Shown: one piece after another, positions 1-64,000 of the stretch | How the letters are laid out: each line of letters starts with the position of its first letter | Position numbering within the stretch: the stretch's first letter is position 1 | NCBI RefSeq assembly: GCF_002804245.1 | Contig: NZ_CP024968.1 | Span: 1 to 64,000 of the forward strand | Length of the DNA stretch: 64,000 nucleotides | Direction: 5' to 3' | Origin: Mesoplasma coleopterae | GTDB lineage: Bacteria; Bacillota_I; Bacilli_A; Mycoplasmatales; Mycoplasmataceae | Notes under the pieces: generated by a model | Told to the model about the DNA's origin: nothing | What the model saw: only the letters and a program-made list of their open reading frames with translations | Database searches by the model: none | Program-made: the position numbers and the translations under genes

Positions 1-1332
1 ATGGAAACAAAATTATTATGAGAACAAATAGTTAACAAACTAAGTAAAGAAAAATTAATAGATCAAGACATTCTTGAAGAATATATTATAACTTCGGAAT
101 TAATTAAACTTTCTGATAAGGAATTTGTGGTTCTTGTAAGATCAAATCTTGGTGTCACAATTTTAAATGAATTTAAAGAAGTATTTATATATGAATTTAA
201 AACACTATTAAATGATTATGTTTCTATTGAGTTTTCAACAAGAAAAGTATTTGACAAAAATAATAAAAAAGAAAGCAAAAGAGAAAAATTAAATGTTTCT
301 CTACCAGAGAACTCTTTAACATTCGATAATTTTATTGTTGGTTCAAGCAATAAACAAGCTAATTTAGCTGCAAAAAGTGTTGTTACAAATCCTGGTTCTT
401 CATTTAACCCTTTATTTATTTATGGAGACTCTGGATTAGGTAAAACTCACCTTTTACAAGCTATTAAAAATCAGGCAATTTTAACTAATAAAAAAGTTTT
501 ATATTTTACTTCAGAAGAATTCACAAAAAAAGTTGTTAATGCTTTAAATAAAGGTGATTTAACTGAAATAGAAGAGTTGAAAAGTGAAATAAATTCGAAT
601 GATTTTTTCATTTTAGATGATGTTCAATTTCTTAGTAAAAAAGATAAAACTAATGAGTTTTTCTTTAATATAATCAATAATTTTACTGAAAATGGAAAAC
701 AATTAGTATTTTCTAGTGATAAAACACCAGAATTGCTTAATGGTTTTGATAAGAGAATGATTACAAGATTTAATTCAGGTCTTTCAACACCTATTAATTC
801 ACTTGATATTCCTACCGCTAAATTAATAATTGAATGAGAAATAAAAAAACAAGGACTAAAACAAAAAGTTAATGAAGATGCAGTTGTTTATTTAGCTCAA
901 AATTTTAGTGATGATGTTAGAAAAATTAAGGGTTTAGTTAATAGATTGCTGTTTTTTGGTATTCAAAATGATTTAGGTCACGTCATTGATTTAGATGATG
1001 TTGTTGATTTATTCAAAGATACTCCTTCTGCTAATTTAGGTTTACTTAATGTCAAAAAAATTAAAGAAGTTGTTGGGAAAAAATATGATGTAACATTAAA
1101 AGCTATTGATGGTAAAGCTAGAACCACAGCAATTAAAAATGCTAGACATCTTTCAATGTATTTTGCAAAAATAATTTTAAATCATACTTCTACTCAAATT
1201 GGTGCTGAGTTTGGGGGAAGAGATCACAGCACTGTTTTAAGTGCTATTTCGCGTATTGAGAAACTAATTTATAAGGAAAAAGAGTTTAAAAAAATAGTAG
1301 AATCTTTAAAAAATGAAATAATAGGAAAATAG
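1..1332 (+). CDS. dnaA: Chromosomal replication initiator DnaA
   Basis: DnaA binds origin DnaA boxes and opens the duplex for replication. The 443-residue protein has the AAA+ Walker A motif GDSGLGKT at residues 142-149, the Walker B segment FILDDVQF near residue 204, and the domain IV DNA-binding signature DHSTV at residues 408-412. In-frame TGA codons (for example near bases 19 and 835) encode Trp. The window begins at the ATG, as in genomes numbered from dnaA, so the upstream control region is not visible. A short hairpin plus T-run follows the stop, and dnaN lies downstream on the same strand across a spacer with DnaA-box-like sites. Confidence 0.97.
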
Positions 1333-1358
1333 ATTAACAAAGCAGTCTATTTTTTTTG
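1329..1358 (+). terminator. Terminator after dnaA
   Basis: A 7-bp stem (ATAGATT pairing with AGTCTAT, one G-U) overlaps the dnaA stop codon and is followed by a run of T. This is a weak intrinsic terminator, or a pause that separates dnaA from dnaN. Confidence 0.55.
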
Positions 1359-1556
1359 TGTGTAAAAAGTTTTAAAGTTGTTGATTACAAATTTTGTTTA
1401 ACCCTTATTGTATGAGTTATTACATACTTTTCCACATATCAACTCTATTATTAATATTACTTATATAAAGAATAATATAATATAAAAATGCTCAACTATT
1501 ATTTTGTTTTTAAAGTTAAAATATGAGATAATATATATTGAAATAAGAGGTGTTAT
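1333..1556. other. dnaA-dnaN spacer, probable part of oriC
   Basis: The spacer holds two 9-mers matching the relaxed DnaA box TTWTNCACA: TTTTCCACA at 1428-1436 on the plus strand and TTTTACACA at 1359-1367 on the minus strand. It is AT-rich and contains TATAAT at 1476-1481, a likely -10 box for dnaN. In mollicutes and Bacillus, boxes flank dnaA on both sides; the upstream half lies outside this window. Assignment as origin rests on position and two boxes only. Confidence 0.55.
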
Positions 1557-2678
1557 ATGAGATTAAGTATAAATAAATCAGTTCTTTTAAATGAACTAAC
1601 AAAGGCTAGTAAATTAATAGAAGTTAAAAATGTAAACCCCGCTTTACAAGGTGTCTACATTGAAGCTAGTTTTGATAAACTTGTAATTATTTCATCAAAT
1701 ACATCAACTTCTTTTAAAGCTGAACTTAATAATGAAAATTCAGATCTAATAATAGAACAACCAGGTCGCATATTAGTTAAACCAAAGTTTATATTAGAAT
1801 TATTAAGAAAATTAGATAGTGAATTTGTAACTCTTTCTACATTTGCTGAAAATGAATTAGAAATCATAACTGAAAAATCAAGTCTTAAAGTTTCCATATT
1901 AAATGTTGACGAATTCCCTTTAATTGGTTTTGTTGAAAATGGATTAGAGCTATCTATTGATGCTCAAGAATTTAAAACAACATTATCACAGACAATAAGT
2001 TCAATTAATGAATGAAATCAAAAAGTTGTATTAACAGGTATGAATCTAAAAATAAAAGATAATAAGTTATCATTTGTTACAACAGATTTATTTAGAGTTA
2101 GTTTAAAAGAAATTAGTCTTCCTGAAAATACAAACGAAGAAGTTGATATTATTATTCCTTATAAAACATTGATTGAATTAAGAAATTTAATAGATAGTGT
2201 TAAAGTATTTAAAATTATAATACATGACACTAATGCAACATTTAAATTAGATAATGATTTATTACAATCTACTTTAATTGATGGAAGATATCCAAATGTT
2301 CATTCAGCATTCCCTACAACACATGAAATTAAATTAGAATTAAAAGCTAAAACGCTATTAAAAGTATTGAGTAGATTTGAACTAACAAATGATCAAAATA
2401 TAACATCTGTTGTAAATTTGGAAATTAACCAAAATGAAATTATATTAAAAACAACAATTATTGAAACAGCTAAATATGAAGAAAAATTTACTGAATATAA
2501 ATATGAAGGAACAACTAATTTAAATATTAACTTTAATACAAAATATTTAATTGAAGCAATTAGAACATTTGATGATCAATTAATTCATTTAACATTTAAT
2601 TCACAAAACAAACCTGTGTTAATAACAGGAGCACAAAAACGTGATTTAAAACAAGTTGTATTACCAACTTATGCATAA
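1557..2678 (+). CDS. dnaN: DNA polymerase III sliding clamp, beta subunit
   Basis: The beta clamp encircles DNA and tethers the replicative polymerase. The 373-residue length is normal for the family, and the start fits: MRLSINKSVL, preceded by AAGAGG. The text shows typical clamp segments such as DGRYPNV near residue 241 and a C-terminus resembling the clamp LLMPMRI region (VLITGAQKRD...VVLPTYA). One in-frame TGA (near base 2014) is Trp. A terminator shared with the convergent MreB-like gene follows directly. Confidence 0.96.
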
Positions 2679-2680
2679 TA

Positions 2681-2711
2681 AAAAAATCAGGATTTCCTGA
2701 TTTTATTTTTT
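2681..2711. terminator. Bidirectional terminator between dnaN and mreB-like gene
   Basis: AAATCAGG pairs with CCTGATTT around a short loop, with an A-run on the left and a T-run on the right, so it can end transcription from both sides. It overlaps the last codons of the minus-strand gene. Confidence 0.75.
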
Positions 2712-3677
2712 TAAACTTAATAGTTTCAATGTACCTTCAATATCTGAATAACCACGTTTTTTAGAAATGGTTACTGGGAAATTAAAGAAATCTTCAAAGA
2801 AATCTTTAACACCGCTTATTCCGGCTAATTCACCAGTTACATATAAACCATTTTTAACAACACCACTTCTAACTAATGCTGAAGAATTTTCTAAAACTGA
2901 AGTTACTAATGATTTATAGTTTGTAAATGATTTAATAAATATTTTTTTAAATTCTTCACTAACGCAAACAACACTTTTTCTTTCGTTAGTAATAATATCT
3001 TTACCGACTATACTTAATTCTAGTTCATCTCTTAATTTTATAATTGTTCCTAATGATCATTTTATTTTTTCAATCATATCGCTATCAACAGAAATAGAAT
3101 ATTCTTCTTTAATGAATTGATTTAAAGATTCATCCAAAAACTTTTCTGCATAAATTGTTTCTTTTTCACTGATTATTTTTCCTTCAACAATTAAGGCAAC
3201 TTTAGCGTAAGCTTGATTAATGTCTAAAATTAATACTCCATACTCATCTCTAATATCAGCATTAGCTCCTAAAGCAGAAAGTATTATTCTTGGAGCAAAA
3301 GTTATCGAAGTGAAGTTTGTATTTTCACTGAATAAATTCTTGAAGAATTCTTGAATGAAGTCATTATCAGAGTTTGGGCAAGAAATAACAATTTTAGCTC
3401 CGTCAAACTCTTCTTTAAATCTTTCAACAAGGGTAGTAGCATAATGTTTAAAAATTTCTAAATTTTGAATTACATATTTATCAAGAATATTAACAACTTT
3501 TAAAGGATCGTCTAGTCTACCAATGGTATTTTTAACATCACGCCCATATAAAACAATTTCAGTTGTTAAAACATTTCAACAAACTAAACTGAAATCATCA
3601 TATATTTTACCTTTATCAGATGAAATTATTCTTGTAAATTCTTCACCAAAAACTATTCCAATTTTTTTATTACTCAT
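2703..3677 (-). CDS. Divergent MreB-like actin-family protein
   Basis: Read with TGA as Trp, this is a continuous 324-codon frame from ATG (3677-3675) to TAA. Its layout follows MreB: an early segment YGRDVKNTIGRLDDP matches the MreB GxxAKxMIGRTP region, IVISCPNSDNDFIQEFF matches the VPSGVTEVEKRA region, and VGKDIITNERKSV matches the GRDLVTGLPKT region. A late GLYVTGELAGISG matches LTGGGALLRG. The phosphate loops are degraded: the second is DINQAYA instead of DIGGGTT, and the N-terminal DLGTANT is unrecognisable. It may polymerise without normal ATP turnover or have another role. It is transcribed against dnaN and away from rnmV. Confidence 0.75.
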
Positions 3678-3745
3678 AATATTCCTCACTTTTCTCACAT
3701 TAATTATAGTATATAATAAACTTAATGTTAGATATAGGTGAATTA

Positions 3746-4273
3746 ATGGTAAATGAGATAATTATTGTTGAAGGTAAATCAGATTCACAAAAATTAAAGA
3801 AAATATATGGTGAAAATCTAATAACAATTGAAACAAATGGCCTTGGTTTTAATAATAAAAAATTAAATTTAATTAAAGAGCTAAGCAAAAATAACAAGAT
3901 TATTATTTTTACAGACCCTGATGGTCCAGGTAAAAAAATAAGAGAAACTTTAATTGAATTTTTAGATACAGATGTTTTTAATGCATTCATTTTAAAACAA
4001 GATATAGATAAAAAATCTAAGAAAATTGGAATTGCTGAAGCTAATGAAGAAGCTATTAAAAATGCATTAAATAATTTAATAACATATAATAAAAACAATA
4101 GTTCAATTTCTTGAGATGAATATGTCAACAATGACTTTTATTTAAAAGATAATCGAATAAAAATAACAACTCATTTTAATCTAAACAATGATATGAGTTC
4201 AAAAAGTTTATTTAAATGACTAAATTGAATGAATTTAAATGTAGAGGATATAGAAAAAATAATTGGAGAATAA
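3746..4273 (+). CDS. rnmV: Ribonuclease M5 (TOPRIM 5S rRNA maturase)
   Basis: RNase M5 trims 5S rRNA precursors. The 175-residue product opens with the TOPRIM motif IIIVEGKSD and has the acidic DPDGPG motif near residues 57-62, both typical. I chose the ATG at 3746 over an upstream in-frame ATG at 3725 because AGGTG sits 5 bases before 3746 and the family starts just ahead of the IIVVEGK motif. TGA codons in the C-terminal half are Trp. It abuts ksgA, an arrangement conserved in Firmicutes and mollicutes. Confidence 0.92.
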
Positions 4274-4274
4274 T

Positions 4275-5090
4275 ATGAAAGTCGAAGCGAAGAAAAAGTT
4301 CGGTCAAAACTTTATAAGTGATCAAAACTTAATTAACAAAATAGTTTCAATATTGGGTGATGATCAAGATCAATTAATTATTGAAATTGGACCAGGTACA
4401 GGTGCATTAACTAAATTACTTGCACGAAAGTATAACAAAGTTGTGGCTATTGAAATTGATACTGATATGGAAACAATTTTAAAAAAAGAGGTTCAAAGTG
4501 ATAATTTTGAATTATTTCTTTCTGATGTACTTCTAGTTGATTTTGAAAAATTAATAAGTGAAAAAAGACAACATGAAAATCAAAAAGTTTCAATAATTTC
4601 TAACATGCCTTATTATATAACAAGCGAAATTCTTTTTAGAACATTGAATGTAAGTGATAAATTGACAAAAGCAGTATTTATGATGCAAAAAGAAGTTGCT
4701 GTAAGAGTATGTTCAAATAAAGGTGAAAATAATTATAATAACCTGTCAGTTGCTTGTGAATTTTTTGCTGATAAAAAATATGAATTTACTGTACCAAAGC
4801 ATATGTTTTATCCAGTGCCTAAAGTGGATTCTGCAATAATATCATTAACATTCAACAATAAATACACTGAACAAATTAAAGACAAAGATAAATTTTTAGT
4901 ATTTTTAAGAAAAATATTTAATAACAGAAGAAAAACAATATTGAATAATTTGTCAAATGTAACTAATGACAAACCTAAAGCTAATGAAATTCTTGATAGT
5001 GCAGGAATTGATAAATCTTTAAGACCCGAAGTTATAGGGTTAGAAGACTTTATAAAAATATTTCTTGAAACGTTTCAAAAAGATGTATAA
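4275..5090 (+). CDS. rsmA: 16S rRNA dimethyladenosine transferase
   Basis: RsmA/KsgA dimethylates two adjacent adenosines near the 3' end of 16S rRNA during small-subunit assembly. The 271-residue protein has the N-terminal KKFGQNF motif, the SAM-binding EIGPGTGALT motif (GPGTG starting at residue 39) and the catalytic NMPYY motif at 110-114 (usually NLPYY or NIPYY). The ATG at 4275 follows GGAG and lies one base after the rnmV stop; an upstream TTG in the same frame is not needed. Operon with rnmV. Confidence 0.96.
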   Translation: MKVEAKKKFGQNFISDQNLINKIVSILGDDQDQLIIEIGPGTGALTKLLARKYNKVVAIEIDTDMETILKKEVQSDNFELFLSDVLLVDFEKLISEKRQHENQKVSIISNMPYYITSEILFRTLNVSDKLTKAVFMMQKEVAVRVCSNKGENNYNNLSVACEFFADKKYEFTVPKHMFYPVPKVDSAIISLTFNNKYTEQIKDKDKFLVFLRKIFNNRRKTILNNLSNVTNDKPKANEILDSAGIDKSLRPEVIGLEDFIKIFLETFQKDV

Positions 5091-5121
5091 TAAAAATCAA
5101 AAGGCTAGGTTAGGAAAATTT

Positions 5122-7738
5122 ATGAAAAAATTACTAAGCTTGATGCTTACAATTGGTTTAACTTCTGCATCATCTTTAACTTTAATATCATGTAGTCAAA
5201 AAGTATATGGTAGAGACATTTCAAAAATAGGTGATTATTCTTGATCCAAGGAAGAACCTTATTTTGAGTCTTATGATAATGTTTCAAAATTAGATATAAA
5301 TAATTTAAATGCAGAGCAAATTAAAATTCAAAATAATCCTGTTTTGCCACAGAACTTTTTTGATTTAAATAAATATAATACATCTTTTAAAATTGAAAGT
5401 GAAATAAAAAAAACAAGTAGCAACAGCAGTCCCACTTAATACAAAGTTTTTGCCAAATGGTAATCTTGTCTCAGATTTTAGACTAATTGATAGAACTGAA
5501 TATTATGATCAAATAAATAAATTGAATGATTGGAATTTTGAATCAGATCTAGATGCAAAATATAACAAATCTAAAATTAAATTACAAGAATCTGAAAAAA
5601 CTATGGAAAAATGAGTTCAGAGCCAAGATCCTAAAACAAAAGAAATGAATATGTCTACAGTTATAGAGAGCACTTCAAATTCAAATACTATAGTAGGTAA
5701 TAAAAGAGTATATGAAAGATCATTTAACAATTATCAATATAATGATATTCTTGTTTCTTGAGCAGGTTCAATTGATGAAGGTATAATAGTTCCACCAGCA
5801 AAAAATCAAGTTGAAAAGGCGCATTTAAACGGTACTAAAATTTTAGGTACAATTTTTCTTGATGGATATCATGGATTAAATAAACAAGCTCTAAAAGGTT
5901 TTTTAGAAAAAGATAATAATGGCAAATATTTAGTCGTTGATAAATTAATTGATTTAGCTGTTCAATTAAATTTTGATGGATGATTTTGAAATAACGAACC
6001 AAATGGTTCTAATCCAAATGGTTTTATTGTTGATAATGAAATAATGTTTGAAATAATGAATCAAATGCAAGAAGCTATAAATAAATCAAATAACCCAAAA
6101 GTCAAAGAATTAATAGTGTTTGGTTATAAAAACCAAGGGCAGCTTTCTACTGATCCAAATGGTAATTTATCAGATTATGAGTCTGAAAAAATATATCAAA
6201 ATACCAATCTTTTCTTAAACGATTTTTATGTATTTGCTAATGAAGTAAATAGATATGTTGAAAAAAATAAATTATCAGAGCAAGAGCGCTTTGAAATTTA
6301 TAATATGTTTAACACAGGTGCATGAGTTGGTGGAAGTATATGATTTGATAAGAATAAAATAGGAACAAGAGATTTCAGAGAATTAAATTATATACCTTTT
6401 GATAAAAACGGAAATCCTTATGACTTAAATAAACAATCAGAATATAATAGAATGATACAGGATTACAAAGAAGGCACATGAACATTTAAAACTGAACAAC
6501 AAGACGAAAAAAATGGTGGTTCTAAGAACTCTATAGCCTTGTTTGCATCACACGTACCTTACGACTTAGCATCTCAAGATATGGATAAAATAGGTGAAGG
6601 AAAAAATAAAAGTGCTGAGCTTGATACATATGGATTAGTTTCAGCTAATAACTATGATGATCAAATGTATACAGGAAAAAACAAAGCATTAAGTGAAGAT
6701 GACAAGGGTGTTGTCATTTACCCAGGTGGTGAAAAAGACAATTCAATCTTCAAGGATAAAAGTTATGGTATAGGTAATTTAGTACAGGAAAAAACAATAT
6801 TAATAGACTCAAATAATTATTTCAAAACCAATTTTTCTACAGGTCAAGGAAGTAAGATGGCAACATTAATAAATGGAGAAAGAAAAATTATTGAAAACTA
6901 TCCGTGAAGTAATACAAATATAGCAGATATTCAGCCAACTTATAAATGAGATGTAAGAGAAGTGGAAAATAATTCAAAAAAACAAATTAAAAATAATCAA
7001 GACAAAAAGATATCAGGTTATTATGATTTTTATGATCCTTATCTAAAAGGTAACTCAATATCATTAGGTTCAGGATTTGATGAAGATGGTAAAATTTTAC
7101 CTGCAAAATGAGAAGCAAATAAAAAGTATGAATGAAATATAATGGGTGCAAATTATACAAAAGAGGGCGAACCCAAAAAAGTTTCTATGGTAGTAAAGGT
7201 GCCAAAATACTTAGAAAATAAGATTGATATAAGTGTTTCAGGCAAAGGTGATAAAACAATAGTTCCAAAAAACCCAACAACAAAAACATATATAAATGAT
7301 TCAGATTCAACTGATTATACATGAATAAAACTAGAAAACACCTACACTGAACCAATTGGAAAAATAGGTTTAAGTTTTTCAACTGAAGGTCTTGATTCAT
7401 TAGATTTTAAAATAACATGTGGGGAAATTGTTGTAGACAAAGAGAATAATCAAGTTAAGCAAAATGATAAATCTGATGTAGGTGTTAATATAGAATCTGT
7501 GGTACAAAGAAACGGGAAAAACAATATTCGTTTTAGTTTAACAGAAGATACATTGAGTGATGACATTTATTCTTACTATGAAATATATTTAAAAGATGAG
7601 AATAACAAATTAATTAGATTAACTGAAAATAATAGTCCAGAATTTTATATAAAACAGATAGATAATAAATATAAAAATTTTTATATAAAACAAGTTGATT
7701 ATAAGAATCAAGAAAAATGATTCAATTTTAGTTTATAG
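5122..7738 (+). pseudogene. GH85-like endo-beta-N-acetylglucosaminidase lipoprotein, frameshifted
   Basis: The frame starts with a lipoprotein signal (MKKLLSLMLTIGLTSASS..LISC) and continues to a stop after residue 105. The downstream frame, shifted by one base, is open to 7738. The shift maps to an A8 run at 5406-5413, one A too many. The body resembles GH85: a stretch with NGTKILGTIFLDGYHG corresponds to the family's NGVxVLGTxxF, and FDGWFWNNEPNG to the active-site region FDGWxINxE. GH85 enzymes release N-glycans from glycoproteins by cutting the chitobiose core. The C-terminal third looks like beta-sandwich accessory domains. It could be a true loss, a phase-variable homopolymer or a sequencing error. 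The ABC-2 transporter follows within 10 bases. Confidence 0.7.
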
Positions 7739-7748
7739 AAAGGTATAT

Positions 7749-8453
7749 ATGATAGAAATAAAAAACATATCGAAAAAGTTTGGAAAAAACTTAGTTCTTT
7801 CAGATATAAATCTAACAATTAAAAATGGTGAATCATTAGCCCTACTTGGTTCTAATGGTAGTGGTAAAACAACATTACTTGAAATTTTAATAGGTCAAAT
7901 TAAACCAACAACAGGATCTGTTTTAATAGATGGCAAAAAAGAAACATTTAAAGAAATAGGTATACAATTTCAAGAAGGTGCATGACCAAAAGGAGTAACT
8001 CCAAGATTAATTATTAGTTATTTTTTAAAGAAAAATAAAATTTTAAAAGATCCTGAGGTTAATAAACTTATAGACATATTTGAAATAAGAGAATTTTTAA
8101 AAAAAGATTTAAATAATTTGTCTGGAGGACAAAAGCAAAGACTAAATACTTTATTGTCAGTGGTTAATAATCCTAATTACATATGTCTTGATGAAATGAT
8201 TACAGGACTAGATTTAAAAATGCAATTAAAATTAATTGATTTTTTTAAATCGCTAAAAAAACAAAATAAAACAATTATTGTCATTTCACATAACCCTGAA
8301 GAAGTGGAAAAACTTTGTGACAAAATAGTTATTTTAAAAGAAGGTAATATTTTTTACAAGTCAACAACTAAAACAGTGATTAAAAATTTTGGCTCAGTGA
8401 GAAATTTAATGATTAATTATTACGATGGGAGATTAGAATCAAATGTTAAATAA
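7749..8453 (+). CDS. ABC transporter ATP-binding protein
   Basis: The 234-residue ATPase has Walker [10 protein letters not shown] near residue 35, Q-loop FQEG, signature LSGGQKQR, Walker B YICLDEM and switch H in VISHNPEE. It resembles ATPases of ABC-2 type exporters. The D-loop position reads DEMITGLD. It begins 10 bases after the GH85-like gene and its 3' end overlaps the permease start, so the three form one transcription unit. Substrate is unknown. Confidence 0.9.
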
Positions 8454-9318
8454 TTTTAAATTAAAAAATTCTCAGATGGGGATTGTTAATATAATCTATA
8501 ACCTTAAAATTTTAAGTATGTCTGTACTTAAAAATTTAAGAACTTATTTGTACATTATTATTTTTCCAATAGTTGTTACAACTTTTATAATTTTTTATAG
8601 AGTTAGTGCAACATCTACAACAATTAATCCAACGACCGTTACAGCAATATTACTAATTCAACCGTTTACTGTTATATTTTTAGTTAATATAACAATTTCA
8701 GAATGAAAAAATTCAGTTTTTTTAAAAAGAATACATTCAGCAGGAATTTCAAAAATTAATTTTCTATCTTCAATATTTATATTTAACTTTATTTTGGGAT
8801 ATATATCATTTATGTTATGTTCACTATATATTTTCTTAATAACAGGATCTTTTTTCACAACAAGTAATGGTGGATTTTGAAAAATACTTTTAGACACCAT
8901 GACAACAAAAGAAGTTTTTGGGATTTTATTAAGCGCAGCTTTTCTAATTATGACTTCGATACTATTAGGAACAATAATTTCTGGGGTTATAAAAAGTGTC
9001 GCTCTTTCTCAAACTATAACAGCTATTTATGTTATTGTAGCTATTGCTTTTTCAGATATAATAATGCCTCCTGAAATTTTTGCTATACAGCCTATATTAA
9101 TAAAAATAAGTTATTTATTTCCATATAAACATAATGTTTGAGCAGGTCTACTATTAGTAGCTGATAATAGCGGAAAATGAATTTACAACGGAGCTTCAAT
9201 GGGAAGATTAACAACATCTTTTGCATTGAAGGAGTGAATACCGATACTGACATCAATAATTTGATTAATTTTATTATCGGTATCTTCTATTTTTGTATTT
9301 AAGTGAGATGGCAAATAA
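8443..9318 (+). CDS. ABC-2 type transporter permease
   Basis: A 291-residue membrane protein with about six hydrophobic segments in the ABC-2 pattern: one near the N-terminus (LYIIIFPIVVTTFIIF), four in the middle and one at the C-terminus (IIWLILLSVSSIFVF). It overlaps the ATPase gene by 11 bases, so the two are probably coupled in translation. Several TGA codons are Trp. Such pairs export lipids, peptides or drugs; the sequence does not say which. A strong terminator follows. Confidence 0.85.
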
Positions 9319-9340
9319 ACGTGTTTTTACACGTTTTTTA
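9317..9340 (+). terminator. Terminator after ABC-2 permease
   Basis: AAACGTGT pairs perfectly with ACACGTTT around a T4 loop, followed by a T-rich tail. It overlaps the permease stop codon. Confidence 0.85.
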
Positions 9341-9531
9341 TTTATTTATTAATATTTTAAAAATAAAAATGTTTAAATTTAGCAATTTTAGCACCTTTTT
9401 AGTTAAATTAGCCTTTTTCTCAAGGGAGGTTAAGGGATTAACTTAAATGGCTTAATTTGCGAGTAAATTTAAGCAAATTAATATATAATATATATTAAGG
9501 AAACTTAGAAAGAAGCGGGTGAACAAATTAT
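9341..9531 (+). promoter_or_regulatory. gyrB upstream region with promoter and inverted repeat
   Basis: A 190-base AT-rich leader without a gene. TATAAT at 9484-9489 is the best -10 box. Just upstream, 9451-9473 forms an imperfect inverted repeat (CTTAATTT against AAATTTAAG), which could be a supercoiling-sensitive or operator element. No clear -35 box is visible. Confidence 0.45.
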
Positions 9532-11439
<1,908 letters not shown>

Positions 11440-11465
11440 ACAAAGAATAGAAAAGGTGAATTAAA

Positions 11466-13943
11466 ATGAGTGAAAAAAACTTAGATCATAACCACGGTAT
11501 TATCAAGGGTATTGATATTGCTGCTGAGGTTAGAAAAGACTTTTTAGAATATTCAATGTCTGTTATTGTTAGTCGTGCGCTTCCAGACTTGAAAGATGGT
11601 TTAAAACCTGTTCACCGTCGTATTATTTATGCGATGAATGACTTAGGTATTACTGCAGATAAGCCACACAAAAAATCAGCACGTATTGTTGGGGAAGTTA
11701 TTGGTAAGTACCACCCCCATGGTGATACAGCTGTTTATGATTCAATGGTAAGAATGGCTCAAGACTTTTCATACCGTTACCCATTAGTTGATGGACATGG
11801 TAACTTCGGTTCAATCGATGGTGATGGAGCTGCCGCTATGCGTTATACTGAGGCTAGATTAGCTAAAGTATCAAACTTCATCATTAAAGATATTGATATG
11901 AACACCGTTCCTTTTGTTGATAACTATGATGCTAGTGAAAGAGAGCCTGCTTATTTAACAGGATACTTCCCTAACTTATTAGCCAATGGAGCTATGGGTA
12001 TTGCTGTTGGGATGGCAACAAGTATTCCACCGCATAACTTAAGAGAAGTAATTAGTGCAATTCATGCTTTCATTGATAATAAAGATATTACAATTGATGA
12101 AATTTTAGATAACCACATTATGGGACCAGATTTCCCTACAGGTGCGTTAATGACAAATGGAATTAGAATGCGTGAAGGTTATAAAACTGGTAGAGGTGCT
12201 GTAACAATTCGTGCTAAAGTAGCTCTTGAAGAAAATGATCGTCATGCAAGATTTATTATTACTGAAATCCCATATCAAACTAATAAGGCTAAATTAATTG
12301 AAAGAATTGCTGAATTAGTTAAAACAAAACAATTAGAAGGTATTTCAGATATTCGTGATGAGTCTAACTACGAAGGTATTAGAATTGTTATTGAATTAAG
12401 ACGTGATTCAAATCCAGATGTTGTTTTATCTAAGTTATATAAATTTACTAACTTACAAACAACATACTCATTAAACTTATTATCATTGCATAATAACATT
12501 CCTGTGTTATTAGATTTAAAATCAATCATTAAACATTATGTTGATTTCCAAATCAATGTAATTATTAAACGTTCAATTTTTGAAAAAGATAAAATTGAAA
12601 AACGTTTCCACATCTTAGAAGCTTTAGATACAGCATTAGATAACATTGATGCTATTGTTAATATTTTAAGAAACTCACCAGAGTCAAACGAAGCTAAAAT
12701 GAAATTAACAGAAGCGTTTGGATTTGATGAAGAACAAAACAAAGCTATCTTAGATATGAGATTACAACGTTTAGTTGGATTAGAACGTGGAAAAATTCAA
12801 CAAGAAATGGCTCAAATCAAAGAAAGAATTGATTATTTAACATTATTAATTTCTGATGAAACAGAACAAAACAATGTTCTTAAAAATCAATTATCTGAAA
12901 TCGCTGAAAAATTTGGTGATAACAGAAGAACTGAAACTATTGATGAAGGACTAATGGACATCGAAGATGAAGAATTAATTCCTGATGTTAAAACAATGAT
13001 TCTTTTAAGTGATGAAGGATATATCCGTCGTGTTGACCCAGAAGAATTTAGAGTTCAAAAACGTGGTGGTAGAGGAGTTAGTGTTAACTCATCTAATGAA
13101 GACCCAATTGTAATTGCTACAATGGGTAAAATGCGTGATTGAGTATTGTTCTTTACTAATTCAGGTAAAGTATTTAGAACAAAAGCATACAACATTAGAC
13201 AATACTCACGTACAGCACGTGGATTACCAATCGTTAACTTCTTAAATGGGTTAACAGCAGATGATAAAATTACAGCTATTCTTCCATTAAGAAATGTAAA
13301 AGAAAAAATGAATTACTTAACTTTCATTACTGAAAAAGGAATGATTAAAAAAACAGATATTTCATTATTCGACAATATTAACAAGAATGGTAAGATTGCT
13401 ATTAACTTAAAAGAAGATGATCAATTAGTAACAGTATTTGCTACAACTGGAGAAGATACAATTTTTGTTGCTAATAAATCAGGAAAAGTTATTAGAATCC
13501 AAGAAAATATTGTTAGACCACTTTCAAGAACAGCATCAGGAGTTAAAGCTATTAAACTTGATGATAAAGATGTGGTTGTTGGTGCTGTAAGTTCATTTGG
13601 AATCGAAAATATTACAACTATTTCATCAAAAGGAAGCTTCAAGAAAACAAATATTGATGAATATAGAATTTCTGGTCGTAATGGAAAAGGAATTAAAGTA
13701 ATGAACCTAAATGAAAAAACAGGTGACTTTAAATCAATTATTGCAGCTAGAGAAACTGACTTAGTATGTATTATTTCAACTGATGGAAACTTAATTAAAA
13801 CAAAAGCATCAGATATTCCTGTTTTAGGAAGAGCTGCAGCTGGAGTTAGAGGTATTCGTTTAAGTGAGGGTAATAAAATACAAGCAGTAATGCTTGAGTA
13901 CCGTAAACACGGAGAAGAAAACCAAGAATTCGAAGAAGATTAA
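11466..13943 (+). CDS. gyrA: DNA gyrase subunit A
   Basis: The DNA-breaking subunit, 825 residues. The catalytic tyrosine is Y127 in [12 protein letters not shown], the quinolone-resistance region [17 protein letters not shown] lies before it, and the C-terminal domain carries the GyrA box as QKRGGRG followed by beta-propeller repeats. Adjacency to gyrB and the [14 protein letters not shown]-like start distinguish it from ParC. Strong terminator downstream. Confidence 0.97.
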
Positions 13944-13946
13944 AAA

Positions 13947-13972
13947 TAAAAAGAGGGCAACCTCTTTTTTAT
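13947..13972 (+). terminator. Terminator after gyrA
   Basis: AAAGAGG pairs with CCTCTTT around a GCAA tetraloop, followed by T6. Confidence 0.85.
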
Positions 13973-14009
13973 TTAAAATTGTTATAGTAACGAAAGAAAA
14001 AGTAAACAG

Positions 14010-15060
14010 ATGAATTTAAAATTAAGAAAAATAATATAAAAAACTTATATTTCATTGCTTTAATAGTATTAATTGTTGCATTCATATTAACAACCTTTTT
14101 TTCATTAGCAAAATAACTGAATGGTTTGGTAAAGGTATGAGCATTCATATACTAAGGCAGTTTGCAGACTTTGTAAATGTCGTAATTGTTATTCTTTTTT
14201 CTGGTTGGAGCAGTTTAGTTTGAAACAATTTATACAAAACATTTAGTTTGAATGAAGTCTCTTTCAACTTGAGACGAGCCAGTGTTAATTGTTTCTGTTT
14301 GAATTTTGTTAATTACTATAATTCTTTCAGTGACTACATTTTACTTTAGAAATGATTTTTCAAGAAGAGTAGACATATTAGTTAATAAATATTGAATACG
14401 CACAATTCAGATGCTTCCACTTTAATTTTTAACCTATGTTGTTGTTTTTGTTTTCAGAGACCATTTTACTATTCAGTAATCTATAATGATCTTTTTGGTA
14501 TTACATGCACAAAAAAAGATCATTTGTATTCTGATTAATTTTTAGAAATTATCAAGACCATTTAGTTGCTAAATTACATATTGATGAGTATTTTAAAGTT
14601 TGTCCTGAATTAGAAAAAACAAATAATAATTTAAATAATATATTTAAGCCTTAAATGGCGGATGCATTAATCAATCATAGATATGGTGCAGCCCACTCAA
14701 GTACGAAGCAGATGAGCATATTGATTTACATCCAATAATTTTCTAACAATTTTATAACTGAATTTCAACAAGTGGGAAAGTTTCAAAAAATACAGTGCTG
14801 CAGATCGAGCAGTGATATGAAGTGATCAATAATAAAATAGTGATTTTCCTTCCGGGCATATTGTTGCTTCAATAACAACATTTACATCATTTTTAATTGT
14901 TAAAAGAAGAGGTAAAGTTAATTTCAAAAATATTAAGATTCTTATTCGAACAATGATTTAAGCAGTTATGCAACTTTGACTTTTTCTTTATGAATGTTTA
15001 TAAGTTTCATTAAATAACAGACATATTTTTTTACACCTATTTGCTTTGTGATACTCATTC
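14010..15060 (+). pseudogene. Decayed membrane protein, probably PAP2-family phosphatase
   Basis: About 1 kb with no long frame, but recognisable protein pieces in all three plus-strand frames. There is an N-terminal hydrophobic segment (FIALIVLIVAFILTTFFSLA), a segment EWFGKGMSIHILRQFADFVN, then later YEADEHIDLHPIIF, and at 14848 PSGHIVASIT, which matches the PSGH motif of the PAP2 acid phosphatase superfamily. Stops and frameshifts separate the pieces. Total length would suit a protein of roughly 350 residues. PAP2 identity rests mainly on that motif and on membrane context; the fact of decay is clearer than the family. Confidence 0.5.
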
Positions 15061-15181
15061 AATTAGTAATTTAAAAACCGAAAAAATCGTACAAAAAGCC
15101 ACTTTAAAGTTTTCAATAAAAAACGTTTAAAAAATATATTTCGAAAATACAGTACAATTTGCTGAACTATTTAATAATGAA

Positions 15182-15217
15182 TTTGTGATTTTTAAGTCAA
15201 ACTTTAAAAATCACAAA
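15182..15217. repeat. Perfect inverted repeat upstream of rpiR-like gene
   Basis: A 14-base arm at 15182-15195 is the exact reverse complement of 15204-15217, with an 8-base loop. No T-run follows, so it is not a typical terminator. It lies about 90 bases before the regulator gene and may be an operator or the remnant of the decayed gene's terminator. The rest of 15061-15306 shows nothing else. Confidence 0.6.
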
Positions 15218-15306
15218 ATATGAGCATTTCAAAATTTAGTGAAGCATAATCAAAGTAATAAAATAAGTAGTGTTATAATTTATTTATATTAATCGAAAGG
15301 ATATTT

Positions 15307-16074
15307 ATGAGTCATTCAGCATGAGACAAAATGGAAATACTTGCAAAAGAATATGTTGATTCAGCGTATAAAGTTATATCAATCAATTTTTTAGAATCAG
15401 TAAAAAAAGGTGAGTTTAAAAAGCAAAAACAGTTGGCGGAAGAATGTTTTGTTAGTGAGTCTACAGTGACAAAATTCGCTAAGCATCTTGGCTTTTCTGG
15501 ATATCGAGAGCTTTTATTTTATTTTAAAAATGAAATCGATGACTTCTATAATAATCAGAACACTGAAAACGAGGGTACAATATTTAGTCCAATATTGAAT
15601 TGAATAAGTATGAATAACTCAAATATTAAAACTATTTGCGAAAATATACTAAGTGCTGGCGATATTAACATTTTAAGTTCTTACCAAACCAAATCATCAG
15701 CAAAATTTTTATATGAAGTTTTATCTAATTTAAATTTTAGACCATATTTTTTAAATCACAATTTAAATCCATTTTGAAAAAATGAAAGCAGTAAACAAGA
15801 AAAACTAGGCGACTTTAGCTATAATATAGTATTTTTTATGGGACCAGATAATAATTGTTTGATGGATACACTAAACCTACTAGAAAAAAACATGAAGAAT
15901 CAAAAATTTTTAATTTTTTCTTCCGAGAAGCAGTCACAAAAATTAAGTTTAAAAAATTCCCAAATTCTAAAAGTTAATTTAAAAGGAGTTGGACAAAATT
16001 TTGTAATAAGAACAACAGCTTTACATATGTTAATTTTAGAAATTTATAAAGCGATATTAAAAACCACAAATTAG
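15307..16074 (+). CDS. RpiR/MurR-family transcriptional regulator
   Basis: A 255-residue protein with the N-terminal helix-turn-helix of RpiR regulators: AEECFVSESTVTKFAKHLGFSGYREL (about residues 45-70). The C-terminal half, normally a SIS sugar-phosphate-binding domain, is weakly conserved but retains alternating strands and helices. The start follows AAAGGA. It is immediately upstream of a PTS beta-glucoside transporter, which it probably controls. A paralogue at 53468 occupies the same position in a second module. Two TGA codons are Trp. Confidence 0.85.
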
Positions 16075-16083
16075 TGGTTTTTT
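16061..16083 (+). terminator. Terminator after rpiR-like gene
   Basis: AAACCAC pairs with GTGGTTT around AAATTA, with a T-run after. It overlaps the regulator's stop, so the PTS gene likely has its own promoter. Confidence 0.75.
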
Positions 16084-16183
16084 AGTAAACTACTTTCCAT
16101 TTTGTAAAAATAAAGAAAAATATAATAAAAAATGCAACAGAGCAATAATATATTGGAAAATATTCTAGAAAGGAATTAAGAAT

Positions 16184-18826
16184 ATGGAAATAAAAATTTA
16201 TGCTCCAGTTGATGGTATTGTGAAGAAAATTGAAGACTGCTCAGATAAAACATTCGCACAAAAAATGCTTGGTGATGGTTTTTTAATTATTCCAAGTTCA
16301 AATGTTTTTAAATCAATTTTTGATGAAGCAAAAGTTTCAATGATTTTTGATACCAAACATGCATATGGGTTGGAAATACAAGGTCTAAATGTGCTTATAC
16401 ATTGTGGTATGGATACTGTAAATTTAAATGGTGAACCATTTAATTCAAAAGTCAAAGTAGGTGACTGAGTTAAGGTTGGTCAGGATCTGTTCGAAGCAGA
16501 TATTAAAAAAATAAAAGGCTTAAAGTTATCAGTAGAAACACCAATAGTTTTTGACCAAGCTAACATTCAAAGTTTTTTTATAAAAGATTTAAAAGTAGGA
16601 AAAGTAAAACAAGGAGAACTTATTTGTTCTATTGATTACACTTTAAAAGAAGAAAAAACGGAGAATGTTAATAAAAAAATAGACGCACATGAACTTTTTT
16701 CTGGCGTTTCTAAATATGAAAAACAATCAAGGGAAATAAATAAGGCTGTTGGTGGAAAAGAAAACTATGCAGAAGCTTATAATTGTATGACAAGATTGCG
16801 TTTTTCAATTAAAAATAAAGATTTAGTTGATGAAAAAATATTAAAAAAAATTGAAGTAGTAAAAGGTGTCATTTGAAATGGAACTGAACTTCAAGTTGTT
16901 ATAGGACAAGATGTTTATAAAGTTAAAGATGAAATATTAAAACAAAATGATTTTGCAAATTCAATTGCACAATCAAATGGAGAACACACTGAGAAAGTTT
17001 CATTGTTTAGAAAAGCTTTATCAATGTTTTCTGGAATAATGGTAAAAATAATTCCTGTTATGGTTGGAGCTGGTTTAATCCAAGCAATAATAGCTATTTT
17101 AATTCAATTGAATGTTATGCCAGATATATCATTTGCTCAACAAGTTGCAGGTTCAGCTCAAACATGAATATTTGATAAAGATTTAAGTGTTTTTTGAGTA
17201 ATATTATTTATAGCGGGAAAAACAAGTCAATATTTTATGGGAATAATGATTGCTTGAAGTGCAGCTAATTATTTTAAATTTGATTATATTTTAGGTATAG
17301 CTCTTGGAGTTATAATGTGTTCACCTTTCTTATTTGGTGATGGTGGACAAGCAGGATTTGGCTTCCAATGAGTTATTATAAATTTTGGAGATTTAAATAC
17401 TGGAAATCCAATGCTAGATAATATTTCAAAAGTTATAATTACAGGATTAAGTACAAAAATATTTGTAATTATAGGTGCCATATACTTAGCAAAAAGATTA
17501 AATGATTGAATTAAGTCATGAATACCAATTACATTAGAATTAATGTTCAGACCTTTCTTAATATTTATTATTGTAATTCCAATAGCATTCTTTGTATTCT
17601 TGCCAATTTGAAACATTTTTGAAACACTTTTTGGATCTTTAATGTTTTATGTTGGAAAAATGCCGCTAGGAATAGGTGTTGGTATATTTGTTGGTCTATG
17701 ACAAGTAACTGTTATTTTTGGATTACATATGATGCTTGCGATTATTTCTATTATTGATTTTAACAATAATGGTGGTCAATCAATTTTTGGTATAGCTGGT
17801 TCTGTATCTGTTTGAGCTCAAGTTGGAGCACTTATTGGTGTTGTTATTGTAACTCAAAATGCGCAGCTTAAAAAACAAGGAGTTGGAATGATTGCAGCAG
17901 GCTTCTTGGGCATAACTGAACCAATTCTTTATGGAATTAACTTACCTAAAAAACGCCCATTATATGCGGGGGTTATTGCGGCATTCGTTGCTGGAGCCTT
18001 GATGAATGTATTAGGTGTTACCCAAAGAGCAAGTTCAGGTTTAGGTGTGTTTGAAGCTATAGGATTTTTCTCTGATCCTGTTATGGGTGGAGTAGGTAAA
18101 ATTTCTGCTGTTGAAAATGGATTATTCTACTTATTAGGATGTGCAGTATCATTTGGAGGGGCTATTGGTCTTTCAATGTTTATGTATAAAGAACGCCCAT
18201 CAGAAAAAAAATTAGTTAAAAAAACTATTTCCAAATTATTTACTATTTCCAAATTAGAAAATAACTTTTCAAAAGAAGATGAAAAAGAAATTAGTATTAA
18301 ATTAAAACAAGTATTAAAACTTATTTCAAATGATGATGAAAAAATGATTAAATCTGAAGAGAAAAAAATTCAAAATTATTTAAAATTTGAAACAAAAATT
18401 CAATCACTGATTGAAAAGGAAGAAAAAATGAAAAATTCAATTTTAGTTAAAGGAAAAAAAGCTCTAAAAAATAATAATGAAGAATTAGCAAATAAACTTT
18501 TACTAAAATGAGAATCTATAAATTTTAAAGATAAATTGCAAGAATTAGAAAACTTAAAAATTGAAGCTTATAAATTAATTAATTTTAGTCAATTGGAAAA
18601 TTTTGTTAACAATAAACAAAATTCAATAGAAGAAAAATTAATAGATATTAATTTTGCTGATAAAAAAATGTTGAATGAATTGATTCCTGAATTAAACAAT
18701 GATTTGAACTCTCTAAAAATAAATTACAATTTATTAGAACCGAAAACTTTGTTAATTAATTTAGATAAAATTATTAATGATAAAAAAGAAAACATTAAAG
18801 CCTCAAAAAAAAGAAATTTAAGCTAG
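16184..18826 (+). CDS. PTS beta-glucoside transporter, IIABC
   Basis: An 880-residue phosphotransferase permease in the order IIA-IIB-IIC. The IIA domain has the active-site His at H73 in LIHCGMDTV; IIB has the phosphocysteine C201 in YNCMTRLRF; IIC follows from about residue 280 with many hydrophobic helices and the GITEPILYGINLP motif typical of the Bgl/Suc family. After the membrane part, about 200 residues rich in Lys, Glu, Asn and Leu form a predicted coiled-coil cytoplasmic tail that is not part of standard PTS proteins. With the RpiR regulator before it and GH1 enzymes after it, it likely imports and phosphorylates beta-glucosides. Confidence 0.92.
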
Positions 18827-18827
18827 G

Positions 18828-18853
18828 AAAAACGCCTTTAAGGTGTTTTTTTA
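18828..18853 (+). terminator. Terminator after PTS gene
   Basis: AAACGCCTT pairs with AAGGTGTTT (one G-U) followed by a T-run. Confidence 0.75.
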
Positions 18854-18950
18854 AAAAATACTTTCTAATAATAAAAGTATTTTTCAAATTAAAGATAAAT
18901 AAAAACTATCTTTTATAAATAAGGATAATAAAAATAAAGGAAGGACTAAA

Positions 18951-19743
18951 ATGAAAAATTTTTGCTTTGATATAGGCGGAATGAGTACAAAGTGTATTAT
19001 GTTTGAAAATAAAAATAAATTAGTTTCAAAACAGTTATTTTACAAATCAAGTGATATTATTGCAATGTCAACTAAGTTGAAAGAAGTTTTAGATTTAATA
19101 ATTGATTTTATTAAAAATAAATAGTGAAAATGAACAAGAAAATTTAAGAGTAGGTATTGCTTTGCCAGGTGTTATAGATAGTAAAAACAAAAAAATTATT
19201 GAACATGGAGCCATCATTGATGATGGATTGGATATAGTTAAATACCTTGGTGATCACCTAAAATGTAAAAATATAATAATAGAAAATGATGCCAAAGCAC
19301 CAGCTTATGGTGAGATAATTTTTGGTGACCATGAAAATGTTAATAATTTAGTTTATTTATCAATTGGTACTGGACTAGGGTGTGGCATAATAATTGACAG
19401 AAAAATAATGAAGTCTAAAACACACAAAATTGGTGAATTGGGAAAACAATTTTCCAATATAAATAAAAGTAAAAATGATTTGGTAGTTGCTTTAGAAACG
19501 GCTATGGGCGGAATGTTATAAAAATATAAATGCAAACTGGAAAAAACATTAACGGTATAAAGCTTTTAGATTTATTTTTTGATGAAGATATAGTAGCAAA
19601 AAAATATTGATGATTGAGCAGAGTCTTTTGTTAGAACAATATTAAATTTAGATATATCTAATAAAATTGAGATTTCAAATTTACAAAATCAAGCAGCATG
19701 TTATGGAATGCTAGCTTTATTAGAAGGAGAAAATTATGAATAA
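18951..19743 (+). pseudogene. ROK-family sugar kinase, frameshifted
   Basis: Fragments of one ROK kinase lie in successive frames: MKNFCFDIGGMSTKCIMFEN (ATP-binding DIGGT-like start) to a stop near 19123, then RVGIALPGVIDSKNKK...IENDAKAPAYGEIIFGDHENVNNLVYLSIGTGLGCGII to 19521, then NINGIKLLDLFFDEDIVAKK, and finally SFVRTILNLDISNKIEIS to 19743. At least three frame changes separate them. ROK kinases phosphorylate glucose or other hexoses. The end overlaps the start of the GH1 gene by 8 bases, so the gene was once translationally coupled to it. The repeated shifts argue for genuine decay. Confidence 0.85.
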
Positions 19744-21136
19744 ATTTCCAAAAGAATTTTTATGAGGTGCATCTACAAGTGCATATCAATTTGAAGGCGC
19801 AATAAACGAAGGCGGAAAAGTTCCTTCAATAATGGATCGTTTTGATGAACAACCCACTTACCCAAAAGGTATAACAGGTTTTAAACATGCATCTGATCAC
19901 TACAACAATTGAAAAGAAGATGTTGCACTAATGGCTGAAATGGGGTTTAAATCTTATAGATTCTCTATATCATGGCCAAGAATTATAAAAAATAAAGAAG
20001 GCGATGTAAATAATGAAGGAATAAAATTTTATAATAATTTAATTGATGAATTATTAAAACACAAAATAGAACCAATTGTTACAATGTTTCATTTCGATAC
20101 TCCAGACTTTATCCAAGAGGTTGGTGGTGCATGTACAAACGCATTTACTGAATTATTTGAAAAGTATTCAAAAGTTTTATTTGAAAATTTTGGTTCTAAA
20201 ATTAAGTACTGATTAACAATTAATGAACTTAATATGTTTGCATTAGCAGCACAAGTTATTGGTGTTGTTCCACCTGGTCAAAATGTAAACCCTTGACAAT
20301 TAATGCATCATTTAAATGTAGCTCAAGCAAAGTCAATCATTCTATGTAGAAAGATGTGTCCAGATGCTAAAATAGGACCTGCTCCAAACATTTCAACAGT
20401 TTATTCAAACTCAAATAAACCAGAAGATTACTTAGCCAAATTAAATTTAGACATGGTGAGAAATTGAGTTTACCTTGATGCTGTTTGCAGAGGAGGTTAT
20501 AGTTCAATATTCATGAATGGATTAAAAAAAATGGGCCTAGAAATTGTTATAACCGAGGACGAAAACAAAATGTTAAAAAATTCAAAACCTGACTTTATAG
20601 CATTTAACTATTATTCGACTATGACGGCTCAAATGCCAATAAATGAAAGTTTCAAAAAGGAGAAAAATAATAAAGATCAGCAAACTGGGCTTTCAATACC
20701 TGGTTTTGGTGAAGCTGTTAAAAATAATCAACTTCAAAAAACACAATTTGGATGAGAAATAGATCCGATTGGCTTCAGAAATACATTGAGAGAAGTTTAT
20801 GACAGATATCAATTGCCTATTATGATTACTGAAAATGGTATTGGTGCCAGAGATGTTCTAACAAAAGATGGCAAAGTGCATGATGACTACAGAATTGATT
20901 ATTACCAAAAACACATAGAGCAAATGGCTCTTGCTATTGAAGATGGTGTAGAAATGATTGGTTATATGCCATGAAGTGCAATCGATTTAGTTTCAACACA
21001 CGAAGGTGTTTCAAAGAGATATGGATTTGTATATGTAAACAGAGATGAATTCGACTTAAAAGATATGAAAAGAATTAAAAAAGATAGCTTCTACTGATAC
21101 AAAAAATTAATTGCATCAAATGGTGAAGAAATTTAA
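19736..21136 (+). CDS. GH1 6-phospho-beta-glucosidase
   Basis: A 466-residue glycoside hydrolase family 1 enzyme. It has the N-terminal signature FLWGASTSAYQFEGA, the acid/base glutamate E164 in INELN and the nucleophile E366 in ITENG. Located after a PTS permease, it most likely hydrolyses the phosphorylated beta-glucoside to glucose-6-phosphate and glucose or aglycone. The start overlaps the broken ROK gene. It differs from the two closely related GH1 enzymes at 21158 and 56885. Confidence 0.9.
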
Positions 21137-21142
21137 TAATAA

Positions 21143-22612
<1,470 letters not shown>

Positions 22613-22670
22613 AATAAAAAACAGCACATTAATTGAGGTTGTCAACTAAAATTGACAGAAAAAAGAACCT

Positions 22671-23606
22671 CTATATTTGAATAGACCCTGTTCGAATTTC
22701 GAATGGGGTTTTTATTTGATTTCTTATTGGCCTAATATAATTGTAAAAATCAATATAATTATTGATAATCTTATAAATATTTCTATCTGATAGTTGAGCA
22801 ATTTTATATGTGTAAATACATTCATTTTTAAGTGTTCCAAATCAACTTTCACATGCTCCGTTATCTGGTGAATTTCCTCTTCTAGACATTGATATTTTTA
22901 TTTCAAGTGCATTACATATTTCAACTCATTCAGAAGAAGTATAGTTTGATCCTTGATCAGAATGAACTATTACTCCTTTTGGTATTCCTGCAATTATTCA
23001 AGCATTTTTTAAGTTACTATGAGAAAGATTATTATCAGGTCGATTTGATACTTTTCAATTTATAATTTCTCCGTTATATAAATCTCTAACAATTGATAAA
23101 TAGCGCATTCCATCTTTTGTTCTAATATATGTTATATCAGTTACTCATTTTTCATTAAGCTGAGTAGCTTTAAAATTTCTTTTTAATAAATTGGGATGGC
23201 GTAAATCCCCTGATTTATCATACTTAGGTTTTTTGTGCCTTCTAATTGCTTTAATATTAAGTATTCTCATATGTCTATAAACAACTCATGGCTTTAAACT
23301 AAGTTTCTTGTATTTATTTAATAATAAGCAAATCATTTTGTAACCGTAAACGCACTTAAATTTTAGGTATGTATCTAAAATCAAACTTGCTAAATCTTGA
23401 TTATAATTTTTATATTTAGGTTTGCCATTTTTTAACCATAAATAATATCCTTGCCTTGTTACCTTAAATTTACGACATAAAAAATCAACAGTATAATCTG
23501 TTGACATTTCATGTATAGCGAAGAACTTGTCTTTAATTGTCTTCGCCAAATGCTTTTTTAGAGCTATGTGAAATCTCAATCATTCTTCCAAATCAGTTCT
23601 TGACAT
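22671..23606 (-). CDS. IS3-family transposase OrfB
   Basis: The 311-codon frame from ATG at 23606 carries the rve integrase core: first Asp in VTDITYI, second in HSDQGSNYTS, and Glu in DNGACESWFGTLKNE. The middle part is an HTH_21-like segment (YGYKMICLLLN). TGA is read as Trp. The true family start (a MNKLARCQELIWKND segment) lies in another frame, so this N-terminus is frameshifted and the protein may not be active. Confidence 0.8.
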
Positions 23607-23615
23607 CTTGCTAAT

Positions 23616-23749
23616 TTATTCATCAGTTGGTTCAACTAATTTAAAACTTTTCTTTCTTTTTATTTTTGATTGTAAGCCATGACCTCATTCTAAATTATCT
23701 GGGTTATGTTTCAATTCTCTATTTCATCTTTTGTTCATTGTTTAGCCAT
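23616..23749 (-). pseudogene. IS3 OrfA remnant
   Basis: MAKQWTKDEIE starts at 23749 and matches the start of mollicute IS3 OrfA, but the frame changes almost at once to NPDNLEWGHGLQSKIKRKKSF and stops after about 45 codons in total. A normal OrfA is well over 100 residues, so a deletion and a frameshift have occurred. Confidence 0.6.
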
Positions 23750-23847
23750 AATAAAAGAACACCTTTCAATAAAATTTTATAACAGAATCAAGATAGGTTC
23801 TTTTTTCTGTCAATTTTATTTTAGATGTTCATTAATAAAGCTCTTTT

Positions 23848-25206
23848 TTATTTACCTAAACAATATTTTTTAAAAATATTATCAATTATTTCTTCATCAT
23901 ATTGTTCACCAATTAATTGATTTAAATAATCTCATGTTTCATGAAGATCAACATTCACAATATCAATTGGCATTCCATCAATAATTGCTCTTAGTGATCT
24001 TTCTAGTCTGTCTTTAACTTGCTCAACAAGGGAAATTTGTTCTAAATTAATAAGTATTAAAGAATCATTTTTTATTAACTCTTCATTTATGTGCATTTCC
24101 TCAATTCTTTTAATTAAGTTATCAATGTCGTTATTGATTGCACTGGTGTAAACAAAATTTGTTTGTTCTTTATTAATTTTATTTTTTTCTTCCTCGCTAA
24201 TAAATTCACTTTTATTAAAAACCAAAATATGGTTTTTACCTTTTAACTTATCAAAAATCATTTTATTTTCTTTGTCATTAATTGCTTTATAATCGACTAC
24301 AAATAAAATTAATTCTGCATCATCAATCATTTTTAATGACTTTTCAATTCCAAGACCTTCTACAATATCTGTTGTTTCTCTAATACCTGCAGTATCAATT
24401 AAATTTAAGCTAATATTTTCTAAATTAATTTCTCCAGTAACAATATCTCTTGTTGTTCCATGAATATCTGTAACAATTGCTTTATCTTCATTTAGTAATG
24501 CATTCAATAAAGAAGATTTACCAACATTTGTTTTACCAACAATTGCTGTCTTAATACCATTGGTATTTTTTAAAGCCATTTTTGATCTTTTTAATAAGTT
24601 ATTAACTTCTTCATTTATGTCAGATAAGGCTTTTGTTAATTCAGGAATACTGCTTCCCTCAACATCATCATAATCAGGATAGTCAATTGAAACTTGGATT
24701 CTAGAAATAATATCTAAAAGATTCCCCTTTAAGTTAATAATGCTTTGATTATGAGCACCACTCATATTGTTAACACCAATTTTTAAAGCTAATTCATTCT
24801 TAGCAAAGATTAAGTCATTAATTCCTTCTGCTTGAATTAAATCAATTTTATTATTTAAGAAAGCTCTTTGGCTAAATTCACCTTTGTTAGCCATTCTTGC
24901 ACCATTCTTGATAATTAAATTAATTATTCTCTGAGTGTTTAAAATACCCCCATGACAAGCGATTTCAACTACATTTTCACCAGTAAAACTTGCAGGAGAA
25001 ACAAATGATGTTATAACAACTTCATCAACCAACTCTTGACCATCAAACATTTTTCTAACTCAAACATTTTTTTCTTCTTTAATTTTTGTTTTTAATAATT
25101 TATTAATAATGTTAAAACTGTCATCACCACTAATTCTGATTAAAGAAATAGCTTGTGTTGATATATTAGTTGTTGGTGCTACTATAGTTTGATTTAAATT
25201 GTTCAT
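23848..25206 (-). CDS. mnmE: tRNA modification GTPase MnmE
   Basis: MnmE with MnmG installs the carboxymethylaminomethyl group on wobble uridines. The 452-residue protein has the tetrahydrofolate-binding N-terminal domain ([14 protein letters not shown]), the G domain with G1 [10 protein letters not shown]3 DTAG and G4 FNKSE, and ends in CLGK, the C-terminal cysteine motif conserved in the family. The ATG follows AGGAG. TGA codons near both ends (V-W-V-R and near the C-terminus) are Trp. Confidence 0.96.
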
Positions 25207-25254
25207 GTAGATCTCCTGTCTTTATTAATTATTATACTATTTTAGCAATAAAAA

Positions 25255-25276
25255 AAGATTCCGAAGAATCTAATTG
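25255..25276 (-). terminator. Terminator after yfcC-like gene
   Basis: On the minus strand AGATTC pairs with GAATCT around TTCG, followed by T6. It ends transcription from 25278-26843 and leaves mnmE with its own promoter. Confidence 0.8.
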
Positions 25277-25277
25277 A

Positions 25278-26843
25278 TTAAGCTATATTTCCACCAATAG
25301 CACCACCAATTGAAATCATAACAATTGAAAGTACAAATAGAATAACTAATATAGGTCACATAACTTTAAAGAATTTTGTGTAATCTATTTTTGCAATACC
25401 AATAGCAGCCATTATAATACCAGATGTTGGTGTAAACAGATTTATGAATCCGTTCGCCATAGAAAAGGCAGTTATAGAACCACTAGCCAATACTTCTGAG
25501 TCTTTTGCAAGAACCCCTCCTAGTAATGGGAATACTGCTCTAGCAAACCCTGATGTTGAGGGAATAAATAATGAAAGAGGAATAAATAATATAAATAGAA
25601 TAATTAGAATACCAATTGATGAATTAATTCCACCAATTGAACTAGCTAAACCAGAAACAACTAATTGTTGTATAAGTGATTTTTCAAGTGCTCAGCCAAT
25701 CCCACCTGCAACAGCAATAACTAAACAAACTCCAAATAAATCTTTAGCTCCAGTCATAAATTGATCTAAGAAACCATCTTCGCCTAATCCGTTAACTAAT
25801 CCAAGCACAATTGAAGATAATAAGAAAATTGCTGAAACAACAATAAATCCACCATTTCCAAAACCTTCAGCTTGACTTGATAAATAAGGAATGTGTGTAT
25901 TTATTCATTCTCCAAATTTATAAAAAGGCCCAAAGCTTGTTTTGTTATCATAACCTAAAATACTATCTCAACCCACCATATAGAAAATCATTAATATAAA
26001 TGTTAATCCAAAAAATACTAAAGTTAATTTTCTTTTTCAATTCATGTCTATTTTTTCAGCTGCTTCATTTAAAAAGAATTTTTTATCTTCTTCCATTGTT
26101 TTGAAAACAACTGATTTTTGAGGATTCATTTTAACTCTTCATGAATATCACATTACAAAAATTATAGATGCAGTTGTCATAACAAATCAAGATGTAAGTC
26201 TTCAAACTAAACCATCACCAACAGAGGTCTCAATACCAGCACCAGAGTTATTTATTGTGTCAACAGCAACCCCAATTGCAAAAGGATTAACTGTTGAGTT
26301 CATTACTCCAACACCAGCACCAAGTAAAACAATCATAAATCCAGTTAATTTATCAAAACCAGCTGCCATCATTAAAGGGATACAAATCATATAGAATCCT
26401 AAAGATTCTTCAGCCATACCCTCAGCACTACCAACTATAGAGAAGAAAACCATTAAAGGTATGATTGCTCATATTTCTTTCCCTTTAAGTGCAGATGTTA
26501 TGTTTTGTGAAAATCCTTCTAAAGCTTTAGAGCAAATAACAATATTTAAGAAACCTCCTAAAGCAACTAAGAAAACAATAATTTCTGCACCACTGACAAA
26601 ACCGTTTATAGGAGCAATAAACAAATCAAATATTCCTAAAGCAACAATATCGTGTGATTTGTTTTTGTCGTCAACAACACTAACACCGCTTCATTTTAGA
26701 ATTCAACTTATGAAAATAATAAAAGCAATAATTAGTAAAAGAATAGTGAAAGCAGAAAGCATTTTAAATTGTTTTTTTTCTTGTTCATTAGGAATGCTTT
26801 TATTTTTTCTAAAAGGATTTCTTATTTTAAAATCGTTTTTCAT
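25278..26843 (-). CDS. YfcC-family putative antiporter
   Basis: A 521-residue membrane protein with about 12 hydrophobic segments. Segments such as EGMAEESLGFYMICIPLM, GAGVGVMNSTVNPFAIGVA and IPSTSGFARAVFPLL are characteristic of the YfcC/DcuC group of basic amino-acid antiporters or dicarboxylate carriers. It lies just downstream of, and in the same direction as, an amino-acid permease, so both probably serve amino-acid or peptide nutrition. Exact substrate cannot be read from the sequence. Confidence 0.85.
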
Positions 26844-26877
26844 TTTTTTCCTTTCTTTTTAGTAAGCAAAAAGATTA

Positions 26878-26907
26878 TATAAAAAAATGAGCATTAAAGC
26901 GCTCATT
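26878..26907 (-). terminator. Terminator after amino-acid permease
   Basis: On the minus strand AATGAGCGC pairs with the GCTCATT side around TTTAAT, followed by T7. Confidence 0.75.
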
Positions 26908-26921
26908 AATCATTCATTGTG

Positions 26922-28514
26922 TTATTTTTTATTAAAAATTCTTTGTTTTAAAGTTTTAATATCTGCAATAATACTTAAATTGTCTTCAACTTTTACATCT
27001 GGATTGATTTCACCATCTCAACCATCTACGTAAGGATCTTTTTTAAATTTATATTCCTGAATTAAGAAAACAAAAATATTGATTGTTAAAGAAATTACTA
27101 AAATAATTAAAAATCACATTCCTGAACTTGTTAATTCTCAATTTCCATCAGCAATATTTTTAGGTTCTCATATAAAAGCAAAGATTCCAAAGAAAATAAA
27201 TATTGTCATAAAGAACGAAGAAATAATTCCACAAATCATAAATAGCTTTGTTTGCTCAACTTTAACTTTTTTGGTAAATCTGTTAACAACTCCAGCAATC
27301 ATAACAGCTAATACCATTATGAATACAAGTGCACTTGTTCCTGAAGAAAATCAGTTAATGTAATCTGCAGGTTTGTTTAGTAGTGCTTCTATTGAATCAA
27401 CTTTTCCAACCCCAGCAGTTGAAGATAATCCATCTCAACCGTCTCTTGTTGTACATATACCGATAGTTATTAAGAAAGTATAAGCAACCATGAAAATAAA
27501 CAATTGAATAACTCCTGCTTCTTTGTATGACATACTTCTTTTTTTTGTATAAATAGTTTTGTTGTTAGCATCAGAAGCTAAATCAACAATAGCAATATCA
27601 ACAAATATGCTTGAACCTAATAGACAAATAGTCATTAAAATTAAGTTTGAAATAATTCTGGCAGCATTATTATCTTTTCCACCCAACATTTTTTCAAATA
27701 GCTTAACAATTGAACCGTCTGGTGAACCCATAAATAATGAAAGTGCCATTAATACATAAAATATTGCAACAAATATCATTCCAGCAAATAATGCTTTTGG
27801 AACAACATCTTTGTGTGTAGCTGTTTTCTGCGCATTAGCAATATAAACATATCCATCAAATGCAAATAATATACCACCAAATCCACCTAAGAAAAGTAAA
27901 GGAGATCAACCATATTTATTATGATCTGTAGGTCACATTGCGCTTGTTCCACCAGTTTTATCAATTAAAATAAAACCTGCAATAAATGCTATTAGTAGAG
28001 GTAAAAATTTTATTAAAATCCCAATTATTTGTATTCTTCTATTAATGAATCTTTTATAAATAGATAAAATCGTACAAGTTATAAATATACTAAATCCAAC
28101 TAATAAATAAATAATTAATTGTTGATAAGGTGTAATTGGAGCACCAATTGCTAAAAGCAGATAGTTAACAGCACCAGCCACAAATACGCTTTGTGTACTA
28201 GGAATATAAACTCATCCATACATAATTGAAAAAAATGATGCTGTTTTTCTATTGATAAATATTTTTGCTCAATTACCTAATGTACCATTTCCAAAATGTT
28301 TTGTTGAAGAAGAAATCTCAATAAAAACAATCATTGACATAATACATATAACTCCAACAAATGATCAAAGAATTAAAGCAATAATTGGGTTGTTTGTTTG
28401 ATCTAATAATTCACTGTTTTTCATATATATACCAGAACCAATTACAGTTCCAATAACCATTACAAAAAGAGTTAAAAATTCAAACGTTTTAGTTTTAGTT
28501 TTTTTAATGTTCAT
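26922..28514 (-). CDS. APC-family amino-acid permease
   Basis: A 530-residue transporter with about 12 membrane segments and the APC superfamily start VIGTVIGSGIYMKNSEL (unwound helix 1 with the G-S/T-G-I motif). It retains a cytoplasmic C-terminal tail (KKDPYVDGWDGEINPD). The start ATG at 28514 follows AAAGG. Amino acid specificity is not evident. Neighbour of the YfcC-like gene in the same direction. Confidence 0.88.
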
Positions 28515-28610
28515 TTTTTAACCTTTCTACTTGATTATGTGTTTAAAAATAATTGTAAAGGAAAAAATCAAAAAGTGAAAAACAAAATAAAAAACGCAGT
28601 TAAGCGATTT

Positions 28611-29879
<1,269 letters not shown>

Positions 29880-30027
29880 TTTTCCTCCAAGTTCACTTAA
29901 GTGATTACTATATAAAATTATAATACAAATTCATATATAAAAAATCTATTCTTGTCGCAGAGAAAACATAATTGTTTATTTATTAAAGAAATAAGGTAAA
30001 ATTTAAAAATGTATAGGAGATAACAAA

Positions 30028-30891
30028 ATGGATTTACAAATAAGAGCAATAAGCCATAAACATAATGCAAAAATAGCAATAGTTGATATTAGTGAAAGTA
30101 TGAGAGAAATTTGTAATTTACAACAAACAAACCCTTTTATAAGTATTGCTTTATCAAAATTTACTGTTGGTAATACATTGATTTCATTAGATAATAAAGA
30201 ACTTGCAAAAATTAATTCTAATTACATTTCAAATAATGGAGCAGTTAAAAAAATGATTGCAGAATTTCAAAACAACAAAGTTAGAGCATATGCTCAAGTT
30301 AAAGATTTTGAAATCGAAGAATATATACCACGATTAAGTAATAACCCTGTTTTTGCAACAGTAGGAACACAAGGACAGCTTTTAAATAGTAGAGACATGG
30401 GTTTAAAAGAACCTTATGTTTCAACAATCAACACAGATTCACCTAATATGGATCATATTTGAATGGATTTTTTAAGAGATAGTAACCAAGTTGGTTCACT
30501 TTTAACAAGTGACGTAAAATTAGATGATGATTTGAAAGTGCAAAAAGTTGTTGGAATATTAATTCAATTACTACCTGAACACACTCAAGAAGATATAGAA
30601 TTATTGGAATCAAAGTTAGGAAATACTAAATTTATCTGTGAAATTTTAATGAAATCAACCAATTACTATGAGGTAATAAAAGAAATTTTTGAAGACGCTA
30701 TAATTTTAGAAAGCAAAGAAATCATTTTTGAATGTACATGCAACGATAAAAAAATACTTGACTCAGTTAAATTATTAGGAAAAAACGATATTGAAGAATT
30801 AATTAATAATGAAGAAGACGTTCAAGTTATTTGTGATTTTTGTAACAAAAAATACATTGTTAAAAATGAGCAACTTAAGATATTAATTTAA
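30028..30891 (+). CDS. hslO: Redox-regulated chaperone Hsp33
   Basis: Hsp33 is a cytoplasmic holdase switched on by oxidation. The 287-residue protein has the N-terminal fold and, near the C-terminus, the zinc-binding cysteines as ECTC and CDFC separated by about 30 residues (canonical CxC and CxxC). The start follows TAGGAG. It is divergently transcribed from serS and followed by a terminator. Confidence 0.93.
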
Positions 30892-30895
30892 TTTA

Positions 30896-30944
30896 AACAA
30901 AAGGAAAGGACAATATATTTGCCTAAAATCCTTTTGTTTTTTTC
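30896..30944 (+). terminator. Terminator after hslO
   Basis: AACAAAAGGA pairs perfectly with TCCTTTTGTT around a 23-base loop, followed by T6. Confidence 0.7.
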
Positions 30945-31016
30945 TATTAATGTTAAAATCATAAAGATATTGTTTTAACATTTTTATAAATTTTTAAGAA
31001 AGAATAGGTACAAATA

Positions 31017-32633
31017 ATGGCTAATGATAAAAGAAATGCTAACGCCAACACTTGATCTAAAGCAGAAAATACAAAAACTGTTAATGCACAAAAAGCAACA
31101 CAAGTTAAGACTGAAGCTACGTATAATAAGGAAATTGTTGATAAGTACAAGCAGGCTATACATTCAACTAATAAACCTTTAAAACAAAAAGCAACTGCAA
31201 AAAAAGCAGTTGAACCTAAAATTGAACAAGTTAAAAATCAAAACATTAAAAAAACTCCAAAAAATGAAAGTTCTTTAAGTGAAAAAGAACAAAAGTTAAT
31301 TGAAAGAGTAAAAGAAAAAGAATTAATTAAACAAAAACTTGCAGAAGAAAAAAAACATAAAAAAGAAAATAAAAAACAAGCTAAGTTGATTTATAAAGAA
31401 CAAATTCAACAAGAAAAAGAAAGAATTCTTTCAGAAAAAAAAGAAAAAGAATTAAAAATGAGACAAGAAGCAGAATCTAAAAGAATTGCTGCTGAAAAAG
31501 AAAAAGCTCAAAAAATAGCTCAAGCACAAAAGTTAATTAATGAGAAAAAAAATGCAACTGAAAAAGCTGAAAAAGAAAAACAAGCAAGGGAACTAAAAAT
31601 GAGACAAGAAGCAGAAGCAAAAAAACTTTTAGAAGAAAAAGTTGAGCGAGAAAAAAATAAAGAATCAGTTAAAGAACAAAAAAAACCTACCAAAACCGAA
31701 GTTGTTAAAGATAAAGAAATTAAAGTTTTTCAACCAACAACCGAGTCTGAGGCTAAACGTGAATTTATTGAATTAGAACCTAAAACTAATTTTGATAAAG
31801 GCGTTAAAGGACTAAAACAAAAAAATAAATATCAAAAACAATTAACAAATAAATACTCAAAAGGTATTTTAAGTGAAGGAACTATTGTTACAACAACAAA
31901 TTGCCGCCCAAACACTTTAGAGCATATTATTGAATTAAAAGATGTTAAAAAATCATACATTACTGGAGATTTGGAAACACCGATTTTAAAAGGTATTGAT
32001 GTAAAATTAGACAAAGGTGATTTTATTGTTATATTAGGACCTTCAGGATCTGGAAAAACAACCTTCTTAAACGTTATCTCTGGATTAGATAAAGCAACTG
32101 AGGGTGATGTATTCATCTTAGGTTCAAACTTATCTTTATTAAAAGATTCACATTTAACAAAATTCAGAAGAAGAAATGTAGGATTTATTTTCCAACAATA
32201 TAACTTATTAACAAATTTAACTTCAAAAGAAAATGCTGAAGTTGGTCAAAATCTTGCTAATAAAAATAAACAAGGTATGAGTATTGAAGAAATCTTTGAA
32301 ACTATTGGAATGAAAGAACAAATGAATAAGTATCCTCATCAAATGTCAGGGGGGCAACAACAAAGGGTTTCTATCGCTAGAGCTTTAGCTAAAAATCCTG
32401 AAATATTGTTTGCCGATGAGCCAACAGGTGCGTTAGATGAAGAAATGGGACGTAAAGTTTTAGAAATTTTAGTAAAAGTTAACCGTGAACAAAAAACAAC
32501 AGTTGTAGTAGTTACTCACAACCCTAACATTGCAAAAATTGCTAATACAGTAATTCATATTAAAAACGGATTAATTGACAGTTTAGAAAAAAACTCAAAA
32601 CCAGCTGATCCAAAAACTATTGAGTGATCATAG
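31017..32633 (+). CDS. ABC ATPase (LolD/MacB type) with long charged N-terminus
   Basis: The 538-residue product has a C-terminal ATPase domain from about residue 310: Walker A GPSGSGKTT, Q-loop FQQYNLLTNLT, signature MSGGQQQR, Walker B ILFADEPTGALD and switch H in VVTHNP, all of the LolD/MacB subtype. The first 300 residues are almost all Lys, Glu, Ala and Gln with repeated KMRQEAE units, predicting a long coiled coil. The start is the ATG at 31017 after ATAGG. No permease is adjacent, so its membrane partner must be elsewhere. The coil may reach membrane or cytoskeletal partners. Confidence 0.85.
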
Positions 32634-32638
32634 AAAAT

Positions 32639-32661
32639 GAACCTATTATGGTTCTTTTTTT
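32639..32661 (+). terminator. Terminator after LolD-like ABC gene
   Basis: GAACC pairs with GGTTC around TATTAT, followed by T7. Confidence 0.75.
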
Positions 32662-32723
32662 GTTTTTATTAATAATAAGTTTTATAATTAAAATATTATA
32701 TAAAAGAAAGTTGTTGAAATAAA

Positions 32724-34871
32724 ATGAAAAAACTATTATTAACACTATCATCTGTATTTATTATTGCTGGTGCTGCAGGATCTGTAGTTTCTTGCGGGGT
32801 GAAGCCTGAGAAAAATGTAATTTTCGCTCTTATTGGAGGTTCTTCAATGAGTGACACCGATTTAGAAAAACTTAATGCTTATAAAGAAATGGCTGATGAA
32901 TTTAATGAACAGAATAGAGACAAAGAAGGTTTTGTTCCTGTAAATGTTGTTTGAAGGGAATCAAGTTATCTTAATAATGCTGTTTTAACAGGAGATAATT
33001 TACCCGATCTATATATATCTTATGTTGATGCAGCTTCTACTTACTTGGAGTCAACTGTCGCTGATCAAGTAAGAGACATGGAAAAATCAATGGGCGATCA
33101 AGGTTTTGAAAAATTTAAAGATGATTTAATAACACCTGCATTTATTGACGAAGGAAAATATAAAGATACTCAAGTAGTGCTGCCATTTGGTAAATCATTT
33201 GATATTTCAGTTATTAATGTTAATTTACTATTTCAGTTTATGGATCTTTTTGATGATCAAAACGTTAAAAATAAATTATCCGATCTTCAGAATACTTATG
33301 CTAAATATAACAATGAAAGATCTAGTGTTCTTGAAAATAAGACTGAAATGTCAGGAACAAAAGTTTTTAGAGAAGGTTTAAAGTTAGTTCCAGATGGGGA
33401 AATTTTTAAAGAGAAAGATAATGTAATTTCTATTGATAAATCTACATACAATAGTCTTGTTGAATTATTTTCAAAAGTTGAAAACTCAGTTGAAGGTATT
33501 AAATCAATTTTTGCGTTAACTAAAAACGTTTTAGCTTTAACAAAAGCAATGAACCAGATAATTCAAAAAAATGGTTTAGATGTAACTGTTAAAATTGAGG
33601 ACAATAAATATGTGAAGCCAAATGAAAAATATAATTTTGCGTTTGGAATAGATTCACTTGATAATAAATATTATATGGATTATGCTTCAACAGATAAAGG
33701 GCATGAAATAATCGATGTTAAAAATGATTCAGATTTTTGATATAACACAAACTATGAAAATAAAATTGCAGAGATTAATTTAGAATCAAATAACCAAAGC
33801 TTTAAAGAAACTTCAGAATATTTACAAGGAATGAAGGATATAGCTGTAGACAATATAAAAGATAGCAAACCAGGATTAAGTTATTCTGAACAATGAAATG
33901 GCGTATTTTCTACTTCTAGATATGAACAAAATTCTCAATCAAAGACATATATAACTCAAGACTTTACTAAAGGCACAATGTTTATGGGAAGTGCATCTTC
34001 TGCTAATGATTTTTACTTTACATCTTCATGGGAAAAAGAAGTAGATGTATATAATGATAATCAAACCAGGAATGCAAAACCTTCTAGAGAAGTTGCAAAA
34101 TATTCACCCGTAACAAGAGCTGATATATTAACAACTTCAAAAACTAATGGTTCAAATCCTGAAAAATCAGTTTTTATGTCTCAAGGAAGAGGGATAGCAG
34201 GTTTTAAATCAAATGGAAGTAATGCAGCTCAAAAAGAGGAAAGCGTGAAAGGGTTTTTAAATTATATTATGCAACCTATACCTACTGCAAGATTTGCTTT
34301 AAGAACAAGTTATATGCCAGCAACAAAATCTGGAATGTTGATTTATGAAAACTACTTAAATGGTAATTTTAATAATGAAAATAATACTCATACAAATGAA
34401 AAAGCTTTGGCAGAAGCAATCGTTGATATAAAAAAAATATACGATAAGGAAGACATAAATCCTGCTGTTGCTAAAGAACTAATTCCAATGTATTTTAGAC
34501 AAATAAAAAATAATAAAGGAACTCCTGAATGAAAAGCAGGAATAAGTCCTGTTAATACAGGGTTTATCAATGATTATTTAAATCCAAAAATTTCAACAAA
34601 TGACACTGAAAATAAGAGAAAAAATATAAGTTTGGTGTCTTCAAAAGCTAATCCTGTTACAGATATTGTAAGAAGTGGTTTAAAAAACGCCATTTCAGGC
34701 ACTAATGGAGTTATGGATTTATTAAATAAGAAAGATATGAAGTTTTTTGACTTATTAAACAAACCTCAAAATTCAAAAGACACAGCTTATCTTTCTTATT
34801 GATTAGGTAGAAATCAAGGAGATTTTTACAAAGAAATACACATTACTTATCCATCAAAAAAAGCACAATAG
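32724..34871 (+). CDS. Solute-binding-like lipoprotein, paralogue of 41620
   Basis: A 715-residue lipoprotein with signal MKKLLLTLSSVFIIAGAAGS and lipobox VVSC. It is a full-length paralogue of the lipoprotein at 41620: both share SCGVKPEKNVIF, LTGDNLPDLYISY, VLPFGKS, the FMSQG...AGFKSNGSN segment and YMP(A/P)TKSGMLIY. The fold pattern suggests the extracellular sugar-type solute-binding class (family 1) with a large C-terminal addition. Unlike its paralogue it has no riboswitch ahead and no permease genes behind; its neighbour is instead the convergent metallo-beta-lactamase lipoprotein, which is also a paralogue of a member of the ABC operon. Confidence 0.8.
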
Positions 34872-34887
34872 GTGCTTTTTATTTCAT
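34858..34887. terminator. Shared terminator between convergent lipoprotein genes
   Basis: AAAAGCAC pairs with GTGCTTTT around AATAG, with A-rich and T-rich flanks; it overlaps the stop codons on both sides. Confidence 0.75.
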
Positions 34888-36141
34888 TATTTTATTTATT
34901 ATGTTTCCTTCGTGATGAATCATTTGATTTATCTTTTCATTATTTTTTGTCAAATTATATTCAAAAGTATTATTCAAATGTGCATAATCAATCGAGTTAT
35001 CATATTCTGACACAGATCTGACTGATTTAGGTGCCACACCAGTTATTTTTATAAAATCCTGTTCCTGCTTTTTTAAATCTCTCATAATATTATGAATTAG
35101 TCTTCCTCTTGTAGGATCATTTTTTAAAGCAGAACCGCTTAAATCATTTGGTCTTTCGTCAGGAAAGACCAAAGCATTAGCATAATTTTTTCATTCTTTA
35201 GTGGCAGTAGTCCCTGAGATTATTACATATTCAGGAACTCTTGACAATTGACCTATCATTTTAGTAATAGATTGTGCAGAATTTGCAGAACCATGATGCG
35301 CAGGTAAGTAAATATCAATAGGTTTTTCTTTTATTTTATTTTGAACATTAGGATCTTTCATTATTGGTGTTAAACTAGTATTGGAATTTGACTTTCAAGA
35401 ATTATAATCTTGCATGTCACCAGGAAGTAAAAATGTTTTTTCATTAACTGTAAATCTTCATATTGCACTTGTTGAATTTGGATTTTGCTTATAAGCTGAA
35501 TCCAAGCTACTTTTAGAAGCATATGCTGATAAGTTTTCAATGTTAACCCCCATAAATTGATAGTTTTTTGAAAAACTTGTATCAACCCTAACATTTTCAC
35601 CTCTTTTTAAATTATGAATAGTTTTTTCCAATCCTACATTGTCCATGGGAGCTACAACTGTTCCAACTTCAAAATTATTAATTGTGTTAGCTAGAGCACT
35701 AAAATGGTCTTGATGTTTATGAGAAATAAGAATAGCATCAATATACTTTACACCAGCTACTTTTTTCATATAATCAACAACTCATTGCGTTCTTTCATCA
35801 CTGTCCATTTTTCAATTGCCTGTTTCAGTTGCTTTTGAATCATGTTCATGAATTTCATCATCACTAAGTCCCTCATTCACTGCTCCAGCCATTCCTACAC
35901 CAACATCAAAAACTATCGCGCGATCTTCATTTTGTAAAAAAGTGTAATTAGCATTTCCAACTGATAATACTCAAAAAGATGAATAACCATTTAAATTAGA
36001 GTTGCTTCCATTTCCTTCTCCACCATTATTGTTATTATTTTCAGGGTCTGTTATCTCATTTTTATTTCCACAAGAAACCAAAAGTGAACTTGTTCCAAAA
36101 GTTAAACTAGCTGCAAATAATACACTTATAACTTTTTTCAT
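34879..36141 (-). CDS. Metallo-beta-lactamase-fold lipoprotein (ComEC-like domain)
   Basis: A 420-residue lipoprotein (signal MKKVISVLFAASLTFGTSS, lipobox LLVSC, then an Asn/Gly-rich linker). The catalytic domain has the zinc motif SHKHQDHFSAL (HxHxDH), LLPGDM (metal Asp) and AHHGS, the pattern of the C-terminal nuclease-type domain of ComEC/Rec2. It is a paralogue of the lipoprotein at 48444. A surface-anchored phosphodiesterase or nuclease is the best guess. It diverges from a riboswitch-controlled endonuclease gene across a 250-base region. An upstream in-frame start is possible but would spoil the signal peptide. Confidence 0.8.
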
Positions 36142-36223
36142 ATAACCTCCAAGTTTTGAATATTCTCTCACAAATAAAATTAAAAAATGTATAAAAAAAT
36201 ACAACTAAAGAATTATTTTAATA

Positions 36224-36229
36224 TATAAT
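36224..36229 (+). promoter_or_regulatory. -10 box ahead of riboswitch A
   Basis: TATAAT lies about 25 bases upstream of the aptamer, in the right place to start the leader that contains the conserved ACAACTTAATAT segment. No convincing -35 box. Confidence 0.45.
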
Positions 36230-36252
36230 TTTTACAACAACTTAATATTGCA

Positions 36253-36321
36253 AAAACTTATACAGGGTAGCATAATGGGCTACTGACCCGCCTCAAGACC
36301 AATCTTGAGACTATAAGTTTT
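36253..36321 (+). promoter_or_regulatory. Purine riboswitch, 2'-deoxyguanosine-type (copy A)
   Basis: The segment folds as a purine aptamer: P1 AAAACTTA with TAAGTTTT, P2 GTAGC with GCTAC closed by loop ATAATGG, P3 CTCAAGA with TCTTGAG closed by CCAA, and J3/1 ACTATA with the specificity C. L2 GG and L3 CC can form the loop-loop kiss. The J2/3 strand reads ACCCGC where guanine riboswitches have TCTAC, the change known from M. florum deoxyguanosine sensors. A terminator and then the endonuclease lipoprotein follow. Confidence 0.85.
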
Positions 36322-36366
36322 AAGAGAGGGATTGTTTTTGCTTGCACAAAAACACCCTCTTTTTCT
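36322..36366 (+). terminator. Riboswitch A expression-platform terminator
   Basis: GAGAGGG...TGTTTTTG pairs with CAAAAACA CCCTCT and is followed by TTTTTC. It lies between the aptamer and the ribosome site, as expected for control by premature termination. Confidence 0.8.
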
Positions 36367-36390
36367 TTGTTTAAGTTGTGAAGGAGAATT

Positions 36391-37527
36391 ATGAAAAAAT
36401 TATTAATTATTTTATCAACATTTTCATTATCAGCTAGCACTTTTTCATTTACAGTTTCGTGTTCTAATGAAAAAGATTTTAGAGGTGGCACTGTAAAATT
36501 AAATGAAATAAGTAATTTAAAATTAAATATTGGTTATGTAAAGGCAAATACCCCATCACTAATTGCTATAACTTTTGCAAGCAAAAACAGTGGGATTTTG
36601 CCTAAAGGAACAACAGCAAATGATTTCTATGTAACAGATATAACGGATTCATCTGCTTTATTATATGGTAAAGAAAGTTCAAAAATATTTGACTCAAAAA
36701 AACAATATGCAGTTAATATTGTTTTTGAAATCAAAAATGAGAGCTTAGATGTACCTATTGATTATGATCAATTAAATGTTGGAATTTGAAATCAAAATTC
36801 TCAAGGTTTTTATTATTCAAACAATTCTGAAGCGGAATACTATGATTCAACTAAAAATTTGAGCGGTGAAGCTTTAAAAAATGAACTTTATACAATATCA
36901 CACAAAAATTTTGTTACATTGTCATATGATACAGCAAAAGAAGCTTTAGTTCAAACTGATTTAATTGTTAAGGATGGTGAAACTTTTATTTATGGTTTCT
37001 ACGATGGCCAGTTGTATAAACCAAAATGAGAAGGTGGGCAAAGCAATGATACTTGAAATAGAGAACATATATGACCACAATCAAAATTCGATAAGTCAAC
37101 TTCAAGGGGAGACTTACATAATTTAAGAGCATGTAATGTAAAAACAAATGCAGTCAGAGGGAATAGATATTTTAAAGATTCTTTAACATCAACAGAAAAA
37201 AATACTATTGTAAGTTCTGATGCTTATTTTCCAGGGAAAGATTTTAAAGGAGATGTATCAAGAGCTTTAATGTACATGGCAATTCAGTACAAAGATTTAA
37301 ACTTAACAAATAACGAATCATTAATTAAACCAACAAACGCAAAATACATGGGAGTTTTAGATATACTTTTAAAATGACATAAAGAAGATCCGGTAGATGC
37401 TTTTGAAATGCAAAGAAATGAAATTATATACAAACACTATCAAAAAAATAGAAATCCTTTTATTGATCATCCAGAATATGCACATTTAATTTGAGAAAAT
37501 AAAACAATTTCAGATTTACTAGAATAA
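36391..37527 (+). CDS. Endonuclease I-family surface lipoprotein nuclease
   Basis: A 378-residue lipoprotein (lipobox TVSC after a Ser-rich signal). The first 110 residues after the signal form the same repeat domain seen in neighbouring lipoproteins (N....I...F...N, DFYV.DI, G..SSK). The C-terminal half is an endonuclease I / extracellular nuclease domain with the beta-beta-alpha metal motif NREHIWPQS (His catalytic) and GDLHNLRACN, then NRYF. It probably degrades DNA or RNA outside the cell. It starts 24 bases after the riboswitch terminator with AAGGAG. Control by a deoxyguanosine-type riboswitch fits a role in nucleoside scavenging. Confidence 0.9.
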
Positions 37528-37566
37528 AATACCAAATCATAATTTTTCGAACAACTTAATATTGCA

Positions 37567-37634
37567 AAAACTTATACAGGGTAGCATAATGGGCTACTGA
37601 CCCGCCTCAGACCAATCTTGAGACTATAAGTTTT
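37567..37634 (+). promoter_or_regulatory. Purine riboswitch, 2'-deoxyguanosine-type (copy B)
   Basis: Nearly identical to copy A, including leader and P1/P2/J2-3 sequence, except that P3 lacks one A on its 5' side (CTCAGA against TCTTGAG), leaving a bulged base. The kissing-loop residues are kept but the loop is shifted. It precedes the lipoprotein at 37741. Confidence 0.8.
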
Positions 37635-37678
37635 AAGAGAGGGAATGTTTTTTGCTTATACAAAAACACCCTCTTTTT
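37635..37678 (+). terminator. Riboswitch B expression-platform terminator
   Basis: GAGAGGG and TGTTTTTTG pair with CAAAAACA and CCCTCT around TTATA, followed by TTTTTC. Almost a copy of terminator A. Confidence 0.8.
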
Positions 37679-37740
37679 CTACTTTCTTATGTTTTTTTGT
37701 ATTAAAAAGTTGTAAAAAGCAAACAAAAAAGGGGACATAA

Positions 37741-39192
37741 ATGAAAAAATTATTAACAATATTATCAGCTGTTGGAATATCAGCTACATCAGCTTCTGTT
37801 GTTGTATCATGTAGTACAAAAGATGGTAAAGGATACCAAAATATTAAATCTATTGAGTCAGAGTTGTCTGCTTTAGTTTTAACTAAAACAGATAAAGCAT
37901 GAACAATTGAAGATTTACAAAAAGAAGTTGACTTAAAATATGGAGCGAGTGAACTTAAAGTTGAATCAATTACCGTTGATTCAACAAATGATAAAAAAGC
38001 AAATATTAAAATAAGTGCAGTAGGAAAAAAATTTAAAGGTTCAGTAACAATTGAACATAATTTTGAAGCAGGGGCATCAAACTCAATTGATATTTCAACT
38101 TTAAGTTTTAATGATAATTTATACATGGAAGCAGAAGACTTAGCAGATTTAGATAAAGTTCTAACTGCAATACAAGAAAACTCAACATCAACTGAAAGTT
38201 CTAATATAGATTGAACAAAACTTAAAATAGAAGCCAAAGAAGATGGTTTATATTTAGTTCCAAACATTGATCAGACTTATTCAGGTTCAAGAAAATTAAA
38301 TGTACAAGAAAAATTGAAATTAAGTCAGTTAGAATTGCAAGCTAATGTTGGTTTTGTTACTTCAAATAACTATGCAATTATATTGGATGCATTCTTAGAG
38401 GCAAATAAAACTAAAATTTCAGAATTAGGAATTAGTGCAAAGACTAACTATTATGTTGCAGTTGATGCTAATGGTAAAGCAACTATAACTGGAAATAAAA
38501 ATAGTAAAATGGTTTCATCAGTTGATACTTTAGAACTAACTTATGAAGTTCAAGATAAAAGAGTAAATTTAGATGAAATAGAAGGACTAGTAAATAAAGT
38601 TGTTTTAGTTCAAGAACCAACCACATCAACAACAGCTATTAGAGATGCATTTTTTGCTGCAAACGAAACAACATTAAAAGCTATTGATGGTCTTAGTGAA
38701 ATTAAGTCATCATCAGATTTATTTATAAAGAATTCAAATTGAAACAAGGCTGAAAAAACAGTAATAATTGAAGCTAAAAATACAAGTACAATTCTGAAAT
38801 CAACAAATGGAATTAAAGTTACTTATTCAGTTGATTCACCAAGTAATATTTTAGACTTAAGTAATTCTGAATCTGGCATAAATTTTGACATAAGACCAGC
38901 AAACGGAATGAATACTTTTCCTACTAAAGATTCAAAAAATGGTAAAAAAAGACCAAATAAATGATCTAGTCCGTTGGAAGAATTTTATAAATTGAATGAA
39001 TCAAAATTTAAGAAATTTGATATAAAAAACGCTTCAGATCTACAAACTGAAATAAATCCAAGTAGTGCCAAATACTCAGATAATTCAACTATAGAAAATG
39101 CACCAAAAGAAGACGACTGAATTTGCTTAACTGCTAAATCAGATTCAACAAAAATAAGAGGAACATTCTTTATACAATACAGAATTAACTAA
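37741..39192 (+). CDS. Modular lipoprotein under riboswitch B
   Basis: A 483-residue lipoprotein with signal MKKLLTILSAVGISATSAS and lipobox VVSC. I recognise no enzyme domain. It contains at least two copies of the repeat domain shared in this cluster (LELQANVGFVTSNNYAII..F, then VVLVQEPTTSTTAI..FFAANETTLKAI), plus N-terminal units with alternating beta strands (VESITVDS..ANIKISAVGK). Likely a surface-exposed binding or spacer protein. Several TGA codons are Trp. RBS is AAAAGGGG. Confidence 0.8.
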
Positions 39193-39294
39193 TATGCACA
39201 AAAGCAGTTTGCCTTATTTTATCTAATATAAAATAACCCCTAGAACTATTAATACCTAAATTTAAAGTAAGCTAAACTTTAAGAAAGAAATAAT

Positions 39295-39670
39295 ATGAAA
39301 AAATTTTTAATAACATTATCAGCAATTGGTCCGTACAGTTACAGCTATATCAGCAGTTGTTTCATGTGGCAATAATAACACAAATAATAATTGAAATACT
39401 GAAGGTGATTTAAATGTTGGAGAACTGAAGTTAATGGAAACACTGGAGGTTCAAATGACAACTTTTGTTCAATTGAACGCTTCATTGCTTCCAGCGTGAA
39501 CAACTGCTGATGATCTTTGACGAACTAATTTGGATACTGTAAATTTATATTCTTCAAATGAAGAACCTACAGCAAGATCGGGTTCAATGCAAGTAACTTT
39601 TAGCGAAGCTTCAACAATGTTTATAGGAACTTTAAAAATTTATTACACTTTGAATTTATTCATTGAATAA
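39295..39670 (+). pseudogene. Small lipoprotein, frameshifted in the signal peptide
   Basis: MKKFLITLSAIG begins a lipoprotein signal, but at about 39330 the frame must shift by one base to continue as VTAISAVVSCGNNN...; the in-frame reading stops soon after. The second frame stays open to 39670 and is Thr/Leu-rich with no known domain. No riboswitch lies ahead of it. It looks like a broken sibling of the neighbouring lipoprotein genes. Confidence 0.65.
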
Positions 39671-39763
39671 GAATTATATATTGAAAAATTTTTATTTCAA
39701 TATCTTTTTTTATTTTTTATGTTGTCAAAAATTATATATTAATAGAGCAACTAAATATTTAAG

Positions 39764-39830
39764 AAACTTATACAGGGTAGCATAATGGGCTACTGACCCC
39801 GCCTTCAAACCTATTTGAAGACTATAGGAC
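39764..39830 (+). promoter_or_regulatory. Purine riboswitch, 2'-deoxyguanosine-type (copy C)
   Basis: Same fold as A but with J2/3 ACCCCGC and P3 CTTCAAA with TTTGAAG closed by CCTA. From memory this is almost the sequence of the crystallised M. florum type I-A deoxyguanosine aptamer. P1 is weaker than in the other copies: the 3' strand reads ATAGGAC instead of ATAAGT. A terminator follows, then the lipoprotein at 39930. Confidence 0.85.
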
Positions 39831-39848
39831 TTTTATAAAACTTTAAAT

Positions 39849-39888
39849 AAAGTTTCTTTCAACGTCTTATTGGAAAGAAACTTTTTTA
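39849..39888 (+). terminator. Riboswitch C expression-platform terminator
   Basis: AAAGTTTCTTTC pairs with GAAAGAAACTTT around a 12-base loop, followed by T-rich sequence. Confidence 0.85.
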
Positions 39889-39929
39889 TTTGGTTGAGAA
39901 AATAATAAAAATAAAAGAAGGAGATTAAT

Positions 39930-40448
39930 ATGAGAAAAATATTAGCTATATTAGCTGCTGTTGGATTAACAGCAACAACAGGAACAACTCTAGTAAGTTG
40001 TGGAACAAAACATGAAGATAAAGATTACACAAAAGTTGAGGGAGTTAATGCTTGAAACAATAATATAAAACAAGTTCAAGGTTATGTCATTGATCAAATA
40101 GGTACAACTTTTGAAAGCGCAAAAGATATGAATGAAAAAATTAAGACAATAGATTTTTCAAAAGTAGCAAGAAACAATATTATTTTTGCCGATAATTTAT
40201 CATTAGGAAAATCAAGTGGCGAAAAAGCAGAAGCTGTTGCAGAAAAAGCACCAAAACCTACAGGTCTAAGTGACTATTCAGTTTATATTGTTGCAGTTAG
40301 AAGCTCAACAAAAGGAAGTGGTTCTGACAAAAAAAACACTCTGAAAATAGATTATTTAGTTTCAAAAAGCGAACAATGAACTTATGCTAATTTTGGAACA
40401 AACACAGGTTTTAATTACGACAATGTTTTCGTAACTTACACAAACTAA
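39930..40448 (+). CDS. Small lipoprotein under riboswitch C
   Basis: A 172-residue lipoprotein (signal MRKILAILAAVGLTATTGTT, lipobox LVSC). The rest has a single copy of a domain ending in SVYIVAVRSSTKG...NTLKIDYLVS, which resembles the YV..I....A.I.G pattern of the neighbouring repeat domain. No enzymatic motif. The start follows AAGGAG. Function unknown; probably a surface binding protein. Confidence 0.8.
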
Positions 40449-40459
40449 TTCATTTGTTG

Positions 40460-40465
40460 TATAAT
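40460..40465 (+). promoter_or_regulatory. -10 box ahead of riboswitch D
   Basis: TATAAT lies 24 bases upstream of the aptamer and shortly before the conserved leader AACAACTTAATA, the same layout as copy A. Confidence 0.5.
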
Positions 40466-40489
40466 TTTACTAACAACTTAATATGAAAA

Positions 40490-40552
40490 ACTTATACAGG
40501 GTAGCATAATGGGCTACTGACCCGCCTCAAGACCAATCTTGAGACTATAAGT
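40490..40552 (+). promoter_or_regulatory. Purine riboswitch, 2'-deoxyguanosine-type (copy D)
   Basis: The aptamer core is identical to copy A: P1 ACTTATA with TATAAGT, L2 ATAATGG, J2/3 ACCCGC, P3 CTCAAGA with TCTTGAG. Only the terminator differs in sequence. It precedes the two-repeat lipoprotein at 40640. Confidence 0.85.
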
Positions 40553-40556
40553 GTAG

Positions 40557-40592
40557 AGGTTTTTTGTCTATAAGCAAAAAACCTTTTTTTAT
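40557..40592 (+). terminator. Riboswitch D expression-platform terminator
   Basis: AGGTTTTTTG pairs with CAAAAAACCT around TCTATAAG, followed by a T-run. The loop repeats the P1 strand sequence CTATAAG, so it could compete with P1 formation. Confidence 0.8.
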
Positions 40593-40639
40593 TATCAACT
40601 GAAGTTTTTCTTTGGGTTGTATTCAAATTAGGGGGATTT

Positions 40640-41311
40640 ATGAAAAAATTATTAGCCGTATTAGGTGCAATTGGATTAACAGCAACAGGAGCTTCAGCAG
40701 TAGTTTCTTGTGGAGGAAACAATGGAGATAAAGATATCACTGATCCTGAAACAGGGTTAGTAGCTTTATCAAAAGTAAAAAACTTAGTTTTAGATTTAGG
40801 AGAAATTGGAACAAACACTTCTGCAAATATTTCAAAAACATTTTTTGACAAAAATGAATCAGTATTAAAAAAAGCGGTTGGAGACACTATAACATCAAAC
40901 ATGTTATACGTTTCAAAAATAACTTCAACATCAGCAACAATTACTGGTAAAAATTCAGGACAAGAATTATTAAGTCCATCAGCTGATTTTGCAGTTACAG
41001 TTGCATTTACAGCAACAAATGATACAAGACTCGATTTAGCAGCTACTACAAATTTAGTAAAAAAAGGATTAGAAGTTGACAAAAGTAAATTTGAAGGATC
41101 AGGTAAATATGATAAATCAAATTCAATTGCTGATGCATTAATTGCAGCAAACAAAGATTTATTAAAAGGTACAGTTGCTAAAGACTATTATTTAAAAGAT
41201 ATTGTTGCTCCAACTGAAGGAAAACCAGGAACAGCAAAAATTGAAGGAAGTACTTCAAGTTCAAAAGTAAAAAGTGGTTCAGCTGTTGAAGTTGAATTTA
41301 CATTTATTTAA
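40640..41311 (+). CDS. Two-repeat lipoprotein under riboswitch D
   Basis: A 223-residue lipoprotein (signal MKKLLAVLGAIGLTATGASA, lipobox VVSC). After the linker it consists of two tandem copies of an approximately 90-residue domain: one with NTSANISKTFFDKNES..LYVSKITSTSATITGKNSG..AVTVAFTA, the next with NSIADALIAANKD..DYYLKDIVAP..AKIEGSTSSSKVKSG..VEVEFTF. This is the cleanest example of the domain found also in the nuclease at 36391 and the lipoprotein at 37741. RBS is AGGGGG. Terminator downstream. Confidence 0.85.
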   Translation: MKKLLAVLGAIGLTATGASAVVSCGGNNGDKDITDPETGLVALSKVKNLVLDLGEIGTNTSANISKTFFDKNESVLKKAVGDTITSNMLYVSKITSTSATITGKNSGQELLSPSADFAVTVAFTATNDTRLDLAATTNLVKKGLEVDKSKFEGSGKYDKSNSIADALIAANKDLLKGTVAKDYYLKDIVAPTEGKPGTAKIEGSTSSSKVKSGSAVEVEFTFI

Positions 41312-41334
41312 TAAATAAAATTAATAATAAATGA

Positions 41335-41358
41335 AATAGACAAAAGTCTATTTTTTTT
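41335..41358 (+). terminator. Terminator after two-repeat lipoprotein gene
   Basis: AATAGAC pairs with GTCTATT around AAAA, followed by T7. Confidence 0.8.
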
Positions 41359-41474
41359 GTAATGTATGATTGTTGTATATTTAATAATATCATAAAATAT
41401 AACACTTATCATTACATTTTATGACAACATAATAAAGTTTATTATATTATAATATTTTTAACTTAATAAAAATT

Positions 41475-41538
41475 GACTTATACAGGGTAGCATAATGGGC
41501 TACTGACCCGCCTTAAGACCGATCTTAAGACTATAAGA
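41475..41538 (+). promoter_or_regulatory. Purine riboswitch, 2'-deoxyguanosine-type (copy E), ABC operon
   Basis: P1 CTTATA with TATAAG, P2 and L2 as in copy A, J2/3 ACCCGC, P3 CTTAAGA with TCTTAAG closed by CCGA. TATAAT at 41448-41453 is a likely -10 box. Unlike A-D no hairpin with a T-run follows. Instead ACTTAATAAA at 41461-41470 is an exact complement of 41572-41581, so the regions flanking the aptamer can pair. The ABC importer operon begins at 41620 after AGGGGG placed rather far from the ATG. Confidence 0.8.
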
Positions 41539-41619
41539 AATAGAATTATTTTATAAGAATTAAGTTGCTTCTTTATTAAGTAATAATTTGTACGAAAAAA
41601 TTAGGGGGATTATTTTTAA

Positions 41620-43719
41620 ATGAAAAAATTATTATTAACATTATCTTCTGTAACACTTGTTGGTACAGCTGGAATGAGTGTAGTTTCTTGTGGGGTTAAA
41701 CCAGAGAAAAATGTTATTTTTATGCTTCCAGGTGAAGCTGTTGGAGTAGGTTCAACTGATAAAATAGATGCATATACAGATTTAGTTCAAGAATTTAATG
41801 AATTACACGCTGGGGAAAAAGGATTTGTTCCTATTCAAGTAAAATGAGCTAAATCAGGAACAATTAATGATGCAATTTTAACAGGTGATAATTTGCCAGA
41901 TCTATATATTAGCTATGCTGATGCAGTTTCATTATATGCAAACACAAAAGTGTCAGATCAAGTTAGAGATATGGAGACTTCAATTGGAGAAGCAGGATTC
42001 AAAAACTTTGAAAAAGACGTTGTTGATGAATCATTCTTACAAGAAGGTCAATACAAAATGCAAGGAAGCGACAAGGCAACACAAATTGTTTTACCATTTG
42101 GTAAATCAGTTGAAATGTCAGTAATTAATGTAAACTTCTTTTTAGAATTTGTATCAAAAATTAATGTGACAGATTTTAATGGTAAAGAAATATCATCAAA
42201 AGTAAAAACAGAATTTGAAAACTTTAATAAAGAAAAAAGAAAAAACTTAACAGGAGACGGAAGTTTATCAAAAACAACTGTTTTTGCAGCAGATAAAGTT
42301 AACTTAGATGATGTTTGATTTGAAAATGCTAACTTAAAAGATGTTCAAAAAAGTTTAGTAGAAGCTTTGGAACCTTTATCAAAAATAGGTTCAACTGCTG
42401 ACTCTGGAGAATCTGTTGATGATGTAATTAGAGATGTTTTTGCCAAAAATGAAACTATAATTAGCTTAGCAAAAGTTTACAACGAAATATTCTCACAAAC
42501 TAAAAACATTGATTTAAAATATGAAAATACAAAAAATCTAAAAATGGATTCTGTTAATCCATCATCTGGAAAACATTTCTCTGTGGGAATTGATTCATTA
42601 GCAAATAAATACTTTATGGATCATGCTGCTAGAACTGGTAAAGGTTCAATTGATATCACTGATGAAAATAATAATTTTTTCTACAGTGCAAATTATGATA
42701 AAGAAACAAGAGTAGCAAATGTAAACTTTAATGAAGAATCTCAAGGATTTAAAGATACTTCAGATTTCTTACAAGCATTCAAGGAAATAGCTAAAGAAAA
42801 TAATTCAAACAATAATTTAGGTTCATATGCTGAACAATGAAATGGAACTTTAAATTTAAGTAGACAAGAAGGGACAACAAAATACTATACAAGTGATAGT
42901 TTCTTAGTTGGTTCATCATTTATGTCAAGTGGTTCATCAGCAGGTGCTTACAACTTTACAAAAGCAAAATATGTTAATAATGTTGGATATTCTCCAGTTA
43001 CAAATGCTGACGTATTAACAACTTCTACTTCAACAGCTCAAGGAGAAAAATCAGTATTTATGTCACAAGGTCCTGGTCTTGCAGGATTTAAATCTAATGG
43101 TTCTAATTCAGAAGAAAAAGAAAAAACTGTAACAGCATTCTTAAACTACATGATGCAGCCAAAGCAAGCAGCTGATTTTGCACTTAAATCAAATTACATG
43201 CCACCAACTAAGTCAGGAATGTTAATTTACCAAAACTATGTAAATGGTAACTACAATAATAAAGAAGCCAAAAATCAAAAAAATGCTATTAAAAATCCAA
43301 CTGCATTAGATGGCGTTGTAAATAAACTTAATGAGAAAGAAAAAACTAATAAATACACAGTTGATAATACTTTTACTGGTATTTATTCAACAAGTAAAGG
43401 TTCATTAAGTTCACAAGCTTCTCCCAATGCTGTTAACTCAGGATTTATTGAAAAATACTTAGCTGAAGGTGCTGATAGAATATTAGTAACTTCAACTCCA
43501 TCACCAATCGGAGCAACTGTTCGTGACTCAATTGCAACAGCAATTACAGGAACAGGAACAATAACAGACATAAGCAAAGCTAAAGATACTAAATTTAGCG
43601 ATATATTAAATGCTGAAAGTAAAGTATACACATTGCAAAACTATGTAATGAAAAAAAATAACACAGATATGTTTAGCAAAATTAATTTAACTCACAATTC
43701 AAAAAATAAGAAAAAATAA
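41620..43719 (+). CDS. ABC importer solute-binding lipoprotein
   Basis: A 699-residue lipoprotein (signal MKKLLLTLSSVTLVGTAGMS, lipobox VVSC). The body has the pattern of family 1 extracellular solute-binding proteins (LTGDNLPDLYISYADAVSLYA, VLPFGKS, FMSQGPGLAGFKSNGSN, YMPPTKSGMLIY), which in other bacteria bind sugars. It is followed by its ATPase and two permease genes in one operon. Control by a deoxyguanosine-type riboswitch suggests a nucleoside, nucleotide or deoxyribose-related ligand here, but that is inference. Paralogue at 32724. Confidence 0.85.
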
Positions 43720-43752
43720 AATAAATTTAAAAGATAGAAAGTTTTTAAAAAC

Positions 43753-46140
43753 ATGAGTATTAAACTAAAAAATATAACAATTGACTACGGAAATTTCTTG
43801 GCGGTAAATGACCTAAGTGTAAATATTAACAAAGGGGAACTAGTTTCCCTTTTAGGACCTTCTGGTTGTGGTAAAACAACAGCTTTAAACGCAATTGCAG
43901 GTCTTATAAATACAACATCAGGCCAAATTTTATTTGATGGTGTTGATGTAACACATAAAACACCTCAACAAAGAAACATCGGATTAGTATTCCAAAGTTA
44001 TGCACTATATTCACATATGAGCGTTTTTAAAAATATTGCATATCCTTTGTACCATTCAAAAGATTTTAAGAAGGAATTAGCAAGAGATAATTTTAAATAT
44101 AAAAATAGATTAAAAGATTTAAGAAATACACAATCATATGAATTGATCATAGAAGAACAAAATGAATTTTTAAATGATTTAAAAACATTCTTAAAAGAGA
44201 CAAATAATAAATTTAAATTACTTGAAACAGATTTTTTGAAGAATCATAAAAATTCAATTATTGAATATACTGATCAATTATTTGTTGATTTTGACAATGC
44301 TGAAGTATTAAAAAATCACTTAGTAAGTTATTTATATGACAAACTAAAAATTAAATTTAATGAAATAAAAGCGAGATTAGAATCAGTAATTTTAAAAAAC
44401 TACAAAATGTTATTAGCTCAAAAGTTAGATATTCGTTTTGCAGGAACTATTGGATACTATGCTTGATTAAATGAACAAAATGTAAGAGATAATCAAAAAC
44501 ATTTAGTAGAACTTATTAAAACAAGCAAAACTTCTAAAAAACAAATTAGAAAAGAACAAAAAAAAGTTAGCGCTAATTTAGATATTTTCAAAAGTTCATC
44601 AAGTGAAAATGGATATGATAACTATAATGCAATTAAGTCAGCAATAACAAATGACTTTATTGATCTTGAAGTTGCAGCGCTTGAAAAAGAAATTGATGCT
44701 TATTTTGCTGAAGTTTTATTAAAAACAAAACAACCAATTATAAAAAATAATAAAATTCAAACTTCAATAATTAACATTAGTAAAAAAATTACAGCATTTA
44801 GAACAACTTATTTAAGTAAACATGAAAAATTAGCAGCTAAATTTGTTAAAAATGTTTCAAAATATTTACCAAAAGAACTAGATATTCAAAATGATTTAAC
44901 TAAATACTTATTAAATATTTCAAAGATTGAATTTAATGTGATTCAACAAAATTTAAATGATTTAGTTTTTACTAATATGCAAAATTATGTTAATTCAGTT
45001 GAGCAAAACGAGTTTACACAATTGACAAACTACTACTCAGTAAATATAAATTCATACTTAAATATTTCTGAATCAAGTGATCAACTTTCAAAAATTAATA
45101 AAGAAATTGAAAAAATAATATCACTTGAGGAAGATAAAAAAATTAGTGGAATTGATATTTTAAGTTTAGAAAATTCTGATTATGCAAATTACATTGCAGA
45201 AAGAGATGCATTAACTGAAAGCCTTTTAATAGCATTTGCAGAAAAGACTGAAAACTTTATTTCTGAAACATTTAATAAGTTGCCTTCATTAGTTGAAAAA
45301 GAATTATTAAAATGTGGAAATCAAATTGATGTAACTGAAATTGAACAAGAAATAAGAAAAAACATTTATTCTAAAAAACGTAAAATTAGATCGTTAGTTT
45401 TAGAAGCTGCAAAACAAGTTGAAATTGAAACTCAGTTAAATAAAAAACCAAGTGAACTATCAGGTGGACAACAACAAAGGGTTGCTATTGCAAGAGCTGT
45501 TGTTAAAAAACCAAGTATTTTATTAATGGATGAGCCGTTATCTAACTTAGATGCAAAATTACGTTTAACAACAAGAGAATGAATTAAGAGATTCCAACAA
45601 AAAGTTGGTATTACAACTATTTTTGTTACTCACGATCAAGAAGAAGCTATGAGTATTTCAGATTCAATCTTTGTTATGAATAAAGGGGTTCTACAACAAG
45701 GAGGAACGCCATTAGAGATTTATAACAAACCAAAAAATAAATTTGTTGCAAACTTCATTGGAACACCAAATATTAATTTTATTGATATTAAAGTTAGAAA
45801 ATCAACATTTGAATTACCATCAGGTGAAAAATTAACAATTAAAGGTCAAAAAATTGAAAAAGAACAGTGAACACTAGGAATTAGACCAGAAAGAATTAGT
45901 ATTTCTGGAACAAAAGGAAAAGTATTTATTGGTGAAGGTGAAGTTTCTCTAGTTGAACAACTAGGAAAACAAAATCACATTAAAGTTCGTTTAAATAGTA
46001 AACTTGAAATCACATTAATTTTAGAACCACATGAATGAAATAATTTGAAAGATTCTTCAATTCTAAAACTATATGCAAGAAAAGAAGATCTATACTTATT
46101 TGATGCGGAAACAAACTTAGTAGAGGTAAAGTATGCGTAA
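43753..46140 (+). CDS. ABC importer ATPase (MsmK/UgpC type) with giant insertion
   Basis: A 795-residue ATPase, over twice the usual 360-370. Walker A GPSGCGKT is at 35-42 and the Q-loop [10 protein letters not shown] near 80, but the signature LSGGQQQR only at 569-576; about 430 residues rich in Lys, Glu, Asn and Ile, mostly predicted helical or coiled coil, sit between them in the helical subdomain. Walker B ([11 protein letters not shown]), switch H (FVTHDQEE) and the C-terminal MOI/TOBE regulatory region (GIRPERI) are normal. Mollicute homologues with smaller inserts are known. It is 33 bases after the binding protein and overlaps the next gene. Confidence 0.9.
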
Positions 46141-47122
46141 AAATAAGAAAGATGAAGGTTTTGTCTTAATTGATGATAGGGTTGTAAACCCTAAGGGTAA
46201 AAAGTCTAAACCTAAAAACATGGAGAAGGGAAAATTCGATTTAATAAATCAATTAATTTGAGTTATACCGGGGTTATTCTTTGTATGTATATTCTCATAT
46301 TTCTCAATCTTTATTGTTTTCAAATATGGTTTAAGTGCAAATGGGGCAAATGGATTATTTGTCTTAAGTTTTAAAAACATTGTTAATTTATTCACTGAAC
46401 CAACACATGAATTCCCTATTGCGTTGAGAAACACTTTAATTTATGTTTTAGTTTCAGTTCCAATTTCGCTATTAATTGCATTATGAACTGCTAAAGCTTT
46501 AAGTAATGTTTTAAGTAAGAGAGCGTTTGCTTTCTTCCAATCAGCATTCTTCTTACCATATGTAACATCAGCACTTGCTGTTGCTATGGCATTCTCAATT
46601 TTATTTTCAACAAGTGATACTTCTCTTTTAACTCAATTACTTGCTAAATTAGGTTTATCAAGAGTAGATTGAAAAGAACCAAAAAATGCAATGATCATGT
46701 TAATAATCTATGGAGTATGAAAAATGCTACCATTTAAAATTATTATGTTTACTGCTGCATTCTTAAGAGTTGATAAGCGTTTATACCAAGCTGCTTCAAT
46801 TGATGGAGTTCCAAGATGACAACAATTTTGAAAAATCTCTGTACCACAAATTATGCCAGTTATTATTTATATGATCACAACTGGTATTATTGGTTCATTT
46901 AAATTCATGCCGTTCGGATTATTTGCAAATTATGAAGAAGCTGTTAAATCAGAAGCACAAACTGCTGTGTTCTTTATATTCTCAAGAATAAATTCTGGAT
47001 CAGGAAGCTTACCATCATACAGTACTGGTGGAGCTGCTTCTATTGTATTAATGATTATTATTTTAATTATGACATTATGTAATAGACAATTAAGTAAATA
47101 CTTAAATAAAAAATATAGATAG
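46133..47122 (+). CDS. ABC importer permease 1 (MalF/UgpA type)
   Basis: A 329-residue permease with about six membrane segments after a charged 40-residue cytoplasmic N-terminus. The EAA loop reads AASIDGVPRWQQFWKISVP (canonical EAAxxDGAxxxQxFxxIxxP), which contacts the ATPase. It overlaps the ATPase gene by 8 bases. Sequence class is that of carbohydrate importers of the CUT1 group. Confidence 0.9.
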
Positions 47123-47130
47123 GAGTCAGT

Positions 47131-48444
47131 ATGGAAAAAAGAAATAATGAATGAAGTAAAAAAGTTAGAACTGAAGAATGATTGCAAAAGAATTCACTCA
47201 GAAGAACTTCAATTAAAGAAAAAACTTTAATTCAGGCTGAACCTGTTGTTAAAAGTACTGTTGTAGCTATAGATGAAATTTCAGAGGTTAAAAACCATGA
47301 AGTTGATACAATTAAATTAACTAAAAAAGAAAAATATGAAAGTGATTTAAAATTACAAGAAGAAGAAATAACAAAAAGGGAAGCTAAAATTATTATTGAA
47401 GCAAATTTCTTTAAAAGAGCTTGATTAAAAATTTGTCTTTCATGATTTATGTTCTGAAATAAAAAACAATTTAAATTTAAACACGCGTTTTATATTAGAT
47501 CTGTAAACAGAAGAAAAGATAAAACAATTAAAATGGCAGGTGATGTTTGATATAGAAGAATTGGAACAAATGTTTCAAACTATACTGTATTAATAATCAT
47601 GTTAGTTGTTATGATATTCCCATTCTATTGAATGTTAATAACATCATTTAAACCATATTCAGAAGTTGATACTGGTGTAATGGAATCTCTTTGACCAAAA
47701 CACTGAACATTACAAGCATATAAAGACATGTTCTCATATGTAAACAGTTCAGGTGGTAGAGAATCAATTCCATTTTCAAGATTCTTCTTTAACTCACTGT
47801 TTGTTGCTCTGGTTTCAACACTAGTTCAATTATCAGTTTCAGTTATTGGTGGATTTGCTATTTATAACTGAAGAACAAAATTTAACTCATTATTCATGAT
47901 TATAATGTTCTCAATTATGATGGTTCCAGGGGAAGCATTATTATTAGGTAGATACTGAATTGCAGTTCAAATGCAATGAAGAGATACTTTATTTGCATTA
48001 ATTGTTCCGTTCATTGGAAACGTATTTACCATTTATTTAATGAGCAACGCTTTCTATGGATTAAATAGAGATTTAAAAAGAGCGGCTAAAGTCGATGGAT
48101 TATCAAGTTTCCAATACTTTATGAAAATCGCTTTACCTGCAGTTAGTGCAACAATATTAACATCATTTATCATTTCATTTATTGAATCATGAAACTCAGT
48201 TTTATGACCAATCACAGTTATTGATAACCAATCTGGTCAATGAAGAACAATTCCTATGTTACTTTACTCATTAATGAATGTTAGTGGTATGACATCAGAA
48301 GAATTCCCAATCGCTGACCCAATCAACGTAAAAATGGCAGCATCAATTTTAGCAATTTTACCAATGATTATTGTGTTTGTTGTTTTCAATAAATGAATTA
48401 TTAATGGATTGACAAAAAGAAGTGTTGGAGGCACTAAAGGTTAA
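47131..48444 (+). CDS. ABC importer permease 2 (MalG/UgpE type)
   Basis: A 437-residue permease. Residues 1-150 are charged and cytoplasmic (an extension not usual in MalG), then six membrane segments start at VLIIMLVVMIFPFYWML. The EAA loop reads AAKVDGLSSFQYFMKIALP. It follows permease 1 after 8 bases with AGGAG, and its stop overlaps the start codon of the metallo-beta-lactamase lipoprotein. Confidence 0.9.
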
Positions 48445-49580
48445 TGAAGAAAAAAATAAATTTAGTATTCTTGAGTTTTATATTAACTTTAGTAGGATTT
48501 TTATCAATTATTACAGTTTCTTGTGGAACAAAGATTAAAGAAATTACAGGAAATGTATCATATTATGTTCTATCAATTGGAAGTGGAAATTTTACCTTCT
48601 TAGAAAAAGATGGACATGCTGTTGTTATGGATTGTGGAGTTGGAATTGGTGGTAATAATTCAGGTGATTCATTTGAAATAGATTCACCTGAAACTTTCGC
48701 CCTTAACAACGGAAGATGAGTATCAGCTAGTGAAAAAGACGGAAAAGCAATTACAAATTTTATGAAAAATACAGCAGGTGTTAAAGTTATTGATGCTATA
48801 TTTATTTCTCATAAACATTCTGATCACTATAGTGCTTTAAAATATCTTGTTCAAGAATTTGAAGTAGGAACAGTTGTGGCTCCTACAGACAGTGCTGGGT
48901 TAGAAAGAGCAATTAGTAGTTACCAACCAAAAGGCCAAATGCCAATAGTTGATACAAGTTTTTCAAAAACATATGAATTTTTAGGCGGGACAATTGAAAA
49001 TTTAACAGCCTATTCTTCAAAAAAAGTTGTTAAGAGCTTATATACAACAGATGATCCAAATGCCAATAGTATGGTTTTAAGATTTAAAGCAAACGGTAAA
49101 ACATTTTTATTACCTGGAGACATGGAAAATACATCAAAAGTTATGAGTGATAAAAAATTCTTAAAGGCTGTTTCTTCTCAACCAGTTGATTTTTACTTGT
49201 TAGCACATCACGGTTCAACAAATGGTGCTACTGAACTAACACCTTTAATTGGAAATAAAGATCATGCACCAGAACACGTTATTGTGTCTGCTACAGATAA
49301 TACAGATGGTTTTGAAAATTGATCTGGTGAAAGACAAGCTGTAACTAACTCTAAAACACCAATCGGAAATGTTCTAAAAACATATGGTGTTAGAAAAGAC
49401 AGAAAACCCTATGTTTATGTAACAGGTTCAGTTTTAGCAGAAACACTACAAAACGAACTTCCTGATATAGTTGATAAAGAAAATATAAAATCAACTTTTG
49501 AATATAAATTTTCTGATAACAAATGAGATTTCTTTGCGCATAAAGAAAATATTTCAAATGAATTCAAAATAGCAGAATAA
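48444..49580 (+). CDS. Metallo-beta-lactamase-fold lipoprotein in ABC operon
   Basis: A 378-residue lipoprotein (signal with FLSFILTLVGFLSII, lipobox TVSC). Zinc-site motifs are SHKHSDHYSAL, LLPGDME and AHHGS, as in the ComEC/Rec2 C-terminal domain. It is a paralogue of the protein at 34879 (shared VGTVVAP.D..GLE, VDTSFSK.Y.F). The start codon overlaps the permease stop, so it is translated together with the importer; a surface hydrolase that feeds the importer is the simplest reading. A divergent riboswitch copy follows its stop. Confidence 0.85.
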
Positions 49581-49596
49581 TAAATTTAGTTTAGTA

Positions 49597-49658
49597 ACTT
49601 ATACAGGGTGGCATAAAGGGCTACTCACCTTCTTAAGAGCGATCTTAAGACTATAAGA
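49597..49658 (+). promoter_or_regulatory. Divergent riboswitch copy F at 3' end of ABC operon
   Basis: Clearly homologous to copies A-E (P1 ACTTATA, same P3 as copy E) but altered at key places: L2 ATAAAGG instead of ATAATGG, P2 GTGGC with GCTAC, J2/3 CACCTT instead of ACCCGC, and L3 GCGA instead of CCGA, which breaks the GG-CC loop kiss. J3/1 ACTATA is kept. It lies 17 bases after the metallo-beta-lactamase gene with no visible promoter of its own. It may be decaying or may sense a different ligand. Confidence 0.6.
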
Positions 49659-49672
49659 ATACAAAAAATACA

Positions 49673-49707
49673 AAGTTTCGTTCAAATAAGAATGAAACTT
49701 TTTTATT
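49673..49707 (+). terminator. Terminator after copy F
   Basis: AAGTTTCGTTC pairs with GAATGAAACTT (one G-U) around AAATAA, followed by a T-run. It either ends the ABC operon or serves as the expression platform before the DUF1904 gene. Confidence 0.8.
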
Positions 49708-49794
49708 TAATGTATGTTTAACTATAATATGATAAATAATCTTTGTTGTTGTATTTATAATTTGTTAAAATAAATAAAAGAAAAGAGTGATTTT

Positions 49795-50112
49795 ATGCCA
49801 ATTTTAAAATTTAATGGAGCAAGTGAAGAACAAGTAAAACAGTATGCAAAAAAGATTGATGAACTTGTAGATTTAATTGTTGCTAAACCAGAAGCTATTT
49901 TAATGATTAATAATAATAACAATGTTTATGTGGCCGAAAATACAAATAAGAGAGTTTATGTTGAAGTTGATTGATTAGCAAGACCAGAAGAAGCTAGAAT
50001 AGCATTAGTTAAACATCTGACTGATTTTTTTGGTGGAGATGGAATAACAGTTTCTGTTAAGTTTACAGAAATTAATAAAAATTTATATGTAAACAATAAT
50101 AGAATGGGTTAA
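49795..50112 (+). CDS. DUF1904-like small protein
   Basis: A 105-residue soluble protein starting MPILKFNGASEEQVKQYAKKIDE and containing VYVEVDWLARPEEARIALVKHLT. The form and length resemble the DUF1904 family, small proteins related to the tautomerase fold with Pro at position 2. Role unknown. It precedes dus by two bases and could be co-transcribed with dus and lysS. One TGA is Trp. Confidence 0.65.
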
Positions 50113-50114
50113 TA

Positions 50115-51092
50115 ATGAAAATAGGAAATGTTGAAATAAAAGGAAAATTAGTTCAGGGACCAATGGCAGGTGTTTCAAACCCGCCATTCCGATTAATATC
50201 AAAAGAAAAAGGTGCAAATTTAGTATGTGCTGAAATGGTTTCGGTTGAAGGAATGACTCACAACAATAAAAAAACTTTTAGTATGTTAGCTGTTGAAAAA
50301 CAAGAACACCCAATGAGTATGCAAATTTTTGGAAATGATGTTGAATCTTTCATCGTTGCAACTAAGTGAATTGATGAAAATGTTGATTGTGACATTATTG
50401 ATTTAAATATTGGTTGTCCAGCACCAAAAGTGGCTGTTAGATCTGCTAGTGGTTCAAGTTTATTAAAAACTCCTGAATTAATTTATGATATTGTTAAAGC
50501 GGTTGTTGAAAATACATCAAAACCAGTTACAGCAAAAATTAGATTGGGTTGAGACAAAGAAAGTGTAAATGCTGTTGAAGTGTCAAAGTTAATTGAAAAA
50601 GCTGGTGCTAGTGCAATAACAGTTCATGGAAGAACTAGAAGTGAGTTTTATTCAGGTCACGCAGATTGAGAAAAAATTAAAGAGGTTAAAGAAGCTGTTA
50701 ATATTCCAGTTATTGGTAATGGAGATGTTATTGATGGTCCGAGTGCAAAAGCAATGCTAGACTTAACTGGTTGTGATGCAGTTATGATTTCAAGAGGTTG
50801 TCAAGGTAATCCTTGAATATTCAGAGAAATAGCTCATTATTTAGAAACTGGTGAAGAATTAGCTAAGCCAAGTTTTGAAGAATGAAAAGAAACAGTATTG
50901 AAGCATGCTAAAATGTTAATAGATTATAAGCAAGACGAAGGTAGTGCAATTAGAGAATTCAGAAAACATTTAACTTGATATTTTGCAGTATTGCCAAAAA
51001 CAGAAATTTTAAATCAGTTAAAAGAAGAAGCAAATAAGATTAACACATTTAGCGATTTAGAAGATATCATAGAAAAGTATAAAGAGGTATAA
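50115..51092 (+). CDS. dus: tRNA-dihydrouridine synthase
   Basis: Dus reduces uridines in tRNA D-loops with FMN. The 325-residue protein has the start GPMAGVSNPPFRLI, the catalytic cysteine motif DLNIGCPAPKV, HGRTR and the FMN phosphate-binding GNGDV and ISRGCQGNPWIF. The start follows the DUF1904 stop by two bases, and lysS starts two bases after its stop, so it is within an operon. Confidence 0.94.
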
Positions 51093-51093
51093 A

Positions 51094-52593
<1,500 letters not shown>

Positions 52594-52606
52594 TATTTTT
52601 GAAAAA

Positions 52607-52636
52607 TAAAACAAACCTTAATTGGTTTGTTTTCTT
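52607..52636. terminator. Shared terminator between lysS and nagB
   Basis: AAACAAACC pairs with GGTTTGTTT around TTAATT and has A- and T-rich flanks, so it may serve both convergent genes. Confidence 0.8.
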
Positions 52637-53355
52637 TATGCTTTTGCAATGCTGTTTGCTTCTTCGTCTAGAATAAGAGTAAAGAATGGATGCAGTGTTA
52701 AAATTGTTGAAGGAACTTTTTCAATAACTGGACCATTAACAATTTGATCAATAACCTCAGCTTTTCCTTTTCCGTTTGCAATCATGATTATATTTCTAGC
52801 AGCCATAATATCTCTAGGGCCCATTGTTACAAACTGATCATGAAATAAGTTCATATCCAATTTTGGAACACTAATATTGCCTTCTAAATCAGAATTATTT
52901 ATAAGTCTTGTTTTGTCACCAAATTTTGTAACACCAGACATATTTCCACAGAAATGACCATCTATCCCAATTCCTAAAAGAACTAAGTCTAGACCACCAT
53001 CTTTATATAATTTATCCATATGTTCTTTATAATTTAGAACATTTAATCTATGAATATTTTCTTGTTTGATTTTTGCTTTACTGAAAAGCAGTTCTTCCAA
53101 ATCTTTACTTGTAATACCTGTTGAAAGATCATTTCTGAAAGGTACTTCGTCAAAGTTATAGAAATGTATTTTATCTAAATATGTAAGCTCATTTAAAATA
53201 CTTACTATTTTTGCGTAGAATAGCTTTGGACTATTACCCCCAGTAACTGAAACATTTATTCGCTCTTTATGCTTGTTTTTTTCAAGTATATCGATGAAAA
53301 CTTCAATTGTTTTTTCAGTCATTCGTTCATAATCTTTTGTTTTTAATATTTTCAT
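52636..53355 (-). CDS. nagB: Glucosamine-6-phosphate deaminase / sugar-phosphate isomerase
   Basis: A 239-residue NagB-family enzyme: VTGGNSPKLFYAKI (phosphate loop), FYNFDEV (catalytic Asp region) and LLGIGIDGHFCGN (active-site Asp/His). NagB converts glucosamine-6-phosphate to fructose-6-phosphate and ammonia. The family also includes 6-phosphogluconolactonase, but GIGIDGHF fits NagB better. It diverges from the RpiR-type regulator at 53468 across 110 bases, so that regulator may control it as well as the PTS module. Confidence 0.85.
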   Translation of the reverse strand: MKILKTKDYERMTEKTIEVFIDILEKNKHKERINVSVTGGNSPKLFYAKIVSILNELTYLDKIHFYNFDEVPFRNDLSTGITSKDLEELLFSKAKIKQENIHRLNVLNYKEHMDKLYKDGGLDLVLLGIGIDGHFCGNMSGVTKFGDKTRLINNSDLEGNISVPKLDMNLFHDQFVTMGPRDIMAARNIIMIANGKGKAEVIDQIVNGPVIEKVPSTILTLHPFFTLILDEEANSIAKA

Positions 53356-53467
53356 ATGTTTACCTCTTTGTATATAATTAATATAAGTTTTAATTTAATG
53401 AAATGTGTAAAAAACATTTTTTAAGTAAACAACTTTACTAATCTAAAATTTATTTTCAAGGAGTATT

Positions 53468-54190
53468 ATGGAAAATTTTTACGAAAAATTAGAGTATTTA
53501 TCAAAGGGTTATGTTGATTCAGCTTATAAAAATATGTCAGTAAGTTTATTAGCATCAATCAGAAATGGAAATTTTAAAAAATCAAAGGAATTAGCTAAAG
53601 AATGTTTTGTGAGTGAATCGACTGTCACAAAGTTTAGTAAATACTTGGGGTTTTCTGGATATAGAGAAATGATATTCATTTTAAAAGAAGATCATGATTC
53701 TTTTTTTGCAAAAAAGATAACTAAAAAAAATAAGAATTTTTCTACCTTAATAGAATGGATATCATTGCATGATAAATTTATTGATCAGTTATGCAAAGCA
53801 ATTAAAGTAAAGAATGTACAAGTTAATATTTTTTGCTCTTATCAGCTTGAAGAGTCTGTTAGCTTATTGAATAAATTACTACTGTCATTTGACATAGACT
53901 CTAAAATACTTTATCAAAATGTTTTGTTTGCTAACACAAAAATTTCAAAGCCATCTGTTAACATTATATTTTTTTCAGGAAGAGATAACGAAACTTTAGA
54001 AATATTTTTGGAAGAAATAAATAAAAATAAAAAGCAAACAAAAAACTTTTTGGTTATTAGTGAAAAACAAAAGAATAAAGTTAAGTTTGAGTGTGAAAAG
54101 ATACAATTTAGTCAAGACCATTCTTTTATTAATAGAAATTTATCTGTTATGATGATGTGCCATGAAATAGCAAATAAATTGGTATTATAA
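53468..54190 (+). CDS. RpiR/MurR-family transcriptional regulator (second)
   Basis: A 240-residue paralogue of the regulator at 15307: the DNA-binding helix-turn-helix reads AKECFVSESTVTKFSKYLGFSGYREM, near identical to it, and the N-terminal YVDSAYK.(I/M)S is shared. The SIS-like C-terminal half is weakly conserved. The start follows CAAGGAG. It precedes a PTS IIABC gene just as its paralogue does. Confidence 0.87.
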   Translation: MENFYEKLEYLSKGYVDSAYKNMSVSLLASIRNGNFKKSKELAKECFVSESTVTKFSKYLGFSGYREMIFILKEDHDSFFAKKITKKNKNFSTLIEWISLHDKFIDQLCKAIKVKNVQVNIFCSYQLEESVSLLNKLLLSFDIDSKILYQNVLFANTKISKPSVNIIFFSGRDNETLEIFLEEINKNKKQTKNFLVISEKQKNKVKFECEKIQFSQDHSFINRNLSVMMMCHEIANKLVL

Positions 54191-54205
54191 TGAATATTAA
54201 TATAG

Positions 54206-54250
54206 GCAAGTACTTTACAGAAAGTAAGACTTGTTTTTTTTTTTTTTTTT
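54206..54250 (+). terminator. Terminator with 17-base T tract between rpiR and PTS genes
   Basis: CAAGT and CTTT pair with AAAG and ACTTG in an imperfect stem, followed by G and 17 consecutive T (54234-54250). The long T tract may vary in length between cells. Confidence 0.7.
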
Positions 54251-54306
54251 GCTTTCTCCAAAATAGACCAACAAATTGGAAAATATTATTGAAAGGAAAT
54301 AAAAAT

Positions 54307-56883
54307 ATGGAAATAAAAATATATGCTCCCGTAAATTGTGAAGTTAAATCTATGCAAAAATGCAGTGATCCAACTTTTGCAGGAAAAATGTTAGGTGACG
54401 GAATCGTTATTGAACCCAAGAATAATGTTTTCGCATCTCCATTTGAAAATGCAACATGTACAATGATTTTCGAGACAAAACATGCATATGGTTTTGAAGT
54501 TCAAGGTTGTGAGTTTTTAATTCACTGTGGAATAGACACTGTTAATTTAAATGGAAAACCGTTCAAAACTAATTTACAACAAAATATGCCTGTAAAATTA
54601 GGCGATCAAATTTTTTCAGTTAATTTAAAATTAGTTAGAGAAAATAACCTTTCAACAGAGACACCTATAATTTTTACAAGTGCAGATAAAAAATTAAAAA
54701 TTAAAAATTTTAAAGAAGGAACTTATAAAAAAGGCGAATTGATTTGTGTTTTTGAGGTAACATCTGACAAAAAGGAAAAAGCTCAAATCGATAATGAAAG
54801 TGAAGACGTTATTAAGTTTGAAAGTAAATATACAAAAACAGCCAAAGAGTTCATTGAACTAGTTGGTGGTAGACAAAACTTTTCTGAAGTTTATAACTGT
54901 ATGACAAGACTTAGATTCAAAATTAAAAATAAGGATCTTGTTGATTCAACTCAAATAGAAAAAAATTCTATTGTAAAAGGAATCAACTGAAATGGCTCAG
55001 AATTACAAGTTATTATCGGTGGTGAATGTTACAAAGTTAAAGATGAAATTTTAAAACTTGACAATATTCAAATTGAAACACCATCAGAAGGTACTGAAGA
55101 AGTTGCACCTTCAACTTTCTCACAAAAAATATTTGCTGCTATTGCGGGTATTATGGCACCAAATATTCCTATATTGATGAGCGCAGGTATAATCGCCGCA
55201 ATTTATTCAATACTGAATACTATTGGTGTAACAGTAGATCTAGGTAGTGGAGATAAAACAATTGAAGCAGATATGCTGTCATTAATATTATATGTATTAT
55301 CTAAAACAGGGATTTTACTAATTGGTATATTCTTTTGTTATAATACAACAAAATATTTTGGTGGAGACCCATTATATGGTATGTTAATAGGTCTGATATT
55401 AGCATCTAGATTTTTTATGGGAACAGGTGCTGAATCAAATGCTATAACTGAACCATCAAATTATGAGTTTGGTAAATTTATAATGGATGCGCAATTTGGG
55501 TCTAGAGGATGATACTTATTCTCAATTTCAAATTATCCAATTGTTATTAAATCTTATGAAGGTAGTGTACTACCTTATCTAGCAGCGGGTATCATGGCTG
55601 TTTATATTGATATTTGAGTAAAAAAATGAATGCCATCAGCAATTGATATTGTGTTTAGAGCAGCCATAGTTGTTGTTCTAACAGTTGTTCCAGTTTTATT
55701 TATAATTGGACCTGCCTTATCATTAGTTGAATTTGGTATGACATATGTTGTTAAAGGACTGGGATACATTCCACTTGGAATAGGTGTAGGTTTATTTGCA
55801 ATGATATGACAGCCACTTGTTTTAACAGGGGTGCACGTAGGAGTTTACATGACATTGTTAATTCCATTAATGACCTCGCAAGAACCAAGTATATTCTTAC
55901 CGGCTGCAACTATCGCCGTATTTGGTCAAGTAGGAGCTTGTTTAGGAGTCGCTATGCTTACTAAAAATCCGATGGAAAGAAGAGTAGCATTAGGATCTAT
56001 ACCAGGAGGAGTATTTGGTATTACAGAACCAATTATTTATTCAACTAACTTGCCTAAACTAAAACCTTTTTTAGTGGGTTGTGTTGCTGCTTTTGTGGGT
56101 GGAACAATTTCAGGTATTATTGGTATTGCTCAACTTAATCCCGGTGCAGCACAAGGATTCTTGTATATTCTTGGTGTTGATGGATTAACAAACCAATTAT
56201 TGCTTGCACTAATCTTTGTTATAACAGCTGCAATCGCTTTAGGACTTATGTTCTTGACATATTCGCAAAAAGTAAATGAATTAAAATATTCACAAAAACT
56301 AAATAAAAAAATTGATTCAATTTTAAAAAATACAAAATTATCAGAAAAAGATAAAAAAGAAATAAATGAAAAACTTTTAGCAATTACAGAAATGTTTAAA
56401 GAAAACAAAGAAACATATTCAAAATATGAAAAATATATTCAAAATATTTCAAAATTTGAAGCTTCATTAATATCACTAGAAGAAAAAGAAGAAAAACATA
56501 AAACTAAATTATTTAATAAAGTCAATAAATTTAAAAAAGCTAAAAAACAAGATGCAGATCTAATTAAAAAAGCAATTGCTGAATTTAATTCTTATAGTTT
56601 AGAACAAGAAAAACAAAAAATAACTAACGAAAGAGAAAATTACGTTAAAGAAAATGCTGAATTAGTCTTAACTTATGAAAAAGCTAAAAAACAAAATGAA
56701 TTAACTATTCAAAAATATATTGATTATATTCAAAAACAAGAAACAGTTTCTGAATTGGCTAATTATTCAAAACTTTATTCAAATGCCTTAAACAGTGTTG
56801 AAATTGGATATGGTTTACAAGATAAAGTTGTTTATAAAATGCCAAAAGAATTTAAAACAAAATTAAAAAATAAAGAGGTGTAA
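54307..56883 (+). CDS. PTS beta-glucoside transporter, IIABC (second)
   Basis: An 858-residue paralogue of the transporter at 16184 in the same IIA-IIB-IIC order. Active sites are H73 in LIHCGIDTV and C198 in YNCMTRLRF; IIC has GITEPIIYSTNLP. The start at 54307 follows GAAAGGAAA; an upstream in-frame ATG at 54190 would add a low-complexity stretch read through the poly-T, so I reject it. Like its paralogue it ends in about 200 residues of Lys/Glu-rich predicted coiled coil. The GH1 gene follows after one base. Confidence 0.92.
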
Positions 56884-56884
56884 T

Positions 56885-58336
56885 ATGAAATTTGAAAAAA
56901 AAGATTTTTTATGAGGAGGTGCAACTTCAGCTTCTCAAGTTGAAGGAGCATTTGATGCGGAAGGTAAATCATTAACAATTGCAGAAATGAGACCGTTCAA
57001 TCCAAATCTAGATAGAAAAAGCGTAGATGAATTAAATAAATATACAAGATCTGATTATGAAAAATCAATTGATAATAAAGATAACTTACATTACCCAAAA
57101 AGAATAGGTATTGACTTTTATCACAGATATAAAGAAGACATAGCTTTATTCAAAGAGGCAGGAATGAACATTTATAGAATGTCAATTGCTTGATCAAGAA
57201 TTTTCCCTAATGGTGATGAAGCAGAACCAAATGCTGCGGGTATTAAATTTTATAAAGATGTTTTTGAAGAATGCAAAAAAAATGGAATGGAAGTAATGTT
57301 AACTATTCAACATTACGATGTTCCATACCCAATAACAAAAAAATATGGTGGTTGATCAAACAAAAAAGTTATTGATTTGTATATCAAATTTGCAACAGTT
57401 ATTATGAAAGAATACAAAGACTTAGTTAAATATTGATTACCATTTAATGAAATCAATGTAGCTACATTAGCTCCAACAACAGGTTTAGGTATTTTTAGAG
57501 AAGACTTTAGTAGTGAAGAAGACTATGTAAATGCATCATGACAAGGATTACATAATCAATTTTACGCACAAGCAAAAGTTATTGAAATAGCTAAAACAAT
57601 TTCAAGCAATATTAAAATGGGGTGCATGGTTGCTAACATGACAACATACTCATCAGACTGTAACCCTGTAAATATTTGAGAAAATTTAGCTACTCAACAA
57701 ATGCAAAGATACTTCTACTATGATGTAATGGTAAAAGGAGATTATCCATCATATTCAAAAAGATATTTCAAAGAAAATAATATTAAATTTGAAACAACCC
57801 CTGAAGAAATGGAAGTAATTAAAAATAATAATATTCAATATATTACATTTAGTTACTACATGACATCAACAATTTCAAAAGAATTAAAAGATGCAGCAGG
57901 TGGTAATTTAATGTTGGGTGGAAAAAATCCATTCTTAAAAGCAACTGAATGAGGATGACAAATTGATCCTATTGGTTTAAGAATAACATTAAATGAATTA
58001 TGAGATAGATACCAATTACCTTTATTTATTTCAGAAAATGGAATAGGTGTGGTAGAAACCTTAAACGAAAATAACACAGTTGAAGATGATTACAGAATTG
58101 AATACTTATCAAAACATTTTGAGCAAATGAATGAAGCTATTAAAGATGGAGTAGATGTATTTGGTTACACAATGTGAACTCCAATTGATGTTGTGAGTTT
58201 ATCAACAAATGAGATGTCAAAAAGATATGGATTAATATTTGTTGATTATGATGATTATCATAAAGGAACTGGAAATAGATTTAAAAAGAAATCATTTGAG
58301 TGATTTAAAAACTTTATGAAAACAAAAGAATTATAA
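56885..58336 (+). CDS. GH1 6-phospho-beta-glucosidase (third)
   Basis: A 483-residue GH1 enzyme, close paralogue of the one at 21158. Acid/base is E189 in PFNEIN, nucleophile E384 in ISENG; N-terminus FLWGGATSASQVEGA. It directly follows the PTS gene, so it likely cleaves that transporter's phosphorylated substrate. Terminator downstream. Confidence 0.92.
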
Positions 58337-58343
58337 AAATAAA

Positions 58344-58372
58344 AAAACTTTCGAAAGAAAGTTTTATTTTTT
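58344..58372 (+). terminator. Terminator after third GH1 gene
   Basis: AAAACTTTC pairs with GAAAGTTTT around GAAA, followed by a T-rich tail. Confidence 0.85.
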
Positions 58373-58402
58373 CTAAATGCTATATAATTAATTCATGTAA
58401 TT

Positions 58403-58479
58403 AACAGTATTTGTATAAGCCAATATAATGGATTGGCGTATCTACGGCTAAACCTATTTAGTCTCTATAAGTTACTGTT
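58403..58479 (+). promoter_or_regulatory. Guanine-type purine riboswitch upstream of hpt
   Basis: Purine aptamer with P1 AACAGT with ACTGTT extended by ATTTGTA with TATAAGT, P2 GCCAAT with ATTGGC closed by ATAATGG, J2/3 containing the canonical TCTAC, P3 GGCTAAA with TTTAGTC closed by CCTA, and J3/1 TCTATA whose C marks guanine-type specificity. Upstream GTAATTAACAG (58397-58407), which includes the P1 5' strand, is an exact complement of 58509-58519, so an alternative long-range pairing excludes P1. No T-run terminator is seen. Confidence 0.85.
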
Positions 58480-58549
58480 TAAACTTACTTGGATCTTTCA
58501 TCCCAATTCTGTTAATTACACCTAGGTAAATTTATCGAAGGGGTTTATA

Positions 58550-59080
58550 ATGGAATTTAAACATAATTTGAAATTATTAATTTCTAAAGAGGAAATTGCA
58601 AATAAAATTGCAGAATACGGCGCTTTTTATAATGAAAAGTACAAAGGGAAAACACTTTCTTTAGTAACAATCATGAATGGCTCTGTATTCTTTTTTGCCG
58701 ATTTTGCAAGAACGCTAAATATGCCAATAAAAATGGATACAATAACTGTTTCTAGTTATTCAGGAACTAAATCAAATAAAGAATTGGTGTTTCATAAAAA
58801 AATAACAAAACCAATTATTGAAGATCAACATGTTTTAATTGTTGAGGATATTATTGATTCAGGATTAACTTTGGAAAAAGTATATGAGTATATATTTTCT
58901 TTGAAACCAAAATCTTTAGAAATACTGACTTTAGCTTCAAAGAAAAGTAATCATAAGAACTTTAAATATGAATATAGAACTTTATTTGAAGTTCCAAACA
59001 TATATGTTTTAGGTTATGGATTTGAAATTGATGATCTTTATAGACAACTTCCAGAAATTTATACTTTAGAGGAAGAATAG
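58550..59080 (+). CDS. hpt: Hypoxanthine-guanine phosphoribosyltransferase
   Basis: Converts hypoxanthine or guanine with PRPP to IMP or GMP. The 176-residue protein has the PRPP-binding motif VLIVEDIIDSGLTL and the type I PRTase flexible loop SSYSGTKS. The riboswitch precedes it and a purine permease follows, consistent with a salvage operon. RBS is AAGGGG. Confidence 0.95.
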   Translation: MEFKHNLKLLISKEEIANKIAEYGAFYNEKYKGKTLSLVTIMNGSVFFFADFARTLNMPIKMDTITVSSYSGTKSNKELVFHKKITKPIIEDQHVLIVEDIIDSGLTLEKVYEYIFSLKPKSLEILTLASKKSNHKNFKYEYRTLFEVPNIYVLGYGFEIDDLYRQLPEIYTLEEE

Positions 59081-59088
59081 GTTTTAAA

Positions 59089-60555
59089 ATGAAAAAATCA
59101 AAAATTGATAATTTTAAAGTTAAAGATAAAAAACTTAATTATTTAAAATCAACAAATTCAATTGCTAAATATTTTAACTTTAGTAATTTAAATACAACAT
59201 TTAAAAAAGAGATTATTGGTGGAATAAGTACATTCCTTTCAATGATGTACATTTTATCAGTAGAACCAGCAATATTAGGAAGTGCACCAAGTATTACTGG
59301 AAATGGGACAATGGATAGTAACGGCGTTTTCTTGGCAACAGCTCTAGTTGCAGCTATTGCAACTATTGTTATGGGTATGAGTGCAAACGTTCCTATTGCA
59401 TTAGCACCAAGCATGGGATTAAATGCACTTTTTGCTTTTAATATAGCTAAAACAGGAAAAATAGGATATGAAGGTGCATTAGTTGCCGCTATGATTTCAT
59501 CGATTATTTTTTGTATTATATCTATAACAAAATTAAGAGCATTAATGATCAATGCTCTACCGCATTCACTTCATTTAATTATTGGTGTATCAATTGGTTT
59601 CTTTATAGCTTATGTTGGTATATCAAACATAGGTTTTGTTTCAAAAACAGACTCAAATTTACCAATTGCAGATTTATCAAATTTTAAATTAAATTATCCT
59701 GGTATGATAATTGGTTCAATTGTTTTATTTGGTTCAATTATATTGTTTTATAAAAAATTCTTTGCGCCAGTTGCTATAATGATGGTTGGTGGATTCATTG
59801 TTGCATTAATTTTAGCAAATACAGTTGATAATGAAGCAATAAAACACTCACTAGGAAATGCTAAATGATCAGGAAGTGAATGAAACTTTGGGAACTTATT
59901 TAATGGATTTGCTTCAAACATTAAAAATTCATTAGCAGAAATAGGAAATTCTGAAATTTGAAATAAGCCAACTATGTATGTTTCAATTTTTGTTTTAGTT
60001 ATTTTAAATTTCTTTGATGCAACAGGTACTTTGACATCAATCAACATTGAATTAAATAAAACACTTGGAGAAGAAAAACAAATACCTCAAAAAGCATTAA
60101 TTATTGATGCAGGTGCAACAATTGTTGGATCAGCTTTAGGAGTTTCTCATATGGCTTGCTACAGTGAAAGTTGTGTTGGTATTTCACAAGGTGCAAGAAC
60201 AGGATTTGCAAACATAATAACAGGTTTATTATTTTTACTAAGTATTCCGCTATTTCCACTTTTTAAAATGATGCCAAACTGTATTTCAGGAGCAGCGACA
60301 GCATTTATTGGAACAATAATGATTTCATCAATTACTGAAATAGAATGAAAAAAACCAGAAATTGGAGTATCAGCGTTCTTTAGTATTTTGTTTATGGTTA
60401 TAACTTACAATATAGCAAATGGTATTGCCGTTGGAATAATAGCATATACAGTCACATCTATTGGAGTTGGAAAAACAAAAGAAGTAAAACCTGTAATTTG
60501 AGCGCTAGATGTGTTATTTATACTTTATTTTGTAGCAACAGCTTTTATACAATAA
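59089..60555 (+). CDS. Purine permease (NCS2/AzgA family)
   Basis: A 488-residue transporter with about 12 membrane segments and AzgA/PbuG signatures: GGISTFLSMMYILSVEPAIL, PIALAPSMGLNALFAF and VLVILNFFDATGTLTSINIE. AzgA-type members import guanine, hypoxanthine or adenine. It starts 8 bases after hpt, so the riboswitch controls uptake and phosphoribosylation together. Confidence 0.92.
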
Positions 60556-60578
60556 AAAAACAGCACAGCTGTTTTTTT
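60556..60578. terminator. Terminator after purine permease
   Basis: AACAGC pairs with GCTGTT around ACA, flanked by A-run and T-run; it can also serve the convergent thiT-like gene. Confidence 0.85.
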
Positions 60579-60582
60579 ATAT

Positions 60583-61251
60583 TTAGTAAATATTTTTAGC
60601 AACAGGATAAATAGTATAACAAACAACAGGTATTGTTGCTAAATAAATGGCCCAATCAAAAACTGAATTGACACTGTTTACACTCATTGAAAATATTCAA
60701 ACATTTTGATTTTTTTCAACAGCACCAGCAGAGTAAAATAAAACACCTGCAAATGTTTTTGATCAAAAACCTAAGAAAGCATAAATTGAAATAACAATAA
60801 TTCAAATACCCATTCATTTAAATCAATCTTTTTTTTCTTCAAATCACAATTTATTTTTTTCTCTTTTAGACATTAATAGTTTTTTGTTTTTAGAAACTTT
60901 CTCTTTTTTGTTTCTAAAATTTCTTGGTAAAAATATACTACAAATCGCTACCAAAAGTAATGGTATTCAATAATCAAATACATATGCTAAAGGTATACCT
61001 GCATCTGCATTTGTTGGAAGAAAGAAACCAATGATCCCTCCAAGTATTGCAACAATTAATGTTCTTAGTCAGTCAGTATATGTTGCTAAAACAAATATAG
61101 GAATTAATTTTATGTTTAACGATAAATAAAACTGACTAAATGAATATGCTGTCATTAAATTCAAGATTAAGTATAAAGATAGCATTAATCCCATTACAAC
61201 AATGTCTTTAGTATTAATCTTTTTAACTTTCAAATAAAAATATCTTTTCAT
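60583..61251 (-). CDS. ThiT-like ECF substrate-binding membrane protein
   Basis: A 222-residue protein with about six hydrophobic segments, beginning KINTKDIVVMGLMLSLYLILNL, the form of ECF S-components. A minus-strand TPP riboswitch lies directly upstream, so thiamine or a thiamine precursor is the likely ligand. A charged loop (KKEKVSKNKKLLMSKREKNK) divides the membrane part. The energising ATPases would be shared and encoded elsewhere. RBS AGGAGG. Confidence 0.72.
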
Positions 61252-61289
61252 GTAAAAGAACCTCCTACATAAAAAGACAGAAAAAATAT

Positions 61290-61375
61290 TTTAGGACTTC
61301 CTACGCTAGTATTAACTAGATCAGGTTCTAAGAGTATTTCTCAAGCTTTCGCTACCTCTGCCTTCTTACACTTTA
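61290..61375 (-). promoter_or_regulatory. TPP riboswitch
   Basis: On the minus strand the aptamer reads CTTGAGA near its 5' half, then ACCTGATCTAGTTAATACTA and GCGTAGGAA, the highly conserved thi-box (CTGAGA ... ACCTGATCTGGATAATRCCAGCGTAGGGAA). It precedes the ThiT-like gene and ends about 40 bases before its ATG. No T-run terminator is visible, so control may be at translation start (AGGAGG). Confidence 0.88.
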
Positions 61376-61452
61376 ATAGTAGCATTTAAATATGAAAAAA
61401 CCAATTTTATTTAACTTTCTTTTTGGTAAAATTATATTTAATTAGATTATAG

Positions 61453-62995
<1,543 letters not shown>

Positions 62996-62997
<2 letters not shown>

Positions 62998-63021
62998 TGA
63001 CTTTAAAAGTCATTTTTTTAT
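62996..63021 (+). terminator. Terminator after metS
   Basis: AATGAC pairs with GTCATT around TTTAAAA, followed by T7; it overlaps the metS stop codon. Confidence 0.8.
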
Positions 63022-63063
63022 TACTTAAATTAATTCAGCTATTCCCTTTATAGACAATGAGAG

Positions 63064-63139
63064 TATAATATTAATAGGAATATTTTTTATTTTTTTATGT
63101 TATTTTTGAAAAATTTTCCAAAATTGTAAAAATTTACAA
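63064..63139 (+). promoter_or_regulatory. nox promoter with inverted-repeat candidate operator
   Basis: TATAAT at 63064-63069 is a plausible -10 box. At 63124-63139 TTGTAAA-AA-TTTACAA forms a perfect 7-2-7 inverted repeat in the leader, resembling the TTGTxA...TxACAA half-sites of the NADH-sensing repressor Rex. Operator function is an inference. Confidence 0.4.
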
Positions 63140-63193
63140 CACATATTGGATATTTATTCCAATTTTAAAAAACTAGTAAGAGGAGTTATAAAT

Positions 63194-64000
63194 ATGAAAG
63201 TTATTGTTTTAGGTACTAATCATGCAGGTACAACTGCTGTTAGAACATTAAAAAGACTTAACCCAGAAATCGAAGTTACTACGTATGATAGAAATGATGT
63301 TATTTCATTTTTAGGATGTGGAATTGCATTATGGGTTAAAGGTGAAGTTAAAGATCCTAATGGATTATTTTATGCAACACCAGAAATTTTAGAATCAGAA
63401 GGAATCAATGTAAAAATGAAACACGAATGAGTTTCAATTGATGCTGACAAAAAAACTGTTTTAATTAAAAATTTAGAAACAGGTGAAACATTTGAAGATA
63501 ACTACGATAAAGTAATCGTAGCAACAGGTACATGACCTTTATTACCACCAATCCCAGGATTAGACTTAAAAGGTGTACAAATTTGTAAAAACTATGACCA
63601 TGCTAAAAAAATACAACAAGCAAATTTAGATGATTCAATCAAAAAAGTTACTGTTGTAGGAGCTGGATATATTGGAGTTGAATTAGTTGATGCATTTGTA
63701 GCACATGGTAAAGAAGTTACATTAGTAGATTTTGCTGACAGAATTATGCCAGTTTACTATGATGCTGAATTTACAAAACATGTTGAAGACAGAATGGAAA
63801 AAGCAGGAGTTAAATTAGCTTTAGGACAAGGTGTTAAAGAATTCAAAGGTGTTGATGGAAAAGTTACTCATGTTGTAACTGACAAAGAAGAAATCGCAAC
63901 TGATTATGTAATATTCTCAGTTGGAGTAGTTGCTCAAACTAAACAATTAGAAGGTGTTGTTGATTTAAATGACAGAAAAGCAATTTTAACAAATGAATAC
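63194..64000 (+). CDS. nox: NADH oxidase (partial, runs off right edge)
   Basis: The first 269 residues of a water-forming NADH oxidase of the FAD/NAD-linked pyridine nucleotide-disulfide family. It has the FAD-binding start VIVLGTNHAGTTAVRTL, the redox-active cysteine C42-type motif SFLGCGIALW, and the NAD-binding VTVVGAGYIGVELVDAF. In mollicutes this enzyme regenerates NAD+ during glycolysis and removes oxygen. RBS AAGAGGAG. The 3' part lies beyond the window. Confidence 0.95.

Follow-up and report, generated by a model that had tools for sequence, protein, structure and literature searches.

The closest described systems are the nrd-type 2'-dG-I riboswitches (RF01510) of Mesoplasma florum; in the studied switch of that species, an antiterminator strand competes with the P1 helix (PMC12268651). 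In both 2'-dG classes, L2 and L3 remain connected by two G-C pairs (PMC8872408). The guanine/adenine riboswitch (RF00167) and its xanthine, guanine-II, 2'-dG-II, and 2'-dG-III variants share the same architecture, the variants having arisen via junction changes and being characterized by consistent links to particular genes and by ligands that have been measured (PMC9295807). The aptamer investigated here, termed copy F, resembles the M. florum nrd type in its three-stem layout, the sequence of P1, P3, and J3/1, the length of L2, and the terminator downstream. In contrast to this type, it lacks the G46-C53 pair (xpt numbering) and one C of L3, its J2/3 is one base shorter, it has no leader, promoter, or antiterminator, and it lies in a 3' UTR and not in a 5' UTR. 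Unlike the RF00167 variants, it has neither a coherent gene association nor a measured ligand, and a junction pair held by all related aptamers examined is broken. Further extra family copies with damaged core or stems occur at G005:31317 and G003:538139 in other genomes of the genus; compared with these, copy F is the more stable one, with P1 and P3 fully preserved. We consider copy F to be a vestigial 2'-dG-I aptamer that does not control lysS and most likely arose by duplication of copy E, the aptamer heading the ABC-transporter operon in whose 3' UTR copy F lies (probability approximately 0.77).

The analyzed stretch of DNA (the window, 64,000 nucleotides) belongs to a genome of 800,407 bases from the Mesoplasma group. 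Rfam located six 2'-dG-I aptamers in the window (starting at 36256, 37570, 39766, 40490, 41476, and 49597) along with one purine aptamer (58391) and one TPP aptamer (61281-61369); the aptamer scan of the whole genome gave 10 matches. The full-length match of copy F to the 2dG-I model (E-value 1.9e-11; Table 1) is far beyond chance and confirms a real copy, with a score that is the lowest among the copies above the cut-off. Copy F follows the stop codon of the metallo-beta-lactamase-fold (MBL) gene and precedes the terminator, thereby matching the position at the operon end that the original prediction had given.

Table 1. Coordinates of copy F, its structural parts, and the neighboring features in the window.
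Feature	Position	Strand	Basis or remark
Copy F, degenerate 2'-dG-I (RF01510) aptamer	49597..49658	+	Rfam 64.2 bits, gathering 51
P1 of F, intact, same as copy E	5' strand 49597..49603; 3' strand 49652-49658	+	comparison with E
P2 of F, one extra pair (G10-C30); A14G gives a G-U pair	5' strand 49606..49612; 3' strand 49620-49626	+	predicted fold, -18.5 kcal/mol
L2 of F, AUAAAGG for AUAAUGG	49613..49619	+	same change in core-keeping copies, e.g., G003:683520
J2/3 of F, CACCUU; without G30 (G46) and C37 (C53), shorter by one base	49626..49631	+	both invariant in 110/110 other aptamers
P3-L3 of F, stem intact, loop GCGA (GNRA type) for CCGA	49632..49649	+	L3 C in 53/53 ungapped others
Intrinsic terminator ending the upstream ABC-transporter/MBL operon	49672..49707	+	hairpin 49672-49701 and T run; homologous aptamer-less terminator in G004; G002, G003, G005, and G006 have other terminators
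Copy E, aptamer heading the same ABC/MBL operon; nearest relative of F (7 differences)	41476..41538	+	Rfam and pairwise comparison
MBL lipoprotein, last gene of the ABC-transporter/MBL operon	48444..49580	+	Pfam PF00753
TGTTAAAAT, probable extended -10 of DUF1904-dus-lysS	49763..49771	+	block kept in all 7 genomes; fits M. florum -10 TAWAAT (PMC7745072)
DUF1904 gene, then dus and lysS; predicted not under F control	49795..50112	+	Pfam PF08921

Comparison with copy E revealed A14G in P2, U21A in L2, G30C, one deletion and two changes in J2/3 (GACCCGCC in E vs. CACCUUC in F), and a C to G exchange in L3, all seven differences falling outside P1 and P3 (28 bases). J3/1 is identical in both copies, including the cytosine pairing with the guanine ring (C80/C74); the nucleoside-specifying C58 (position 51) reads as C or U, depending on the placement of the deletion. 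The alignment thereby reproduced the L2 and L3 changes and the intact P1, P3, and J3/1 of the original prediction. Its altered J2/3 was found as well, the one-base deletion having been overlooked, and the list of base changes was correct for the most part but had missed A14G. A damaging effect of the L2 change was considered and dropped, AUAAAGG also being the L2 sequence of the G003 nrd copy and of further copies with an intact core, and on its own this change looks harmless.

Judged from the alignment, the decisive changes are the loss of G30, C37, and the first C of L3. The columns of G30 and C37, corresponding to G46 and C53 of xpt, are changed only in copy F and invariant in each of the 110 further aptamers compared from this bacterial family, as well as in a smaller set of 55 (55/55). 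This core junction pair (30-36 in the model), which is also modeled as a pair in Rfam's 2dG-I model, is represented by C and U or a gap in copy F and flagged as broken by the Rfam model. Neither the J2/3 core changes nor the L3 change occur in any other copy compared. With GC in place of CC in L3, at most one L2-L3 G-C tertiary pair is left of the two that the 2'-dG classes retain. Since both the junction pair and one loop-loop C are gone, copy F should bind neither 2'-deoxyguanosine nor another purine well.

The terminator downstream, noted as a good one in the original prediction, was detected independently as hairpin 49672-49701 with its T run (two sites found vs. 0.2 expected). Its coupling to the aptamer was assessed by folding of transcription intermediates including 30 nt of leader, the resulting contrasts being thermodynamic predictions. 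In all 19 other terminator-bearing copies tested (excluding the ortholog of F in G001), the 5' arm of the terminator pairs upstream and P1 is broken (P1 0.00-0.04). For copy F, no antiterminator competing with P1 was found in the same test and P1 stays at 0.90; pairing of its leader with the terminator arm reaches -4.1 kcal/mol, no better than shuffles. The G001 ortholog gave no clear P1 competition either. An earlier fold test of the P3 and P1 3' strands against the terminator arm separated working and dead copies poorly, and the separation was achieved by adding the upstream leader. A possible pairing of GAGCGA in L3 with UCGUUC of the terminator (six pairs) was dropped as likely chance. Because no antiterminator competes with P1, copy F is predicted to be unable to switch its terminator.

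The remaining parts of a switch are missing upstream as well. No TAWAAT motif, the experimentally derived -10 box of M. florum (PMC7745072), lies 15-50 nt upstream of copy F; it is present in 38 of the 55 copies scanned, mostly near -30, with near-variants in its place in the nrd-type copies. Most other copies combine a TATAAT-like box approximately 28-33 nt before P1 with a leader resembling CAACTTAATAT, and the scan of aptamer copies revealed no CAACTTAATA-like leader upstream of copy F.

The distribution of the element was analyzed in seven genomes of the genus, with one strain of this species. All seven carry a terminator in this gap, with or without an aptamer, and the homologous one in G004 directly follows the MBL gene. 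Five of the seven lack an aptamer at this place. The only one at the same position is G001:37233-37295, within an 11-kb collinear stretch of 83% identity. It differs from copy F at 13 sites (12 substitutions and one gap), with 34% of four-fold sites differing in the same comparison; the other orthologous pairs (C, D, E, nrd, guaA, 784k, and purine) show 1, 0, 1, 0, 8, 4, and 4 differences, respectively. The G001 ortholog has acquired a pocket change of its own, C74U, at the position reading the purine ring. Its combination of U for C in J3/1 with a J2/3 of the 2'-dG/guanine type (GACCUGC) was not seen in other aptamers compared, and this copy may be an adenine or 2'-deoxyadenosine binder, or be in early decay. 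From the DUF1904 side on, identity with G003 is 96.9%; G003 carries neither copy F nor the MBL gene. Its different ABC operon without the aptamer indicates that the island of copies A-F is accessory and exchanged between close relatives. A crossover is visible inside DUF1904 at approximately 49960-50050, where similarity to G003 changes from approximately 85% on the left to approximately 95-100% on the right, the whole aptamer-lipoprotein island having been exchanged. A weak 2'-dG-I remnant of 28.6 bits at G003:538139-538197 represents another decayed copy.

Downstream of the terminator, seven species share the conserved block TTTGTTAAAATAAA(T)AAAAGAAAAGAGTGATTTTATG with a single indel as the only difference, their divergence from this genome at four-fold sites being 6-42%. 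Within the window, the extended -10 motif by itself does not exceed chance expectation, and the promoter argument rests on the conservation of the motif. TGTTAAAAT fits TAWAAT with the extension, and a similar block precedes another gene. This conserved promoter-like block following the terminator argues that DUF1904-dus-lysS is most likely transcribed from its own promoter.

We favor the reading of a decayed duplicate, because the invariant core is lost, promoter, leader, and antiterminator are absent, divergence from the only ortholog is fast, and the distribution is patchy. Of the two options in the original prediction, it is the decaying duplicate that agrees with these data. Copy F would have arisen from copy E by duplication and been left stranded where the ABC/MBL operon ends, ahead of the unconditional terminator of that operon, being transcribed only as part of the 3' UTR. 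Transcription of the operon would end at 49672-49707 regardless of ligand, and DUF1904-dus-lysS would start from its own promoter near 49763.

The perfect preservation of P1, P3, and J3/1 runs counter to decay. In addition, copy F is predicted to fold into a tighter three-stem structure than copy E (-18.5 vs. -13.9 kcal/mol), stabilized by pairing of C30 with G10, a gained pair in P3, and the GCGA tetraloop in L3; this makes it the fourth most stable of 56 aptamers. In a post hoc test with E taken as the ancestor, it exceeded about 99% of simulated random decays in stability. This departure from the neutral-decay prediction leaves some, albeit weak, room for a structural role, in which an element without ligand binding would be kept in the 3' UTR for protecting the 3' end of the operon mRNA or aiding termination. 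Untouched P1 and P3, the additional pairs in P2 and P3, and the GNRA-type loop would all fit such a role. We nevertheless regard it as rather unlikely, given that 6% of simulated decays reach the same stability once P1 and P3 are spared, that the G001 ortholog folds at only -12.3 kcal/mol and is not especially stable, and that five sister species have no element there at all. Very unlikely is the combination of a scaffold turned purely structural after pocket loss in copy F with a move of its G001 ortholog toward an adenine-type ligand; if true, one duplicated riboswitch would have met two different fates.

The second option of the original prediction, an aptamer with new ligand specificity controlling readthrough into DUF1904-dus-lysS, appears highly unlikely and is poorly supported. 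The pocket-region changes between intact helices, the terminator downstream, the pocket change of the G001 ortholog, and the precedent for altered specificity in this class (PMC9295807) speak in its favor. However, the lost pair never varies among the 110 related aptamers, whatever their pocket type, the terminator is predicted to be uncoupled from P1 and stands without an aptamer in sister species, most of which lack the element, and a conserved promoter-like block belongs to the downstream operon itself. A functional switch still binding 2'-dG weakly, for which the Rfam score above the cut-off and the kept specificity C in J3/1 could be cited, is scarcely tenable with core pair and loop-loop C lost, the terminator uncoupled, and neither promoter nor leader present.

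Five near-identical 2'-dG-I aptamers are clustered within 5.3 kb (36256-41538), preceding genes for an endonuclease I lipoprotein and several unknown lipoproteins as well as a solute-binding ABC operon; this gene set points to a role in controlling the scavenging of extracellular DNA or deoxynucleosides. No U-run terminator follows the aptamer in copy E (41476-41620) or in its orthologs from G001 and G004. Since a downstream UUAAGUU segment can pair with AACUUAA of the leader, this copy at the operon head may rely on a different expression platform. Copy B (37570-37631) has lost one base of P3 and may also be losing function. An ABC ATPase of 795 aa is encoded at 43753-46140, its ABC_tran domain being split by an insertion of several hundred residues, and two metallo-beta-lactamase-like lipoprotein paralogs in opposite orientation (34879-36204 and 48444-49580) flank the aptamer island.

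Automatic annotation labels copy F as a 2'-dG riboswitch ahead of lysS; comparison shows that core, platform, and promoter are gone. In multi-copy riboswitch families, a score above the cut-off is not equivalent to a working switch. The comparative context being good, copy F can be considered a clear case of a riboswitch pseudogene, and working copies, the C74U copy, and the dead copy together provide a natural series for studies of aptamer decay.
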